Source of the DNA: an uncultured Bacteroidota bacterium
GTDB lineage: Bacteria > Bacteroidota > Bacteroidia > Chitinophagales > Chitinophagaceae
Length of the DNA stretch: 64,000 bases
Direction of reading: 5' to 3'
Assembly (NCBI GenBank): GCA_903831575.1
Contig: CAIKYB010000027.1
Span: forward strand, 1 to 64,000
The position numbers and the translations under genes were made by a program. The notes under the pieces were generated by a model, which worked only from the letters and a program-made list of their open reading frames with translations, made no database searches and was not told the DNA's origin. Shown here piece by piece: positions 1-64,000 of the stretch (the first letter of the stretch is position 1; each line of letters opens with the position of its first letter).

Positions 1-1
1 A

Positions 2-850
2 CAGACTTTGGATATTTTTTGTTTCAATGTAGAGTCCTTTCAAGAAATTCAAGTGATCAACGAATTAGCACATGCGCAAAATAAAATTGCTAAAATAGCT
101 TTGCGATTGAATCCTAATGTGAATGCCAATACCCATCATTATATAACAACTGGATTAGCCGAAAATAAATTCGGTATTAATTTTTGGGAATTAGAAACGG
201 TCATCGATTTAATTAAAAAATCTCCGAATATTGATTTAATGGGATTGCATTTTCATGTCGGATCACAAATCAACGACTTGCAGGTGTTTAAAAATTTATG
301 TGCAAAAGTAAATGAGTTTACGGCTTGGTTTGATGCTCGTCAAATACCGCTGAAAGTATTGAATTTAGGGGGCGGACTGGGTATAGACTATTATCATCCT
401 ACCACCAATAACTTGGTTAATTTCGAAGCGTATTTTGCCATTTTTAATCAATTTATTGTACGTAAACCTGGGCAAGAAATTCATTTCGAATTAGGTAGGT
501 CTTTGGTAGGTGCTGTTGGAGCATTACTCTCGAGGGTGATATATATCAAAGAAGGCATACAAACAAATTTTGCAATATTAGATGCCGGCATGACTGATTT
601 ATTAAGACCTGCATTATATCAAGCTTATCATAAAATCGAAAACCTCAGTAAGCAACACGAAAGTATTTCGAAAAAATACGATGTAGTTGGACCCATCTGC
701 GAATCTTCGGACTGCTTCGGAAAAGCAGTAGAATTGCCCATTACAAGCAGAGGAGATCTCATGGTAATTTATTCCACAGGTGCTTACGGCGAGGTGATGT
801 CGTCTAATTATAATTTACGAGAAAAAGCAAAGGTGTTACTTTTGCAATAG
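2..850 (+). CDS. lysA: Diaminopimelate decarboxylase, 5' end outside window
   Basis: PLP-dependent enzyme that converts meso-diaminopimelate to L-lysine, the last step of lysine synthesis in the cytoplasm. The frame is open from base 2, so only the last 282 codons of a protein usually near 400 residues are present; the N-terminal part with the PLP lysine is missing. Visible family motifs in order are FNVES close to the fragment start, HVGSQI, the glycine-rich GGGLGIDY that holds the PLP phosphate, ELGRS, the catalytic CESSD and a C-terminal GAYG. It ends one base before the stop of the convergent acyl-CoA dehydrogenase gene. No disruption is seen. Confidence 0.95.
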   Translation, partial: QTLDIFCFNVESFQEIQVINELAHAQNKIAKIALRLNPNVNANTHHYITTGLAENKFGINFWELETVIDLIKKSPNIDLMGLHFHVGSQINDLQVFKNLCAKVNEFTAWFDARQIPLKVLNLGGGLGIDYYHPTTNNLVNFEAYFAIFNQFIVRKPGQEIHFELGRSLVGAVGALLSRVIYIKEGIQTNFAILDAGMTDLLRPALYQAYHKIENLSKQHESISKKYDVVGPICESSDCFGKAVELPITSRGDLMVIYSTGAYGEVMSSNYNLREKAKVLLLQ

Positions 851-851
851 C

Positions 852-2036
852 CTATTGAAAAGCATTTAAACCAGTAACATCCATTCCGGTAATTAATAAA
901 TGGATGTCATGTGTTCCCTCGTAAGTAACTACAGATTCTAAATTCATCATGTGTCGCATAATTGGGTATTCGCCTGTAATACCCATTCCGCCTAGCATTT
1001 GACGCGCTTCTCTTGCGCAATTCATAGCTGTTTCTACACTGTTTCTTTTAGCCATAGAAATTTGAGCAGCAGTAGCACGATCTTCCGATTTTAATACACC
1101 TAATCTCCAATTCATTAATTGGGCTTTGGTAATTTCGGTTATCATTTCTGCTAATTTCTTTTGTTGCAATTGAAATCCACCAATTGGTCTGCCAAATTGT
1201 ATTCTTTCTTTGCTGTAGTTTAATGCAATATCATAACAATCCATAGCAGCACCAATAGCACCCCAGGCAATACCATATCTTGCTTTAGTTAAACAACCTA
1301 AAGGGCCTTTTAATCCTTTTATATTGGGCAGAATATTTTCTTTTGGCACTTTTACATTGTCAAAAACCAATTCCCCGGTTGCGCTTGCGCGTAAACTCCA
1401 TTTGCCATGGGTAGTAGGAGTGGTAAAGCCTTCCATACCTCTTTCCACAATTACACCTTGTATTTCCCCGGCTTCATTTTTTGCCCAAACAACAGCAACT
1501 TGAGAAAACGGGGCGTTACTAATCCACATTTTTGCACCATTTAAAATGACGTGGTCACTGGCATCTTTAATATTGGTTAACATACCACCCGGATCACTTC
1601 CATGATTAGGTTCGGTCAATCCAAAACAACCTAGCCATTCACCGCTTGCTAACTTGGGTAAATATTTATTTCGTTGAGCTTCACTGCCGTATTGATAAAT
1701 CGGAAACATTACCAAGCTCCCTTGTACAGAAGCTGTAGAACGAACACCACTATCTCCACGCTCCAATTCCTGCATCATCAAACCATAAGAAATATAATCT
1801 AACCCGCCACCGCCATATTGCTCAGGAACAGTAGGCCCAAAGCAACCTAAGTCGCCTAATTGTTTTACGATATGCTGAGGAAATTCTGCACGTTGCGCAT
1901 AATCTTCTATAATAGGAGAAATTTCTTTTTTTACATAATTACGAACGGCTTCCCGGATAAGTTTGTGTTCTTCGGTCAGTAGTTCATCTACACCAAAATA
2001 ATCAGGTGATTGAAAATTATCAGTTTTTGCTGCCAT
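852..2036 (-). CDS. gcdH: Glutaryl-CoA dehydrogenase (acyl-CoA dehydrogenase family)
   Basis: Flavoenzyme of 394 residues, full length for the family, oxidising and decarboxylating glutaryl-CoA to crotonyl-CoA in lysine and tryptophan breakdown. The subfamily is shown by ERGDSGVRSTASVQ (about 90-105), with the Arg-Ser pair seen in glutaryl-CoA dehydrogenases, followed by GCFGLTEPNHGSDPGG, the FAD-binding segment RIQFGRPIGGFQ, and the C-terminal YEGTHDIH carrying the catalytic glutamate. The start at 2036 (MAAKTDNF) fits. A possible -7 box (TATATTTG, minus strand, 2072-2079) lies about 36 bases upstream. Proximity to kynurenine genes suggests a role in amino-acid catabolism; the link to that cluster is inference. 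Confidence 0.88.
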   Translation of the reverse strand: MAAKTDNFQSPDYFGVDELLTEEHKLIREAVRNYVKKEISPIIEDYAQRAEFPQHIVKQLGDLGCFGPTVPEQYGGGGLDYISYGLMMQELERGDSGVRSTASVQGSLVMFPIYQYGSEAQRNKYLPKLASGEWLGCFGLTEPNHGSDPGGMLTNIKDASDHVILNGAKMWISNAPFSQVAVVWAKNEAGEIQGVIVERGMEGFTTPTTHGKWSLRASATGELVFDNVKVPKENILPNIKGLKGPLGCLTKARYGIAWGAIGAAMDCYDIALNYSKERIQFGRPIGGFQLQQKKLAEMITEITKAQLMNWRLGVLKSEDRATAAQISMAKRNSVETAMNCAREARQMLGGMGITGEYPIMRHMMNLESVVTYEGTHDIHLLITGMDVTGLNAFQ

Positions 2037-2303
2037 AAGAATTAATTAAATATTCATTTTTTAAGGACATGCAAATATACCAACCAAAAATGGCTATTGT
2101 ATAGTTTTGTTTGAGATTTCAGTTGATTTAATGGGTATTCAATACTTCAAAAAGAATTCCGAATATTATTCAATAAGTAGATTGTTAATTGAAAATATGT
2201 CTAAAGATTTTGGCTAGAATTTTCAACAATAACTTTATTAATGAGTTTTATTGAAATATGCTGTTAAATTCAATCACATTCCCACAATTCGCTAAATTGC
2301 AAC

Positions 2304-2915
2304 ATGACTTATTCATATCTCGCATTAGGTGACAGTTACACGATAGGAGAGCAAGTGTCTTTGCATGAATCATTTCCATATCAAACTGTTCAACTTTTAA
2401 GAAATCAGTTTAAAAACAAACACCAGTTTCTTGCTCCAGAAATTATTGCCAAAACCGGCTGGACAACAGATGAGTTGGCTGCTCAAATTTCAGCGACAAC
2501 ATTTTTATCTCAATATGATTTTGTTAGTCTACTCATTGGAGTCAACAATCAATACAGAGGAAGAAGTGTTGAAAATTTTAAACCTGAATTTCAGGATTTA
2601 TTAAAACAAGCGGTTGCATTTGCAGCTGGAAATGCTCAACATGTTTTTGTAATCAGTATTCCTGATTGGGGAGTTACGCCATTTGCAGCAGATAGAGATA
2701 AAGCACAAATTGCAAATGAAATTGATCTTTACAATAAAGCTTGTGAAGAAATAGCATTAGAAAATCAATGTCATTTCATTGAAATCACCTCGTTACAAAG
2801 AGAAGAGGGCTCTAATCCGGATTTTTTAGCAGGAGATGGTTTACATCCCTCTAGAAAGGAATATACTAAATGGGCGGGGTTGGTTTTTGATGGAGTGGCG
2901 AAGTTGATTAGTTGA
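2304..2915 (+). CDS. SGNH/GDSL-family hydrolase
   Basis: Protein of 203 residues with the block I motif GDSYT near residue 9 (nucleophile Ser) and block V motif DGLHPS near residue 178 (catalytic Asp and His), the two ends of an SGNH esterase fold; a block III-like GVNNQ lies near residue 79. No signal peptide is evident, so it is probably cytoplasmic. The substrate cannot be read from sequence; relatives include lysophospholipases, thioesterases and carbohydrate esterases. It stands alone, convergent with kmo, and nothing ties it to the kynurenine pathway. Confidence 0.8.
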   Translation: MTYSYLALGDSYTIGEQVSLHESFPYQTVQLLRNQFKNKHQFLAPEIIAKTGWTTDELAAQISATTFLSQYDFVSLLIGVNNQYRGRSVENFKPEFQDLLKQAVAFAAGNAQHVFVISIPDWGVTPFAADRDKAQIANEIDLYNKACEEIALENQCHFIEITSLQREEGSNPDFLAGDGLHPSRKEYTKWAGLVFDGVAKLIS

Positions 2916-2978
2916 TTTGGATATTGGAGAATGAAACTCTGCGACAACTCATTTTCTCCTGTTCAGTACGGTAAAAAA

Positions 2979-4325
2979 TTACTTGCTAATTTTGCTCAGT
3001 ATCATTTTTTCAACTTCCTCACTATCCCAAATTGATTCAATATCCTTTGTTTGCATCACTTCATCCATGATGGCTTGTTGTTTGTTGCCTCTGCTCAACG
3101 CCTCGCTGTATCTGACTTCCGGGCTAAAAGTAACTAAACTGTATGCAGGTGTCCATTTGTCAGGATGTTTTGCATTGAAATGAGCTTCAATCTTTTTTTG
3201 CAAAAGAAATACAGGGTCTGCAACTTTATCTCTCATTTCCACAAAATTATTTAGGGCTAAGGTTGCAATCGCGTCACCATCAGGTTTTCTTAAAGATTGG
3301 TATTCATTTAAAATGCCATTCCAATTGTGTTGATGTTTATTAATCAATTGATTTAAAACGGAGCAGTCTTCAAAACCACAATTCATGCCTTGTCCGAAGA
3401 AGGGGACTATCGCATGAGCTGCATCACCAATTAATGCAAATTTATCTTCTCTGATCCATGGATAACATTTTACAGTAACCAAAGAGGATGTGGCGTTGTT
3501 GAAGAATTCTTTTTCTAAATGAGGCATCAATGCGGAAGCGTCTGCAAAAACTTTATTAAAAAGAGCTCTTGCTTGTTCTGGTGTTTTCAATGATTGGAAT
3601 GATGGCTCACCTTCAAAAGGAAAGAATAATGTACAAGTAAAGCTGCCATCTATATTTGGCAATGCGATCAACATGTAATTTCCACGAGGCCAAATATGGA
3701 GTGCATTTTTCTCCATTAAAAAAGTGCCATTAGCTCCCGCAGGTATTGTTAATTCTTTATAGCCAAAGTCAATATAATATTGTTCGTATTGAAATCTGTC
3801 GTGTTGTAATTGATGTGTAAGTCTTGCGGCAGAAAATGCACCATCGCTACCAAAAATCAAATCCTGCTTAGCAAGATGAGTGTTATTTTTTTCGGTGTTT
3901 GTAAAATGGATTTCATTTTTTTTCCAATCTATATTTTTACATGTTTCATTAAAGTAAATCTCTACATTGTTTTGCTCTGCGAGATTCATAAGTGTTCTGT
4001 TTAAGTCTCCTCTTGATACAGAATTAATAAATTGACCATCTTTACCATAAGGCTGGTATCCAGAAGTGCCATCTGCATGATGTAATTGACGACCATGCAT
4101 GGGTATAGCAATTTTTCTAATTTCATCCATGATACCCACTTCTTCCAAAGCTTTTATGCCTCTGTCGCTCAAGGCCAAATTGATGGAACGTCCTGCACTC
4201 ATGGATAATTTTCGCATATCGGGGCGACGTTCGTATATTTTTACTTTATAATTTTGTTTGGATAGATAGATGGACAACAGTGAGCCTACAAGTCCGGCGC
4301 CGATGATCGTTATTTCTTTTTGCAT
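2979..4325 (-). CDS. kmo: Kynurenine 3-monooxygenase
   Basis: FAD- and NADPH-dependent aromatic hydroxylase, kynurenine to 3-hydroxykynurenine. The 448 residues are full length. The N-terminal Rossmann motif GAGLVGS (8-14) is followed by an ERR acidic end of strand 2 and the SAGRSINLALSDRG segment typical of KMO. The second FAD motif GDAAHAIVPFFGQGMNCGFED lies near residue 300. It is the last gene of the minus-strand kynurenine set, 159 bases downstream of kynU, and that gap is filled by low-complexity repeat. The start MQKEITIIGAG is unambiguous. Confidence 0.95.
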   Translation of the reverse strand: MQKEITIIGAGLVGSLLSIYLSKQNYKVKIYERRPDMRKLSMSAGRSINLALSDRGIKALEEVGIMDEIRKIAIPMHGRQLHHADGTSGYQPYGKDGQFINSVSRGDLNRTLMNLAEQNNVEIYFNETCKNIDWKKNEIHFTNTEKNNTHLAKQDLIFGSDGAFSAARLTHQLQHDRFQYEQYYIDFGYKELTIPAGANGTFLMEKNALHIWPRGNYMLIALPNIDGSFTCTLFFPFEGEPSFQSLKTPEQARALFNKVFADASALMPHLEKEFFNNATSSLVTVKCYPWIREDKFALIGDAAHAIVPFFGQGMNCGFEDCSVLNQLINKHQHNWNGILNEYQSLRKPDGDAIATLALNNFVEMRDKVADPVFLLQKKIEAHFNAKHPDKWTPAYSLVTFSPEVRYSEALSRGNKQQAIMDEVMQTKDIESIWDSEEVEKMILSKISK

Positions 4326-4330
4326 AAGTA

Positions 4331-4472
4331 AAAAAGTTTCAAAAGTTCAATAAGTTAAAAAGTTTGGTAGGTTTCAAACGTTCAAAAAGTTTAATGAGTT
4401 TAAAAAGTTGAAAGAAGTTAAGTATACTTTGAAAAACATTTTGAACCTCTTGAACATTTTAAACATCTTAAA
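4331..4472. repeat. G/T-arm then C/A-arm low-complexity palindrome between kynU and kmo
   Basis: About 4331-4422 is a chain of degenerate 8-10 base words of the form AAAAGTTTAA or AAGTTCAAT. About 4440-4472 is built of the opposite-strand words (TTGAACCTC, TTGAACATTTTAAACATC). The two arms are imperfectly complementary, so RNA from either strand could fold back. No open frame or recognised element lies inside. It belongs to a class that recurs in other intergenic gaps of this window. Confidence 0.7.
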
Positions 4473-4484
4473 AAAAATACGTTC

Positions 4485-5762
4485 TCACCCCAATAGACTC
4501 TCCTGCATAATCTTCCCAAAATTAAACAAATCTTCAAAGCTATTGTACAAAGGAACTGGAGCTATTCTGATTACATTGGGTTCTCTCCAATCTGCGATGA
4601 CACCATGTTTTATCAATTCGTCAAAAACTTTTTTGCCATCTTTTAGCATCAGTATAGAAACCTGACATCCTCTTTCTGTTTCATTTAATGGAGTGATGAT
4701 TTCAATTAATTTCTCTGATGAATTTTTATTGATTTCATTTAATATGAATAACAAATAACCACTCAACATTTTCCCTTTGGCAACTAAATTATGCATACCA
4801 GCTTCTGCGAAAATATCTAAAGAAGCCTTATGTGCAGACATACTTAATACTGGTGCGTTACTCAATTGCCATCCTTCTGCAGTTGGAATAGGATGAAACT
4901 CCTTGTCCATTTTAAATCGAGTGTCTTTGTCGTGTCCCCACCAACCTGCAAGTCTTGGAAGGGAAGAGTCTGATATATGACGTTGATGTATAAACGCACC
5001 TGCTACTCCGCCGGGCCCACTATTCAAATATTTATACGAACACCAGCAAGCAAAATCTACATTCCAGTCGTGTAATTCTAGATTTACATTGCCTGCAGCA
5101 TGAGCCAGATCAAAACCGCAATAGGCTCCAACTTCATGAGCTGCTTTACAGATGGCTTGCATATCAAATACTTGTCCGCTGTAGTAATTGACTCCGCCAA
5201 AAATCACCAATGCAGTTTCTTCTCCATGTTTTTTAATAGTATCAATGATATCTGATAATTTAATGTAAGAACTGCCTTCCTTGGGTTGAACTTCAATAAT
5301 CGCATCATCAGGATTCAAGCCGTGTAATTTAACTTGAGATTGAAAGGCGTATTGATCAGAAGGGAATGCTTTTGCCTCACAAATGATTTTGAATCTTTTA
5401 CTTGTAGGGCGATAAAAGCTCGTCATTAATAAATGTAAATTGACGGTCAGCTGGTTCATGACTACAATTTCTTCGGGTAATGCACCTACGATAGTACCTA
5501 AAATTTCAGGAAAAATTTCATGATAACTCACCCAGGGGTTTCTTGCATGAAAGTGTCCTTCAACGCCATAATTCGCCCAGTCTTCCAATTCATTCAAAAC
5601 ATAATCCTGAGTTGTTTTTGCTTGAAGGCCTAAAGAATTTCCTGTAAAATAAATAGACTCTTTTCCATTAACCATTGGGATATAAAATTTGTCACGGAAA
5701 TGTTTCAATGAATCCTGTTCATCAACTTGTCTGGCGTATTCGAGTGTATTGGAAAAGGTCAT
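4485..5762 (-). CDS. kynU: Kynureninase
   Basis: PLP-dependent hydrolase of 425 residues cleaving 3-hydroxykynurenine to 3-hydroxyanthranilate and alanine. Kynureninase features are FTGNSLGLQ near residue 40, GVEGHFHARNPW near 70, FGGVNYYSGQ near 190, GFDLAHAAGN near 217 and the PLP-lysine region CWCSYKYLNSGPGG near 240. Length and both ends are normal. It lies upstream of kmo on the same strand and about 90 bases downstream of the RidA-type gene, so a shared transcript is likely although both gaps carry repeats. Confidence 0.95.
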   Translation of the reverse strand: MTFSNTLEYARQVDEQDSLKHFRDKFYIPMVNGKESIYFTGNSLGLQAKTTQDYVLNELEDWANYGVEGHFHARNPWVSYHEIFPEILGTIVGALPEEIVVMNQLTVNLHLLMTSFYRPTSKRFKIICEAKAFPSDQYAFQSQVKLHGLNPDDAIIEVQPKEGSSYIKLSDIIDTIKKHGEETALVIFGGVNYYSGQVFDMQAICKAAHEVGAYCGFDLAHAAGNVNLELHDWNVDFACWCSYKYLNSGPGGVAGAFIHQRHISDSSLPRLAGWWGHDKDTRFKMDKEFHPIPTAEGWQLSNAPVLSMSAHKASLDIFAEAGMHNLVAKGKMLSGYLLFILNEINKNSSEKLIEIITPLNETERGCQVSILMLKDGKKVFDELIKHGVIADWREPNVIRIAPVPLYNSFEDLFNFGKIMQESLLG

Positions 5763-5767
5763 TTTGT

Positions 5768-5820
5768 AAGGTTAAAAGGTTTAATAAGGTTAAAAGGTTC
5801 AATAAGTTCAATAGGTTTGT
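5768..5820. repeat. Tandem nonamer repeat upstream of kynU
   Basis: Degenerate nonamers (AAGGTTAAA, AGGTTTAAT and variants) run in tandem; an 18-base unit occurs twice with one mismatch, followed by AAGTTCAATAGG. The tract sits in the 93-base gap between kynU and the RidA-type gene. It is G/T-rich on the plus strand; a weak A/C partner may be the ACTCATAAACC stretch downstream. Confidence 0.65.
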
Positions 5821-5855
5821 TCGGAATTAGTTGGCTCTTATTAACTCATAAACCA

Positions 5856-6317
5856 TCATTCGATTGTTGCTATCACTTTTAATTCTATAGCAATAGGTGT
5901 GGGCAAACTTTTTACTTCCACAGTAGTCCTGCATGCTTCTACTCCTGAAAAGTAGTCACTGTATATTTTATTGTAAACAGGAAAGTCTGCTTTCATATTT
6001 GTTAAGTAAACGGTTACATCTACTATCTTTTCCCAGCTGCTGCCACTTGCTTCGAGCACGGCTTTCACATTAGCAAAAACAGCATGGCACTCTGCTTCGA
6101 TATCATACTTTACAATATTGCCCGCTTCGTCTATTTCTAAGCCAGGTATTTTGTTGTCAACCGCACTTCGGCTACCAATTCCTGATAGAAACAATAATTC
6201 CCCGACTTTTCTTGCATGAGGGTAGGCGCCGAGGGGAGTGGCGGCTTTTTCGGTTTTGATTATTTCAGTTTTAGAGTTTGTTATTTGTTGTTTGTTATTT
6301 GTTGTTTCCCTGTCCAT
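5856..6317 (-). CDS. RidA-family 2-aminomuconate deaminase
   Basis: RidA/YjgF/UK114-fold protein of 153 residues. The core starting at PLGAYPHARKVG and running through FLSGIGSR, YDIEAECHAVFANVKAVLE and TVYLTNMKADFPVYN to the C-terminal CRTTVEVKSLPTPIAIELK matches the subfamily found with kynurenine and 2-aminophenol genes, which deaminates 2-aminomuconate to 2-oxo-3-hexenedioate. Its place among kmo, kynU and the semialdehyde dehydrogenase supports that substrate. The first 16 or so residues are unusual: they are encoded by a 14-base tandem repeat and by the end of a decayed gene, and no alternative ATG, GTG or TTG lies between the repeat and the conserved core. The N-terminus is therefore probably recent. 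Confidence 0.85.
   Translation of the reverse strand: MDRETTNNKQQITNSKTEIIKTEKAATPLGAYPHARKVGELLFLSGIGSRSAVDNKIPGLEIDEAGNIVKYDIEAECHAVFANVKAVLEASGSSWEKIVDVTVYLTNMKADFPVYNKIYSDYFSGVEACRTTVEVKSLPTPIAIELKVIATIE
6277..6304. repeat. Exact 14-bp tandem duplication inside the deaminase 5' end
   Basis: The unit TTTGTTATTTGTTG occurs twice without mismatch. It codes on the minus strand for the Asn/Gln/Lys-rich N-terminal extension of the RidA-type protein. Because 14 is not a multiple of three, gain or loss of one unit would shift the frame and break the gene. Confidence 0.8.
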
Positions 6318-6567
6318 GTATTTTAATCCTTTATGTTTTGAGTAGTTCAGATAGTTAATAAATGCAGCGATTTTATTGTTTAATTTTTCTGCATCATTCA
6401 GTAAGTCACTATATTGTTCATTACAGATTCTGATGATCTTGATATCTGATCTTTTAATCCGAAATCTCTTTTTAATTCAGAATTTCTAGACAATTAATAA
6501 CCTTTTTATTTATTTGTCTCGCAATTATCCAAATCTCAAGATCTTCAAATCTTCTGATAGTTGCCAT
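6318..6567 (-). pseudogene. Decayed four-helix-bundle (S23/IVP family) gene
   Basis: Three minus-strand pieces match the four-helix-bundle protein family related to the 23S rRNA intervening-sequence protein. Piece 1 starts with ATG at 6567 and reads MATIRRFEDLEIWIIARQ before a stop near 6472. Piece 2, in another frame (about 6476-6397), reads DFGLKDQISRSSESVMNNI. Piece 3 (about 6419-6315) reads LNNKIAAFINYL and KHKGLKYM. The middle of the family (the AEGF...KGS helices) is deleted, leaving about 250 bases of an expected 360. The recognition rests on remembered family consensus, not a search. The remainder of the gap up to 6672 holds no gene; it ends in an A/C-rich tract near 6655-6674. Confidence 0.75.
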
Positions 6568-6672
6568 AGTATTTTATTTGTACGATTAAAAAATGTACAT
6601 TAAAATATTCTTATTAAATTCTATGGTAAAGAAAAAGAACTAAATAAAATTAAGTAAACCGCAAACCACAAA

Positions 6673-8127
6673 CTAATATTGAATACACACATTCTTCGCC
6701 TCCGTAAAAAACCGCATCGCTTCCAAACCACCTTCTCTACCAACGCCACTGTTTTTAACGCCTCCAAATGGGGTTCTTAAATCTCTTTGTAACCAGCAAT
6801 TAATCCACACAATACCACTTTCTATTTTTGAAGCCACGTGATTCGCCTTAGCAATATCCTGTGTCCATATTGTACAGGAAAGACCATAATCAGTTGCATT
6901 GGCTAATGCTAAAGCTTCTTCAACAGAATGAAAAGGTTGTATGGTAACTACTGGTCCAAAAATTTCTTCTTTATTTGTTTTGCAATTCGGACCAAGATTT
7001 TCAATAATAGTAGGCTCTATAAAATAACCATTCTCACATCTTCCTGAGGGGCTTACTGATTTTCCTCCGCATAAAATAGTCCCACCTTCTTTTTTGGCTA
7101 TATCTATACAGTTGATTATTTTTTCAAAATGCACTTTACTTACTATTGCACCTTGTTTGGATGAATCAACAAGAGGGTCGCCAATTGTCAATTTTTTAGT
7201 CCTTTCAACAAATGTCATTTTGAATCGCTCATATATTGAGGCTTCAATTAAAATCCTGCTGCAGCATAAGCAAATTTGTCCTTGATTTCCAAAAGAGGAT
7301 CTTATTGTATTATAGATCATTTTATCCCAATCGCAATCAGCAAAAATAATATTCGGATTTTTACCACCAAGTTCGAGTGATAATTTTTTGAACATTGGTG
7401 CTGCTATTGAAGCTATTCTTTCGCCGGCTTTTGTGCTACCGGTAAATGAAATTGCTTTTATCGAAGGGTGTTTAACAATAGCTTCTCCGCATGAAGGGCC
7501 ATCGCCATGAAGGATATTTAAAACGCCATCAGGTAAACCTGCTTCTTTACAAATTTTAGCTAGCAGGTACGCGCTAACGGGAGTTGTCTCGGATGGTTTT
7601 GCAATCACACAATTTCCGGCAGCAAGTGCAGGTGCGATTTTCCAGGTGAATAAATACAAAGGCAAATTCCATGGAGAGATACATCCTACTATTCCAACGG
7701 GTTGTCGTAGGGTATAATTAATGCCGCCTTCCATAGCATGACTTTCTGAAGAAAATTGCATTGCGGCTGTAGCAAAAAATCTAAAATTGGATGATGCTCT
7801 TGGAATATCTACTTCTTTGCTCAACCAAAGAGGTTTGCCGTTGTCATTCGTTTCTGCCAGTGCTAAGGCCTCTAAATTTTCATCGATTAGTTCTGCAATT
7901 TTGTTGAGTATTTTAAATCTGCTTTCTGTTGAAGTTGCTGACCATGATTTTAATGCTGCATTTGCTGCAACTACGGCTTTATCGACATCTTCATCGTTGC
8001 TATTAGGAATCTTGCCATAAACTTTTCCTGTAGCAGGATTTACATTGTCTATAAATGATCCACTTATTGGATGTTGAAATTTTCCATTGATATAGTTCTC
8101 GATTTGAAAAGGAATGTCAAAATGCAT
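6673..8127 (-). CDS. 2-aminomuconate (or 2-hydroxymuconate) semialdehyde dehydrogenase
   Basis: NAD-dependent aldehyde dehydrogenase of 484 residues. Standard motifs are ISPWNLP (about 150), AKPSETTP, SFTGSTKAGE, the general base in LELGGKNPN (about 252) and the nucleophile in NQGQICLCCSR (about 282); the ICLC form of the active site resembles ALDH8A1 and muconic-semialdehyde dehydrogenases. In this cluster it would oxidise 2-aminomuconate semialdehyde, the product of ACMS decarboxylase, to 2-aminomuconate. It is divergent from the dioxygenase gene across 115 bases. TACCTTT-like sequences on both strands of that gap are possible -7 boxes. Confidence 0.88.
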   Translation of the reverse strand: MHFDIPFQIENYINGKFQHPISGSFIDNVNPATGKVYGKIPNSNDEDVDKAVVAANAALKSWSATSTESRFKILNKIAELIDENLEALALAETNDNGKPLWLSKEVDIPRASSNFRFFATAAMQFSSESHAMEGGINYTLRQPVGIVGCISPWNLPLYLFTWKIAPALAAGNCVIAKPSETTPVSAYLLAKICKEAGLPDGVLNILHGDGPSCGEAIVKHPSIKAISFTGSTKAGERIASIAAPMFKKLSLELGGKNPNIIFADCDWDKMIYNTIRSSFGNQGQICLCCSRILIEASIYERFKMTFVERTKKLTIGDPLVDSSKQGAIVSKVHFEKIINCIDIAKKEGGTILCGGKSVSPSGRCENGYFIEPTIIENLGPNCKTNKEEIFGPVVTIQPFHSVEEALALANATDYGLSCTIWTQDIAKANHVASKIESGIVWINCWLQRDLRTPFGGVKNSGVGREGGLEAMRFFTEAKNVCIQY

Positions 8128-8242
8128 AGGGTTAAAGGTATATAATTTTCTGAGTAGGAATTGCTGTCTGTGATAATTTCCTTTCTAAATTAATGGTTGA
8201 TTTCCAAAAAAAAATTACCTTTCAAATCTAAAATCAATTTTT

Positions 8243-8767
8243 ATGGCAATTGCAGCTCCTTTTAATTTAAAAAAATGGATTGACGAACATAGAGATTTAC
8301 TAAAGCCGCCTGTAGGGAATCAATGTATTTATAAAGATGCTGAGAATTTTATTGTTATGGTTGTAGGAGGACCAAATGCCCGTAAAGATTACCATTTTAA
8401 TGAAAGTGAAGAATTGTATTATCAGGTGGAAGGGGATATTGTCCTTAAAATAATTGATAATGGCGTGCCAAGAGATATAGAAATAAATGAAGGCGATATA
8501 TTTTTGTTGCCACCTAAAACACCTCATTCCCCTCAAAGAGGACCCGGAACAGTAGGTTTGGTTGTTGAAAAAGTTAGAGCTACAGAAGACGATGGATTTC
8601 TCTGGTATTGCGAGAATTGCGGAGATAAACTTTATGAAGAATATTTGAATGTTTCAGATATTGTCAAACAACTTCCTCCTGTAATGGCTGGGTTTTATAC
8701 AGATGATCATAAGCGGACATGCAAAAAATGCGGTGCTGTTATGGCGCCTCCGGTTAGGAAGGGGTAA
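8243..8767 (+). CDS. 3-hydroxyanthranilate 3,4-dioxygenase
   Basis: Cupin-fold Fe(II) extradiol dioxygenase of 174 residues, opening 3-hydroxyanthranilate to 2-amino-3-carboxymuconate semialdehyde. The metal ligands are visible at the standard positions His51, Glu57 and His95, with Arg47 and Arg99 for substrate. The C-terminus carries the rubredoxin-like second site of the bacterial type: CENCG and CKKCG. It is the first of two plus-strand kynurenine genes, divergent from the semialdehyde dehydrogenase. Confidence 0.96.
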   Translation: MAIAAPFNLKKWIDEHRDLLKPPVGNQCIYKDAENFIVMVVGGPNARKDYHFNESEELYYQVEGDIVLKIIDNGVPRDIEINEGDIFLLPPKTPHSPQRGPGTVGLVVEKVRATEDDGFLWYCENCGDKLYEEYLNVSDIVKQLPPVMAGFYTDDHKRTCKKCGAVMAPPVRKG

Positions 8768-8769
8768 TT

Positions 8770-8842
8770 TTATCGTTTATAGTTTGTGGTTTGTAGTTTA
8801 TGGTTCATTAGGTAATATAACAAACAACAAACAAAAAACATT
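8770..8842. repeat. G/T-arm then C/A-arm palindrome between dioxygenase and ACMSD genes
   Basis: About 8775-8806 repeats GTTTATAG, GTTTGTGG, GTTTGTAG and GTTTATGG words; about 8819-8840 repeats AACAAAC. The arms are roughly complementary, and the A/C arm ends about ten bases before the ACMSD start codon. Confidence 0.65.
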
Positions 8843-8850
8843 GTATTTTA

Positions 8851-9837
8851 ATGAAAATTGACATTCACACACATATCATGCCTGATAAGATTCCCAATTG
8901 GGTTGCTAAATTTGGCTATGGTGAGTTTATTCATCTGGAGCATCGCAATTGTAAAGCATGTATGATGAAAGGCGATAAGTTATTTAGAGAAGTAGAAGAT
9001 AATTGTTTCAATGATTCAGTCAGAATTGAGGAGATGAATGATACTAACGTTGATGTTCAAGTGCTTTCAACTATTCCTGTTTTATTTAATTATTGGGCGA
9101 AGCCTCAAGATGGGTTAGAAACATCAAGATTTTTTAACGACCATATTTGTGATACTACTATTAAAAATCCAAAACATTTTATTGGTATTGGCACCGTGCC
9201 TCTTCAGGATGTGGATTTAGCTATCAAAGAAATGGAGCGTTGTGTAACAGAACTTAAGATGCCTGGGTTGGAAATAGGCACTAATATTAATGGCAAAAAT
9301 TTAGGCGATGAATCCTTTTTCCCTTTTTATAAAAGAGCAGAAGAGTTAAGCTGTGCCTTATTTGTTCATCCCTGGGAAATGATGGGAGAGCAGCAGATGC
9401 AAAAATATTGGTTGCCTTGGTTGGTGGGAATGCCTGCTGAAACTTCACGAGCTATTTGTTCAATGATTTTTTCGGGTGTATTTGAGCAATTTCCAAAGCT
9501 GAGAGTAGCTTTTGCGCATGGGGGTGGATCATTCCCTTTAACAATTGGCAGAATAGAACATGGGTTTAAGGTTCGCCCAGATTTAGTTGCTATAGACAAC
9601 GCTATAAATCCCAGGGATTATCTTGGTAAATTTTGGATAGATAGCTTAGTGCACGATGAAGCAGCTATGAATTATATAATCAATGTGATGGGAGAAGATA
9701 GTATTTGCTTGGGTAGCGATTACCCCTTTCCGCTAGGAGAGCATTATCCTGGAAGTTTAATTGAATCGATGGAATTGGATAGTGTGATAAAAGAAAAATT
9801 GCTTTTTAAAAATGCTATGAAATGGTTGGGGAGATAG
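8851..9837 (+). CDS. 2-amino-3-carboxymuconate-6-semialdehyde decarboxylase
   Basis: Zinc amidohydrolase-fold decarboxylase (ACMSD) of 328 residues. It diverts the dioxygenase product from quinolinate toward 2-aminomuconate semialdehyde. The HxH ligands are His6 and His8; further ligands are in LFVHPWEM (His173), AHGGGS (His223) and GSDYPFPLGE (Asp290). Length and start (MKIDIHTHIMPDK) are normal. It lies 83 bases downstream of the dioxygenase gene and is probably co-transcribed with it, unless the intervening repeat acts as a stop. Confidence 0.95.
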   Translation: MKIDIHTHIMPDKIPNWVAKFGYGEFIHLEHRNCKACMMKGDKLFREVEDNCFNDSVRIEEMNDTNVDVQVLSTIPVLFNYWAKPQDGLETSRFFNDHICDTTIKNPKHFIGIGTVPLQDVDLAIKEMERCVTELKMPGLEIGTNINGKNLGDESFFPFYKRAEELSCALFVHPWEMMGEQQMQKYWLPWLVGMPAETSRAICSMIFSGVFEQFPKLRVAFAHGGGSFPLTIGRIEHGFKVRPDLVAIDNAINPRDYLGKFWIDSLVHDEAAMNYIINVMGEDSICLGSDYPFPLGEHYPGSLIESMELDSVIKEKLLFKNAMKWLGR

Positions 9838-10063
9838 TTGAATGTTCGATTTGTTGTTTTTAGTTGAAATGTTTTCTTCCAGCCTTTGCTTCTTCGTGGC
9901 AGGTTTTTAGTTGATTAGTAGTCAGTTGATTTGCAAATTTAAAGATTTTTGACTTTTAAAATTACCACTTTGCACCTTTGCGAACCTTGCGTGAAATAAT
10001 ATTAAATCTGAAACTTTTAAACCTTAAACCAGCGAAGCGCATTAAACCTTTAAACTCTTAAAC
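9838..10063. repeat. Low-complexity convergent gap between ACMSD and Mrp genes
   Basis: The 226-base gap starts with G/T-rich words (TTTGTTGTTTTTAGTTGAAATG, split here as TTTGTTGTTTTTAG and TTGAAATG; later TAGTTGATTAGTAGTCAG). It continues with CACTTTGCACCTTTGCGAA-type words and ends with A/C-rich words (AAACTTTTAAACC, TTAAACCTTTAAACTC). No open frame or canonical T-tract terminator was found. It is a looser example of the palindromic class seen elsewhere in the window. Confidence 0.5.
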
Positions 10064-11134
10064 TCACGCAGGTATTCCCGCATTCTTCACCGCAATTCCC
10101 CTCACCGCATTCCCTGCAAATTCTATAAATGCTTTTTTAGTAATTTCATCATCACTAACCATAATGGGTACCCCAAAGTCGCCACCTTCTCTAATGCTTT
10201 GTACCAAAGGGATTTGACCTAAGAATGGGATATCAAATTCATCGGCTAAATTTTTTCCGCCGTCTTTCCCGAAAATATAATATTTATTGTCAGGCAATTC
10301 CGCAGGTATGAAATAACTCATATTTTCAACTAGTCCAATAATAGGAACTTTTAATTGTGCTTGTCCAAACATGGCGATACCTTTTTTCGCATCAGCCAAT
10401 GCGACTAATTGGGGTGTAGTAACTACAATTACTCCGGTTACCGGAACTGTTTGTACAATGGTTAAATGAATATCTCCAGTGCCAGGCGGCATATCGATTA
10501 TTAAATAATCCAATTCGCCCCAATCTACATCACTTACAAATTGACGGATGGCACTGCTAACCATTGGTCCACGCCAAACTACAGCTTGTTTTTCATCAAT
10601 CAATAATCCAATACTGATAACTTTAATCCCAAATTTTTCAATGGGAACAATCAGTCCTTTGCCACCATTCTCTTTCATTAATGGTCTTTCTCCTCTGATG
10701 CCAAACATGATATGCTGACTCGGTCCGTAAATGTCCGCATCCATCAATCCTACTTTTGCGCCACTTTCGCCAAGTGCTAAGGCAAGATTTGCAGCAACAG
10801 TACTTTTGCCAACGCCACCTTTTCCACTTACGACAGCAATGATATTTTTTACTCCGCCCAAAATTGTTTTAGGGTCTAATCTGTTTGTTGTGGTATTACT
10901 CGTAAAATTTACCGTCACTTGCGCTTCTTTTTTTACCAACAATTGAACCGCATTGATGCAGGCATTTTTAATCATGTCTTTCATTGGGCAGGCAGGCGTA
11001 GTCAATACAACTGTAAAAGAAACAGCATTGCCGTCAATTGCTACATCTTTCACCATGTTTAAGGTTACCAAATCTTTTCCTAAATCAGGTTCCTGAACAT
11101 TACTCAATGCATTCATTATAGCTTCATTCGTCAT
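10064..11134 (-). CDS. Mrp/NBP35-type iron-sulfur cluster carrier ATPase
   Basis: P-loop ATPase that probably delivers Fe-S clusters to apoproteins in the cytoplasm. The N-terminal MIP18 (DUF59) domain covers about 1-80, with TPACPMKDM near its end. The ATPase follows with the deviant Walker A GKGGVGKST near 100, DADIYGPSQH and DMPPGTGD. I chose the ATG at 11134 (MTNEAIMNAL, 356 residues) because conservation begins there; the frame stays open upstream to an ATG at 11239. The region after NMSYF reads IPAELPDNKYYIFG and lacks the CxxC pair that bridges the cluster in many Mrp/ApbC proteins. Confidence 0.88.
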   Translation of the reverse strand: MTNEAIMNALSNVQEPDLGKDLVTLNMVKDVAIDGNAVSFTVVLTTPACPMKDMIKNACINAVQLLVKKEAQVTVNFTSNTTTNRLDPKTILGGVKNIIAVVSGKGGVGKSTVAANLALALGESGAKVGLMDADIYGPSQHIMFGIRGERPLMKENGGKGLIVPIEKFGIKVISIGLLIDEKQAVVWRGPMVSSAIRQFVSDVDWGELDYLIIDMPPGTGDIHLTIVQTVPVTGVIVVTTPQLVALADAKKGIAMFGQAQLKVPIIGLVENMSYFIPAELPDNKYYIFGKDGGKNLADEFDIPFLGQIPLVQSIREGGDFGVPIMVSDDEITKKAFIEFAGNAVRGIAVKNAGIPA

Positions 11135-11320
11135 CGTGCAATTATTTGTTAAAATGAAAATTTGAAATGCAAAATTAGTCATTGAAGACCTTACTTTGTT
11201 TCCCATTGAAAGAAAACTGCAATTAGTTTTAATGTTCAATAGACATAATGATTAAAAACATATGGTAATGACTCACAAACTGAGTATTTTTGACAATTAT
11301 TAATAGCTGTTTATATATCA

Positions 11321-11965
11321 ATGAACAAAGTATTACGATATTTATTTTTTGCTTTATTTTTTTTCCCTGTTGCTGCCAAGGCTCAGTTTGAGTCTTTTAA
11401 AGATTCTGTTGTACAATTGTATGGCGTGGTCATGTCTGCAGATAGTTTGAAAGGTATTCCCGCTGTTAGTATAATGGTCAAAGGACAAAATAGAGGTACC
11501 ATTTCAAATGATGCAGGTGTATTTAGTATTGTTGTATTGAAAGGAGACCAAGTTGAATTTACTTGTATCGGTTTTAAATCTAAATTATCCACAATCCCTT
11601 CAGATTTAAAAGGGAATCAATTCAGTATGATTCAGCTAATGGTTAATGACACGGTTTATCTCCCGGCAACCATTATCAAGCAGCGCATTTCAAGAGAACA
11701 ATTTGAAAGAGATTTCATTAACACAACCGTTCCTGAAGACAATATTGCGATAGTGAGGAGCAATAATAATTATCAGACAAGGCGTTATCTAATGACCACT
11801 CTCCCTTCTGATGGCAGAGAAGCGTCTTCGCAACAAATGCGTCAATATTCGAGAAAACTATATTATTCAGGTCAGTTGGCACCTCAAAATATTTTCAATC
11901 CTTTGGCTTGGGCCGAATTTATCAAGGCATGGAAAAGGGGAGATTATAAAAGGAAAAGATATTGA
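11321..11965 (+). CDS. Secreted protein with carboxypeptidase-regulatory-like domain
   Basis: Protein of 214 residues with a signal peptide (about 1-21, ending AKA). A carboxypeptidase D regulatory-like beta-sandwich spans about 30-110: LYGVVMSADSLKGIPAVSIMV followed by the TISNDAGVFSIVV pattern, as found at the front of TonB receptors. The rest is a polar tail without recognised motifs, ending in a basic KRGDYKRKRY. Small exported proteins of this kind are common in Bacteroidota and mostly uncharacterised. It lies upstream of aroK on the same strand, 65 bases away. Confidence 0.7.
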   Translation: MNKVLRYLFFALFFFPVAAKAQFESFKDSVVQLYGVVMSADSLKGIPAVSIMVKGQNRGTISNDAGVFSIVVLKGDQVEFTCIGFKSKLSTIPSDLKGNQFSMIQLMVNDTVYLPATIIKQRISREQFERDFINTTVPEDNIAIVRSNNNYQTRRYLMTTLPSDGREASSQQMRQYSRKLYYSGQLAPQNIFNPLAWAEFIKAWKRGDYKRKRY

Positions 11966-12030
11966 ATTTGATATCTGTCAACATAATTTAAGTATATCCA
12001 AACTTTAAAATATCCAAATTTACAATTCTC

Positions 12031-12543
12031 ATGAGACTCTTTTTAATCGGATTTATGGGAGCTGGTAAATCTCACTGGGGAAGGATATGGGCAGACGTTT
12101 CCGGGATGAACTTTTTTGATTTAGATGAATTAATTGAATTGGATGAGCAATTGTCTGTTGACCAAATATTTGAAAAAAAAGGGGAACCTTACTTCAGACA
12201 GAGAGAAGCTGCATTATTGCACAGTATGATCGATTATGATAATTGTATAATAGCCTGTGGTGGTGGTACACCTTGTTTTAATGATAATATGAAATGGATG
12301 AATGATCATGCTTTTACCATTTTCCTAAAAGCATCTCCAACAGTATTACTTGAAAATATGCTCGAAGAAATAGGGAAACGCCCTATTTTTAAACAGATCA
12401 ATAAAGAAGAACTCCTCGCTTTTATCACAGCCAAATTAAAACAAAGGAATCCTTTCTATGCTGATGCAAAACTTACGATTTCAATAGGAGATTTAACTCC
12501 TTCAACTATCCATGAAATTCAAAAACTAATGTCTAATCGATAA
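12031..12543 (+). CDS. aroK: Shikimate kinase
   Basis: Phosphorylates shikimate in aromatic amino-acid synthesis. The 170 residues contain the Walker A GFMGAGKSHWG (7-17), the DLDELIE shikimate-binding segment, YFRQREAALL with the substrate arginine, and CGGGTPCF. GKRPIF lies in the lid region near 110. It is followed after two bases by the DUF423 gene, so the two are probably translated from one message. Confidence 0.93.
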   Translation: MRLFLIGFMGAGKSHWGRIWADVSGMNFFDLDELIELDEQLSVDQIFEKKGEPYFRQREAALLHSMIDYDNCIIACGGGTPCFNDNMKWMNDHAFTIFLKASPTVLLENMLEEIGKRPIFKQINKEELLAFITAKLKQRNPFYADAKLTISIGDLTPSTIHEIQKLMSNR

Positions 12544-12545
12544 AA

Positions 12546-12917
12546 ATGCAAAAACTATTTCTGAAGGTTTCAATTTTATTTGCCGTAACAAGTGTCTTAT
12601 CTGGTGCATTTGGTGCCCATGCGTTGAAGGAAATAATTGATGAAAAGCACTTGTTGACTTTCGAAACAGGGGTCCGATACCAGTTTTATCATGCTTTCGG
12701 CTTAATGCTGGCTTCAATGCTCTACAAAGAATATAACAACAAGTTTACATTATGGGCTTGTAGGTTTTTTGTAATAGGCGTTTTCTTATTCAGCGGTTCT
12801 TTATATGCACTTTCAGTGCTGAATGAATCCTATCATTTCATTGGTGCGATTACTCCTTTTGGTGGATTGTCATTCATTATAGGGTGGTTGTTGCTTTTAA
12901 AATCGGTCTCAAAATAA
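12546..12917 (+). CDS. DUF423 family inner-membrane protein
   Basis: Small membrane protein of 123 residues with four hydrophobic segments. The N-terminal SGAFGAHALK, followed by FETGVRYQFYHAFGLM, is the signature of DUF423 (YgdD-like). The function of the family is not established. It is tightly coupled to aroK (two-base gap) and 65 bases ahead of ftsK. Confidence 0.88.
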   Translation: MQKLFLKVSILFAVTSVLSGAFGAHALKEIIDEKHLLTFETGVRYQFYHAFGLMLASMLYKEYNNKFTLWACRFFVIGVFLFSGSLYALSVLNESYHFIGAITPFGGLSFIIGWLLLLKSVSK

Positions 12918-12982
12918 TTTTTTATTTAGCTTATCAAATAAATTCGTGTTTTAGGAAAGATGTATTTAATATATTTGTAAAC

Positions 12983-15406
12983 ATGGCGAAAAAAGAAAAA
13001 TCTAAATCCCCAGCAACAGCAGATCTGAAAGAGGATCAAATAGAAAAAGTTTCTATTAAACAATTATTAAAAGACGAGCGAACACATAAAATTACAGGCA
13101 GTATTTTATTATTAGTTGCATTGTTGCTTTTTATATCTTTTACATCCTATTTATTTACTTGGGATGAAGACCAGGACAAGGTGCTTCAAGAAGGGAATAA
13201 ACTCTTTTGGGGAACAGGAACAGAGGTTTCCAATTTGATGGGAACCCTTGGGGCTTTTATCTCTCACTTTTTTATTTATAAAGGATTTGGTATAGCTTCT
13301 TATTTATTGTGCTCCTTCTTTTTCGTACTAGGTGTTAATTTATTTTTTAGTAAAAAAGTATTTTCGATTTTTCGTAACATCAGATATCTTATTGTTGGAT
13401 TGCCATTGATTAGTATTACGGCTTCTATCATTTTTGGCGACAATTCTTTTCCTTGGGGTGGTGCGGTAGGAGATATGAGCAAAGAGCATATGTATTTTGC
13501 GATGGGCACAATTGGAACAACTGCTCTTATTTTTACAGCATTTCTCGCCTACATTATATGGCGATTCAATCCAGCATTTGATAAGTTATTAAAACAAAAA
13601 AAAGCTCCCGTAGTTGCAGATCTTGCAAATAACGAGGAGGAAGTTACAGCGCCTATAATATTAGAAGAAGACGCTCCTGTTGGGAATACACTTAAGCCAA
13701 AGAAAGTAAAACCTACTGAAGAGGAGGAAGAGGAAGAGGCAGAAGAGGAAGAAGAAGATACTCCTCCAATTGCAGCAACTGCTATTTCACCAGAAATAGT
13801 TTTACCTGTGATGGATACAACAGGATTAGAATTGGAAATCAAAACCGTTGAACCAATAGCTGGAGGAGAAAAACTTACAGCAGAAAAGGTAAAACAAATG
13901 AAGCCTTATGACCCTGTTCTGGATTTGAGAGATTATAAATTCCCTTCTTTGGATTTGTTAGAAAATCATGGAAGTGAAAAAATCATTCAAGATCCCGCAG
14001 AATTAGAAAAAAATAAAAATCAGATTATTAATACGCTTAAGAATTATGATATTAGTATTCAGAAAATTTCTGCTACAGTAGGGCCTACCGTTACCTTGTA
14101 TGAAATTATTCCTGCAGCTGGTGTTCGTATTTCAAGAATTAAAAACCTGGAAGATGATATCGCTTTAAGTTTGGCTGCATTGGGTATTCGTATTATTGCT
14201 CCAATACCTGGTAAAGGAACCATTGGTATAGAAGTGCCGAATGCTAAGAAAACAATTGTGAGCATGAAAACGCTCTTATCGGCTGATAAATTTACTCAAA
14301 ATAATTTCTCCCTTCCTATCGCCATTGGTAAAAAAATTGATAATGAAAACTTTATTGTTGATTTGGCAAGCATGCCGCATTTGTTGATGGCAGGAGCTAC
14401 TGGCCAAGGTAAATCAGTAGGGTTGAATGCTATTCTGGTTTCCTTGCTTTATAGCAAGCATCCATCACAATTGAAGTTCGTATTGGTGGATCCAAAGAAA
14501 GTAGAGTTGAGTATTTACAAAACAATTGAAAGGCATTTTCTGGCAAAATTACCTGGGGAAGAAGATGCGATTATTACAGATACAAAGAAAGTAGTTCATA
14601 CACTGAATGCTCTTTGTATTGAGATGGATAACAGATATGATTTGCTGAAAGAAGCAGGTTGTAGAAATATCAGGGAATACAATGAGAAATTTGCTAAGCG
14701 AAATTTAAATCCTGAAAAAGGACACCAGTTCTTGCCATTCATTGTCTTGGTGGTGGATGAGTTTGCAGATTTAATCATGACTGCAGGGAAGGAAGTAGAA
14801 ATGCCTATAGCAAGATTAGCTCAGTTGGCAAGAGCTGTCGGAATTCATTTGATTATTGCAACTCAGCGTCCTTCGGTAAATATTATTACAGGAACTATTA
14901 AAGCGAATTTTCCTGCTCGTATAGCCTTTAAGGTGAGTAGTAAAATTGATAGTCGTACTATTTTAGATACAGGTGGTGCGGAGCAGTTGATCGGAAAAGG
15001 AGATATGCTCATTAGTTACAATGGTGAAGTCGTGCGTTTGCAATGTGCTTTTGTTGATACGCCTGAAGTAGATAAAATTGTTGATTTCATTGGGGAGCAA
15101 CGTGGATATCCTCAGGCTTTCATGCTACCAGAATATATAGATGAAAAAGATGCTGATGGTAGAGATTTTGATGTTAATGATAAAGATGCTTTATTTGAAG
15201 ATGCGGCTCGGTTAATCGTGAGTAGTCAAAGTGGGAGTACTTCATTATTGCAAAGAAGAATGAAACTCGGTTATAATCGCGCTGGAAGATTGATGGATCA
15301 GCTTGAAGCCGCAGGGATTGTCGGTGCAAGCCAGGGAAGTAAAGTCCGAGATGTACTCATCAAGACTGAAGCGGATTTAATGCAATTGCTAAATGGGCTG
15401 GGGTAG
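12983..15406 (+). CDS. ftsK: DNA translocase FtsK
   Basis: Septal DNA pump of 807 residues that clears and orients the chromosome terminus during division. Four hydrophobic segments lie in about 40-200. An acidic linker of nearly uninterrupted Glu follows near 245-262. The motor has the FtsK alpha-beta core, with Walker A AGATGQGKS near 471 and VLVVDEFADLIM as Walker B, then the C-terminal gamma winged helix (about 740-800, SLLQRRMKLGYNRAGRLMDQLE). The frame extends 33 codons upstream into the DUF423 gene, but MAKKEKSKSP at 12983 is the natural start. Confidence 0.95.
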   Translation: MAKKEKSKSPATADLKEDQIEKVSIKQLLKDERTHKITGSILLLVALLLFISFTSYLFTWDEDQDKVLQEGNKLFWGTGTEVSNLMGTLGAFISHFFIYKGFGIASYLLCSFFFVLGVNLFFSKKVFSIFRNIRYLIVGLPLISITASIIFGDNSFPWGGAVGDMSKEHMYFAMGTIGTTALIFTAFLAYIIWRFNPAFDKLLKQKKAPVVADLANNEEEVTAPIILEEDAPVGNTLKPKKVKPTEEEEEEEAEEEEEDTPPIAATAISPEIVLPVMDTTGLELEIKTVEPIAGGEKLTAEKVKQMKPYDPVLDLRDYKFPSLDLLENHGSEKIIQDPAELEKNKNQIINTLKNYDISIQKISATVGPTVTLYEIIPAAGVRISRIKNLEDDIALSLAALGIRIIAPIPGKGTIGIEVPNAKKTIVSMKTLLSADKFTQNNFSLPIAIGKKIDNENFIVDLASMPHLLMAGATGQGKSVGLNAILVSLLYSKHPSQLKFVLVDPKKVELSIYKTIERHFLAKLPGEEDAIITDTKKVVHTLNALCIEMDNRYDLLKEAGCRNIREYNEKFAKRNLNPEKGHQFLPFIVLVVDEFADLIMTAGKEVEMPIARLAQLARAVGIHLIIATQRPSVNIITGTIKANFPARIAFKVSSKIDSRTILDTGGAEQLIGKGDMLISYNGEVVRLQCAFVDTPEVDKIVDFIGEQRGYPQAFMLPEYIDEKDADGRDFDVNDKDALFEDAARLIVSSQSGSTSLLQRRMKLGYNRAGRLMDQLEAAGIVGASQGSKVRDVLIKTEADLMQLLNGLG

Positions 15407-15408
15407 GT

Positions 15409-15546
15409 GAAGAGAGGGTTGAAGGTGGTTGAAAGGTGGTTGAAGGTTGTTGAATATTCTTGAAGATCCACAATCAACTAATCAACCAATCAACTAATCA
15501 ACTAATCCTCCAATCAACAATCATCCAATCCTCTATTCAACCAATC
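15409..15546. repeat. G/T-arm then C/A-arm palindrome between ftsK and pth
   Basis: About 15409-15465 repeats AAGGTGGTTGA words in tandem; about 15468-15546 repeats CAATCAACTAAT and AATCAACC words. The second arm is approximately the reverse complement of the first. The A/C arm is open in the pth frame and would add 30 Asn/Gln/Ile/Ser-rich residues if translation began at the ATG at 15460. Confidence 0.75.
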
Positions 15547-15549
15547 ATC

Positions 15550-16131
15550 ATGTCTAAATACTTAATCATAGGTCTCGGTAATATCGGAGAGGAATACTCG
15601 AACACTCGACACAATATTGGATTTGATGTCGTACATGCTTTTGTGATGAAGCATGGAGGGGCTTTTAAAGTGGATAGATTAGCCTACGTCGCTGAAGTCA
15701 AATGGAAGGGAAAGCAGTTCGTTTGCATATGCCCTACAACATTTATGAATCTGAGCGGAAGGGCATTTAAATATTGGCTGGACAAAGAAAACATCTCTTT
15801 AGAAAATACACTTACCATTGTAGATGATCTGGCGCTTCCCTTAGATAAAATAAGGGTTAGAAAAGCTGGTACGCATGCCGGTCATAATGGACTTAAAGAC
15901 ATTCAAAATATTTTAGGGACAGATGAATATCCAAAACTTAGATTTGGGATAGGAAATGTTTTTCCAAAAGGCATGCAAGTGGATTTTGTGCTTGGAAAAT
16001 GGAAAAATGATGAAATTCCAGTGATTAAACTTAAAATTGAAAAATCTATTGAGATTATAGAGAGTTTTGCTGCTATTGGTATTGATAAAACAATGACTGC
16101 CTTTAATAATTTATCCTATAATTTAAAATAG
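15550..16131 (+). CDS. pth: Peptidyl-tRNA hydrolase
   Basis: Releases tRNA from drop-off peptidyl-tRNAs. The 193 residues have the family pattern GLGNIGEEYSNTRHNIGFD with catalytic His, PTTFMNLSGRA with the conserved Asn, VDDLALPLDKIRVRKAG with the catalytic Asp, and HNGLKDI. The start at 15550 (MSKYLIIGLGN) is where conservation begins; an in-frame ATG at 15460 only adds residues encoded by intergenic repeat and is rejected. Confidence 0.94.
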   Translation: MSKYLIIGLGNIGEEYSNTRHNIGFDVVHAFVMKHGGAFKVDRLAYVAEVKWKGKQFVCICPTTFMNLSGRAFKYWLDKENISLENTLTIVDDLALPLDKIRVRKAGTHAGHNGLKDIQNILGTDEYPKLRFGIGNVFPKGMQVDFVLGKWKNDEIPVIKLKIEKSIEIIESFAAIGIDKTMTAFNNLSYNLK

Positions 16132-16214
16132 TATTCCTATCCAATGTAGTTTTTAGTTCAGTTTTCTTTATTTTCGTACTCTGAATAATCTTTAACCCAA
16201 TACAAAAGCGACTA

Positions 16215-16826
16215 ATGAAGATAATATGCATTGGAAGAAATTATGCTGATCATGCAAAGGAATTGGGCAATGAGATCCCAGAAGAGCCGGTAATATTCAT
16301 GAAGCCCAAAAATGCTTTATTACAACCTCATACACCATTTTATTATCCTGAATTTACTAATGAATTGCATTATGAAGGCGAATTAGTTCTTCGTATTTGC
16401 AAGAATGGGAAATATATTCAAGAACGCCATGCCAATGCTTATTATAATGGAATAACTGTTGGTATTGATTTTACAGCAAGAGATATTCAATTGGAATGTA
16501 AAAAAAAGGGATTGCCATGGGAAAAAGCAAAAGCATTTGATAATTCCGCAGCAGTAGGAAAGTTTACAGATATCGCTCCTGGATTCAATGCTAAAAATGT
16601 AAATTTCTCCTTTTCTAAAAATGGAGAAATCGTTCAAAAAGCGAATTCCTCAGAAGTTATTTTCAGTTTTGATAAATTGATTTCAAATATTTCAAATTAT
16701 TTTTCTCTCAATATTGGAGACCTTATCTTCACCGGAACTCCTGCAGGTGTTGGCGAATGCTTGGTAGGAGACCACTTGGAAGGATTTCTGGAAGGAGTAA
16801 GCGTGCTTAAAGTAGAAGTGAAGTAA
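16215..16826 (+). CDS. Fumarylacetoacetate hydrolase family protein (FAHD1/YcgM-like)
   Basis: Short FAH-fold metalloenzyme of 203 residues. Family motifs are CIGRNYADHAKELG, FMKPKNAL, the metal ligands in HYEGELVL, GIDFTARDIQ, the KAFDNSAAVG segment and FTGTPAGVGE. Relatives are acylpyruvases, oxaloacetate decarboxylases or isomerases of homoprotocatechuate breakdown, and the exact substrate cannot be read from sequence. The fold is shared with 4-oxalocrotonate decarboxylases, which would be the next step after 2-aminomuconate deamination, but the short length and compact motif set favour the general FAHD1-like group. Confidence 0.82.
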   Translation: MKIICIGRNYADHAKELGNEIPEEPVIFMKPKNALLQPHTPFYYPEFTNELHYEGELVLRICKNGKYIQERHANAYYNGITVGIDFTARDIQLECKKKGLPWEKAKAFDNSAAVGKFTDIAPGFNAKNVNFSFSKNGEIVQKANSSEVIFSFDKLISNISNYFSLNIGDLIFTGTPAGVGECLVGDHLEGFLEGVSVLKVEVK

Positions 16827-16829
16827 TCC

Positions 16830-16976
16830 GTTGATTAGTTTATTTGTTGACAAGTTGATTGGCTAGTCAAGCTCTCAACAATGATTCAACAATATTTCAA
16901 CAATCATTCAACCCTCTTCAACAACTTTCAACCCTCTTCAACAACATTCAACCCTCTTCAACAACTTTCAACCCTC
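16830..16976. repeat. G/T-arm then C/A-arm palindrome in a convergent gap
   Basis: About 16830-16866 holds TTGATTAGTTTATTTGTTGA-like words. About 16877-16976 holds TTCAACAA, CAACCCTCTTCAACAA and CAACTTTCAACCCT words in near-perfect tandem, about 30 bases per period in the last part. The A/C arm runs past the stop of the minus-strand SRPBCC gene (16968). Confidence 0.75.
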
Positions 16977-17351
16977 GTCATAAAAAATCCTCAGTGCCTC
17001 AAAATAACTTTCTGTCCAACCTCTAGTTATATTTTCATAATCCGCATCTGGAATGTTGGTATGTCTCAGTTCTACAGAAGTTTTCAATTTATCTTCATGA
17101 AGGGTTATTGTGACAATGGAAGCATTATCTTGTTCTCCAAAATACCATTCCTGTATAATTTTTTTTCCTGGAATAAAGGAGATGTTTTTGCCAGAAATAC
17201 TATCATCCCATATTGAAAACTCACTGCCTTCAGTAGTTTCCATGATAGCTGGTTCACCCGACCAAAGCTGGATTGTAGCAGCATTGGTTAATGCGCTGTA
17301 AAGGATTTCCGGTGTAGTATTTATAGTGTAATATTTTTTAAAATCTTTCAT
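16968..17351 (-). CDS. SRPBCC/START-like domain protein (AHSA1-like)
   Basis: Single-domain protein of 127 residues with the helix-grip pattern of the AHSA1/SRPBCC group: YYTINTTPEILYSALTNAATIQLW at the start, then GSEFSIWDDSISGKNISF, KKIIQEWYFG and a C-terminal helix ending YFEALRIFYDEG. Members bind hydrophobic ligands or assist Hsp90; no specific function can be assigned. It is divergent from the MORN-repeat gene across about 115 bases that contain a palindrome at 17395-17410. Confidence 0.75.
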   Translation of the reverse strand: MKDFKKYYTINTTPEILYSALTNAATIQLWSGEPAIMETTEGSEFSIWDDSISGKNISFIPGKKIIQEWYFGEQDNASIVTITLHEDKLKTSVELRHTNIPDADYENITRGWTESYFEALRIFYDEG

Positions 17352-17394
17352 TTAGTAGTAGTTTTAATATTTAACTTTTTTTAAAAATTCAATA

Positions 17395-17410
17395 TGTAAA
17401 TTTGTTTACA
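17395..17410. promoter_or_regulatory. Palindrome over a putative -7 box
   Basis: TGTAAA and TTTACA form 6-base arms around a TTTG spacer. The plus-strand sequence TAAATTTG (17397-17404) inside it matches the Bacteroidota -7 consensus TAnnTTTG and stands 62 bases before the MORN-repeat gene. No good -33 element was found. Operator function is a guess based on overlap and symmetry. Confidence 0.4.
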
Positions 17411-17465
17411 AATTAAGCGATATTTAATGACGATTACTTTCCTAATTTAATAAAAAATAAAATCA

Positions 17466-18146
17466 ATGCAATTATTAAGCTTTAAAAAAATAAGTCTAAC
17501 ATTTATAATAGTAGTGTTTTTATGTTCTTCCAATTTCGCACAATACAAATCTTTTAAATTAAATACTCAGGGCGATACACTTAATGCAATAAAAGAAGAT
17601 GATCAAAAAGTAGGGAAGTGGGTTATTGAAACTCCTGAGTTGAGAGGCGAGCCTGGTAATACTGAAGAAGGAATGTATAAAAAAGGAGAGAAGGATGGTT
17701 ATTGGAGAAAATATTCTACTCAAGGCGATTTGCTTGCTGTGGAGCACTATATTTTGGGTGGAAAGGATGGTCTACAGCAATATTTTACTTATCTCGGAGA
17801 TTTAATTCAAGAAGAAAACTGGAAAGGATACAATCCAGATGCTCCGTATGATACGATTGCGGTATATGGCACCGGTAGTGGCGAGATAATCGATTTTAAA
17901 ATTGTGAAGGCAGCACCTTATAGCGTAAAAGATGGCGAATGGCGTTATTATGAGCCTGGTACAGGAAGGTTATTAAGGACAGAACAATGGAGCAGAAATA
18001 ATCTCGTAAAGCCCAATGCTCCCAAAGTATTAGTGATCCCTGATGATAAACCAAAAAAGATTGAAAAAACTCCTGAAATGCTTCAGTGGGAACAAAAAAA
18101 TAAAAATAAGAAAGGTGCTCTTCGTGATGGAAGGACTTCGGGGTAA
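17466..18146 (+). CDS. Exported MORN-repeat (YwqK-like) protein
   Basis: Protein of 226 residues with a signal peptide (about 1-26, ending SNFAQ). Repeated short hairpin motifs of MORN_2/YwqK type follow: EGMYKKGEKDGYWRKYSTQG, VEHYILGGKDGLQQYFTYLG and KDGEWRYYEPGTGRLLRTEQW. The tail is highly charged (Lys/Glu). Databases often call such proteins antitoxins of a YwqK family, but no toxin partner is present, and the signal peptide argues for an envelope location. Function unknown. Confidence 0.7.
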   Translation: MQLLSFKKISLTFIIVVFLCSSNFAQYKSFKLNTQGDTLNAIKEDDQKVGKWVIETPELRGEPGNTEEGMYKKGEKDGYWRKYSTQGDLLAVEHYILGGKDGLQQYFTYLGDLIQEENWKGYNPDAPYDTIAVYGTGSGEIIDFKIVKAAPYSVKDGEWRYYEPGTGRLLRTEQWSRNNLVKPNAPKVLVIPDDKPKKIEKTPEMLQWEQKNKNKKGALRDGRTSG

Positions 18147-18273
18147 ACTAAGGTTTTAATGGCTTAAGGTTAATCAACTAAATTAGTGCCACTAAGTCGC
18201 AAAGGCACGAATTTTCACAAAGTTTAGTAACTAAATTTTCGCATCTTCAATTATCAACTAGTAAACCAATCAA
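18147..18273. repeat. G/T-arm then C/A-arm words in a convergent gap
   Basis: The gap opens with TAAGGTTTTAATGGCTTAAGG words. It continues with GCCACTAAGTCGCAAAGGCAC and TTTTCACAAAG (words reminiscent of those at 9960-9990) and ends with ATCAACTAG, AAACCAATCAACTAATCC. No gene and no clear T-tract terminator. Confidence 0.55.
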
Positions 18274-20646
18274 CTAATCCCTAACCTCTCTTTGCATTGG
18301 ATTCCTCCCACTTGCAGCACCTCTTGGAGTCGCAGGTTTGGATTTGAATAATTGAAACTTACTCGGTTGCTGCCTTAATGGCCATTGATTATTTTTCTCA
18401 TCAATATCAGCAGTTTCTCTGAATGGATCAATTTTTATGGAAATAACTTCTTTATCTTTTATAAATGTTTTTACGATTTTATTTTCATTCTTTCTCCAGA
18501 CATTTACGCCAATTCTATCAATGCTTTTTGAGCTGTCCTTGTAAGTCCATTCGATAATTACAGGCATGACCAATCCGCCTTTATTGCTCAACGATAGTTC
18601 GTAAATTCTTTTTTCACCTGCGACCTGCTTCTTTTCTTCAATACTCAAATCCTCATTGTTATTTGCTGGTATTGTGGTGACAAATGAGGCGGTGTCAATT
18701 TTTACAAACCCACGATCATATCTCCAATAAAAATCTCTCAAAGTGGTATCCGCATCTGTTGCAAATACGATTTTTTTGTCCTCTCTGTTTCTGATTTTAG
18801 AGATGTCTTCGTAATTATTTTGAATGGGCTTTGTAACTGCAACCATTTTAGTGTTTTGGTCAATTGGTTTTATTTCTTGCGGATCTGTATTTAATATGGA
18901 CCATTTTACGCTATCCAATGAAATGTCTACGGGGTCTGTATTGTAAAACCATCCACGCCAAAACCAATCCAGGTCTTCTGCGCTGGCGTCTTCCATTGTT
19001 CTAAAAAAATCTGCAGGAGTAGGGTGTTTAAAAGCCCATCTTTTGCAGTATGTTTTGAAGGCGTAATCGAAATTTTTTCTTCCTATAATAGTTTCTCTGA
19101 GGATATTCAAACCTGTAGCAGGTTTGGCATAAGCATTGGGTCCAAATTGAATGATATTTTCACTGTTTGTCATGATAGGTTCCAGTTGGTCTTTTGGCAA
19201 TTTCATGTAGTCAACAATTTTATATGCAGGGCCTCTTCCTACAGGAAATTTATTGTCCCAAAGCTCTTCTGTAAGATATTCTACAAAGGTATTTAGTCCT
19301 TCATCCATCCAACTCCATTGTCTTTCATCGCTGTTGATAATCATTGGAAAGAAATTATGTCCAACTTCATGAATAACTACGCCTAACATGCCGTTTTTTG
19401 TTCCTTCACTATATGTTCCGTCTTTTTCGCAACGACCATAATTAAAACAAATCATCGGGTACTCCATACCGTTTGCTGCTTCAATACTTTGTGCAACTGG
19501 GTATGGATACGGAATGGTAAAGCTGGAATAAGATTTCAAGGTATGAGCAATAACTTTAGTGCTGAATTTTCTATAGAGTGGATAAGCTTCTTTTCCATAG
19601 GCACTCATGCACATTATTTTTTTACCTGCTATTTTTACAGGCATAGCATCCCAAACAAACTTTCTACTGCTTCCCCAGGCGAAGTCCCTAACGTTTTCAG
19701 CTTTAAATATCCAGGTCTTTTTTTGAGTGCTTTTTAGGAGCTCTCTGTTTTTTGCTTCAGCCAGTGTTACAATTTCTGTTACGTCAGTTGCTGTTTGTGC
19801 AGATTGCCATCTCTTGTATTGTTCTGGCGATAACACTTGCTGATAATTCTGTCCCTGACCTGTTGCCATAACTACATGATCTGCAGGGACGGTCATGCTT
19901 ACCTGATAGTTTCCGAAGATTAAAGCAAACTCTCCTGATCCTGCAAATTGATGATTTTGCCAGCCTTGGAAATCACTGTATACACAGAGTCTGGGGAACC
20001 ATTGCGTCATGGTAAAAATATCATTACCATCTTCTGGAAAGTATTCATAACCACCACGGCCACCATATTTCATTCGATCACAAATATTGTAGTTCCAATC
20101 TATATTGAAGATGAATTTCGAGCCGGGTTTTAATGTTGACGGCAAGTCTATGCGCATCATGGTCTTATTGATGGTATAGTTCAATGATTTACCCAAAGCG
20201 TCGGTTACTTTTAAAATATTATCTCCATATTCTTTATCTAATTTGCCTTGCATTCTGTTGATATCCTGTTCTGATAATTGCTGAGGCATGCCATTGCTAT
20301 TTTCATATCCGGCATTATTTGTTGTACTGTGCTGGTTTTCATCCAACTGAAGCCATAGATAATCCAATGCATCAGGAGAGTTGTTAAAAAAGGTGAGTGT
20401 TTCTTTTCCATTCAAACGGCGATTGGGTTCGTCTATTTCACAAGTGATTTTGTAATCACAACGTTGTTGCCAATATTTTGATCCTGGTGCTCCGCTAGCT
20501 GCTCTGTATTCATTTGGACTTGGCAAAATTGTGCCTAATTGTTCAAATCTGTTTCCATGATTGCTTCCTGGATTATTTCTGATATCCTGAGCAGTTGTTT
20601 TTAGGAAAAAAAAGTTAAGAATGACCAAGTAAATAATTTGCTTCAT
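18274..20646 (-). CDS. M1-family metallopeptidase, exported
   Basis: Gluzincin aminopeptidase-like protein of 790 residues with a signal peptide (MKQIIYLVILNFFFLKTTAQ). An N-terminal beta domain precedes the catalytic domain, where the zinc site HEVGHN (His426, Glu427, His430) is followed by Glu449 in WMDEGLNTF, the exact HExxH-x18-E spacing of M1. The usual GAMEN is replaced by AANGMEYP just upstream, as in other Bacteroidota members. The start was set at 20646, because the longer frame to 20724 adds residues ahead of the signal peptide. It probably acts in the periplasm or at the surface. Confidence 0.88.
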   Translation of the reverse strand: MKQIIYLVILNFFFLKTTAQDIRNNPGSNHGNRFEQLGTILPSPNEYRAASGAPGSKYWQQRCDYKITCEIDEPNRRLNGKETLTFFNNSPDALDYLWLQLDENQHSTTNNAGYENSNGMPQQLSEQDINRMQGKLDKEYGDNILKVTDALGKSLNYTINKTMMRIDLPSTLKPGSKFIFNIDWNYNICDRMKYGGRGGYEYFPEDGNDIFTMTQWFPRLCVYSDFQGWQNHQFAGSGEFALIFGNYQVSMTVPADHVVMATGQGQNYQQVLSPEQYKRWQSAQTATDVTEIVTLAEAKNRELLKSTQKKTWIFKAENVRDFAWGSSRKFVWDAMPVKIAGKKIMCMSAYGKEAYPLYRKFSTKVIAHTLKSYSSFTIPYPYPVAQSIEAANGMEYPMICFNYGRCEKDGTYSEGTKNGMLGVVIHEVGHNFFPMIINSDERQWSWMDEGLNTFVEYLTEELWDNKFPVGRGPAYKIVDYMKLPKDQLEPIMTNSENIIQFGPNAYAKPATGLNILRETIIGRKNFDYAFKTYCKRWAFKHPTPADFFRTMEDASAEDLDWFWRGWFYNTDPVDISLDSVKWSILNTDPQEIKPIDQNTKMVAVTKPIQNNYEDISKIRNREDKKIVFATDADTTLRDFYWRYDRGFVKIDTASFVTTIPANNNEDLSIEEKKQVAGEKRIYELSLSNKGGLVMPVIIEWTYKDSSKSIDRIGVNVWRKNENKIVKTFIKDKEVISIKIDPFRETADIDEKNNQWPLRQQPSKFQLFKSKPATPRGAASGRNPMQREVRD

Positions 20647-20881
20647 GATGTTGATTTGTAAATAAGAAAGTAAAAGTATTAAAAGCAGGTCATAATTTAT
20701 CAAAATGGCCAACGTTGTGTACACATATAAATAGCTATAATGCCACTGATAATTGAATATTTATTGGCTCAATATTATTCTTTTAAAATGCTTAATTTTT
20801 TAAGCCCATTGTTAGGTAGAGTAGAAAAATAACGCTTATTTTGGGTTGTTAATTAACTGGTTAGTATTAAAACTACTTCAA

Positions 20882-21388
20882 ATGCATTCATTTATCACCA
20901 GAATAACAGTTTCTTTTTTCATTCTCTTTTTATTTTCAAATGCTGCCAATCATCCGATATATGTGAGTGTGACTGAAATTGAACATAATGCCAAAGATCA
21001 TATTTTAGAAATCAGTTGCAAAATATTTACCAATGATTTCGAAATTACATTAAGAAAAAATAATACAGATAAGATTGATTTATTAAATCCAAAAGATCGA
21101 AAAGTGATGGATGGCTTGGTAAGTAAATATATCAAACAACATTTATTAATTCAATTAGAGGGCAAACTGGTTGTTTTGAAATATCTGGGTTATGAGCAAT
21201 CTGATGAATCTATTCAAAGTTATTTCCAGGTGGAAGACGTTAAATCGGTAAGTCGTATTTCCATACAAGACAATATACTATATGAGTATAAGCGAGACCA
21301 GATGAGCTTGTTGCACGTTACTGTAAATTCCAATCGCAAAAGCACGAGGTTAAATAATCCGGAGGATAAAGTAGATTTTCGATTTTAA
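20882..21388 (+). CDS. DUF6702-like exported protein
   Basis: Small protein of 168 residues with a hydrophobic N-terminus (signal peptide about 1-21) followed by HPIYVSVTEIEHNAKDHILEISCKIFTNDFE, given here only as its key words HPIYVSVTEI and CKIFTNDFE, a pattern of the DUF6702 group widespread in Bacteroidota. Function unknown. The start at 20882 is preferred to an in-frame ATG at 20846. The stop overlaps the convergent CorC/HlyC-like gene by four bases. In relatives this type of protein often lies next to the M1 peptidase, which is divergent here. Confidence 0.6.
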   Translation: MHSFITRITVSFFILFLFSNAANHPIYVSVTEIEHNAKDHILEISCKIFTNDFEITLRKNNTDKIDLLNPKDRKVMDGLVSKYIKQHLLIQLEGKLVVLKYLGYEQSDESIQSYFQVEDVKSVSRISIQDNILYEYKRDQMSLLHVTVNSNRKSTRLNNPEDKVDFRF

Positions 21389-22683
21389 TTTTCTTCCATT
21401 TCGTCCTTCAATTCTTCAGAAATCCTCACCAATATTTTATCAATACGTTGTCCGTCAATATCAATGATTTCAAAATGGAAATCTTTCCAGGAAAAAGTTT
21501 CTCCTGTAGCCGGAATGTGTTCCAATTCATGTAAAACAAATCCAGCGAGTGTATCAAATTCATGTTCGCCTTCATTCATCCAGTCTGCTCTTTCAAAGTA
21601 ACTGAGGAAGTCATAAAATTGAATTAAGGCGTCAATTAAGAAAGTGCCATCTTCTCTTTTTACAATTTCGTATTCGTCCTGGCCAATCTGAGGTACGTCA
21701 CCAACGATGGCTTCCATGATATCATTTAAGGTTATCATTCCTTCCAATGTTCCGTATTCATTAACGATAAAGCAGGTATGAATTTTTGAAATTTTTATTT
21801 TTTCCAATAATTGATATGCTTTGTTATTTTCTGGAACAAATAACCCGGGTTTAATAATTTGTCCCAATTTAGTTTCAGGCGCAGATTTGAATAGATCTTT
21901 TACATAAACCAATCCTTTTATTTCGTCCACAACACCATCACAAACGGGGTAAGTGCTGAACACAATATCAGTCAATTTTCTTTTCACTTCTTCAACGGTA
22001 TCATTGATATCGAGCCATACAATTTCCGTTCGATGTGTCATTAGCGAAGTGATATTTCTATCGCCTAAATGAAATACTCTTTCGATGATTTCTTTTTCAT
22101 CTTCATCAATAGACCCATGTTCACTACCTTCTGTAATCATCGCTTTTATTTCCTCCTCAGTAATGGCACTATCAGAAGGTTTTTTAATATTCAATATTTT
22201 AAAAATCAAATTGGTAATTCCTGAAAGCAACCAAACGAATGGATATACGATGGAGGAAATAAAGTTCATCGGTCCGGCAACGGCTCTGGCGATTTTTTCG
22301 GATTGAATTAAGCCTAATTTTTTGGGCATTAATTCTCCAAAAATTATGGAGAGAAAAGTTACGCAAACTACCACTATAGATGTAGATATTGTTCCAGCAT
22401 ATTCTTTTAGCGAAGGGATGTTTTCTATATAGGGCTTTAACTCTGCGCCAAATTTTTCTCCGGAATAAACCCCTGTAAGAATTGCGATGAGTGTCATACC
22501 AATTTGAGCGGTACTTAAAAAACGTTCTGGATTATCAATTAGTAAAAGTGCAGTCTTTGCTTTCTCATCGCCTTTATTGGCCAGGCTTTCCATTCTGGTT
22601 CTCCTTGCACTGATCAGTGCAATTTCACTCATTACAAAAAGTGCATTAACGAAGATGAGTGATAATAAAATAAGTATTTCCAT
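21385..22683 (-). CDS. CNNM/CorC-HlyC family membrane protein with CBS pair
   Basis: Protein of 432 residues in three blocks: a DUF21 (CNNM) membrane domain with about four helices (1-180), a tandem CBS pair (about 205-330; MTHRTEIVWLD, YPVCDG, VNEYGTLEGMITLNDIMEAIVGD) and a CorC_HlyC C-terminal domain (about 345-425; FDTLAGFVLHELEHIPATGE). Family members are linked to divalent-cation (Mg or Co) efflux or homeostasis; the hemolysin name is historical. It follows the PAP2 gene after six bases, so the two form an operon. Confidence 0.88.
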   Translation of the reverse strand: MEILILLSLIFVNALFVMSEIALISARRTRMESLANKGDEKAKTALLLIDNPERFLSTAQIGMTLIAILTGVYSGEKFGAELKPYIENIPSLKEYAGTISTSIVVVCVTFLSIIFGELMPKKLGLIQSEKIARAVAGPMNFISSIVYPFVWLLSGITNLIFKILNIKKPSDSAITEEEIKAMITEGSEHGSIDEDEKEIIERVFHLGDRNITSLMTHRTEIVWLDINDTVEEVKRKLTDIVFSTYPVCDGVVDEIKGLVYVKDLFKSAPETKLGQIIKPGLFVPENNKAYQLLEKIKISKIHTCFIVNEYGTLEGMITLNDIMEAIVGDVPQIGQDEYEIVKREDGTFLIDALIQFYDFLSYFERADWMNEGEHEFDTLAGFVLHELEHIPATGETFSWKDFHFEIIDIDGQRIDKILVRISEELKDEMEEN

Positions 22684-22689
22684 AAAATA

Positions 22690-23253
22690 TTAAGATAAAC
22701 TAAATTTTTGATTGAATAGGGATGATGAAAAATATCCGATGGTAAATCCTACTAATGCCCCACAAATCACATCAAGTGGGAAGTGAACCCCAACATATAT
22801 TTGAGCGTAACATATTAGGGTAGCCCATGCAAAAAACAAGTGTCCCCATTTCCCGATTTTATTCTTGAAAGTAAAATAGAAAAAAGTACCTAAAGCAAAA
22901 TGATTCGCTGCATGAGAAGAAGTAAAGCTGGAGCTTTGTGGTCTGTAGTTGAGCAAAAATCTAACGGTATCTGTCATGCCTGGATCATTGCAAGGACGAA
23001 GTCTGGGTATGTTATTTTTGATCAAGTCGCTGCTGATAAAATCCGTAAGTATAGGAATACAGGCAGCAAATAAAAGCCACCACCATTTATTTTTCTCAAA
23101 GTTCAAGATCACAAAAACCAATAAAAATAAGTAGAGTGGTATCCAGGTTTGTGAATTTCTGACGAATGGCATTAACATGTCAAAAAAATCGTTATGCCAT
23201 CGATTATTGATAAGTTCAAAAAGATATTTGTCTATTTTTACAACAGTTTGCAT
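22690..23253 (-). CDS. PAP2-family membrane phosphatase
   Basis: Integral membrane phosphatase of 187 residues with five to six hydrophobic segments. The three PAP2 motifs are present: KNNIPRLRP, SSSFTSSHAANHF (the usual PSGH replaced by TSSH, catalytic His retained) and YVGVHFPLDV with the second His and Asp. It may act on undecaprenyl pyrophosphate or a phosphatidyl phosphate. First gene of a pair with the CorC/HlyC-like protein. Confidence 0.85.
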   Translation of the reverse strand: MQTVVKIDKYLFELINNRWHNDFFDMLMPFVRNSQTWIPLYLFLLVFVILNFEKNKWWWLLFAACIPILTDFISSDLIKNNIPRLRPCNDPGMTDTVRFLLNYRPQSSSFTSSHAANHFALGTFFYFTFKNKIGKWGHLFFAWATLICYAQIYVGVHFPLDVICGALVGFTIGYFSSSLFNQKFSLS

Positions 23254-23378
23254 ATAATCAAATCCGTAAGTTATGTTAAAATAATCAACCTTGATGCAGA
23301 TTATAGTATTTCTTTGTTGTGGTTAAAGAATTGTCAGAGATATTAAACTAATTTAGCCGAATTAAAATTACGCAGCGC

Positions 23379-25370
23379 ATGCAATTTATTTATCGTATCC
23401 CAAGATTGATCAGATGGGTCTTATCCATTTTGCTTTCTTTTTTAGTATTAATGACTATTTATCGGGTTGTTTTCTTTTTTCACTATCGTGGTATTTCACG
23501 TCCATTCAGCGGTTCTGCTTTTTTGCTGGGGTTGAGGTATGATGCAAGAGTTGTAGCTGTTTTGGGTTTATTTATGCTGTTGTTGTCGGCTGTTCCTTTC
23601 TTAAATCCTATAAAAAAAAGGGCTGTTCATACCTTCTGGAATATCTTGGTTTGTGTTTTTCTTTTGCTGCTGTTGATTTTCTATAGCGCAGATTTTTATC
23701 ATTATGATTATCTTAAACAAAGACTTAATGCTTCTGTTTTGAATTTCCTGGTAGATGCCAAAATTTCTTTTGGGATGATGTGGGAAACCTATCCCATACT
23801 GAAAATATTTTTCGCGATAATAGTATTCACTTTTTTGTTTGTAAAGTGGCATGATAAAACAATCAAAACGATAAGTGATAAAAAACCTACTCATCAAAAA
23901 AATAAGATTACTTCCATTTACTATATTGTATTTGTGCTCTTGCTTGCAGGGTTTACTTTTGGCAGACTGGGCCAATATCCATTGAGATGGAGCGATGCCT
24001 TTGCTTTTACTGACGATTTTAAAGCAAGTACTTCTCTAAATCCATTTCAAAGTTTTTTCAGTTCGCTTCAATTTAGAAATCCAAAGTATGATATAAAAAA
24101 AGTCAACGCATCTTATGATATAATGGCTGAATATTTAGGGGTGCCTCATCCTGATGCGTCCAATTTAAATTATTTAAGAGAGGTTAATTTTGACAGTACT
24201 ATCTTGGAGAAGCCAAATGTCGTAGTGGTGATTTGTGAAAGTTTCAGTGCATATAAAAGTTCGATGTTTGGTAACAAATTAAATGCGACTCCTTATTTCA
24301 ATAAGATGTGTAATGATGGTGTTTTTTTTGAAAGATGTTTTACTCCTGCATTCGGAACGGCAAGAGGAGTATGGGCTACAATTACCGGTATTCCTGATGT
24401 TGAGCAATCCAAAACATCAAGTAGAAATCCTCTGGCAGTTGACCAGCACTCTATTATAAATGATTTCAAAGGGTATGAAAAGTATTATTTTTTAGGAGGA
24501 AGTACGACCTGGGCTAATATCAGAGGGTTGTTGAAAAACAACATCAATGATCTCCATATTATAGAACAGGAGGATTTCAAATCGAATCAGGTTGATGTAT
24601 GGGGAATCAGTGACAAAAATCTTTTTTTAGAATCTAATAAGATTTTAGCCCAACAACAAAAACCATTTTTTGCCATTATACAAACTGCAGATAACCATCG
24701 CCCATATACGATACCTGAAGAAGATTTGAATACATTTAAAAAAGTAAATTATCCATCTGATACTCTTTTAAAATATGGCTTCGATAACAATGGTCAATTA
24801 AATGCATTTAGGTATACGGATTTTAATTACGAGCATTTTATTGAAGCTGCAAAAAAGGAAAAATATTTCAAGAATACCATTTTTGTTTTTGTTGGTGATC
24901 ATGGTTTGAGAGGGGATGCGGGAAATTTATTCCCCCAGAGTTTTACGAAGCAAGGAATTCTTGCCGAGCATGTGCCCTTGTTATTTTATTCACCAAATTT
25001 GCTACAGCCCAAAAAGGTCAAACAAGTCTGCTCTCAATTGGATGTGTTGCCTTCTGTTGCAGCCTTAACAAGGCAGTCTCATAGAAATACTACACTGGGA
25101 AGAAATTTATTTGACACTGCTCAAAGGCAACATAAATTTGCGTTTATTGCTGATCCTGAACTTTCTAATATTGCATTAGTGAGCGATGAATATTATTTCT
25201 CGAAGAGTTTTAATGGGAAGGCTTCAAACTTTGTTTCTGTTGTAAACAATGAACCTATTGCTGTTAATAAACAAACAGACAGTATTAAGAAAAGGATGGA
25301 TGAATTAGTAAATGCCTGGTATGAAACGGCTAAATATATGATCTTAAATAATAAGAAAAAGACTAATTGA
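23379..25370 (+). CDS. LTA synthase-like alkaline-phosphatase-fold membrane protein
   Basis: Protein of 663 residues with five N-terminal membrane helices (about 1-210) and a C-terminal sulfatase/LTA-synthase domain. The metal and nucleophile region VVVICESFSAYKSSMFG is followed by FGTARGVWATITGIP carrying the catalytic Thr, then DNHRPYTIP and VGDHGLRGD near 495. Bacteroidota lack lipoteichoic acid, so transfer of a phosphoglycerol or phosphoethanolamine group to glycans or lipids is more likely; this is inference. It overlaps the convergent methyltransferase gene by eight bases. Confidence 0.85.
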   Translation: MQFIYRIPRLIRWVLSILLSFLVLMTIYRVVFFFHYRGISRPFSGSAFLLGLRYDARVVAVLGLFMLLLSAVPFLNPIKKRAVHTFWNILVCVFLLLLLIFYSADFYHYDYLKQRLNASVLNFLVDAKISFGMMWETYPILKIFFAIIVFTFLFVKWHDKTIKTISDKKPTHQKNKITSIYYIVFVLLLAGFTFGRLGQYPLRWSDAFAFTDDFKASTSLNPFQSFFSSLQFRNPKYDIKKVNASYDIMAEYLGVPHPDASNLNYLREVNFDSTILEKPNVVVVICESFSAYKSSMFGNKLNATPYFNKMCNDGVFFERCFTPAFGTARGVWATITGIPDVEQSKTSSRNPLAVDQHSIINDFKGYEKYYFLGGSTTWANIRGLLKNNINDLHIIEQEDFKSNQVDVWGISDKNLFLESNKILAQQQKPFFAIIQTADNHRPYTIPEEDLNTFKKVNYPSDTLLKYGFDNNGQLNAFRYTDFNYEHFIEAAKKEKYFKNTIFVFVGDHGLRGDAGNLFPQSFTKQGILAEHVPLLFYSPNLLQPKKVKQVCSQLDVLPSVAALTRQSHRNTTLGRNLFDTAQRQHKFAFIADPELSNIALVSDEYYFSKSFNGKASNFVSVVNNEPIAVNKQTDSIKKRMDELVNAWYETAKYMILNNKKKTN

Positions 25371-26103
25371 TTTTTTCAGCAATGATTATTAATCTAGGGC
25401 TTTTTCTTTCATCGTAATTGCTTAATTTATAATCGCCATAAACCTCTTTTATTTTTAATCCAAATGGGTTCATTATTTCTTTGAAATCCTGAAGTGAAAA
25501 TCTCGAAACGACTTCGGTGAAGTGAATGGGTGAAGTAAGTTCCTCGTCTTGTATTAATATTTTTTTATAAAATTTATTATCGTCGTACCATTTGGTGATT
25601 TTATATTCAACTTGATCAATTATTTTCTCTTCCTGGTGAATCATATTATCTTCTGCATAACCCGAGTTTAAATAATCTATAACCAGCGTTCCCTTTTTCT
25701 TAAGAGATTGAGACATGGTCTGCATAGCATTGCTGTTTTCTCTGGCAGTATTAAAATAACCAAAACTTGTAAAAAAATTAAAGACATAATCAAAATAATT
25801 GATCCAAAAAGTCTGTCTCATATCGTGTTTGTAAAAATGGAGGTTGGGAAGTTCATGGGCGAGGGCTTCTTGAATACTCATTTCGCTAAGATCGATTCCT
25901 GTTACGTCAAAGCCTTTGTTAGCCAACTGTAAGGAATGTCTACCTTTTCCACAAGCCAAATCAAGCATCAACGCATCTTTGGGAGGAGCAAGCGAATCGA
26001 TGAGCTTGTCAATGAATTTACTGGCTTCGTTTTCGTCTCTGTTTTGATAAAGCTGATGATAATATTTGGAATTGAACCAATCTTTGAACCAGGAATCTTG
26101 CAT
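25363..26103 (-). CDS. Class I SAM-dependent methyltransferase
   Basis: Protein of 246 residues with the Rossmann SAM-binding motif LDLACGKGRHSLQLANKGF near 40-58 and GIDLSEMSI as the acidic loop, then a post-I region with YVFNFFTSFGYF. No accessory domain identifies the substrate; the fold resembles small-molecule methyltransferases. It is divergent from glmM with a 114-base gap. Confidence 0.85.
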   Translation of the reverse strand: MQDSWFKDWFNSKYYHQLYQNRDENEASKFIDKLIDSLAPPKDALMLDLACGKGRHSLQLANKGFDVTGIDLSEMSIQEALAHELPNLHFYKHDMRQTFWINYFDYVFNFFTSFGYFNTARENSNAMQTMSQSLKKKGTLVIDYLNSGYAEDNMIHQEEKIIDQVEYKITKWYDDNKFYKKILIQDEELTSPIHFTEVVSRFSLQDFKEIMNPFGLKIKEVYGDYKLSNYDERKSPRLIIIAEKIN

Positions 26104-26190
26104 CAGGCAAAGTTAAGTCTAACTGACCATTGTGTAGGCAATTACTCGTTTTCTTTTGAGCAGTAAAATTATATACTCAAAACTCTTTGT

Positions 26191-26198
26191 TATATTTG
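26191..26198 (+). promoter_or_regulatory. Putative -7 box of glmM
   Basis: TATATTTG matches the TAnnTTTG consensus and lies 20 bases before the glmM start codon. No TTG at the right distance upstream, so only half a promoter is seen. Confidence 0.4.
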
Positions 26199-26217
26199 GG
26201 CTCCAAAATAAGTGATC

Positions 26218-27615
26218 ATGGCTTTGATAAAGAGTATATCAGGAATAAGAGGTACAATTGGCGGCAAAACAGGAACGAATCTTACTCCTTTGGATGTGGT
26301 GAAATTTACTGCAGCATATGGTACTTGGCTTCTACAATCAATAGAAAAATCGAATCCAGCTTCTTGTAAAGTTGTTGTTGGAAGAGATGGAAGAATCAGT
26401 GGATCGATGGTAAAAAATCTGGTTAATGCTACTCTAATTTCTTTGGGTATAAATGTTGTCGATCTGGATTTAAGTACAACGCCAACGGTAGAAATGGGGG
26501 TAAAAATATTGCATGCAGATGGTGGAATTATTCTTACTGCAAGTCATAATCCCAAAGAATGGAATGCTTTGAAATTGCTAAATAATAAAGGAGAATTCAT
26601 CAGTGGGGAGGAGGGAAAGTTGATATTAGAGTTAGCGGAAAAAGAATCCTTTTCTTTTGCAGATATTGACCATATCGGAACGATTTCTCAAAATTCGGAA
26701 TTGCTGGGCGCTCATATTGATGCCATACTTTGCAATAAAATGGTGGACAAGAAGGCCATTAAAAATGCAGGATTTAAAATTGTGATTGATGCCATAAATA
26801 GTTCCGGATCCATTGCTGTACCTGCTTTACTTCGTGCCTTGGGTGTGGAAGACATTGTAATTATAAATGAAGAAGTAAACGGACAATTTTCTCATAATCC
26901 AGAACCTTTGCCGGCGCACTTAACGGAGCTTAGTCATGCCGTAGAAACCAATAATGCTACTTTAGGCATTGCGGTAGATCCTGATGTAGATCGCCTCTGT
27001 TTTGTTTGTGAAGACGGAACCATGTTTGGCGAAGAATATACACTTGTGGCAGTTGCGGATTATGTGTTGAGTAAGCAGCCAGGCAATACCGTTAGTAATA
27101 TGTCTTCCACTCGTGCATTAAAAGACATTACTATTAAGCATGGCGGCGAATATTTTGCAAGTGCTGTTGGCGAAGTTAATGTTGTAAACAAAATGAAAGA
27201 AGTTAATGCTGTAATTGGTGGAGAGGGCAACGGTGGAATTATTGTTCCTGAATTGCATTATGGCAGAGACGCTTTGATTGGGATTGCTTTATTTCTTACT
27301 CATTTAGCGAATAGTAAAAAAAGTGTAAAGCAATTAAGGAATACTTATCCTGACTATTTTATGAGCAAGAATAAAATAACGCTGGAAGAGAATGTAGATG
27401 TTAAAGCTGTTTTCAAAAAAATACAGAATAAATACAAATCGCTTCCTTTTAGTACTGAAGATGGCTTAAAAATTGAATTTGATAACGATTGGGTGCATTT
27501 GCGTACAAGCAATACAGAGCCCATTATAAGGATATATGCAGAAAGTAATTTTGAAACAACGGCGGATAACATTGCAATGAAATTGATAAAAGATATTCAG
27601 GAGGCAATTCTTTAA
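26218..27615 (+). CDS. glmM: Phosphoglucosamine mutase (phosphohexomutase family)
   Basis: Interconverts glucosamine-6-P and glucosamine-1-P on the way to UDP-GlcNAc for peptidoglycan and LPS. The 465 residues show the alpha-D-phosphohexomutase domains in order: SISGIRGTIGG at the start, the phosphoserine loop TASHNPKEWN (Ser about 108), the metal loop DPDVDRLC, the sugar loop GEGNGGI and the phosphate loop RTSNTEPIIRIYAE. Phosphomannomutase activity cannot be excluded. ATG at 26218 is chosen over the in-frame GTG at 26212. The next gene follows after 23 bases. Confidence 0.85.
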   Translation: MALIKSISGIRGTIGGKTGTNLTPLDVVKFTAAYGTWLLQSIEKSNPASCKVVVGRDGRISGSMVKNLVNATLISLGINVVDLDLSTTPTVEMGVKILHADGGIILTASHNPKEWNALKLLNNKGEFISGEEGKLILELAEKESFSFADIDHIGTISQNSELLGAHIDAILCNKMVDKKAIKNAGFKIVIDAINSSGSIAVPALLRALGVEDIVIINEEVNGQFSHNPEPLPAHLTELSHAVETNNATLGIAVDPDVDRLCFVCEDGTMFGEEYTLVAVADYVLSKQPGNTVSNMSSTRALKDITIKHGGEYFASAVGEVNVVNKMKEVNAVIGGEGNGGIIVPELHYGRDALIGIALFLTHLANSKKSVKQLRNTYPDYFMSKNKITLEENVDVKAVFKKIQNKYKSLPFSTEDGLKIEFDNDWVHLRTSNTEPIIRIYAESNFETTADNIAMKLIKDIQEAIL

Positions 27616-27638
27616 GTCGGCAACAAATTCAGAAGGGT

Positions 27639-28766
27639 ATGAATCGTATTTATTTTGATAATGCAGCAACAACGGCACTTGATTCAATTGTATTGGAATC
27701 AATGATGCCTTATATGACAGAAAAGTTTGGGAATCCTTCTTCAATATATTCATATGGAAGGGAGACTCGATTGGCTGTTGAAAATGCCAGGAAATCTGTA
27801 GCCAAAATTTTAAATGCTAATCCCGCTGAGATTTTTTTTACAAGCGGAGGAACAGAAAGTAACAATACCGCAATTCTTACTTCTATTCGTGATTTAGAAT
27901 GTAAGCATATTATTACTTCAGTTATAGAACATCATGCAGTTACCCATACTGTTGAACATTACGTTAAGTCAGGAATGATTACAGCAAGTTATGTCAACAG
28001 TTTGCCTAATGGGCACATTAATCTCGAACACCTCGAATCATTATTGGCTGCATCTACTCAAAAGACGCTGGTTTCATTGATGCATGCAAATAATGAAATT
28101 GGCAATATTTTAGATATAAAAAAAGTAGGGGAGCTTTGTAAAAAATATAATGCTATTTTCCATACCGATACCGTACAAACAGTAGGTCATTTCCCTTTTG
28201 ATTTAAAAGATATTTATGTGCATTTTATTACAGGCGCAGCTCATAAATTTCATGGGCCCAAAGGAGTTGGATTATTGTACATTAACCAGAATATCCAGGT
28301 TAAGCCCTATATTTTTGGCGGGGGGCAGGAAAGGAATATGCGCGCAGGCACAGAAAATATTTACGGTATAGTTGGATTTGCAAAAGCATTGGAACAGGCC
28401 TCAGCTCATTATGATCATGATAGAGATTATATAAGCGGTTTGAAAATATATATGCACCAGCAACTTGTAATTTCATTTCCAGAGATTGGGTTTAATGGGG
28501 ATGTATTGGGAAATAGTTTGTACACTCTTATCAGTTCAAGTTTTCCAAAATCAGAGAAGTCGGAGATGCTGCTCTTTAATTTAGATATCAATAATATTTG
28601 TGCAAGTGGTGGTAGTGCTTGTTCTTCAGGTACAGAAATGGGGAGTCATGTTATTCGTGCCATAAATAACAATACCAATCAAGTAACAGTGAGATTTAGT
28701 TTTTGCAAGCACAATACCAAAGACGAAATTGATATTGTTGTTAATAAATTAAAAGAATTGCTTTAA
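27639..28766 (+). CDS. Cysteine desulfurase (IscS/NifS type)
   Basis: PLP enzyme of 375 residues that moves sulfur from cysteine to Fe-S scaffold or thiolation partners. It begins with the typical YFDNAATT and has TSGGTESNN, HTDTVQTVGH, the PLP lysine in AHKFHGPKG (about 203) and the sulfur-accepting cysteine in ASGGSACSSGTE (about 328), whose loop is of the long IscS/NifS kind. Downstream of glmM on the same strand. Its stop overlaps the stop of convergent tryptophan dioxygenase by four bases. Confidence 0.92.
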   Translation: MNRIYFDNAATTALDSIVLESMMPYMTEKFGNPSSIYSYGRETRLAVENARKSVAKILNANPAEIFFTSGGTESNNTAILTSIRDLECKHIITSVIEHHAVTHTVEHYVKSGMITASYVNSLPNGHINLEHLESLLAASTQKTLVSLMHANNEIGNILDIKKVGELCKKYNAIFHTDTVQTVGHFPFDLKDIYVHFITGAAHKFHGPKGVGLLYINQNIQVKPYIFGGGQERNMRAGTENIYGIVGFAKALEQASAHYDHDRDYISGLKIYMHQQLVISFPEIGFNGDVLGNSLYTLISSSFPKSEKSEMLLFNLDINNICASGGSACSSGTEMGSHVIRAINNNTNQVTVRFSFCKHNTKDEIDIVVNKLKELL

Positions 28767-29791
28767 AACTGGTATCCCAAAATATCCGTTAATGCAGTAG
28801 GCAAAACAGGTAATTTTCTTCTGTCTATTAAAAAGCTATTGAGTTGTGAAATTTCTTTAAAAATATAGTGCTTATCCATCGCGCCTTGCAGGTATCCCGC
28901 ACCGGTACTTCCTCCTGTTCCAATTCTGCTTCCAATCATTCTTCTTACCATGTTGATATGACGGTATCTCCAATTACCCATTTGATTATCTATTTCCAGC
29001 AAAGTGTCCAACAGTTCAAAAGGCAATTCAAGTAAAGGGTATCCTCTGTATAACATGATAAATAATGCAGACTGACAAGCGATTGGCGATAGCGCTCGTT
29101 CTGCATTTTCGGTAAAGAAAATATTTTTAAAATTAGTGCTATTGGCTTTTTCAGATTCTGCTAAACTATTGGCATAAATAGTTTCATACTGACTCCAGAA
29201 AGGATGAAAGGAAGAAGGGCTGTCATTTTTCCAAAATTTTGGTTCATGCAGAAATGGCATTCTTTCCAGCCAAGTATTTATAAGTTGGAGTAAAGACTGA
29301 CCTTTTTCTGCGTCTTTGATGCTTTCTATATCTTGTTTTTGTAATTGCGATGTATAGTAGCTTTGACCATGTCTGTCTTCAAATTTCAAACCTAATTTCG
29401 CTTCTATTATTTTGAATTGCCAGCTTTGAAAGCCTGATGCAGGGCGCAACATATCTCTGAAATCCAGAAAATCCATAGGAGTCATTGTTTCTAGAATGTC
29501 TATTTGCTGAACCAATACCTTTAAAATAGTAACAACTCTTTGTAAACGATGTACGACTGTTTGCAATTCACTTGAATTATCATTCAAGGAAGGCTTATTC
29601 ATAATATCAATTACAGAATTGACTTCAAATAAAATTTGCTTGAACCATAACTCATATGCCTGGTGAATAACAATAAAGAGCATCTCATCATGTGCCGCTT
29701 CCTTGCCATTCTCAAAACTAACAGGATGCTGGGCTTGAATAATCTTATCCAACTCCAGGTATTCGCTATAATAAACAGGTTTATGCTCCAT
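28763..29791 (-). CDS. kynA: Tryptophan 2,3-dioxygenase
   Basis: Heme dioxygenase opening the indole ring of L-tryptophan to N-formylkynurenine, the entry step of the kynurenine pathway. The 342 residues contain HDEMLFIVIHQAYELWFKQ (active-site His), FRDMLRPASGFQSWQF with the carboxylate-binding Arg, and WRYRHINMVRRMIG with the proximal heme His, then GTGGSTGAGYL. It is about 19 kb from the other pathway genes. A possible -7 box (TAAGTTTG, minus strand, 29804-29811) lies just upstream, bordering a repeat tract. Confidence 0.96.
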   Translation of the reverse strand: MEHKPVYYSEYLELDKIIQAQHPVSFENGKEAAHDEMLFIVIHQAYELWFKQILFEVNSVIDIMNKPSLNDNSSELQTVVHRLQRVVTILKVLVQQIDILETMTPMDFLDFRDMLRPASGFQSWQFKIIEAKLGLKFEDRHGQSYYTSQLQKQDIESIKDAEKGQSLLQLINTWLERMPFLHEPKFWKNDSPSSFHPFWSQYETIYANSLAESEKANSTNFKNIFFTENAERALSPIACQSALFIMLYRGYPLLELPFELLDTLLEIDNQMGNWRYRHINMVRRMIGSRIGTGGSTGAGYLQGAMDKHYIFKEISQLNSFLIDRRKLPVLPTALTDILGYQF

Positions 29792-29817
29792 ATTATTTTT
29801 TTACAAACTTAGCTAAT

Positions 29818-29957
29818 TAGTTGATTGGTTAATTGGTTGATTGGTTAATTAGTTAATTGGTTGATTGGTTAATTGGTTGATGAAAATAGGGGGAGTTAAA
29901 CCAGTGAGGTGAATTAAACGGCTTAAACCTTTTAAACTTCTGAAACCACCTCAACCT
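29818..29957. repeat. Octamer tandem array (G/T arm) followed by C/A arm
   Basis: From 29821 seven consecutive octamers of form TTRATTRG run to 29876. After a short spacer (29883-29895), A/C-rich words follow (TTAAACC, AATTAAACGGC, TTAAACCTTTTAAAC, CCACCTCAACC) to the stop of the PKD gene. It is the clearest case of the two-arm low-complexity palindrome in the window. Confidence 0.8.
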
Positions 29958-29958
29958 G

Positions 29959-31986
29959 CTAACGAATCAAAACCGTCGTCCCTCGTCTTTCTACTTTTTT
30001 ATTTGTATCAATATCAGTATAGGATAATGTCCATACATAAGTGCCTATATCAGCAGGCTTGCTTTTGTAACTACCATTCCATTTTGTCATCCAGTTTTCT
30101 GAATAAAATATTCTTTCTCCGAATCTGTTATAAACACTGAATTTTAGTTCTCTTGTTTTATAAGCATTTAAAGGGTAGAGATAATCATTGAGCCCATCAT
30201 TATTTGGAGTAAATGCAGAAGGGACAGTAATGTAGCAGTTCCACAAAACTTTTGCAATCTGCGTTACGGTATCGCTGCAAGGAATATTATTAGAAACAAT
30301 TAATCTGATAGGAGTGTTGTAGTTATTGTGATTCGTAGCAATATAAAATTGTGTTGGTGGTGTTGGAGAAATAGACGTATTCCCATTTCCAAAATCCCAT
30401 TCCCAATGGCTAATGATTCCAACGCTTGTATCTTTGAACACAACTTGATCATTAGGGCAAATATAAATTACACCTTCAAATCCAGCTTTGATGTAATTAT
30501 CCAGATTGATTTTTTTAGAAATCGTATCAGAGCAGGTTCCATTGTTTACGATAAGCTTGATATCCTTTATCCCAAAATTTAAATAGGATACAGAAGGCGA
30601 TTGTATTGTACTTGCTGGTTGATTGGTGAAATTCCATAGCCAATTATTGACATTATTATTGCCATTATGCGTAAAATTGATGACATCTTTTTTACAACCT
30701 AATAAAGTGCTGTAAGTGAAATCTGCATTAACCGTATCAGCTATCGTAAAATTTAAAAATTGTCCGGGAGTACATTCCTGGTTACATTCATCTATTAAAG
30801 TATTTAAATCATTTCCCCTAACCAAGGTTATTTTAAAGTTTCCTGCTCGTCGTAATGGAGTAGCTAAATTAACATATACAATATTACTTTGTCCATTTAC
30901 ACAATTACCTCTTGCTCCTGAAATGGCAACAGGGTAAGGCCCTGTAATAATAAAGTCGCTACCATTTAATGCGATCGAATTGCATTTGATCGGCTTTTTA
31001 AAAACCAATTGAATTGTTTTAGGAGCACATGCTAGTTTTGTAATGCTATCCATTGGGGTAGGGGATATTCTATAAACGGTAAGCGGTATGTTTTCTCCTG
31101 GAGGAATATTTCTGTCGCAATTATCTAAAAGAGTATTTCCATCTGTGTTGCCATTTTGAATCGTGATGCTGTAAGTCCCTGGCGGTATAGGATTGCTTAG
31201 GGTTAACATTAAAGAATCGGTATCAAAACTACTGCCACATCCAACGCCAATAGCTGAAATAACATTAGTGACACTTGTATTTAATCTAAATTCATTTCCA
31301 TTAGATTGAATAGAACTGCATTTCATTTTCTTATTCAACTTAATCGCAATAGTTGTTCCATCGCATATTGCTTTGGCATAATCAAGATGAGGCATTTTGG
31401 GATCAGTAATACTTCCTGTTCCTCCACCAAAAGATAAAGAGTACCCACTTTGGCTATTGGTAAAATGGCTGATCAATATCAAGTATTCGTGTCCTAGAAT
31501 AATATTGGGCATGGAACTAAATAAAGGAACGCCCGGGCCTTCGCATAGCGCTAATGAATTTCCAGAAGGTCCAGCTCCTGTAATTCCAGGTTCGCCACTC
31601 CAATTGCAGGCAACAAACATGCTGATATCACTATACACAGCAGCTACATTTCTTCCGGTGATATCAAACAATTGCCAATCGTAATCGTCATTCAAATCAT
31701 TTGGTGTAATCTGAAATCCAAGTGTGCCTGGAACCCAACAAGTAAATCGGTACCAATATGGATTTTTATCTGTAAAATTTACAGCACTACTTGTGCATCT
31801 TGAAACAACATCGGTATTGCCACAAATATTAACGGAGTTCTGAAAGAAAGAGGTAGTGCCACAAATTGGAAATGCTGTTTGAGCCGTTTGTCCTAATGTG
31901 GTACAAGTTTGAGCTTGCCCTTTATGGAATTGAAATTGTAATAATAATGTAAATAATAAAAATAATATCTCTTTCTTTTTTCTCAT
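29959..31986 (-). CDS. T9SS-exported PKD-domain protein with gliding-motility C-terminal domain
   Basis: Secreted protein of 675 residues. After a signal peptide (about 1-25, ending AQ) come a Cys-rich jelly-roll-like domain and two similar modules (about 190-310 and 315-420), each containing the words KxxKCxSIxxNGxxF and NCDRN or ECNQE, suggesting an internal duplication. A PKD domain follows (WEWDFGNGNTS near 520). The end, from SAFTPNNDGLNDYL (about 590) through VYNRFGERIFYS to ERRGTTVLIR, is the type B T9SS sorting domain. Probably surface-anchored or released; ligand unknown. Confidence 0.85.
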   Translation of the reverse strand: MRKKKEILFLLFTLLLQFQFHKGQAQTCTTLGQTAQTAFPICGTTSFFQNSVNICGNTDVVSRCTSSAVNFTDKNPYWYRFTCWVPGTLGFQITPNDLNDDYDWQLFDITGRNVAAVYSDISMFVACNWSGEPGITGAGPSGNSLALCEGPGVPLFSSMPNIILGHEYLILISHFTNSQSGYSLSFGGGTGSITDPKMPHLDYAKAICDGTTIAIKLNKKMKCSSIQSNGNEFRLNTSVTNVISAIGVGCGSSFDTDSLMLTLSNPIPPGTYSITIQNGNTDGNTLLDNCDRNIPPGENIPLTVYRISPTPMDSITKLACAPKTIQLVFKKPIKCNSIALNGSDFIITGPYPVAISGARGNCVNGQSNIVYVNLATPLRRAGNFKITLVRGNDLNTLIDECNQECTPGQFLNFTIADTVNADFTYSTLLGCKKDVINFTHNGNNNVNNWLWNFTNQPASTIQSPSVSYLNFGIKDIKLIVNNGTCSDTISKKINLDNYIKAGFEGVIYICPNDQVVFKDTSVGIISHWEWDFGNGNTSISPTPPTQFYIATNHNNYNTPIRLIVSNNIPCSDTVTQIAKVLWNCYITVPSAFTPNNDGLNDYLYPLNAYKTRELKFSVYNRFGERIFYSENWMTKWNGSYKSKPADIGTYVWTLSYTDIDTNKKVERRGTTVLIR

Positions 31987-32015
31987 TTTCTCCTTTCGGA
32001 TTTTGTAAATCGCTA

Positions 32016-34625
32016 TTAGTTAATCTTATTTTTTATTTCCTGCAATTTCAATAAGGCCTCAACAGGGGTAAGTCTGTTGATGTCTACATTTTCCAAAATA
32101 GTTCTGATTTCATCAAAAGTAATGGAGTGCGTATCAAAAATACTCAGTTGCATTTTAGTATCATTCACATTCTTCAAACTCTCCTGTATAGTATTATTTA
32201 TTTCACTTTTCGAATCTCTACTGTCTTCTAATTTTGTCAATATTTCATTGGCACGATTAATTAAAGTAGGAGGCATTCCTGCCATACGGGCAACATGAAT
32301 TCCAAAGCTATGCGTACTTCCGCCCTTTGCCAATTTCCTTAAAAAGATAATTTTATTTCCAACTTCCTGATTGGTAATATGATAGTTTTTAATTCCTGAA
32401 AATTGATTTTCCAATTCATTGAGTTCATGATAATGCGTAGCAAAAAGTGTTTTTGGTTTTTGTTCAGATTCGTGTAGATATTCTGCGATACTCCATGCGA
32501 TTGAAATACCATCGTATGTAGAAGTTCCTCTGCCAATTTCATCAAGAATAATTAAACTTCTTGAGCTGAGGTTGTTGATTATGCTTGCTGTTTCATTCAT
32601 CTCTACCATAAAAGTACTTTCCCCACCACTAAGGTTATCCGAAGCGCCAACTCTGGTAAATATTTTATCAGTTAACGGAATTTTAGCGCTGGTTACAGGA
32701 ACAAAACTTCCCATATGCGCCATCAAAGTAATTAAAGCAGTTTGTCTGAGAATCGCACTTTTCCCACTCATATTAGGCCCGGTAAGAATAATAAGTTGTT
32801 GATTGGAGGAATCCAACATGATATCATTGGTAATGTAGCTTTCTCCGATCGGAAGATTTCTTTCAATTACAGGATGGCGGCTATCTTTCAATTCCAATTC
32901 TTTTCCTTCGTGTAGACTTGGTTTTTTGTAGTTGAATTGTAGCGCATTGTTGGCATAGCATGTCAAACAATCCAAGACTGCCATTACATGCCCATTTACT
33001 TGCAAAGGAGCAATATAATCTTGTAATTCATTGAGTAATTCCTGAAAAAGCTGTTGTTCAATCTGAATGATTTTATCTTCCGCGCCCATTATTTTTTCTT
33101 CGTAAACTTTAAGCTCTGGAGTAATATAGCGTTCTGCATTGGCTAAAGTTTGTTTGCGAATCCAGGTTTCAGGCACTTTATTTTTGTGTAGATTGGTTAC
33201 TTCGAGGTAATAGCCAAACACATTATTGAAACTAATTTTCAATGATGAAATTCCTGTGTTGATGGCTTCCTTTTGTTGCAGTTCTAGAAGATAATTTTTT
33301 CCACCACTTGATATTTCTCGGAGTTCATCCAATTCTATATGTATGCCTTTAGCAATCAATCCGCCTTTATTAGTTAATGCAGGTGGGTTTTCATTAATTT
33401 CTTTAATGATTTTGTCCAGGATATATTGACAAGCATTTAAAGAATCTCCTAAACGTTTTAAATATTCATTTTTGGAGTAACTACAAATTTCTTTGATTTG
33501 AAGTGTTTGTTGAAGGCCTCTTGCTATTTGTAATACTTCTCTTGGATTGATTTTTTTTAAAGGAACTTTTGCTGCTAATCTCTCTATGTCTCCGGCTTGT
33601 TTGATGTGTAGGATTATTTTATTCCTGATATCGGTATCTGCGATTAAATAACTTACAGCTTCCAGTCTTTCATTGATTCTGGAAATCGTATTCAAGGGCA
33701 TGAGCATCCATCTTTTCAACAATCGAGCACCCATAGGGGAAACGGTATTGTTGATCGTCTTGAAAAGTGTGTTGGCTTGTTCGTTAGTAGACAGAAGTTC
33801 TAAATTTCTTATAGTGAACTTATCCATCCAAAGGTGATCATCCTTATTGATACGCTGTAGAGAAGTGATGTGTTGAAGATTAGGATGTTCAGTATCTTTA
33901 AGATAATGCAGAATAGCTCCTGATGCAATGGTGCCATAGCTTAATTCTTCTACACCAAATCCTTTTAGACTATGTGTTCCGAAATGCTTTAATAGATTTT
34001 CTTTGGCATAGGATTCAGTGAAAATCCATTCATCTAGTGAGTAAGTGAAAAAACTATTGCCAAATAATTCTTTAAAATATTTCAATTTATTCCTTTGGAA
34101 AATAACTTCAGCTGGTTGCAGACTTTGAAGTAATTTATCTGCATATTCCTTATCGCCTTCTGCAATGAAAAATTCTCCTGTTGAAATATCCAGAAAGGCG
34201 ATTCCTATTTTTTCATTCTCAAAATGTAGAGCGGCTAAAAAATTATTCGTATTATGTTCAAGTAATTTATCATTAGTAGCAACGCCTGGAGTAACCAATT
34301 CAGTCACGCCTCTTTTTACAATTCCTTTGGCAGCTTTAGGGTCTTCCAATTGATCGCAAATAGCGACACGATATCCGGCCTTTACTAATTTATGAAGATA
34401 AGTATCTAGCGCATGATATGGAAAACCCGCTAGTTCTAATGATGTGGCATTGCCATTATTCCGCTTTGTAAGTGTAATGCCTAATACTGCTGATGTATTG
34501 ATAGCATCTTGTCCGAATGTTTCATAAAAATCTCCTACACGAAACAATAAAATAGCATCTGGATATTTCGCCTTGATAGCATTGTGTTGTTGCATTAAAG
34601 GGGTTTCGCTTGATGCCTTTGCCAT
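32016..34625 (-). CDS. mutS: DNA mismatch repair protein MutS
   Basis: Mismatch sensor ATPase of 869 residues. Domain I carries the mismatch-probing FRVGDFYETF near 30-40. The connector, core and clamp follow, and the ABC ATPase has Walker A TGPNMSGKSA near 612, the ABC signature region NLSGGESTFMVEM, Walker B LIILDEIGRGTSTYDG and FATHYHEL. The C-terminal helix-turn-helix dimer region ends RLTPVEALLKLQEIK. ATG at 34625 is preferred over the in-frame TTG at 34634. Confidence 0.97.
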   Translation of the reverse strand: MAKASSETPLMQQHNAIKAKYPDAILLFRVGDFYETFGQDAINTSAVLGITLTKRNNGNATSLELAGFPYHALDTYLHKLVKAGYRVAICDQLEDPKAAKGIVKRGVTELVTPGVATNDKLLEHNTNNFLAALHFENEKIGIAFLDISTGEFFIAEGDKEYADKLLQSLQPAEVIFQRNKLKYFKELFGNSFFTYSLDEWIFTESYAKENLLKHFGTHSLKGFGVEELSYGTIASGAILHYLKDTEHPNLQHITSLQRINKDDHLWMDKFTIRNLELLSTNEQANTLFKTINNTVSPMGARLLKRWMLMPLNTISRINERLEAVSYLIADTDIRNKIILHIKQAGDIERLAAKVPLKKINPREVLQIARGLQQTLQIKEICSYSKNEYLKRLGDSLNACQYILDKIIKEINENPPALTNKGGLIAKGIHIELDELREISSGGKNYLLELQQKEAINTGISSLKISFNNVFGYYLEVTNLHKNKVPETWIRKQTLANAERYITPELKVYEEKIMGAEDKIIQIEQQLFQELLNELQDYIAPLQVNGHVMAVLDCLTCYANNALQFNYKKPSLHEGKELELKDSRHPVIERNLPIGESYITNDIMLDSSNQQLIILTGPNMSGKSAILRQTALITLMAHMGSFVPVTSAKIPLTDKIFTRVGASDNLSGGESTFMVEMNETASIINNLSSRSLIILDEIGRGTSTYDGISIAWSIAEYLHESEQKPKTLFATHYHELNELENQFSGIKNYHITNQEVGNKIIFLRKLAKGGSTHSFGIHVARMAGMPPTLINRANEILTKLEDSRDSKSEINNTIQESLKNVNDTKMQLSIFDTHSITFDEIRTILENVDINRLTPVEALLKLQEIKNKIN

Positions 34626-35076
34626 AGGAGACAAAATTAAGAGATAACTTCCAATTGTGCGAAGAGTTTGAAAGGTTTAAACGTTAAGCGATTTCTCTTG
34701 GCTTAGATGGGTATAAGATAATATATGACAATGGCAAGGATGACTTTTTTGAAGTTGTCTAAAAATCAAAAAAGGTCTATTGATTATTGCAGCCATAAAT
34801 TAATATTGCAAATACTCGAATAATGAAGCTAAATATTTTACTGAAGTTTATTTGTTTCCCCATTGAAAATAATAACCACCTTTACACATGATTTTTTAAC
34901 ATATTAATTCTATTGCATTTCTCATTTATAGCTTTTCCCCTATAGAATTAGCGGTTATTTTTTGTGAAATTTATTTTGGTTTTAAGTTTGGTAATAATTT
35001 AAAATAGAATGATTCGATTATTAATCCTTTTAATTTTCTTTAACATCATTCATCTACGAGAAGATATGAAAAATAC
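34626..35076. other. Gene-free stretch between mutS and lolA
   Basis: About 450 AT-rich bases. It contains a short AAGGTTTAAACGTTAAGCG word near 34670 like those of the other intergenic tracts, a TAAGTTTG (34983-34990) that may be a -7 box, and only tiny frames (27-28 codons, for example ATG at 35009) without support. I see no RNA gene or remnant of a known protein. Confidence 0.5.
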
Positions 35077-35084
35077 TATCTTTG
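35077..35084 (+). promoter_or_regulatory. Putative -7 box of lolA
   Basis: TATCTTTG, a good TAnnTTTG match, 18 bases before the lolA start codon. No TTG at 19-21 bases upstream was found. The implied leader would be very short. Confidence 0.45.
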
Positions 35085-35102
35085 CGGCGAAATAAATATT
35101 TA

Positions 35103-35765
35103 ATGATGAAAGCTTTTGTAACCTTACTCATGTCTTTGTTGATGGTTTTTTATTCTAATGCCCAGCCGCTAAAGGGTATGGGTAAGAGTGATGCAGATGC
35201 CAAAAAAATACTTGATGCTGTAAGTTCTAAGTTTAAAAGCTACAAATCTGTTGAAGCAAAGTTTGTACTCAAAATTGAAAATGCTTCTGGAAAGTCAATT
35301 GGCAGTAAATCTGGTTCAGTCTTTATGAAGGCTACAAAATACCGAATTTCAATGCCTGGTCAGGAAATATTTTCTGATGGATCAACCACTTGGTCTTATG
35401 AAAAATCTTCTAATGAAGTAACGATTAACAAAATTGATCCTTCTGCAAATTCTATTACACCTCAAAAATTGTTTACCAATTTCTATGATAAAGATTTTTT
35501 GTATAAATTAAATGGAGTGGTAAAGTCAGGAGGGAAAGACTTGCAAGAAATTGAATTGACTCCAATTGATAAGACAAAAGCGTTTCATAAAGTCCTTTTA
35601 TATGTAAGTAATTCGACCATTTTTTCTACAAAAGTCTTTGAAAAAACTGGCAATCGATATATTTATAACGTTAACGACATGAAAACTGGAGTTTCAATAA
35701 CGGATCAATCTTTTGTATTTGATGCAAAAAAATATCCTGGAGTAGAAGTCGTAGATTTAAGATAA
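35103..35765 (+). CDS. Outer-membrane lipoprotein carrier LolA family protein
   Basis: Periplasmic lipoprotein chaperone-like protein of 220 residues with a signal peptide (about 1-22, ending SNAQ). The LolA-like half-barrel is indicated by AKKILDAVSSKFKSYKSVEAKF, followed by SGSVFMKATKYRISMPGQEIFSDGSTTWSYEKSSNEV (key words: RISMPGQE and TTWSYEK) and a C-terminal VEVVDLR. Two ATG codons lie at 35103 and 35106. In-frame TTG at 35082 is inside the putative promoter and rejected. Confidence 0.82.
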   Translation: MMKAFVTLLMSLLMVFYSNAQPLKGMGKSDADAKKILDAVSSKFKSYKSVEAKFVLKIENASGKSIGSKSGSVFMKATKYRISMPGQEIFSDGSTTWSYEKSSNEVTINKIDPSANSITPQKLFTNFYDKDFLYKLNGVVKSGGKDLQEIELTPIDKTKAFHKVLLYVSNSTIFSTKVFEKTGNRYIYNVNDMKTGVSITDQSFVFDAKKYPGVEVVDLR

Positions 35766-35778
35766 AAGTGCTCCTTTT

Positions 35779-36339
35779 CTATTTAATTCCCCATCTATAG
35801 CTATCTTGTTTTAGTCCAGCTAAGTCAATTACTCGGTCAACTACTGTTGCGGCAACTTCCTCAATTGTTTTAGGTTTGCTATAAAAAGACGGTGTAGCAG
35901 GACAAATAATTCCACCTGCTAAAGTGATGGTTTCCATATTTTTAATATGAATAAGATTATAAGGGGTGTCTCTGGCTACACAGATTAATTTTCTTCTTTC
36001 TTTTAAGATAACATCAGCTGCTCTTGTAATTAAATCATTAGAAATCCCACTTGCAATTCTCCCTAAAGTGCCCATACTACATGGAATAATAATCATTGTA
36101 TTATATTGACCAGAACCTGAAGCGAATGGGGCATTGAAATCTTGCTGGTCAAAATATTTAACGGGAAAGCTCTTGTAGTTTTCATCTTCTAATTCGGTAT
36201 GCCAAACTTCCTTTGCATTGGTTGTCATTAGTAAGGAGAGCTCATCAATTTGGTTGGTTAATTTTGTCAATTTCTCCAAAAGCACCTTGGCGTAGATAGA
36301 GCCACTAGCTCCGGTAACTGCCACAACTATTTTTTGCAT
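35779..36339 (-). CDS. ubiX: UbiX-family flavin prenyltransferase
   Basis: Makes prenylated FMN, the cofactor of UbiD-type decarboxylases. The 186 residues have the flavoprotein start VAVTGASGSIYAKVLLEKL, the PCSMGTLGRIASGISNDLITRAADV segment (key words PCSMGTLG and DLITRAADV), KERRKLICVARDTPYN and a C-terminal SFYSKPKT. Convergent with lolA across 13 bases. No UbiD partner is in the window. Confidence 0.9.
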   Translation of the reverse strand: MQKIVVAVTGASGSIYAKVLLEKLTKLTNQIDELSLLMTTNAKEVWHTELEDENYKSFPVKYFDQQDFNAPFASGSGQYNTMIIIPCSMGTLGRIASGISNDLITRAADVILKERRKLICVARDTPYNLIHIKNMETITLAGGIICPATPSFYSKPKTIEEVAATVVDRVIDLAGLKQDSYRWGIK

Positions 36340-36459
36340 GGAATGAAATTTTTTAGCGAACTGCTTAATTATTGAAACAATATTAAAGGTAAAAGGTTGA
36401 AACTTTAGAAGTTTTATCTTTAAATCTTGGGCTAGATTGTTTCATCCCTAATCAACCAA

Positions 36460-37713
36460 TCAAGCTTTCTCAGCCATATCAGGGATATTCGCTGCTTTAT
36501 AGGCGCCAAGATCTAATTTCTTTTTGGTTTCTTCAAACGCTTTGAGCGTAAGTTCGATATCTTCAAAACTGTGAGATGCTGTTGGTATCAATCTATAAAT
36601 AATATCTCCTTTTGGAATTACAGGATACACAACAATGCTGCAAAAAATATTGTAATTCTCTCTAAGATCCATTACCATTTGTGTAGCTTCCGGCACATCG
36701 CCTTTCATGTAAATAGGTGTTACCGGAGAATTGGTATTGCCAATATCGAATCCTCTTTCTTTTAATCCGGCTTGTAATCTTGCCACATTATCCCATAATT
36801 TTTCTCTAAGTTCCGGCATGTTTATGGTCATTTCCATCCTTTTCAGCATTCCCTCTACGATCAACAAGGGTAAGCTTTTTGCAAAAATCTGAGAACGAGT
36901 ATTGTATCTTAAATATTTAATAACGGCTTTTGGCCCACTGATAAAAGCACCGATACTTCCCATGCTTTTCACGAATGTGCTGAAGTATAAATCAATGCCA
37001 TCCTGACAACCTTGAGCCTCATCAGCACCTGCGCCTGTTGGTCCCATGTATCCAAAACCGTGAGCGTCATCAATTAAAATTCTGAATTCATATTTCTCTT
37101 TTAATGCAACGATTTGTTTTAGTATTCCTTGCTCGCCATCCATCCCAAATACGCCTTCAGTAATCACAAGAATGCCACCTCCATTTTTTGCAGCTAATTC
37201 TTTCGCTCTTTGTAATTGTTTTTCACAATCCTCTATGTCATTATGTTTGAATGCATAACGGTGACCCATATGCAAACGAACGCCATCAACGATACAAGCA
37301 TGAGCTTCGGCATCATAAACAATCACATCTCTCCGATTTACCAATGCATCTATGCAGCTCATGATTCCCTGGTATCCAAAGTTGAGCAACATCGTATCTT
37401 CTCTGCTTACAAAATTGCTGATGACCTTCTCTAATTCCTCATGCATGGTTGAATTTCCACTCATCATTCTTGCTCCCATCGGATTACCCATGCCATATTT
37501 TGCAGCAGCTGCTGTATCTACTTTTCTTATTTCGGGATGATTAACCAATCCCAGATAATTATTGAGACTCCAAACAATCATTTCTTTTCCTCTGAATTTC
37601 ATACGAGGCCCCAATTCGCCTTCCAATTTTGGAAAAGCAAAATATCCATGCGCTCTGTCCATGTGCTGACCGATTGGCCCGCCATCTTTAATTAGTTTTT
37701 CAAATACATCCAT
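36460..37713 (-). CDS. Alpha-oxoamine synthase (serine palmitoyltransferase or cysteate acyltransferase type)
   Basis: PLP-dependent acyltransferase of 417 residues joining an amino acid to an acyl thioester. Motifs are WSLNNYLGLVNHPE, GMGNPMGARMMSGNST, the TMLLNFGYQG region, IDDAHGFGYMGPTGAG and the PLP lysine in STFVKSMGSIGAF. Bacteroidota use such enzymes for sphingolipids (serine palmitoyltransferase) and sulfonolipids (cysteate-based capnine synthesis). Here the usual GSR-FLNG segment of classical serine palmitoyltransferases reads GAR-MMSG, which leaves the choice open. It is not a typical biotin-cluster KAPA synthase and no bio gene is near. A -7-like TATTTTTG (minus strand, 37749-37756) precedes it. 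Confidence 0.8.
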   Translation of the reverse strand: MDVFEKLIKDGGPIGQHMDRAHGYFAFPKLEGELGPRMKFRGKEMIVWSLNNYLGLVNHPEIRKVDTAAAAKYGMGNPMGARMMSGNSTMHEELEKVISNFVSREDTMLLNFGYQGIMSCIDALVNRRDVIVYDAEAHACIVDGVRLHMGHRYAFKHNDIEDCEKQLQRAKELAAKNGGGILVITEGVFGMDGEQGILKQIVALKEKYEFRILIDDAHGFGYMGPTGAGADEAQGCQDGIDLYFSTFVKSMGSIGAFISGPKAVIKYLRYNTRSQIFAKSLPLLIVEGMLKRMEMTINMPELREKLWDNVARLQAGLKERGFDIGNTNSPVTPIYMKGDVPEATQMVMDLRENYNIFCSIVVYPVIPKGDIIYRLIPTASHSFEDIELTLKAFEETKKKLDLGAYKAANIPDMAEKA

Positions 37714-38040
37714 TGATTTACAGTTTTTTTAAACTATGCTTAAAGTTGCAAAAATAAGGATTTGCCTTTAAAATAGATGAATTAACCACAAGTAGCTTTT
37801 TTAATAGGTTGTATAGAAGCCATTCAGATACTCCCATGAATGGTATCCTTAAAACATGGTAAAAATAGTAGCCTCAAAAAAATACTATTATTTCCTTGTT
37901 ATTCACAACAAATTGCAACTCATTCTTATTCTGTATTTTTAATTGCGCTGTAATGATCTTTGATAATATCTTTGCAGCCTCGGTTTGGTTTTCAAGGTTT
38001 AAATTGATAAAGCCAAGCGGTTAATATTAATAGATAAAAA
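37714..38040. other. Divergent control region with two hairpins
   Basis: The 327-base gap between the divergent synthase and fcl genes holds two short inverted repeats. The first is CCATTCA/TGAATGG (37820-37826 and 37837-37843); the second is AATAGTA/TACTATT (37864-37870 and 37883-37889). The fcl promoter lies further downstream (37943-37974) and a -7-like box for the minus-strand gene at 37749-37756. No open frame of note. The hairpins lack T-tracts and are not obvious terminators. Confidence 0.5.
37943..37974 (+). promoter_or_regulatory. Promoter of fcl (TTG - 21 bp - TATCTTTG)
   Basis: A -33 TTG at 37943-37945 and a -7 TATCTTTG at 37967-37974, 21 bases apart, fit the Bacteroidota sigma-ABfr consensus. 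The start codon is 66 bases downstream of the -7 box. Confidence 0.65.
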
Positions 38041-38991
38041 ATGAATAAAACAGCTAAAATATTTGTAGCAGGTCATTGTGGAATGGTTGGATCTGCAATC
38101 TATAATGAGCTTATAAAAAAAGGGTATGACAATATTGTGTGTCGTACGTCTAAAGAATTGGATTTAAGAAACCAGCAGGCGGTAGCGGATTTTTTTGAAA
38201 TGGAAAAGCCAACTTATGTAATAGATGCAGCTGCGAGAGTAGGAGGAATTTTGGCAAATAATAATTATCCGTACCAATTCCTCATGGATAATCTTCAGAT
38301 TCAAAGTAACCTAATGAGCAGTGCATTAAATAATTCGGTTGAAAAATTTATTTTCTTAGGCAGCTCATGTATTTATCCAAAGCTGGCCCCACAGCCTTTA
38401 AAAGAAGAGTATTTGTTGACTTCTTCTCTTGAGCCAACAAATGAATGGTATGCATTGGCAAAAATCACAGGTGTTAAAACCTGCGAGGCTATACGTAAGC
38501 AATTTGGCAAGGATTTTCTTTCTTTGATGCCTACTAATACTTATGGTCAACATGATAATTTCGATTTGCAAACATCTCATGTTTTGCCAGCAATGATCAG
38601 GAAATTTCACGAAGCAAAAATAAATAACCATGCGCCGGTAACTTTGTGGGGAACCGGTGCTGCCATGCGTGAGTTTATCCATGTTAATGATTTTGCTAAT
38701 GCTGTATTATTTGCCTTTGAAAATAATTTAGCTGAACATCTTTATAATGTAGGTACTGGAGTTGATTTAACCATCAAAGAACTTGCAATGGTTATTCAAA
38801 AAACTGTTGGCCATAAAGGTGAAATTATTTGGGATACTTCCAAGCCAGACGGTACTCCACGAAAATTACTCGATGTGTCAAAACTTAGCCATGCCGGTTG
38901 GAATGCCAGTATTTCACTTGAAGAAGGTTTGAAAGAAACATACGCCTGGTTTTTAGAAAATGCAGATGAATTAAGACAGGTAAAGATGTGA
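38041..38991 (+). CDS. fcl: GDP-L-fucose synthase
   Basis: Epimerase-reductase of 316 residues forming GDP-L-fucose from GDP-4-keto-6-deoxymannose for surface glycans. It is a short-chain dehydrogenase of the extended type: VAGHCGMVGSAI (NADP-binding, 9-20), LGSSCIYPKLAPQPLKEEYL (catalytic Ser and the fucose-synthase-specific segment) and the YxxxK pair in WYALAKITG near 137-141. No GDP-mannose dehydratase partner is present. A strong terminator follows at 39028. Confidence 0.94.
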   Translation: MNKTAKIFVAGHCGMVGSAIYNELIKKGYDNIVCRTSKELDLRNQQAVADFFEMEKPTYVIDAAARVGGILANNNYPYQFLMDNLQIQSNLMSSALNNSVEKFIFLGSSCIYPKLAPQPLKEEYLLTSSLEPTNEWYALAKITGVKTCEAIRKQFGKDFLSLMPTNTYGQHDNFDLQTSHVLPAMIRKFHEAKINNHAPVTLWGTGAAMREFIHVNDFANAVLFAFENNLAEHLYNVGTGVDLTIKELAMVIQKTVGHKGEIIWDTSKPDGTPRKLLDVSKLSHAGWNASISLEEGLKETYAWFLENADELRQVKM

Positions 38992-39027
38992 TTTCATGTA
39001 ATTAAAGTGCATCATTTTTAGAAAAGT

Positions 39028-39059
39028 AAAAAGACAACCTTGAATAGATTGTCTTTTTT
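39028..39059 (+). terminator. Intrinsic terminator of fcl
   Basis: AAAAAGACAA and TTGTCTTTTT form a perfect ten-base stem around an 11-base loop, and the T-run ends the second arm. It lies about 37 bases after the fcl stop. The symmetric A- and T-runs could also work on the minus strand. Confidence 0.8.
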
Positions 39060-39122
39060 GTACCAATTATAGTATGGGTTGCTACTTTTGAATGATGAAA
39101 GCGCTTGGTGACTAATAAAATA

Positions 39123-40055
39123 TCAGAATGATTTTATTAGTCCTAATCTGATTCTAAAGCCTGGAGCATTTTGCAATCCATTCATATTTGAAATGATGGG
39201 TAGAGATGCTGTTATTGGGAAACTGATTTTTTTATAAGATAGATTGGTACCTAAATTTAAAAAACCGGAATAGTAGCCTGAATTTTCGTCAATAAGATTA
39301 TCTTCTTTTATTTTATCTAACCATTCTCCGTAATAACCTCCAAAAACAGACCAGCTAATTGTATTGTTGTTCTTTTTCATTGAATCAATACTGCAATTAT
39401 TTGCGCCTCCTATAATGCTGTAGGAAAGAAAAATATTTTGTACAGATAAGCTGCTATAATAATTATCATCAAATCCTTTTGTAGTATGCTTATATAATGC
39501 ATTTCCTTGAATGGCTAATTTGTCCCAGCTTTTCGAAACAATAACTCCAATCATAGGGTCATAAGAACCAGAGCCTACAATTACTGTTGTATTATCAAAA
39601 GCAGAGGGTTTTCTGGTCCCCGTGGGCAATTCTAATCCTGTTTGCAGTGCGATATTAAACTTGTTTTTTGATAGCAGCTTAATTGTGGCAAACAGATCAA
39701 CATCTCCCAAACCTTTATCGTTGCCATTATTGGTGTTTAAAAAAACATAAGGCAATAAAGCCGAAACTGTAATATTTTTATTTAAACCAAATCGCAGACC
39801 TGTTGAATTAATGAACATGCTAGTTAATAGTTTTTCTTCTTCATCAGGGGCGCCTCCTTCTTTTATGGTACGATAATCTCCATAAGTTTCTGCAACCCAT
39901 TGATTTTTATTTAGGGTAAGTATTCCATTATTGTAATCACCATTTGACGATCCAATTCCAGCGCCTGCACAGCAAGCACATTGAGAAAAAGATTGGGAAT
40001 GACTAGTTATGATAAGGATCGTAATAATAAGGTATAGGCCTTTAATATTTTTCAT
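39123..40055 (-). CDS. Outer-membrane beta-barrel-like protein (MetA-pathway/transporter-like)
   Basis: Exported protein of 310 residues with a signal peptide ending near SQSFSQ, directly followed by CACCAGAG at the mature N-terminus. The body alternates beta-strand-like segments with words of the MetA-pathway/phenol-degradation outer-membrane family: GLGDVDLFATIKLL, LQTGLELPTGTRK and GSGSYDPMIGVIVSK, ending in Phe. It follows the small Cys-motif gene on the same strand after 112 bases. Function unknown; the Cys pair at the start may hold a metal or a disulfide. Confidence 0.55.
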   Translation of the reverse strand: MKNIKGLYLIITILIITSHSQSFSQCACCAGAGIGSSNGDYNNGILTLNKNQWVAETYGDYRTIKEGGAPDEEEKLLTSMFINSTGLRFGLNKNITVSALLPYVFLNTNNGNDKGLGDVDLFATIKLLSKNKFNIALQTGLELPTGTRKPSAFDNTTVIVGSGSYDPMIGVIVSKSWDKLAIQGNALYKHTTKGFDDNYYSSLSVQNIFLSYSIIGGANNCSIDSMKKNNNTISWSVFGGYYGEWLDKIKEDNLIDENSGYYSGFLNLGTNLSYKKISFPITASLPIISNMNGLQNAPGFRIRLGLIKSF

Positions 40056-40167
40056 TTTATAAAATTAAATAGTTTAAAATATTGAAAAATATATGATCCA
40101 AATCTCGTCATAAATGACCAGGGGAATCAATATAATTTCATTGAATAAATTGAGCTAAAATATCTAT

Positions 40168-40560
40168 TTATACTCTTGGGGGATGAAAAATACTATAGGA
40201 TCTATTGATGGGGCTGGAGTCAGAGGTTGATCCTTTTATTATTTTGTTTGACAATTGAAAAGTAATTTTTATAGTACTTTTTTCATAAGTCACTAATGTT
40301 GTTGGTGTGTCTTTTTTGTTCTCGTCTTTTTTCTCTGCATCTTGTTTTTCTTTTTTTTCTTCCTCCTGTATCTTTTTCATCATCTGACACTTACCATTAC
40401 AATTCATCTTTGGCTTTGACTTGTTAATGCAATTCTTGGCATACTTGGATGTATTGGTATAGTAATCTGTTAATATGATAGCCTTCCCTAATTGGTGAGT
40501 AAAAAAGGAAAGTATTAAAAACAAAGAAATGAGCTGTAATGAAAATCGACTAGTTGTCAT
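40168..40560 (-). CDS. Small exported protein with MNCNGKC motif
   Basis: Protein of 130 residues with a hydrophobic N-terminal segment (about 7-26, signal peptide or anchor), then KNCINKSKPKMNCNGKCQMMKKI followed by a dense Lys/Glu run (about 65-88). Only the key words are given: NCINKSKP, MNCNGKC and the EEEKKEK-type stretch. The spaced cysteines could bind a metal. Similar short proteins are frequent in Bacteroidota but I know no assigned function. Upstream partner of the beta-barrel-like gene. Confidence 0.6.
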   Translation of the reverse strand: MTTSRFSLQLISLFLILSFFTHQLGKAIILTDYYTNTSKYAKNCINKSKPKMNCNGKCQMMKKIQEEEKKEKQDAEKKDENKKDTPTTLVTYEKSTIKITFQLSNKIIKGSTSDSSPINRSYSIFHPPRV

Positions 40561-40611
40561 ACCAAGTATAAAGGTAGTTAGAAAAAAATAAATTCAATGT
40601 TTAGCAATCAA

Positions 40612-40657
40612 ATGCGATAAAATAAAAGAAGCAGATCATTACAATCGGCTTCTTTTA
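40612..40657 (-). terminator. Intrinsic terminator of tRNA-Gln
   Basis: TAAAAGAAGC and GCTTCTTTTA (40623-40632 and 40648-40657) form a perfect ten-base stem with a 15-base loop. On the minus strand the stem is followed by TTTTAT. It is placed 22 bases after the tRNA 3' end. Confidence 0.7.
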
Positions 40658-40678
40658 TAAGTTGTTGAAAAAATGTTG

Positions 40679-40749
40679 TTGGGTTACTAGGATTCGAACC
40701 TAGACAGACAGAATCAAAATCTGTAGTGCTACCTTTACACAATAACCCA
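40679..40749 (-). tRNA. tRNA-Gln (anticodon TTG)
   Basis: The minus strand folds into a 71-base cloverleaf. The acceptor stem is TGGGTTA/TAACCCA, the anticodon stem ACAGA/TCTGT holds loop TTTTGAT with anticodon TTG, and the T arm is CTAGG-TTCGAAT-CCTAG. CCA is not encoded. It stands alone between the Cys-motif gene and cphA, with its own terminator; the rest of the 336-base gap contains no gene. Confidence 0.95.
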
Positions 40750-40896
40750 ATCATTTTCCAAAATGGTAATTTTGGAGTGCAAAAATAAGGTTTTACAAAG
40801 ATGTTCCAAAAGAAATTTAAAACTAATTAATTGCAGGAATTAGTTTTATTCAGGATCAAAGGCCTGCTTCAATTCTGCTATTTACTTTAATTAGCA

Positions 40897-43521
40897 TCAA
40901 GCTTCAGCATCTTCCATTTCTTTCATATTCTTTATTAAATCCAATGCCTCAGAAACCACATCACACATAATAGTAACTAATGACCCCGGTTTTGCGGTAT
41001 TATAAGCGTATGAAATGGCCTCTTTTTCATTGTAAATAATTGTAATAGGAATGTCTTTTGTTTTAGTTTCATTGATACCTTCTACAAGTAAATCAACAAT
41101 AGACGCTGCGGTTCTTCCTCTCAAATGCTTGTCTTGCCTGATGATGATTTCATCAAAATGCTTGCCTGATATTCTGCCCAATTCTCTAATATCATCATCT
41201 CTTCTGTCGCCTGTTCCGCTAATAATGCCGACTTTAGGTTCCCCATCCATTTTACTCACAAAATCACAGAGGTATTCAAGGCCTGCTGGATTATGAGCAA
41301 AATCTACCAGAAATTTGAATTTTTTGAAATCGAACATGTTTAATCTTCCTGGAGTTTGTGATACGGAAGGAATGAAAGTCTGCAAGGCAAGTTTAATGTC
41401 TTCAATCCCTACTTTACGCCACAAATAAGCACTCAATACCGCCGGCAAACAATTCATAACATTATGTAAAGCTTTGCCACCATAGGTTACAGGTACTTCA
41501 GCTACTTTTACCACCCTGATTTTCCAGGTGCCTTTCATGATGCTAATGTATCCATTTTCAAAAACAGCTGCATAACCTCCCTTTTTACAATGCTTTATAA
41601 TTCGAGGGTTATTTTCGTCCATACTAAATAAAGCAATATTGCAATTCAATCCCTTTTTCATGGCATAAACTAGATCGTCTTCTGCATTTAAAATAGCATA
41701 GCCATGAGGATAAACAGTTTCGGGTACAACGGCTTTTACTTTAGCCATTTGCTCCATATTCTCAATGCCACCAAGTCCAATGTGATCGGCACTTATATTA
41801 GTTACAATAGCTACGTCACAATGCTGAAACGCCAATCCACTTTTCAAAATACCACCTCTTGCACATTCTAAAACAGCAAAGTCAACTGTAGGATCTTTCA
41901 ATACAAATTGAGAGGAAACAGGCCCTGTACAATCTCCTTTCATCATCATTTGATTTTGAATGTACACGCCATCACTTGTGGTATAACCGACTTTGAATCC
42001 GGCAGTTTTTGCAATATGTGCGGTAAGTCTTGTGGTAGTGGTTTTTCCATTGGTACCTGTAACGGCAATGATAGGAATGTTGCCTGTACTTCCTTTAGGG
42101 AAAAGCATGTCTACAACGGGCTCAGCAACATTTCGAGGTAATCCTACAGATGGATCAATGTGCATTCTGAAACCAGGAGCAGCATTGACTTCTAAGATAC
42201 AGCCTCCATTTTCGGTAACGGGTGTACGCAAATCGTTAGCCATAATGTCAATTCCACAAATATCAAGTCCTATGATTTTTGCAATACGCTCACACATAAT
42301 AATATTATCGGGATGTACCTCATCTGTAACATCTGTACTCGTCCCACCTGTGGAAAGATTGGCGGTTGGCTTTAATAATACCAGTTCATTTTTTTCAGGA
42401 ACCGTTTCTAATGTGTAATTTTTTTCATCAAGCATTTTTTGTGTAAACTGATCAATGGTAATTTGAGTTAATACTTTTTCATGCCCATATCCGCGTCTTG
42501 GGTCTTTATTTATTTCCTCTATTAAATATTGAATAGTATTCTTTCCATCTCCTATAACAGAAGCGGGTGTACGAAGCGCTGCGCAAATAAATTTATAATT
42601 AATAACAAGAATTCTAAAATCAAAACCAGTAATGAATTTTTCTACGATTACATTTTTTCCGTACAGTTTTGCTGCCGCAAATGCAACAACAGCCTGCTCC
42701 CATGTAGTGATATTGGTTGTATTCCCTTTCCCATGATTACCATCAATGGGCTTAATAACAATGGGATAACCAATTCGATTAATACTTTCCAACAAGCCTT
42801 CTTCTGTGCGCACGACATCGCCTTTAGGAACAGGTATCTGTGCCGCACCTAATAAATTTTTGGTCTCTTCTTTATCACAGGCAATAGATACCGCAATGTT
42901 TCCAGTCGTACTGGCAATGGTTGCTCTTATTCTTTTTTGGTGAACACCATAACCTAATTGTACTAATGAATGTTTGTTTAATCGGATGAATGGAATGCCT
43001 CTTTTCGCAGCTTCATCTACAATACATCCAGTGCTTGGTCCTAGTCTTGTTTCTTCTCTGATTTCTCTTAACCGCATAATGTCATCGGAAAGAGAATAGG
43101 TGCTATTGTCAATTAAGGATTGTGCAATGGCAACAGCAGCTTTCGCTGCATAAATGCCTGCATCTTCTTCAGTATAATTGAAGCAAACAAAGTATTCGCC
43201 TTCTTTTCCAGTTCCTCTTGTTCTGCCAAAACCAGTTTCCATTCCAGCTAAAGTCTGTATTTCCAATGCAATATGCTCAATCACATGACCCATCCATGTC
43301 CCTTCTGTTACACGCTCAAAAAAACCACCACGTGTTCCAATACTACAACGATGTTCTATCATGCTCGGAAACATTTGTTCCAAACGTTCTTTGAATCCGT
43401 CTATTTTATTTGTTGGTTGCTGCTCCAGTTCTTCTAAATCAAGTTTCATCTGGATTAATTTTGGACGACGAACACTCCAATAATTAGGACCTTTCAATAT
43501 TTTGATTTCTACAATCTTCAT
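40897..43521 (-). CDS. cphA: Cyanophycin synthetase
   Basis: Polymerises Asp and Arg, with ATP, into multi-L-arginyl-poly-L-aspartate, a nitrogen reserve. The 874 residues match CphA architecture: an N-terminal CphA domain (about 1-160, with KILKGPNYWSVRRPKLI and TRGGFFERVTEGTWMGHVIEH, shown by the words NYWSVRRP and GTWMGHVIEH), an ATP-grasp domain (about 215-480, KPIDGNHGKGNT) and a C-terminal Mur-ligase-like domain with GTNGKTTTTR near 490, SADHIG and DFAHNPAG. ATG at 43521 is chosen; the longer frame to 43578 adds unlike residues. Divergent from cphB. Confidence 0.94.
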   Translation of the reverse strand: MKIVEIKILKGPNYWSVRRPKLIQMKLDLEELEQQPTNKIDGFKERLEQMFPSMIEHRCSIGTRGGFFERVTEGTWMGHVIEHIALEIQTLAGMETGFGRTRGTGKEGEYFVCFNYTEEDAGIYAAKAAVAIAQSLIDNSTYSLSDDIMRLREIREETRLGPSTGCIVDEAAKRGIPFIRLNKHSLVQLGYGVHQKRIRATIASTTGNIAVSIACDKEETKNLLGAAQIPVPKGDVVRTEEGLLESINRIGYPIVIKPIDGNHGKGNTTNITTWEQAVVAFAAAKLYGKNVIVEKFITGFDFRILVINYKFICAALRTPASVIGDGKNTIQYLIEEINKDPRRGYGHEKVLTQITIDQFTQKMLDEKNYTLETVPEKNELVLLKPTANLSTGGTSTDVTDEVHPDNIIMCERIAKIIGLDICGIDIMANDLRTPVTENGGCILEVNAAPGFRMHIDPSVGLPRNVAEPVVDMLFPKGSTGNIPIIAVTGTNGKTTTTRLTAHIAKTAGFKVGYTTSDGVYIQNQMMMKGDCTGPVSSQFVLKDPTVDFAVLECARGGILKSGLAFQHCDVAIVTNISADHIGLGGIENMEQMAKVKAVVPETVYPHGYAILNAEDDLVYAMKKGLNCNIALFSMDENNPRIIKHCKKGGYAAVFENGYISIMKGTWKIRVVKVAEVPVTYGGKALHNVMNCLPAVLSAYLWRKVGIEDIKLALQTFIPSVSQTPGRLNMFDFKKFKFLVDFAHNPAGLEYLCDFVSKMDGEPKVGIISGTGDRRDDDIRELGRISGKHFDEIIIRQDKHLRGRTAASIVDLLVEGINETKTKDIPITIIYNEKEAISYAYNTAKPGSLVTIMCDVVSEALDLIKNMKEMEDAEA

Positions 43522-43707
43522 AATCGCTACTATTTTTGATAAAGGTTGGTAATATAGTATAATCATACCGCTTTGCAAAAAAAATGGTTTACTGAAGTAT
43601 TAAAAAGTTCTGCAAACTTGATTTATTAATTAACATCGCTGTATAACATTTGAATCAAAATAAAAATTGAATTGCCTTATTTTTGCAGTCATCATAAAAA
43701 TGTGTAG

Positions 43708-44604
43708 ATGCAGTATCCCAAAGGAAAATTATTAGCAATCGGTGGCGCAGAAGATAAAGGCACTAATCTTGAAACTGGAGAAATACAAAGAAACAACCTC
43801 AACTTTTTTGAATTAGGCATCCTAAGACGTTTTGTGCAGGAAGTAGGAGGAATGGATAAACGAATTGAAGTTATTACTACCGCAAGTATGATTCCAGTTG
43901 AAGTGGGAGATAATTATCTTGATGCATTTGGAAAAATTGGTTGCAGCAACATTGGATTAATGCACATTCGCAACAGAACCGATGCAACAGAGGAATCTTA
44001 TGTAGAAAGGATAAAAAATGCAGATGCAGTAATGTTCAGTGGAGGTAATCAAATGCGACTAACGAGTACGTTTGGGGGCACGGAATTCTTAGCGCTATTA
44101 TTGAAAAGATATAATGAGGAATCAAATTTTATAGTTGCAGGTACATCCGCTGGTGCAATGGCAATGAGCAATACCATGATTTATGAAGGGAATGCGACTA
44201 AAGCACATTTAAAAGGCGAAGTAAAAATTACAACAGGACTGGGTTTTATGGGGGGCGTGATATTTGATTCTCATTTTGAAAAAAGAGGCCGATTTGGCAG
44301 ATTGGCTCAGGCAATTGCAACAAATCCGTCTTGTATTGGAATTGGATTGGGAGAGGATACAGGAATGCTTATTTCTGATGGCAATAAAATGGAAGCAATT
44401 GGAAGCGGACTTGTAATGATTATAGATGGTCATGATATAATACACAGTAATATTGCAGATATTCCAGATGGCAATCCCATCAGTATAGAAAATTTAAAAG
44501 TGCATTTCTGTGAAAATGGAAATGGCTACATGGTTCATGAAAGATTGTTTCTTCCGGAAGTGAATGATGGTGCCGTAGTGAAGAAACAGGTGCATGTGGA
44601 ATAA
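43708..44604 (+). CDS. cphB: Cyanophycinase
   Basis: Serine exopeptidase (S51 group) of 298 residues that degrades cyanophycin to beta-Asp-Arg dipeptides. The nucleophile elbow GTSAGAMAMS has Ser147; other family words are GGAEDKGTN near the start, VMFSGGNQMRLTSTFGGTEF, FDSHFEKRGRFGRL and GIGLGEDTG. A signal peptide is absent, so it is intracellular. Divergent from cphA over 186 bases, where a TATTTTTG -7-like box (43678-43685) precedes it. No isoaspartyl dipeptidase gene to finish the job is in the window. Confidence 0.93.
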   Translation: MQYPKGKLLAIGGAEDKGTNLETGEIQRNNLNFFELGILRRFVQEVGGMDKRIEVITTASMIPVEVGDNYLDAFGKIGCSNIGLMHIRNRTDATEESYVERIKNADAVMFSGGNQMRLTSTFGGTEFLALLLKRYNEESNFIVAGTSAGAMAMSNTMIYEGNATKAHLKGEVKITTGLGFMGGVIFDSHFEKRGRFGRLAQAIATNPSCIGIGLGEDTGMLISDGNKMEAIGSGLVMIIDGHDIIHSNIADIPDGNPISIENLKVHFCENGNGYMVHERLFLPEVNDGAVVKKQVHVE

Positions 44605-44635
44605 ATCTTTTATTTACTTTTTATTAAATTTGGTT

Positions 44636-46795
44636 ATGAAAAAAACACTACTGCTATTTTTGCTTGCGATACAAGTATTAATAACTGCTGCGCAGCAATC
44701 AACTCCTTTGAAAATTATTGATAGTAAAACGCTTCATCCTATTATTGGTGCATCAATTTCAAAATCGAAGCAATCACTCTCGCAATCAGATACATCAGGA
44801 GTAGCAACGCTATCACTAGCGGGAAAGAATACACTGGAGATTTCAGCAATTGGATATGATTCCCAATTGATTGATGTTACGTTTCCTTCAGCGGAGGCAC
44901 TAACTATTTATTTGGTTTCAACACAATCCTCAATGGAGGAAGTGACAATTGTATCCTCTACAAGAACAAATCAAAATATTGAAACAGCCCCAATAAAAAT
45001 AGAAGTTTTAGGCGCTGAAGAAATGCAGGAAGAAAGTATGGTAAAACCTTCAACGGTTATGGGAATTATTGGAGATGTAAGCGGTGTGCAAATTCAACAA
45101 ACCAGTGCAGTTTCAGGAAATTCAAATGTGAGAATTCAGGGATTGGATGGAAGGTATACACAAATTTTAAGAGATGGCTTGCCATTGTATGAAGGCTTCA
45201 GTGGAGGGTTTGGCGTGATGAGTATTCCTCCATTGGATTTAAAACAAGTTGAATTGATTAAAGGATCAGCATCTACTTTGTATGGTGCAGGCGCGATTGG
45301 TGGGCTGGTAAATTTAATTTCTAAAAGACCTACAACAAAACAAGAAGGAATTTTTACACTCAATCAAACTACTTTACAAGAAACTAATTTCAATAGCTTT
45401 TTATCAAAACGGTACAAGAAATTTGGATATACTTTTTATGCAGGAGCCAGCAAACAAAATGCAGTAGATGTGAATAAAGATGGATTTTCAGATGTAGCTA
45501 AATGGCAATCGCTTGTGGTCCATCCCAGATTGTTTTTTTATCCAAAAGAAAATACCATACTTACTTTAGGATTTACTAAAACGTTGGATAAAAGATTGGG
45601 AGGAGACATGTTAGTTATAGAGGATAAAAAAGATGCTGTTCATCAATACTACGAGCAAAATAAAATAGACAGAAGCACCGCTGAACTGCTTTTTGAAAAG
45701 AATTACAATAGCAAAAATAAATTTTTTATAAAGTCATCTTTAAGCAGTTTTGACAGAACTATTTCCACCACTTCTCATTCATTTAAAGCCAATCAATTAG
45801 ACTATTTTTCTGAAGCATCATTTGTAATCAATAAGCCAAAATGCTCTTGGGTAACAGGGATTAATTTCCTCGGAAATAATTTCAAGAAAATATCAGGCGA
45901 CAGCGTTTATTTAAATAACAAATCTAATAATACTGTTGGTGCATTTGTTCAATATACTTACAAGTGGAAAGACAAATCTTCTTTTGAATTGGGATTAAGA
46001 AATGATTATCATTTCCAATACGGAAACTTTGTATTGCCAAGGTTTGCCATTTTTCATCAAATCAACAGCCATTGGGGCGCCAGAGCAGGTTTTGGAGCCG
46101 GGTATAAAATTCCTGATGCATTAACACCCCAAATTAATGACTACGCTATTGAAAAGATTTTGCCAATTAACGACATCGTGAAAGTTGAAAAGTCTTTCGG
46201 ATATAATCTGGAGTGTAATTACAAAGCTAGTCTCGGTGACGAAAATAATATTTTTATCAATCAGGCATTTTTCCTTACTCAATTAGACAATCCCTTAATT
46301 GCTATGGAGCAACCAGATGGCTTGGTTTCTTTTTCTAGTGCTACAAAGCCAATCATAACAAAAGGGTTTGATACTTACATAAAATTACATTTGGAAGATT
46401 GGGAATTATACGCAGGCTACACCTATACGTTAGCCGAAAGGAAATACTTATCAGATAACCAGTTTATGCCTTTTACACCCAAATTCAGAATGGCTTACAT
46501 GCTTACAAAAGAATGGGAAGGTAGAGCCAGATTTTGTATCGAAACTTCCTATAATGGTTATCAATACAGAGAAGATTATTCGAAAACGCCAGATTATTTA
46601 TTTATGGCATCCATGTTTGAATACAAATTCAATAAACACCTAAGTGTGGTAGTAAATGTTGAAAATATTTTAGATAATAGACAAAGTAAAACAGAAGGGC
46701 TTTACTCTGGAAGCATTACCAATCCTGAATTTAAAACACTTTGGGCTCCAATTGATGGAAGAGCCTTCAACGCTTGCATAAAATATTCATTGTAA
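44636..46795 (+). CDS. TonB-dependent outer-membrane receptor
   Basis: Outer-membrane importer of 719 residues. After a signal peptide (about 1-20, ending AAQQ) an N-terminal carboxypeptidase-regulatory-like domain (about 25-95) precedes the plug (about 110-225; VMGIIGDVSGVQIQQTS, NVRIQGLDGRYTQILRDG and STLYGAGAIGGLVN, of which the words IQGLDGRYTQ and LYGAGAIGG are diagnostic) and a beta-barrel. The ligand is unknown; the plug pattern resembles siderophore, heme and copper receptors. The start at 44636 avoids overlap with cphB, whose stop is 31 bases upstream. Functional linkage to cyanophycin is doubtful. Confidence 0.9.
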   Translation: MKKTLLLFLLAIQVLITAAQQSTPLKIIDSKTLHPIIGASISKSKQSLSQSDTSGVATLSLAGKNTLEISAIGYDSQLIDVTFPSAEALTIYLVSTQSSMEEVTIVSSTRTNQNIETAPIKIEVLGAEEMQEESMVKPSTVMGIIGDVSGVQIQQTSAVSGNSNVRIQGLDGRYTQILRDGLPLYEGFSGGFGVMSIPPLDLKQVELIKGSASTLYGAGAIGGLVNLISKRPTTKQEGIFTLNQTTLQETNFNSFLSKRYKKFGYTFYAGASKQNAVDVNKDGFSDVAKWQSLVVHPRLFFYPKENTILTLGFTKTLDKRLGGDMLVIEDKKDAVHQYYEQNKIDRSTAELLFEKNYNSKNKFFIKSSLSSFDRTISTTSHSFKANQLDYFSEASFVINKPKCSWVTGINFLGNNFKKISGDSVYLNNKSNNTVGAFVQYTYKWKDKSSFELGLRNDYHFQYGNFVLPRFAIFHQINSHWGARAGFGAGYKIPDALTPQINDYAIEKILPINDIVKVEKSFGYNLECNYKASLGDENNIFINQAFFLTQLDNPLIAMEQPDGLVSFSSATKPIITKGFDTYIKLHLEDWELYAGYTYTLAERKYLSDNQFMPFTPKFRMAYMLTKEWEGRARFCIETSYNGYQYREDYSKTPDYLFMASMFEYKFNKHLSVVVNVENILDNRQSKTEGLYSGSITNPEFKTLWAPIDGRAFNACIKYSL

Positions 46796-46833
46796 GGCAC
46801 AACTTAAAATGAAATCTCGCTTTTAAAGTTGGT

Positions 46834-48117
46834 TTATGAGATTGCTTTTACCAGGTAATAATTTTTTTTGCCAACTTGTACCAGTATAAAACTGTCGTGT
46901 AATAAATGAGTTGTATGAATAGTCAATTGCAAATCAGTTATTTTTTCTCTGTTGATACTAACTCCTCCATTCTGTAACATTTTCCTTGCAGCTCCTTTAC
47001 TTTCAAAAATGTTATTTTCGGTAAGGAAATTGAGGATATCAACCCCTGCAATGATGTTGTTCTTATCGTAATTACATTTCACAATGCCTTCAATGGAATC
47101 AAGGTCTTCAATGGTTAGTGCAGTGACTGGCGCTTTTGTATTGGAGAATAATTTTTGTGTTGTTTCAATGGCTTTATACAGTTCATCTTTTCCATGAACA
47201 AAAAGGGTCAGCTCTTCCGCTAATTTCTTTTGTAATAAACGTTCAGCTGGATTTTCTTCATGCGATTTGATGCATGCGTTAATAACGTCTTCTGTTAAAA
47301 AAGTGAATATTTTTATCCAGTTAATAGCATCAGAATCCGAAGCGTTTAACCAAAATTGATAGAATTGATAAGGTGTTGTTTTATTGGGGTCTAACCAGAT
47401 ATTTCCTTTCTCTGTTTTGCCAAATTTTCCACCATCTGCTTTTTTAATTAACGGGCATGTAAACGCAAAAGCTTCTCCACCAGTTTTTCTTCTGATTAAT
47501 TCTGTTCCTGTAACAATATTTCCCCATTGGTCGCTACCACCCATTTGCAATTTGCAGTTTTTGTTTTTGTACAACCAGTAAAAATCATATCCTTGCACTA
47601 GCTGGTAAGTAAATTCTGTAAATGACATGCCATTTTCGCTTTCCAGTCTTTTCTTCACACTATCTTTCGCCATCATGTAATTAACGGTGATGTGCTTTCC
47701 TGCCTCTCTGATGAAATCAAGAAAAGTAATGGATTTAAACCAATCGTAATTATTAGTAAGTTCCGCTGCATTGGGGAGCGAAGCATCAAAGTTTAAAAAT
47801 TGTTCTAATTGCGCTCTCACTCCTTTAACATTCTTATTTAATTCATCTTCACTCAGCATATTTCTTTCTTCACTCTTTCCACTTGGATCGCCTACCATTC
47901 CAGTGGCTCCACCAACTAACGCAATAGGTTTATGACCTGCTTTTTGTAAATGAACCAATAATAGAATAGGTACCAGACTGCCAATATGAAGGCTGTCTGC
48001 AGTAGGATCAAAACCTACATATGCGGAAGTCATTTCTTTTTGTAATTGTTCTTCCGTGCCCGGCATGATGTCCTGAATCATGCCTCTCCATTTAAGCTCT
48101 TTTATAAGATTAGCCAT
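46834..48117 (-). CDS. tyrS: Tyrosyl-tRNA synthetase
   Basis: Class I aminoacyl-tRNA synthetase of 427 residues. The HIGH-type motif is HIGS (44-47) in FDPTADSLHIGS, followed by GGATGMVGDPSGK, the tyrosine-specificity segment QGYDFYWLYKN and QMGGSDQWGN, and the KMSKS-type loop KFGKTEKGN near 233. The C-terminal S4-like RNA-binding domain (about 355-425) contains AARKMLQNGGVSIN. Monocistronic as far as can be seen. Confidence 0.97.
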   Translation of the reverse strand: MANLIKELKWRGMIQDIMPGTEEQLQKEMTSAYVGFDPTADSLHIGSLVPILLLVHLQKAGHKPIALVGGATGMVGDPSGKSEERNMLSEDELNKNVKGVRAQLEQFLNFDASLPNAAELTNNYDWFKSITFLDFIREAGKHITVNYMMAKDSVKKRLESENGMSFTEFTYQLVQGYDFYWLYKNKNCKLQMGGSDQWGNIVTGTELIRRKTGGEAFAFTCPLIKKADGGKFGKTEKGNIWLDPNKTTPYQFYQFWLNASDSDAINWIKIFTFLTEDVINACIKSHEENPAERLLQKKLAEELTLFVHGKDELYKAIETTQKLFSNTKAPVTALTIEDLDSIEGIVKCNYDKNNIIAGVDILNFLTENNIFESKGAARKMLQNGGVSINREKITDLQLTIHTTHLLHDSFILVQVGKKNYYLVKAIS

Positions 48118-48316
48118 ATTTTTTAAATACTAAGTTTGATCGCAATCATGCAAAAGTCAGCATATTATTTTTAATAACAAATTAGGATCATTATTAAAAT
48201 CACGTTTAGGTCGTTATTAAAACGTCTAAAATTGTTTAAAATACTATGTTTAAAGCTCATTTAGTTGTAAATTTGAAAGGTTGTAATACTAAGCAAAAGT
48301 GTAAAAAAAACATCAC

Positions 48317-49423
48317 ATGAATCGATTTTCTTTTTTGATTTTATTTTTCATCTCGCTTTTTTCATCAACTTCTTTCTCACAATTTAGAAAATATTCAAAT
48401 GAATTCTTAAATATTGGAGCTGGTGCTAGAGGACTTGCTATGGGTGGCGCTCAGGTAGCTTCTGTAAGTGATGGTACTTCAGGATATTGGAATCCAGCTG
48501 GTCTCACAGAAGTAAAAGACAAAACAGAGGTAATGTTTATGCATGCTGATTATTTCGCAGGCATAGCTAAATACGATTACGCTACGGTTGCTATACCTGT
48601 AGAGGATAATAAGCGAACATTAGGATTTTCTTTATTGAGATTCGCTGTAGATGATATTCCAAATACACTTTATTTAGTAGAGCCAGACGGCAGTATTAAT
48701 TACAATAACATACAAACTTTTTCTTCAGCTGATTATGCATTTCTTTTTTCCTATGCACAGCATTATAAAGAGTCGGATGGAAAAAATATCAGTATTGGTG
48801 CAAATGCAAAAGTGATTTATAGAAAAGTAGGATCCTTTGCAACGGCCTGGGGCTTTGGTCTGGATGCTGGAATTACCATGCATGGCAATCGTTGGCGCGC
48901 AGGCCTTGTGGCAAAAGATGTAACGACTACTTTTAATGCCTGGTCTTTTAAATTTACAGACATGGAAAAAGAAGCTTTGTACCTTACTCAAAATGAAATC
49001 CCTATCAAATCAACAGAATTAACCGCTCCGCGGTTGGTTTTGGGAGGAGCTTATAATTTTTATATTTCACCATCAATTCATTTATTAACAGAAGTCAATC
49101 TGGATTTTACATTTGATGGGAAACGTAATACAATTCTTAGTACTAATGCTGTTAGTGTTGATCCTCACATTGGAATAGAAGGGGCTATTCAAGATGTGTT
49201 TTTTGTAAGAGCAGGAATTTCTAACTTTCAAAAAACAATTTCTGATAAAGACACCTTAAATCAATCGAAGACATGGATATACCAGCCGAGTTTGGGTGCG
49301 GGTTTTAAAATAAAAAATGTCTCTATTGATTATGCTTTTACTAATCTTGCTAATCAAAGCAATCCATTATTTACTCATGTTTTTTCTTTGAAATTACGAT
49401 TGTCAAAACGTAAAGAATACTAA
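48317..49423 (+). CDS. PorV/PorQ-family outer-membrane protein (T9SS)
   Basis: Outer-membrane beta-barrel of 368 residues with a signal peptide (about 1-21, ending SFSQ). It begins with the PorV-like pattern EFLNIGAGARGLAMGGAQVA, then SDGTSGYWNPAGL, both typical of the FadL-like T9SS proteins PorV, PorQ and PorP neighbours. PorV presents sorting-domain cargo to the PorU sortase. The pairing with the C25 protein 12 bases downstream supports a sortase partner. A TAAATTTG -7-like box (48268-48275) lies 42 bases upstream. Confidence 0.85.
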   Translation: MNRFSFLILFFISLFSSTSFSQFRKYSNEFLNIGAGARGLAMGGAQVASVSDGTSGYWNPAGLTEVKDKTEVMFMHADYFAGIAKYDYATVAIPVEDNKRTLGFSLLRFAVDDIPNTLYLVEPDGSINYNNIQTFSSADYAFLFSYAQHYKESDGKNISIGANAKVIYRKVGSFATAWGFGLDAGITMHGNRWRAGLVAKDVTTTFNAWSFKFTDMEKEALYLTQNEIPIKSTELTAPRLVLGGAYNFYISPSIHLLTEVNLDFTFDGKRNTILSTNAVSVDPHIGIEGAIQDVFFVRAGISNFQKTISDKDTLNQSKTWIYQPSLGAGFKIKNVSIDYAFTNLANQSNPLFTHVFSLKLRLSKRKEY

Positions 49424-49435
49424 TTTTTATCTGTT

Positions 49436-52400
49436 ATGATGTTAAGAAATTTTTTTACCATTCTATTACTGCTGTTTGTATCGCTTGTTCACGCTCAATT
49501 GAACAACAGCTGGATTGACTATAATAAAACTTATTACAAGTTTACAGTTGCAAATGATGGCTTATACAGAATTCCTCAATCAGCACTTGCTGCCAATCCA
49601 GCACTTGCAACTGTAAATGCTGATTATTTTCAATTGTGGCGGAATGGATTGCAAATCAGAATCTATACTACTATCTCAAATGCTCCGTTGACACCTAATG
49701 ATTATATTGAGTTTTGGGGAGAGATGAATGATGGGAAAGCAGATAAACAATTATATTTAAATCCCGATTTTCAATTAGCAGACAAGTATAGTCTTGAAAC
49801 TGATACCGCTGCTTATTTCTTAACAGTAAATACATTTACGCCTAATCTTAGATTTATTTCAACCAATAATAGCGCACCAAGCAATGCTATTCCAGATCCA
49901 TATTTCATGAGAGATGTTGATTATTATTACAGAGATAATCTTAACAGAGGAGAAGCAAGAGTTATTGGAGAATATGTGTATTCATCGTCTTATGATCGCG
50001 GAGAAGGATTGACTAGTAATCCAGGTTACGCAGTTTGTTGCGATATCAATAAGGATTTTTATAACTTAAATGTCTATACCGGAGGTGGAGCAAATTCATT
50101 GTCTGTAAGGGTTAATGCTGTAGGGTTGGCACTGAATTCTAGAAACTTAAGAATAAAACTGAATCAAAATGATTTAACAGCACCACCTTTTGGGCAGTCT
50201 ATTGCAATGGCTGATTTTAATTACAAGAAAGTAAATCTTAGCAACTTGCCTTTAACATTATTGCAAGACCCTAATTACTTAAATATAAAAATAGGGAGCA
50301 CATCAACCAATGCAAATGATCGCTTTGTAGTTTCTAATATTGGGCTTACTTATCCATCAATATTTAATTTTTCCAATGCCAATAGTTTTAAATTTACATT
50401 GGCTGCATCATCAACAGGAAACTATCTTGTAATAGATAGTTTTAATTTTGGAATGACTCCTCCAATATTGTTTGATCTAACATCAGGTACAAGATATTTA
50501 GGTGAAATCAGCTCTACTCTGGGCAAGGTGAAGTTTGTCTTACCCTCTTCCACAACAACTAGAAGTTTTATTTTAGTAAGTCAAATGACTGTTAATTCAA
50601 TTTCAAATTTCACAACAAGAAATTTCATAAACTTTTCTGATGGAAATAATCAAGGTGCTTATTTGATTATCAGCAATCCTGTTTTGTATAACGATGGTAA
50701 TGGACACAATTATGTTGAAGAATACAGGCAATACAGAAGTTCTATACAAGGAGGAAGTTTTAATAGCAAAATTTATAATATAGCCGAACTCACCGATCAA
50801 TTTGGATTTGGAATAAAAAATCACCCTGGTGCTATTCGTGACTTTATTCGGTTTGCGTATTCCAATTTTAATCCATCACCCGAGTATGTATTTATTATTG
50901 GAAGAGGGGTGGATTATGCAGATCAAAGAAGAAATGCCGCAAGTCCAATTTTACAACAACTGAATTTAGTTCCAACTTTTGGCTGGCCAGCTTCTGACAT
51001 TTTGTTGTCTGCAGCTCCCGGACAATTTACGCCGCTTATTCCTATAGGCAGACTTGCTGCTATCAATGGCGAAGAAGTAAATAATTATTTAATTAAAATA
51101 CAACAATACGAATCTGCTCAACAATCAAATAGCGGGAATAGTCAAGATAAACTTTGGATGAAGAATTTTATGCACATTTCAGGAGGAAGAGATAGTGCGG
51201 AAAATGACCAGTTTAGTCGCTATATGAATGGGTATAAGTCACTTGCACAAGATACTTTAATTGGTGCCAGTGTAGAAAGTTTTTCAAAAACATCTACAGG
51301 TGTTGTACAACAGGCAAGCAACCAAAGGATTGATGATTTGTTTACACAGGGCCTTAGTTTTATTGGATATTTTGGGCACTCCTCGGCTAATACTTTCGAA
51401 TTTAATTTAAGTAATCCGTTAGTATATAACAACGCTGGGAAGTATCCGTTCTTTAATGTAAGTGGTTGCAGCGCAGGGAACTATTATACTTTTGATCAGC
51501 TTCGTTTATCTGGAACCTTGACCCTATCTGAAAAATATGTGCTGGCAAATCAGCGCGGAAGCATTGGTTTTTTAGCAGATACACATTTCGGCATTCCTCC
51601 ATTTTTAAATTTTTATAATATTTCATTGTACAAACATTTTTGTCAATCTGATTATGGCAAATCGATTGGCAATCAAATAAAAGCTGTAACAAAAGAGCTA
51701 GGAGGATTAAACAGCACCCTTGATTTTTATACCCGAATGCATCTAGAGGAAATCAATCTTCACGGTGACCCCGCATTAAAAATTAATTATTTTTCAAAAC
51801 CAGATTATGTTATCGAAGACCAGATGGTTAAAATTAATCCAACTACAATTTCGGTTGCAGATAATAGATTTGGCCTCAAAATAAAAATTTATAATATTGG
51901 AAAATATGAAAAAGATTCCTTGTGGGCAACAGTAAAATTGAAGCTCCCCAATGACTCTGTTATAGTTTTATTTAAAAAATTACTACCAGGGTTTAATAAT
52001 ATTTATACCTCACCTTATTATCCCAATAATCCATACTTGCTTGATACAGCTATTAATATTTCCGCTTTAAATAAAGGACTAAATAAAATTATCATTGACT
52101 TAGATACTTCTAATATCATAGATGAACTCAATGAAATGAATAATACACTTACTAAAGAGTTTTATGTTTTCCCTGATGAACTGAGGCCTGTGTACCCGTC
52201 AAATTTTTCTATTGTGAATCGTCAGAATATTAGTTATAGTGCCAGTACCACTAATCAGTTTATCGGGATAAGAGCCTATAAGATGGAAATAGATACAACA
52301 GAATTATTCAATTCGCCTTTCAAAAAATCTTATGATAAAACGGGACCTGGTGGACTTGTTGAATTTAATCCGTCAAACTTAATTTTTACAGACAGTACAG

Positions 52401-54580
52401 TTTATTATTGGAGAGTAGCAACTGTCCCATTAAATTCAAATATATTAACTTGGAATAGTTCATCGTTTGTATACTTATCTTCCAGTTCCCATGGATACAA
52501 TCAATCTCATTATTATCAATTTCTGAAATCAAATTATAGTGATATCAAACTTGATTCGAGCAGACAATTTAGATTCAATGAAATACCTCAAAATTTGACA
52601 ATTCGAACAGGGTTATATCCTTATTTCAATTATGACAGAATTAATGTTAATCTAGGACTTAACCAATTGGAATTTTACGGCTGTATAAATTTTGGTGTTC
52701 CAGGTGGCTACAACAATATGCAATTTTATGTCTTCGATACTTTGACATTACTTCCATGGCGTAATCGTAACGTTACTAATACCAGTGGATTATATGGAAG
52801 CAGGAATGTTTGTCAGGGTGGATCACCAAATGATTCTACCAGAGCGTTTTTTGAATATAATTATAGTAACGCTCTTCACAGAGCCAATGCAATGAATTTT
52901 ATTGATTCGATTCCGAATGGGATGTATGTTGCTATTGCAAATCTGGCTAATACTACTAACACTTCATTTATTAATCAATGGATGGATGATACGCTTAGTT
53001 TAGGATCTGGGCATTCTCTATATCATAAACTCAAATCTATTGGCTTTGAGCAAATTGATAGCTTTACTCAAAATTTACCTTTCTTATATTTTTTCAAAAA
53101 AGGGAATAACAACTTTCCTTCGACTCAAATTATGGGCCCAACGCAATCCTCATACATTGATCAAACTTTCAGATTGATGGGAGCAGGTTCAAGTGTAGGG
53201 ACTATTGAATCTCCAGTGTACGGTCCTGTCAGGTCATGGAAATCTTTGCATTGGAGAGGATCTACTACAGATCCAGACGTGAATGCAGATTCGGTAAAAG
53301 TACAGGTTTGGGGTACAGGTAACAGTGGTGTGTTTGCTTTGCTTTCAACAATGTACCCATCTCAAGATACCAGTTTGGCTTTCGTAGATTCACCTTTTAT
53401 TAAATTAGTTGTAATCAATAAAGATGAACATTTTTTAACGCCAAATCAATTACGTTATTTAAGAGTTAATGCAGATTTGCTTCCGGAAGGAGCAGTAGCG
53501 CCTGCAATTTTATTTACTGCAAAAGACAGTGTCGAAGAAGGAGAACCAATTGATTTAAGCATCGCGTTTAAAAATATCAGTGACAATTCTTTTGATAGTC
53601 TTCTAAAAGTAAAATTGATTATTAGCAAATCAGATAACACTATTGATACGATTCTTATTCCAAAACGTAAAACACTCATCTCCGGTGATACTATTAATAT
53701 TCATTATAAAATAGACACCCGAAATTTTAGTGAGGGTAATACATGGAGTATTGATTTTAATCCGGATAATGACCAACCCGAACAGTTCCATTATAATAAT
53801 GTCTGGAGTAATAATTTTTACATTAAAAAAAATGATAAATATAACCCTTTGCTTGATGTTACTTTTGATGGGGTGCATATTCTTAATAAAGATATTGTTG
53901 CTTCAAAACCACATATTTTAATCAAACTAAAAGATGAGAATCGCTTTCTGGCATTGGATGACACCTCGTTAATGACCCTGAAAGTCAAGTTTCCCGACAA
54001 TAGCATTCATTCCTATCAATTTGGTGATACCATGCGTTTTATTCCTGCTAGTTTAAATTCCGGAGAAAATACAGCAAGTATTGAATTCTTACCTGCATTT
54101 GCTGAGGATGGCGATTATGAGCTTATCGTTTCAGGTAAGGATGCTTCTGGAAACAATGCTGGGAGCAGTAATAATACAGAAAGCTTAACCTATCGTGTAG
54201 GGTTTTCCGTTATTAATAAACCAATGATCTCTAATTTATTAAACTATCCCAATCCATTTACTACTTCAACGGCATTCGTTTTTACCGTTACAGGTAGCGA
54301 AATTCCTCAGAATATTAGAATTCAAATTTTAACAATAACAGGGAAAGTAGTTAGAGAGATTACAAAAAATGAGTTAGGGCCTATTCATATCGGAAGAAAT
54401 ATTACCGAATTTAAATGGGATGGAACAGATATGTATGGTCAAAAATTGGCAAACGGTGTTTATATATATAGGGTATTAACGAATTTAAATGGAAAATCAT
54501 TGGATAAATACACCGCCGATGGCGATAATACAGATAAATATTTCAAAAAAGGATACGGTAAAATGTATTTAATGAGGTAA
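49436..54580 (+). CDS. Giant C25 peptidase, PorU2-like T9SS sortase candidate
   Basis: Exported protein of 1714 residues, much longer than PorU (roughly 1100-1200). A signal peptide (about 1-21) is followed by a beta-rich N-terminal region. A gingipain-type C25 domain (about 430-790) carries the dyad in YFGHSSANTFEF (His648) and NVSGCSAGNYY (Cys678) and ends with LHGDPALKI. Several beta-sandwich modules follow, then a FlgD-like C-terminal domain with NYPNPFTTST near 1602 and WDGTDMYGQKLANGVYIYR. Transcribed with the PorV-like gene. Sortase activity is inferred from family and context. Confidence 0.82.
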   Translation: MMLRNFFTILLLLFVSLVHAQLNNSWIDYNKTYYKFTVANDGLYRIPQSALAANPALATVNADYFQLWRNGLQIRIYTTISNAPLTPNDYIEFWGEMNDGKADKQLYLNPDFQLADKYSLETDTAAYFLTVNTFTPNLRFISTNNSAPSNAIPDPYFMRDVDYYYRDNLNRGEARVIGEYVYSSSYDRGEGLTSNPGYAVCCDINKDFYNLNVYTGGGANSLSVRVNAVGLALNSRNLRIKLNQNDLTAPPFGQSIAMADFNYKKVNLSNLPLTLLQDPNYLNIKIGSTSTNANDRFVVSNIGLTYPSIFNFSNANSFKFTLAASSTGNYLVIDSFNFGMTPPILFDLTSGTRYLGEISSTLGKVKFVLPSSTTTRSFILVSQMTVNSISNFTTRNFINFSDGNNQGAYLIISNPVLYNDGNGHNYVEEYRQYRSSIQGGSFNSKIYNIAELTDQFGFGIKNHPGAIRDFIRFAYSNFNPSPEYVFIIGRGVDYADQRRNAASPILQQLNLVPTFGWPASDILLSAAPGQFTPLIPIGRLAAINGEEVNNYLIKIQQYESAQQSNSGNSQDKLWMKNFMHISGGRDSAENDQFSRYMNGYKSLAQDTLIGASVESFSKTSTGVVQQASNQRIDDLFTQGLSFIGYFGHSSANTFEFNLSNPLVYNNAGKYPFFNVSGCSAGNYYTFDQLRLSGTLTLSEKYVLANQRGSIGFLADTHFGIPPFLNFYNISLYKHFCQSDYGKSIGNQIKAVTKELGGLNSTLDFYTRMHLEEINLHGDPALKINYFSKPDYVIEDQMVKINPTTISVADNRFGLKIKIYNIGKYEKDSLWATVKLKLPNDSVIVLFKKLLPGFNNIYTSPYYPNNPYLLDTAINISALNKGLNKIIIDLDTSNIIDELNEMNNTLTKEFYVFPDELRPVYPSNFSIVNRQNISYSASTTNQFIGIRAYKMEIDTTELFNSPFKKSYDKTGPGGLVEFNPSNLIFTDSTVYYWRVATVPLNSNILTWNSSSFVYLSSSSHGYNQSHYYQFLKSNYSDIKLDSSRQFRFNEIPQNLTIRTGLYPYFNYDRINVNLGLNQLEFYGCINFGVPGGYNNMQFYVFDTLTLLPWRNRNVTNTSGLYGSRNVCQGGSPNDSTRAFFEYNYSNALHRANAMNFIDSIPNGMYVAIANLANTTNTSFINQWMDDTLSLGSGHSLYHKLKSIGFEQIDSFTQNLPFLYFFKKGNNNFPSTQIMGPTQSSYIDQTFRLMGAGSSVGTIESPVYGPVRSWKSLHWRGSTTDPDVNADSVKVQVWGTGNSGVFALLSTMYPSQDTSLAFVDSPFIKLVVINKDEHFLTPNQLRYLRVNADLLPEGAVAPAILFTAKDSVEEGEPIDLSIAFKNISDNSFDSLLKVKLIISKSDNTIDTILIPKRKTLISGDTINIHYKIDTRNFSEGNTWSIDFNPDNDQPEQFHYNNVWSNNFYIKKNDKYNPLLDVTFDGVHILNKDIVASKPHILIKLKDENRFLALDDTSLMTLKVKFPDNSIHSYQFGDTMRFIPASLNSGENTASIEFLPAFAEDGDYELIVSGKDASGNNAGSSNNTESLTYRVGFSVINKPMISNLLNYPNPFTTSTAFVFTVTGSEIPQNIRIQILTITGKVVREITKNELGPIHIGRNITEFKWDGTDMYGQKLANGVYIYRVLTNLNGKSLDKYTADGDNTDKYFKKGYGKMYLMR

Positions 54581-54604
54581 TTTTTCTCAAATAGAAAATC
54601 ATTG

Positions 54605-54640
54605 AAAGGTTGCTTTACACAAGCAGCCTTTTTTATTTTT
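54605..54640 (+). terminator. Intrinsic terminator after the PorU2-like gene
   Basis: AGGTTGCTT and AAGCAGCCT (54607-54615 and 54621-54629) pair with one G-U wobble around a five-base loop, followed by TTTTTTATTTTT. It separates the T9SS pair from the Hsp70 gene. Confidence 0.85.
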
Positions 54641-54666
54641 AACTTCGCTTCTTAAAATTTAATTCG

Positions 54667-56529
54667 ATGGCCAAAATTGCTATAAATATCGCTACTGGTA
54701 GTTTACAGAAAGAGGAAATTATTGTTGGAATAGATCTGGGCACAACGAATAGTCTTATTGCAGTTATTCATCCTGAGACTAAACAACCAATAGTGCTAAA
54801 AGAGCATAATGCCCATGCTCTCGTGCCATCAGTTATTTATTTTGATGAAAATGGCCAAGTTGAAGTTGGAGAAACTGCAAAAGCATTTTTAGAAACTCAT
54901 CCAGAAAGAACAGTCTTTTCTGCAAAGCGATTGATGGGGAAAAGTTATAACGACATCAAAAAAAACGAGTCCTTTTTTTCTTATAAAATTATTGATGATA
55001 ATACAGATAGTTTAGTGAAAGTGCAATTGGGTAATCAATTTTATTCTCCAGTGGAATTGTCTTCTTTGATTTTAAAAGAACTGAAAAAAAGAGCAGAGCA
55101 TATTTTAAAAACGCCTGTAAATAAAGCTGTTATAACTGTTCCCGCATATTTTAATGATGCACAAAGACAAGCCACCAGAGATGCTGGGAAGCTCGCAGGA
55201 TTGGATGTCTTGAGGATTATTAATGAGCCTACTGCAGCAAGTTTAGCTTACGGGTTGGGTATTCAAAAGAAAACTAATGATTCCGAATTAATTGCTGTTT
55301 ATGATTTTGGTGGCGGCACTTTTGATATTTCTATTCTCCGAATTACAGATGGAATCTTTGAAGTGTTGTCTACTAACGGGGACACCTATTTGGGTGGAGA
55401 CGATTTTGATAATGTAATTATTCAGCATTGGTGTCAACAGCTTGGATTTTCGTTAGAACAGTTGCATACAAACAAGAATTTTACTCAAACCCTTAGAATT
55501 AAAGCAGAAACCGCAAAAAAGTACTTGTCAACCGCTGATCTTTTTGAAGATATGATTGATGGAAGGCCTCTTGTATTGTCTAAAGGAGAATTTGAGGAAT
55601 TAATAGCGACTTTGGTAAGTCGCACTTTAGATTGCTGTGCCATGGCTATAAAAGATGCAGGGATCAAAAAATCTGAAATAGACTCCATTATCATGGTAGG
55701 AGGTACTACCAGGGTGCCTTTCTTAAAGCAAGCAGTTAGCGATTTCTTTGGTAAGATGGTAAATGATAAGGTAAATCCTGATGAAGTTGTGGCTTTAGGG
55801 GCAGCTATTCAAGCAGATATTCTGGCAGGAAATAATAAAGATGTTTTATTGCTTGATGTCACCCCGCTTAGTTTAGGTATTGAAACTGCTGGCGGATTGA
55901 TGGATGTATTGATTCCGAGAAATACAAAAATTCCATCTTCTGCATCTAGGCAATATACAACACAAATGGATGGACAAGCTTCTATGAGGATTTCGGTATT
56001 TCAAGGCGAAAGGGATCTTGTAATTGATAACAGAAAGCTGGCGGAATTTAATTTAACAAATATTCCGGGAATGCCTGCAGGTATGGCTAAAGTAGACATT
56101 CGTTTTCTAATTAATGCGGATGGGATACTAATGGTTTCGGCTAAAGAATTAAGAAGTGGCGTCTCTCAACAAATAGAGGTAAAGCCTCAATATGGATTAA
56201 CAGATGAAGCAGTTGAGAAAATGTTACTAGATTCTATAACTCATGCACAAGATGACATTGCCATCAGAGCACTCACAGAAGCCAGAACTGAAGGGGAACA
56301 GTTGTTAAAAACTACAGAAAAATTTCTTCAGAAAAATCTAACCTTACTAACTCAAGAAGAATTATTGCAATCTGCAGCAGCAATGCAGGCATTGCAATTG
56401 GCTATTACCATGGAAAATAAAGATTTGATTCATCAAAAAACAGAAGAGCTCAACAATATATCACGTCCTTATGCTGAACGTATAATGGATGAGGCAATAG
56501 GGAGGGCCATGTCTGGAAAGAAAATTTAA
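54667..56529 (+). CDS. hscA: HscA-like Hsp70 chaperone
   Basis: Hsp70 ATPase of 620 residues. The nucleotide-binding domain shows [13 protein letters not shown] (about 21-33), [20 protein letters not shown] (words VPAYFNDAQ and ATRDAG), [23 protein letters not shown] and GGTTRVPFL; the substrate domain starts after [14 protein letters not shown]. The N-terminal extension [21 protein letters not shown] and the short, non-EEVD C-terminus resemble Bacteroidota HscA used in Fe-S assembly rather than DnaK. No isc genes adjoin it, so the role is by family only. Confidence 0.85.
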
Positions 56530-56568
56530 ATCATTCTTGATATTGAAAGTAAGGATGTAAATGGTAAA

Positions 56569-57690
56569 TTACGATTTCTTTTTTATAAGTAACTGATCTA
56601 TCGTTTTTCCAGCCATTATGCTAAACAACGGAAAAATAGAAAGTATAAATCGATTATGGTAATCGTCGCACTGCAAGACGATGGCAATACTGTAAAATAA
56701 TATACTTGTTAGAATAAAAATAAGTATTCCTTTGTATGAATGAAAAGATTTTATAAAAATTCCAACAAACGCCAACGCGTAAACGAAAATTAGATTTATC
56801 AAAAGAAAATAGTTGTGAGCATTGCTATAATAGGGTCGTGTCATTAAAAAGAAATACTTCAATTTTAAAAAAGTGAAATGTCGGAAATGCTTGAAGTTGT
56901 GAGAAATATAATATTGCAATTGGGATAGAGGATTTGTCGCCGAACTAAGCTGTAGTTTTATTCCAGAGAAACTAGTATTTGGCAAATTGCAAATAATACT
57001 TTCCTGCTCAAAAGGCTTTGTAATATACCAATCATCAATGCTGGAAAATATAGTATTTATGATAAAAAAAGCAATTCCGATAAATAATAGCGAACTTAAA
57101 AAAAGAATAATTCGCCATTTCTTATTTGCATGAAAAAAAACAAAGGCAAATACCCCGGCAACAAATAGAATACCTAAAGGTCTTGACAATATGACTAAAA
57201 TTAAACTAGCGACTATATAAATAAGATGCCTGAGATTATCAGGTTTATATAGCAGCATAGTGGAAAGCAGTATTAGAATTAGGCTAAAAAAAACAGACTC
57301 TGTATACAGGTATACAATCCAACTTTGATAGGGCCAAAAAATCAGAAGAAATAAAACAACAAGCAATGGCGTTAGTTGATTCTGAAAGAACTGCTTTAAG
57401 GCTTTATGAAAATATAATAAAGCAAATAAGTTCAATAAGGCCTGTATAACAAACGCCCCTTTAATTCCAATCTTAAGTATAAATGACAGTGCCAAAATAA
57501 AAACAGTAATAGCGTAAAACCAATATCTGGGAGAAGAAAAGCCAAAGTTTTTAATAAGGTATTGTGCTTCGTTAATATATTTTTCAGCTTCTAAGTCTTT
57601 GTATATACCAAACATGTAAAGGTAGGTAAGGGTGCTTGCAACCCATGTAATTAAAATGAAAATTTTGCTGTGCTTAACTATTCGGTTCAT
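56569..57690 (-). CDS. Polytopic membrane protein, possible GT-C glycosyltransferase
   Basis: Protein of 373 residues with about nine to ten hydrophobic helices. An early loop carries an acidic DLEAEKYINEAQ stretch, and a later loop has FWPYQSWIVYLYTESVFFSL, shown by words WPYQSW and YTESVFF. The layout resembles GT-C mannosyltransferases of the PIG-M/PIG-V or ArnT kind, which use lipid-linked sugars. No decisive catalytic motif is visible, so the assignment is tentative. It sits 38 bases downstream of riboflavin synthase on the same strand. Confidence 0.5.
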   Translation of the reverse strand: MNRIVKHSKIFILITWVASTLTYLYMFGIYKDLEAEKYINEAQYLIKNFGFSSPRYWFYAITVFILALSFILKIGIKGAFVIQALLNLFALLYFHKALKQFFQNQLTPLLVVLFLLIFWPYQSWIVYLYTESVFFSLILILLSTMLLYKPDNLRHLIYIVASLILVILSRPLGILFVAGVFAFVFFHANKKWRIILFLSSLLFIGIAFFIINTIFSSIDDWYITKPFEQESIICNLPNTSFSGIKLQLSSATNPLSQLQYYISHNFKHFRHFTFLKLKYFFLMTRPYYSNAHNYFLLINLIFVYALAFVGIFIKSFHSYKGILIFILTSILFYSIAIVLQCDDYHNRFILSIFPLFSIMAGKTIDQLLIKKKS

Positions 57691-57727
57691 TAATAATTTA
57701 TTGCCTTTTAGATTGGATAGAAATGTA

Positions 57728-58315
57728 TTATTTTGATCCCAGAAACCGGCTTACATATTTACCAATTACATCAAACTCAATGTTGACAAGATCATCTATT
57801 TTTAAAAAATGAATATTGGTATGTTCAAAAGTATAAGGAATTATAGCAACAGTAAAGTGGGTATTGGTGACATTGAAAATAGTCAGACTGATGCCATTTA
57901 CTGCAATAGATCCTTTCTCAATAATGAGGGTTGAAAAAGCTGTATCAATTTCAAATGTGAATTCCCAACTTCCATTTTTTTCGACAATATTTTTACAAGC
58001 CGCAGTTGTATCTACATGCCCTTGAACAATATGCCCATCGATTCTCCTGTTTAATTGCATACAACGTTCCAAATTGACAAGATCCCCAATTTTTAATGTC
58101 GCTAAATTAGTTTTTTGTAGAGTTTCCTGAATAGCGGTTACTCGATATTGGTCTTCAACTATTTCTTCTACAGTCAAACACACACCATTATGACTAACGC
58201 TTTGATCTGTTTTCAACGCTGTACTAATAGAAGATCGAATCCAAATCTTTAAATTGGACTCGTTAATTTCAATAGCGGCAACTGTACCTGTTTTTTCTAT
58301 TATTCCTGTAAACAT
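57728..58315 (-). CDS. ribE: Riboflavin synthase, alpha subunit
   Basis: Dismutates two 6,7-dimethyl-8-ribityllumazine molecules to riboflavin. The 195 residues start with MFTGIIEKTG and show the duplicated lumazine-binding barrels: SVSHNGVCLTVE in the first, GHIVQGHVDTTAAC and KGSIAVNGISLTIF in the second. ATG at 58315 is the family start; an in-frame TTG at 58321 is rejected. Divergent from rpsU over 108 bases. Confidence 0.95.
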   Translation of the reverse strand: MFTGIIEKTGTVAAIEINESNLKIWIRSSISTALKTDQSVSHNGVCLTVEEIVEDQYRVTAIQETLQKTNLATLKIGDLVNLERCMQLNRRIDGHIVQGHVDTTAACKNIVEKNGSWEFTFEIDTAFSTLIIEKGSIAVNGISLTIFNVTNTHFTVAIIPYTFEHTNIHFLKIDDLVNIEFDVIGKYVSRFLGSK

Positions 58316-58366
58316 GATCAAATTTCGGATTTTATCTAGATATTTTTTATTTTAAATAATTCTGCT

Positions 58367-58374
58367 ATCTTTGC
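58367..58374 (+). promoter_or_regulatory. Putative -7 box of rpsU
   Basis: TATCTTTG matches TAnnTTTG and is followed by GCGTCCCG. No TTG at the usual distance upstream. The implied leader before the rpsU start codon is about 45 bases and contains the strong Shine-Dalgarno. Confidence 0.55.
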
Positions 58375-58407
58375 GTCCCGCTTTTTAAAAAGTGGTATTT
58401 TTTCACC

Positions 58408-58416
58408 AAAGGAGGT
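58408..58416 (+). promoter_or_regulatory. Extended Shine-Dalgarno of rpsU
   Basis: AAAGGAGGT pairs with eight consecutive bases of the standard 16S 3' end (core AAGGAGGT, 58409-58416) and ends seven bases before the ATG at 58424. No other gene in the window shows a comparable site. A small stem TGGT/ACCA (58393-58396 and 58405-58408) touches its 5' edge. Confidence 0.9.
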
Positions 58417-58423
58417 ATTTAAC

Positions 58424-58618
58424 ATGTTAATTATTGATTCAAAAGATTGCGAAAACATCGACAAGGCATTAAAGAAGTACAAAAAGAAATTTGAGAAGAG
58501 CCGCGTTCTTCTTCATTTAAGAGAAAGACAGGCTTTTATTAAGCCGTCAATCAGACACCGTACTAAAGTGCTTAAAGCAGTCTACAAGCAACAATTGTCT
58601 ACAGGCCAACTGGATTAA
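58424..58618 (+). CDS. rpsU: 30S ribosomal protein S21
   Basis: Basic protein of 64 residues, near the family's usual size, with the bS21 core ENIDKALKKYKKKFEKS, the RRE-like RERQAFIKPS region and a lysine/arginine-rich helix RHRTKVLKAVYKQ. It binds near the anti-Shine-Dalgarno on the 30S platform; in Bacteroidota bS21 takes part in masking that sequence. The strong Shine-Dalgarno before this gene fits known autogenous control. It is followed by its own terminator. Confidence 0.95.
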   Translation: MLIIDSKDCENIDKALKKYKKKFEKSRVLLHLRERQAFIKPSIRHRTKVLKAVYKQQLSTGQLD

Positions 58619-58644
58619 TCCTTTTGGAAATTCATATTTTTAAT

Positions 58645-58685
58645 TGGTAACTTTAGTTATTCTATAACTTTGGTTACCATTTTTT
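58645..58685 (+). terminator. Two-tier hairpin terminator after rpsU, abutting the xer start
   Basis: Outer stem TGGTAAC/GTTACCA (58645-58651, 58673-58679), a small internal loop, and inner stem AGTTAT/ATAACT (58655-58660, 58664-58669), then six T (58680-58685). The ATG of the recombinase gene is the next base. Confidence 0.8.
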
Positions 58686-59588
58686 ATGGATATAAGTCTC
58701 CACAATAAAATCAATTCCTTCCTCGATTATTTGAAATATCAAAAAAGGTATTCTCAACACACGCTTATCTCTTACCAAACTGACCTTAATTCCTTTTTTG
58801 AATTCTTAAAAAATCAATTTGATGAAAACCAGCTATCAAAAATAAAATCTACTTACGTCCGATCCTGGTTGGCTCATCTGAAATCCGAAGAAAATAGTTC
58901 AAAAACAATCAATCGTAAAATTTCTTCTTTAAAGACCTTCTTTAAATACCAACTGCGACAAGGGGAGATTGAAGTAAGCCCCATGACAACTGTAGTTTCT
59001 CCTAAACAAAGTAAAAGGTTGCCACAATTTGTAGATAAACGAGATACGGATACGTTGTTTACTCACATTGAATTTCCAGAGGATTGGACAGGAAAAACAG
59101 AGCGTTTGATTTTGCAAATACTCTATAATACCGGCATACGACAAGCGGAATTGATTGGATTAAAAGAAAATCAAATTGATTTTGTAAAATCAAGTATTAA
59201 AGTATTGGGAAAGGGAAGTAAAGAAAGAATTATTCCAATAAGTAATGAATTAATACAATCAATAAAAGAATACCGTGTAGAAAAAAAAATAATGGTAACA
59301 AATCCTGATTGTGTATTCTTACTCGTAAGGCAAAATGGACAAAAGTTATATCCAAAATGGGTATATAATGCAGTAAAAAAGTATTTATCATTAGTCACTA
59401 CTATTGATAAAAAAAGCCCTCATATTCTTCGCCATACCTTTGCTACACATTTGAGTAATAATGGAGCTGACCTTAATGCGGTTAAAGAGTTGCTCGGGCA
59501 TAGTAGTTTGGCTGCTACCCAGATTTATACACATAATACCATTGAAAAGTTGAAGGATATCTATAAAAAAGCGCATCCAAAAGCTTAG
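58686..59588 (+). CDS. Tyrosine recombinase XerC/XerD type
   Basis: Site-specific recombinase of 300 residues that resolves chromosome dimers with FtsK. A SAM-like N-terminal domain (about 8-95) precedes the catalytic domain, with Arg152 (NTGIRQAEL), Lys176 (GKGSKE), His246 and Arg249 (HILRH), His272 (LGHSS) and nucleophile Tyr281 (QIYTH), a complete catalytic set. Length is that of core Xer proteins, not of phage integrases. The start codon directly follows the T-run of the rpsU terminator, which leaves no leader unless transcripts read through. Confidence 0.93.
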   Translation: MDISLHNKINSFLDYLKYQKRYSQHTLISYQTDLNSFFEFLKNQFDENQLSKIKSTYVRSWLAHLKSEENSSKTINRKISSLKTFFKYQLRQGEIEVSPMTTVVSPKQSKRLPQFVDKRDTDTLFTHIEFPEDWTGKTERLILQILYNTGIRQAELIGLKENQIDFVKSSIKVLGKGSKERIIPISNELIQSIKEYRVEKKIMVTNPDCVFLLVRQNGQKLYPKWVYNAVKKYLSLVTTIDKKSPHILRHTFATHLSNNGADLNAVKELLGHSSLAATQIYTHNTIEKLKDIYKKAHPKA

Positions 59589-59740
59589 CCCTTCAGGTCG
59601 AAAGACTATTTTTTTGTTAAAGCCATTTTTTTCTTTGAAATACACTTTTGATTAATTAACTTACTGAAGCGAATCGGAGCTTTTTTTACTTCTATTCAAA
59701 AATAATGTAAAACCATTTTTATACCCTTAAAGATTAAATT
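59589..59740. other. Gap between xer and hpf
   Basis: 152 AT-rich bases. A weak hairpin around AAGC...GCTT with TTTTTT (about 59674-59695) may end the xer transcript. No promoter with both elements was found. Confidence 0.3.
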
Positions 59741-60040
59741 ATGAACGTAAACATTCAAACAGTACACTTTGACGCGGATGGCAAATTGAAAAGCCACATT
59801 GAAAAGAAAATTGTAAAACTTAATCAATTTGATGACAAGATTACCACAGTTAATATTTATTTGAAATTAGATAATCTTGTTCATGCGATTAAGGATAAAG
59901 TCGTCGAAATAAAAGTTGCTATTCCAAAGCATGAATTTTTCGTAAAACATTCCTGCAAAACTTTTGAGGAAAGTTTCGATCTAGCTATGAATGCACTAAT
60001 TATACAAATCAAAAGGAGAAAGCAGCGAATGGCTGCATAA
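59741..60040 (+). CDS. hpf: Ribosome hibernation factor (HPF/RaiA family, short form)
   Basis: Protein of 99 residues that binds the 30S decoding region and silences ribosomes under stress. The beta-alpha fold is suggested by VNIQTVHFDADGKLKSHIEKKIVKLNQF (words FDADGKLKSHIE and KLNQF), the KVVEIKVAIP strand and SFDLAMNALIIQIKRRKQR. No C-terminal dimerisation domain, so it is the short type. Ends in a strong terminator. Confidence 0.88.
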   Translation: MNVNIQTVHFDADGKLKSHIEKKIVKLNQFDDKITTVNIYLKLDNLVHAIKDKVVEIKVAIPKHEFFVKHSCKTFEESFDLAMNALIIQIKRRKQRMAA

Positions 60041-60058
60041 GTCATGATATATTTCAAA

Positions 60059-60090
60059 AAAAATCTTCCCGAAAATGGAAGATTTTTTTT
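60059..60090 (+). terminator. Intrinsic terminator after hpf
   Basis: AAATCTTCC and GGAAGATTT (60061-60069 and 60077-60085) form a perfect nine-base stem with a seven-base loop, followed by further T residues. Confidence 0.9.
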
Positions 60091-60149
60091 TGAAAAAAAA
60101 ACATTCCAAAAAAAATACCTACATTTTTTTTCTATTAATCATTTTCACT

Positions 60150-60157
60150 TACCTTTG
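60150..60157 (+). promoter_or_regulatory. Putative -7 box of the tRNA-tuf operon
   Basis: TACCTTTG matches TAnnTTTG, downstream of the hpf terminator and about 150 bases ahead of the first tRNA. No clear TTG upstream. Bases 60158-60305 hold no other feature. Confidence 0.5.
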
Positions 60158-60305
60158 CCTTCCAAAAAAAAAGGTGCATTTTTGTTTCCTCATTTTTAGG
60201 TAAGTTCTTTATTTAATTAAATTCTATTACAATAGTTGAAAGATAGCTGTGAATATGGATATTTAGCCATGTTTTGAGCAGATTTTAACCAGATCAATAA
60301 AACAA

Positions 60306-60378
60306 GCCGAAGTAGCTCAGTTGGTAGAGCAGCTGATTTGTAATCAGCAGGTCGGGGGTTCGACTCCCTTCTTCGGCT
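60306..60378 (+). tRNA. tRNA-Thr (anticodon TGT)
   Basis: A 73-base cloverleaf with acceptor GCCGAAG/CTTCGGC, D arm GCTCAGTTGGTAGAGC, anticodon stem CTGAT/ATCAG with TGT, and T loop TTCGACT. CCA is not encoded. First of four clustered tRNAs ahead of tuf. Confidence 0.97.
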
Positions 60379-60390
60379 CTTTATTTGAAT

Positions 60391-60473
60391 GGGCAGTTAC
60401 CAGAGTGGCCAAATGGGGCGGACTGTAAATCCGCTGTCTTTCGACTTCGGTGGTTCGAATCCACCACTGCCCA
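60391..60473 (+). tRNA. tRNA-Tyr (anticodon GTA)
   Basis: An 83-base type II tRNA with acceptor GGGCAGT/ACTGCCC, anticodon GTA in ACTGTAAAT, a long variable arm around CTGTCTTTCGACTTCGG, and T loop TTCGAAT. CCA is not encoded. Confidence 0.97.
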
Positions 60474-60590
60474 CAAACACTCTTTAAAGTTTTTTATTTA
60501 AAAATTTTAAAACGAAGTTTTGATGATTTGGTGTTTATTTGCATTTTGCTAATTAAGTTATGACTTGGTTGTCAAAAAACAAATTGTAAT

Positions 60591-60663
60591 GCGGAAGTAG
60601 CTCATTTGGTAGAGCGATAGCCTTCCAAGCTATAGGTGGCCGGTTCGAGCCCGGTCTTCCGCT
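60591..60663 (+). tRNA. tRNA-Gly (anticodon TCC)
   Basis: A 73-base cloverleaf with acceptor GCGGAAG/CTTCCGC, anticodon stem ATAGC/GCTAT around CTTCCAA, and T loop TTCGAGC. CCA is not encoded. Confidence 0.97.
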
Positions 60664-60724
60664 CATTTAAATTAAACATTCTAAAAGACACAGAATGTTT
60701 TGATTAAATGCTTTTGCTCTGCAA

Positions 60725-60796
60725 GCCGTGGTAGCTCAGGGGTAGAGCACTTCCTTGGTAGGGAAGGGGTCGTGAGTTCGATTCTCACCTATGGCT
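60725..60796 (+). tRNA. tRNA-Thr (anticodon GGT)
   Basis: A 72-base cloverleaf with acceptor GCCGTGG/CTATGGC (two G-U pairs), anticodon stem CTTCC/GGAAG around TTGGTAG, and T stem GTGAG/CTCAC. Last tRNA before tuf, 104 bases from its start codon. Confidence 0.95.
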
Positions 60797-60900
60797 CTAA
60801 TAAAAAGTAATTGAGTCGCTAATAAAAATATTAAGTCAAAGGTTTGTAGACTTAAAATGCAAATCAGAATTTTTTCAAAACAACAATTAAAATTTAAACA

Positions 60901-62088
60901 ATGGCAAAAGAATCATTCAAGAGGGATAAACCCCATCTTAACGTTGGTACCATCGGTCACGTAGATCATGGAAAAACAACACTTACAGCCGCTATAACCG
61001 ATGTTTTGTCAAAAAAAGGTTTAGCGGAGAAAAAAAATTACGATGACATCGATGGTGCTCCTGAAGAAAAAGAAAGAGGGATTACTATCAACACTGCTCA
61101 CGTAGAGTATGCAACAACGACTCGTCACTATGCGCACGTAGATTGTCCAGGTCACGCCGATTATGTGAAAAACATGATTACTGGTGCTGCCCAAATGGAT
61201 GGAGCTATCCTTGTGGTTGCTGCTACTGATGGTCCAATGCCTCAAACTAAAGAGCATATCCTTCTTGCACGTCAGGTAGGTGTACCTCAAATCGTAGTAT
61301 TCATGAACAAGGTTGATCTTGTTGATGATCCTGAATTATTAGAGTTAGTAGAAATGGAAATCCGTGAGCTGTTAACTTCATATGGTTTTGATGGAGATAA
61401 AACTCCAATTATCCAAGGTTCTGCAACTGGCGCATTAGCTGGAGATGAAAAATGGGTAGCTAAAATTGACGAATTAATGGATGCTGTGGATAGTTATATC
61501 CCGTTACCTCCAAGATTGGTTGATTTGCCTTTCTTGATGAGTGTAGAGGACGTTTTCTCAATTACTGGCCGTGGTACTGTTGCTACTGGTCGTATTGAAA
61601 GAGGTCGTATTAAAGTAGGAGAAGGTATTGAAATCGTAGGTTTGATGGAAAAGCCATTAACTTCTACAGTAACAGGCGTTGAGATGTTTAAGAAACTTCT
61701 TGATGAAGGTGAAGCAGGAGATAATGCAGGTTTACTTTTACGTGGTATTGAAAAGACTCAAATCCGCCGTGGTATGGTACTTTGCAAACCAGGATCTATT
61801 ACTCCTCACACAGAATTCAAAGGTGAAGTTTACGTATTAAGTAAAGAAGAAGGTGGACGTCATACTCCATTCTTTAACAAGTATCGTCCTCAATTCTATT
61901 TCCGTACTACTGACGTTACTGGAGAAGTAACGTTGAATGCTGGTACTGAAATGGTTATGCCAGGCGATAATACCAACCTTAATGTTACACTAATTCAGCC
62001 AATCGCGATGGAAAAAGGGTTGAAATTTGCGATTCGTGAAGGCGGTCGTACGGTAGGAGCAGGTCAGGTTACTGAAATAATAAAGTAA
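60901..62088 (+). CDS. tuf: Elongation factor Tu
   Basis: GTPase of 395 residues delivering aminoacyl-tRNA to the ribosome. It has P-loop GHVDHGKTT (19-27), the switch I region [34 protein letters not shown] and domains 2 and 3 through [12 protein letters not shown]. The tRNA cluster upstream and tRNA-Trp, secE and nusG downstream are the classical neighbourhood. No Shine-Dalgarno; the leader is A-rich (AAAATTTAAACA), as usual in this phylum. Confidence 0.98.
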
Positions 62089-62150
62089 GCTTTTTGCTTA
62101 AGTAAGAAGCATTTGTAAAAGATAGTTCATATCTTTACGATAATAAAACT

Positions 62151-62183
62151 AAAAGCTGTCCTGAGCATATCGGGATAGCTTTT
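62151..62183 (+). terminator. Possible terminator or attenuator between tuf and tRNA-Trp
   Basis: AAAAGCTGTCC and GGATAGCTTTT pair over eleven positions with one G-U around a short loop. The T-run is only four bases (TTTTAGC), so read-through into tRNA-Trp and secE is plausible. Confidence 0.5.
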
Positions 62184-62191
62184 AGCTTTCT

Positions 62192-62262
62192 ACGGGCATG
62201 GTGCAACGGTAGCATACGGGTCTCCAAAACCTTTGATCTGGGTTCGAATCCTAGTGCCCGTG
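62192..62262 (+). tRNA. tRNA-Trp (anticodon CCA)
   Basis: A 71-base cloverleaf with acceptor ACGGGCA/TGCCCGT, anticodon CCA in TCTCCAAAA, and T arm CTGGG-TTCGAAT-CCTAG with one G-U pair. CCA is not encoded at the 3' end. It lies between tuf and secE, a position seen in many bacteria. Confidence 0.96.
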
Positions 62263-62344
62263 CAAACTCTGGTTAGTAGTTTTGGGTATTTGGAAATCAT
62301 CGTATTCTCAAATCTTCAAATTGAATAACTTTCAAATCGACATT

Positions 62345-62539
62345 ATGAATAAGTTCACAGTTTTTTTAAAAGAATCTTACCAAGAATTGGTAGAACGCGT
62401 AAGTTGGCCTAAATGGGAACAACTTCAACAATCTACAATGATTGTTTTGGGAGCTACTTTATTCATTACTGCAATTGTTGCACTTTTGGATTTTATAGCT
62501 AACGGGTCAATGAAATTTATTTATTCTTTATTTAAGTAA
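62345..62539 (+). CDS. secE: Preprotein translocase subunit SecE
   Basis: Single-span inner-membrane subunit of the SecYEG channel, 64 residues, the short form. The amphipathic helix FLKESYQELVERVSWPKWEQL (words SYQELVERVSWP) precedes one membrane helix (about 33-52). ATG at 62345 is chosen, because the longer frame begins at a TTG just after tRNA-Trp. nusG starts two bases after its stop. Confidence 0.94.
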   Translation: MNKFTVFLKESYQELVERVSWPKWEQLQQSTMIVLGATLFITAIVALLDFIANGSMKFIYSLFK

Positions 62540-62541
62540 TC

Positions 62542-63141
62542 ATGGAAATAGAAGCAACAACATCTGTTGAGAAAGTAGAAAAAGAGTCAAAATGGTACGT
62601 ACTAAGAGTAGTAAGTGGAAAAGAACGTAAAGTGAAGGAGTATCTTGATAAGGACATCATTCGTAATGGATGGGATAAATTAATTAAGCAAATCTTTCTG
62701 CCTGTAGAAAAAGTATACAAGGTTCTAAATGGTAAAAAAGTGATGCGCGAAAGGAATTTTTATCCTGGTTATATCATGATGGAAGTAGCCAATTCGAAAC
62801 TGAATGACGATATTATTCAGCATGTCAGCAATATTAGTAATGTTATGCATTTTCTTACAGATGGCAAAGGCTCTAAGGGGAAGATTATTTGTTTACGTAA
62901 GTCAGAAGTGAATAAGATGTTGGGGAAAATGGATGAAATGTCTGATATTGGAGGAGTTACCATGAGTGAGCCATTTATCATAGGCGAAACTATTAAGATT
63001 ATTGATGGCCCTTTTAACGACTTCAATGGAGTTATTGAAGAGGTAAATGATGAGAAAAAGAAATTAAAGGTTCAAGTAAAAATATTCGGAAGGGCTACTC
63101 CAGTGGAGTTAAACTATATGCAAGTAGAAAAAGTAGCTTAA
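62542..63141 (+). CDS. nusG: Transcription antitermination factor NusG
   Basis: RNA-polymerase-binding elongation factor of 199 residues with the NGN domain (about 15-120: KWYVLRVVSGKERKVKEYL, FFYPGYIMMEV-like NFYPGYIMME) and a C-terminal KOW domain (about 145-199: GETIKIIDGPFNDFNGVIEEV, words DGPFNDFNG). Two bases downstream of secE. A strong terminator follows. Confidence 0.95.
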   Translation: MEIEATTSVEKVEKESKWYVLRVVSGKERKVKEYLDKDIIRNGWDKLIKQIFLPVEKVYKVLNGKKVMRERNFYPGYIMMEVANSKLNDDIIQHVSNISNVMHFLTDGKGSKGKIICLRKSEVNKMLGKMDEMSDIGGVTMSEPFIIGETIKIIDGPFNDFNGVIEEVNDEKKKLKVQVKIFGRATPVELNYMQVEKVA

Positions 63142-63166
63142 CCCTAAGATTTAACCTAAGAATTTT

Positions 63167-63197
63167 AACCGCTCCAAATATTTAGAGCGGTTTTTTT
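63167..63197 (+). terminator. Intrinsic terminator after nusG
   Basis: AACCGCTC and GAGCGGTT (63167-63174 and 63185-63192) form a perfect eight-base stem with a ten-base loop, followed by a T-run to 63197. The -33 element of the next promoter overlaps this T-run. Confidence 0.9.
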
Positions 63198-63226
63198 GTA
63201 AAATACACTAAAATGTTTTAGCTTTG
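63195..63226 (+). promoter_or_regulatory. Promoter of the rplK operon (TTTG - 20 bp - TAGCTTTG)
   Basis: -33 TTTG at 63195-63198 and -7 TAGCTTTG at 63219-63226 with 20 bases between, the best consensus promoter in the window. Transcription would begin near 63233, giving a leader of about 90 bases. Confidence 0.8.
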
Positions 63227-63254
63227 CCGCCCCAATTAGTTCTTTATTAGAATT

Positions 63255-63298
63255 TATCCGTGTAGGATAGGTTTGGGAGTTTCGATAATTATCGAAAC
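63255..63298 (+). promoter_or_regulatory. Structured leader of rplK
   Basis: Two hairpins lie in the untranslated leader. The first is TATCC/GGATA with loop GTGTA (63255-63269). The second is a perfect 20-base palindrome GTTTCGATAATTATCGAAAC (63279-63298), which can act as a DNA operator or fold as RNA. It ends 26 bases before the start codon. Confidence 0.6.
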
Positions 63299-63324
63299 GT
63301 TATCACCAAAAAAAAGTAAAAAAA

Positions 63325-63771
63325 ATGGCAAAAGAAATCACCGGCTATGTGAAGCTCCAATGTAAAGGAGGGCAAGCCAACCCAGCGCCACCAATTGGTC
63401 CCGCGCTTGGTTCAAAGGGTATTAACATCATGGAGTTCTGTAAGCAGTTTAATGCAAGAACACAAGATAAACCCGGAAAAGTATTACCTGTATTGATTAC
63501 AGTGTATGCAGACAAATCATTCGATTTTATTATCAAAACTCCTCCTGCAGCAGTTCAATTAATGGACGCCGCAAAAATTACTAGCGGAAGTAAAGAATCT
63601 AACCGTGTAAAGGTTGGGAAAGTTACTTGGGCTCAAGTAGAGGAAATCGCTAAAGACAAAATGCCTGACTTAAATGCTTTTACGCTGAATAGCGCAATGA
63701 GCATGGTAGCAGGTACTGCTCGTAGCATGGGTTTAACCGTAGAAGGTAACGCTCCTTGGGATAATAATTAA
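63325..63771 (+). CDS. rplK: 50S ribosomal protein L11
   Basis: Component of the GTPase-associated centre, 148 residues, standard length. The N-terminal domain has [17 protein letters not shown] and [13 protein letters not shown]; the C-terminal RNA-binding domain has [14 protein letters not shown] and [12 protein letters not shown]. First gene of an L11-L1 unit with its own promoter and a structured leader. rplA starts 41 bases after the stop. Confidence 0.97.
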
Positions 63772-63780
63772 TCGTCAATC

Positions 63781-63799
63781 TGCTCTTTTATATAGAGCA
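63781..63799 (+). promoter_or_regulatory. Hairpin between rplK and rplA
   Basis: TGCTCT and AGAGCA form a six-base stem with a seven-base loop, placed between the L11 stop and the L1 start codon. No T-run follows. It could take part in translational control by L1, which is known for this operon in other bacteria; here that is inference. Confidence 0.4.
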
Positions 63800-63812
63800 A
63801 TAAATTTTAACA

Positions 63813-64000
63813 ATGATTACTAAAAAAAGAAAAATAGCAAATGCTAAGGTTGACGAAAAGAAAGCTTATACGCTTAAGGACGCCTCAGCACTAGTAAAAC
63901 AAATCAATACCACAAAGTTTGACAGCTCTGTAGATTTACATGTTCGTTTGGGTGTAGATCCTAAAAAAGCAGATCAAGCTATACGTGGTACTGTTTCATT
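63813..64000 (+). CDS. rplA: 50S ribosomal protein L1, cut by window end
   Basis: Start ATG at 63813 (MITKKRKIANAKVD) and 62 full codons to the end of the window, of about 230 expected. The L1 pattern appears as YTLKDASALVKQ, TKFDSSVDLHVRLGVDPKKADQ (words FDSSVDLHVRLGVDPK) and IRGTV. Second gene of the L11-L1 unit. Confidence 0.95.
   Translation, partial: MITKKRKIANAKVDEKKAYTLKDASALVKQINTTKFDSSVDLHVRLGVDPKKADQAIRGTVS

Follow-up and report, generated by a model that had tools for sequence, protein, structure and literature searches.

How does the gene for a conserved enzyme come to take its start codon from the remains of another gene? The question is raised by a RidA-family gene in a stretch of 64,000 nt from an uncultured Bacteroidota bacterium of the Chitinophagaceae (contig CAIKYB010000027.1, positions 1 to 64,000; hereafter the window). 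The gene occupies positions 5856–6317 on the minus strand and encodes 153 aa. A first-pass annotation had placed its sole usable start, the ATG at 6317, within the tail of a four-helix-bundle gene that has decayed, and this placement is borne out by a start-codon scan and by traces of PF05635 and TIGR02436. The gene is very probably the surviving half of a two-domain S23-RidA fusion, the S23 part of which has decayed.

The deaminase gene and the S23 remnants upstream

The RidA reading frame extends from stop to stop over 5856–6476 (206 codons). Ahead of the conserved RidA core, a scan of this frame for ATG, GTG and TTG found a single candidate, the ATG at 6315–6317 (minus strand), which is homologous to the methionine following KG[LQS]KF in the fusion genes of relatives and has AAAGGA 9 nt upstream. 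Translation of the deaminase most likely starts here. The product matches PF01042 (Rid, Ribonuc_L-PSP domain) above the cut-off (E 8.2e-24) and falls short of the cut-off of TIGR00004 (Rid family detoxifying hydrolase; 94.2 bits vs. 106.25). Its best PDB match by sequence is 6izh, a 2-aminomuconate deaminase (E 3.9e-24). The likeness to this enzyme, AmnE/AmnD, comprises the Rid fold with 34% identity in structural alignment, the conserved ACRTTVE arginine region and fitting pathway neighbors, whereas the N-terminal S23 domain or its remnant sets the present proteins, whose activity is predicted, apart.

These neighbors belong to a kynurenine cluster. Profile matches identify an aldehyde dehydrogenase, probably 2-aminomuconate semialdehyde dehydrogenase, as the upstream neighbor (6673–8127, minus strand) and a kynureninase as the downstream one (4485–5762, minus strand; TIGR01814). 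They also identify an FAD-dependent monooxygenase (2979–4325, minus strand), a 3-hydroxyanthranilate 3,4-dioxygenase (8243–8767, plus strand) and an amidohydrolase (8851–9837, plus strand; PF04909); judging from the cluster, the first of these three is probably kynurenine 3-monooxygenase and the last probably ACMS decarboxylase. The pathway around the RidA gene is thus supplied by the dioxygenase, the kynureninase, the aldehyde dehydrogenase and the amidohydrolase, and the RidA product is probably a 2-aminomuconate deaminase and presumably active.

S23 proteins have been known for decades from rRNA intervening sequences, to our knowledge without a function. In the window, the S23 gene survives as three minus-strand pieces. 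The C-terminal remnant (6318–6408) is open and in frame with RidA and has no start of its own; the middle remnant (6409–6495), recognized by PF05635, TIGR02436 and alignment, lies in a second frame and ends at a gap of about 133 nt; the N-terminal remnant (MATIRRFEDLEIW..., 6496–6567), like the first defined by its open frame and by alignment, ends at a 1-nt gap. The spacer between the aldehyde dehydrogenase and S23 (6605–6672, minus strand), where relatives have a 5' repeat arm, retains no significant complementarity. The PF05635 trace (G000:C27:6407-6499) has an E-value of 7.7e-5 with one stop inside, and at 24 bits the fragment misses the family cut-off of 33.8; TIGR02436 (four helix bundle protein) is just reached (E 3.2e-5, 24.1 bits, cut-off 24). 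Alignment with G093, G105, G110 and G111 shows the lesions as two gaps, one of 1 nt near 6495 and one of 133 columns at 6408/6409. All genomes are metagenome-assembled, so that an assembly error could mimic a single lesion, though not easily a 133-nt gap. The deaminase frame has outlived the loss of the part upstream, as the first-pass annotation had recognized.

The deaminase begins with an N-terminal extension of 17 codons, MDRETTNNKQQITNSKT (6267–6317, minus strand), which aligns with the linkers of relatives and represents a remnant of the S23-RidA linker. It includes two exact copies of the 14-nt unit AACAAATAACAAAC at 6276–6289 and 6290–6303 (minus strand). Both copies had been noticed before as encoding the residues next to the start; the duplication is confirmed, with the corrections that it spans 6276–6303 rather than 6277–6304 and that it encodes codons 6–14 plus the final base of codon 5, so that the residues immediately following M1 lie outside it. 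It is the sole exact 14-nt tandem duplication in the window, and 20 second-order Markov sequences of equal length yielded none. Since the window linker aligns with those of relatives, the repeat can be understood as a leftover of the linker, i.e., of the simple-repeat arm on the 3' side of the S23 element. Positions 6276–6298 also form a 23-nt inverted match (91% complementary) with 8817–8839, a second array just before the amidohydrolase gene, which may be a chance product of low complexity.

S23-RidA fusions in related genomes and the age of the start codon

The genus sample comprised 93 genomes of Ferruginibacter-like Chitinophagaceae, the window's own included, and RidA was found in 54 of them at a threshold of E 1e-40 or better. 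In most of these loci the gene stands between the aldehyde dehydrogenase and the kynureninase, as far as the available stretch extends to them. S23, linker and RidA lie in one open frame of 259–315 codons, stop to stop, in 15 of the 54 (G093, G111, G110, G105, G029, G011, G099, G097, G107, G002, G008, G073, G078, G064, and G006, where an N gap truncates RidA at its end). The in-frame S23 start is kept in 14 of the 15, since that of G099 is out of frame. G094 has the fusion layout with one TAG inside S23, and G068 retains only the tail, S23 being otherwise gone. In 36 of the 54, S23 is absent in front of RidA, which there starts close to its core or with a short unrelated leader and lacks the ATG-bearing tail. 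The RidA-linked PF05635 copies among the matches listed score 97.9–115 bits, over the cut-off. An apparent insertion of S23 inside the RidA of G006 was dismissed, as the contig has an N gap at that place.

Further fusions, L203 and L205, were found in named MAGs by a wider contig scan (37 loci, of which 31, L196–L226, were examined), the source records being Chitinophagaceae or Bacteroidetes MAGs; the genus member G080 is identical in sequence to Ferruginibacter sp. HRS2-29 (L215). Outside the genus, no S23 lay next to RidA at E 1e-3, among the matches listed, in any of 20 loci (long open RidA frames in G205, G301, G465, G140, G457, G172, G362 and 13 family members). In a phylum sample of 395 genomes, which included two genus members only, 45 matched the fusion query and, the window's own genome aside, no match extended over both domains. 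A general habit of S23 of fusing to the next gene was considered and rejected: among 93 distinct S23 ORFs, 15 at RidA and 78 elsewhere, a C-terminal tail of more than 45 aa occurs in 0 of the 78, and the fusion is therefore special to RidA. A literature search, which left out bioRxiv and reached few subscription papers, found no published description of an S23-RidA fusion.

The linkers between S23 and RidA are of low complexity and measure 15–44 aa; they differ in sequence and length, and all are in frame. This bears on the proposal that the 14-nt repeat makes the deaminase phase-variable, gain or loss of one unit toggling it off and on. In simple-repeat contingency loci, the repeat lies in the coding region and its unit is not a multiple of three, as is the case for the 14-nt unit in the window. 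The predicted frameshift is real: read by eye, one unit fewer leads to an early stop (MDRETTNNKL*), as does one unit extra (MDRETTNNKQQITNNK*), and the exact duplication itself exceeds chance. However, the array has two units only, which offers little for slippage, and no variation was seen, with one genome per species covered; when up to 3 mismatches are allowed, it occurs at one place in its own genome, less often than the reversed pattern that served as control; RidA is strongly conserved; and the linkers of relatives vary yet keep the frame. With the repeat explained as the arm of an element, a slippage switch at this locus is very improbable.

The fusions also date the start codon. In the host clade of 21 genomes that holds the window, S23 is present in 11, namely nine with open fusions, the window and G094, and each of the 11 has ATG as the codon after the S23 ending KG[LQS]K[FY], and the remnant in G068 has ATG at the same tail codon. 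Conversely, stand-alone S23 proteins ending in GxK[FY] have ATG at the matching codon in 0 of 20 cases, with two FM pairs elsewhere. It follows that the fusion came first and that S23 decayed later, with a ready internal start kept. Among the fusions of the wider scan, the L203 linker has no start codon and that of L205 has an ATG at codon 24. According to the second proposal of the first-pass annotation, the deaminase had recently lost its own 5' end in the window lineage and taken a start from the neighboring pseudogene. The position of the start in the pseudogene tail would fit, as would the disappearance from the window of the ancestral RidA start codon (MxxII... in relatives without S23). 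Yet the join, the tail and the ATG are common to relatives in which the S23 frame is open, and RidA must therefore have lost its own start before S23 decayed. A fresh rescue is accordingly a most unlikely history, and the extension on which both proposals had been built recurs as a fusion linker in 15 of the 54 RidA-bearing genus genomes; in this sense it is shared by orthologues of many species, the finding that the first-pass annotation had named as a refutation.

The favored explanation, decay of one half of a fusion, would run as follows. In an ancestor, an S23 element would have been situated within the kynurenine cluster, after the aldehyde dehydrogenase and before the RidA-type deaminase. 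Its 3' repeat arm, free of stops, would have run in frame into RidA and replaced the RidA start codon. The resulting S23-linker-RidA fusion is kept by many relatives. In the window lineage, the loss of 1 nt and of about 133 nt has cost S23 its single frame, and the deaminase is now most likely read from the pre-existing ATG at the S23 end and so carries 17 old linker residues. At the level of sequence, the fusion in relatives, the single clade of its S23 domains, the lesions and the common ATG are demonstrated.

Selection, structure and exchange of the fused S23 domain

The S23 domain shows dN/dS values of 0.05–0.15 in nine of 13 pairs, synonymous sites being near saturation in several pairs; of the remaining four, one gives 0.54 on hardly any change, one has no amino-acid change and two are saturated. 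By this measure, the S23 of the fusions is under purifying selection. This is relevant to a further explanation, in which S23 is a passenger, the fused frames are accidental read-through of a stop-free arm and RidA is made from internal or reinitiated starts only. In keeping with it, the internal ATG with an AAAGG-like sequence is kept in the host clade, and S23 is broken in 3 of the 11 S23-bearing genomes there (the window, G094 and G099) while RidA is retained. All broken S23s with a recognizable domain are these three, and all fall in the ATG-bearing clade, in numbers too small for a test. Against it stand, besides the selection on S23 and the frame-keeping of the linker indels, the six other genus fusions: their tail codon is ATG in none of the six and no ATG lies between S23 and RidA, two of them having merely a GTG further on, and RidA there must therefore rely on the start of S23 or on one of an unusual kind. 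The passenger explanation is possible, though we think it rather doubtful; we infer instead that the fusion protein is made and useful in the relatives.

A structural model of the G110 fusion (14 sequences, mean pLDDT 75, pTM 0.48) predicts four helices, a linker at 129–167 with pLDDT under 50, and a Rid fold. Searched with Foldseek, it yielded Rid structures in all of the best 50 rows, with 6izh first, and its S23 half was covered in none of these 50. By sequence, the PDB relatives of S23 are 2gsc and 2rld, with five chains each. Passages of one earlier account describe the S23p of Xanthomonas as a homopentamer (PMC4990558), and Rid proteins are typically trimers according to parts of another (PMC4433059), on the basis of which the fusion may cross-link. 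Rid domains in larger polypeptides have a counterpart in fused Rid proteins such as 3x-RidA; in that example, as far as the same parts of the account go, Rid is fused to Rid, whereas the partner here is an S23 four-helix bundle (PMC4433059).

A careful tree of 43 S23 proteins unites the 18 joined to RidA in one clade (support 96/83), the window S23 being too short to be among them, and the clade is also present in a wider quick tree of 93 rows (support 80). Mapped on a host tree of aldehyde dehydrogenase, RidA and kynureninase, the difference between fused-or-remnant and none takes at least nine changes. As fused and unfused states are scattered on this tree, recurrent loss, recurrent gain and interspecies transfer are not fully separable. 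The S23 tree follows the host tree only incompletely, and within single reading frames the synonymous divergence of S23 can be far below that of RidA, as in G011/G107 (0.04 vs. 1.26), G008/G078 (0.01 vs. 0.24) and G029/G011 (0.43 vs. 2.44); other pairs are without such contrast (G105/G093, 1.85 vs. 1.74; G073/G008, 1.52 vs. 1.76). Judged by synonymous divergence, this pattern points to exchange of S23 between species. In G011/G107, a tract of 95–100% identity covers the last part of the aldehyde dehydrogenase and continues through S23, breaking off where the linker begins; as it includes the aldehyde dehydrogenase end, it does not map exactly to the S23 element.

Several individual loci illustrate the turnover at this site. 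In G029 (L007), S23 groups with those of G011, G107 and G099, while RidA and kynureninase group with those of G094 and G105, which is, on these groupings, a recombination inside one gene. In another Chitinophagaceae MAG, the interval from aldehyde dehydrogenase to RidA contains an S23 of a different subfamily (L206:2301-3380), unfused and with its own stop, and the repeat arm ends at an intact RidA ATG; this S23 is a second arrival at the same interval. In G006, the interval from RidA to kynureninase contains an additional S23 gene beside an N gap (L066); in the tree, this S23 branches as the sister of the clade joined to RidA. In G101 (L041), S23 is absent, although present in the nearest relatives G011, G107 and G099, and the spacer has a different repeat of the CACGAAGGCACAAAGG type, as if the element had been replaced.

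Inverted simple-repeat arms and ribosomal intervening sequences

The S23 genes are often framed by inverted simple repeats. Arms were scored at 92 S23 loci by matching the upstream 220 nt with the reverse complement of the downstream 240 nt. The median score was 19.5 for own partners, 9.0 for swapped partners and 9.5 in direct orientation, and the own-partner score reached the 99th percentile of swaps or more at 30 of the 92 loci. A score of at least 15 was obtained at 68 of the 92, comprising 58 of 78 stand-alone and 10 of 14 fused genes, and at one of 48 greedy ORFs of the window that served as controls. The one control is the kynureninase gene (score 19), which lies between inverted TTCAATAGG-type arrays at 5762–5818 and 4408–4480. 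Arms also surround a pair of genes in the window that, by eye, encode a peptidyl-tRNA hydrolase-like protein (15460–16131) and a hydrolase-like protein (16215–16826); they are inverted simple repeats of the GGTTGAAGG and CAATCAACTAATC types at 15413–15518 and 16830–16973, with no S23 between them. Arms are therefore enriched at S23 genes, but other genes can have them too.

The sequence of the arms varies from locus to locus. In G111, the predicted RNA forms one long stem around the S23 ORF (z -5.0, 20 shuffles). No complementary arms were detected in the window, where the score is 9.5, 54% of 2000 shuffles are as good and the fold has a z of -1.61, and arm scoring found none in the fusions of G006 and G064. 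Four stand-alone armed S23 genes (L084, L092, L093 and L096) are each followed, by eye, by the same-looking gene start of the ATGACACTCGAAATTCTAACACCCGAACA type, which reads like another recurrent S23 site.

A similar architecture has been described for intervening sequences (IVSs) of 23S rRNA, in which, according to passages of PMC4990558, terminal inverted repeats enclose an S23p ORF and the stem is cut by RNase III. The IVS of Coxiella burnetii, as depicted in the same passages, shares with the present elements the S23-family ORF in the loop of a terminal-inverted-repeat stem, decaying S23 ORFs and small tandem repeats at the element edge (PMC4990558). In contrast to the ribosomal IVSs, the present elements lie in protein-coding operons, that of the window between aldehyde dehydrogenase and RidA; their arms are locus-specific, degenerate simple repeats; and one of the arms, being translated, links S23 to an enzyme. 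Published descriptions of arm-flanked S23 elements in mRNA were not found in the literature search, which had the coverage given above. As a tentative view, which we put forward as a possibility short of a probable account, the S23 genes studied here could be IVS-like elements of mRNA, mobile or exchanged, that repeatedly settled between the same two kynurenine genes and were domesticated once, when one of them became fused in frame with the deaminase. Such a fusion would perhaps cross-link 5-fold and 3-fold units into a cage or network of enzyme, an assembly that would have been lost in the window lineage.

For annotation, the locus is a warning that the N-terminus of the window RidA gene is not the orthologous start. 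The series from intact fusion to broken S23 with the deaminase kept, and on to the tail only, would illustrate how a gene survives the loss of its start to an invading element by way of an internal codon. Furthermore, a conserved and selected in-frame fusion of S23 with an enzyme whose chemistry is known may offer a handle on the function of S23, through comparison of the fused deaminase with the naturally de-fused one.
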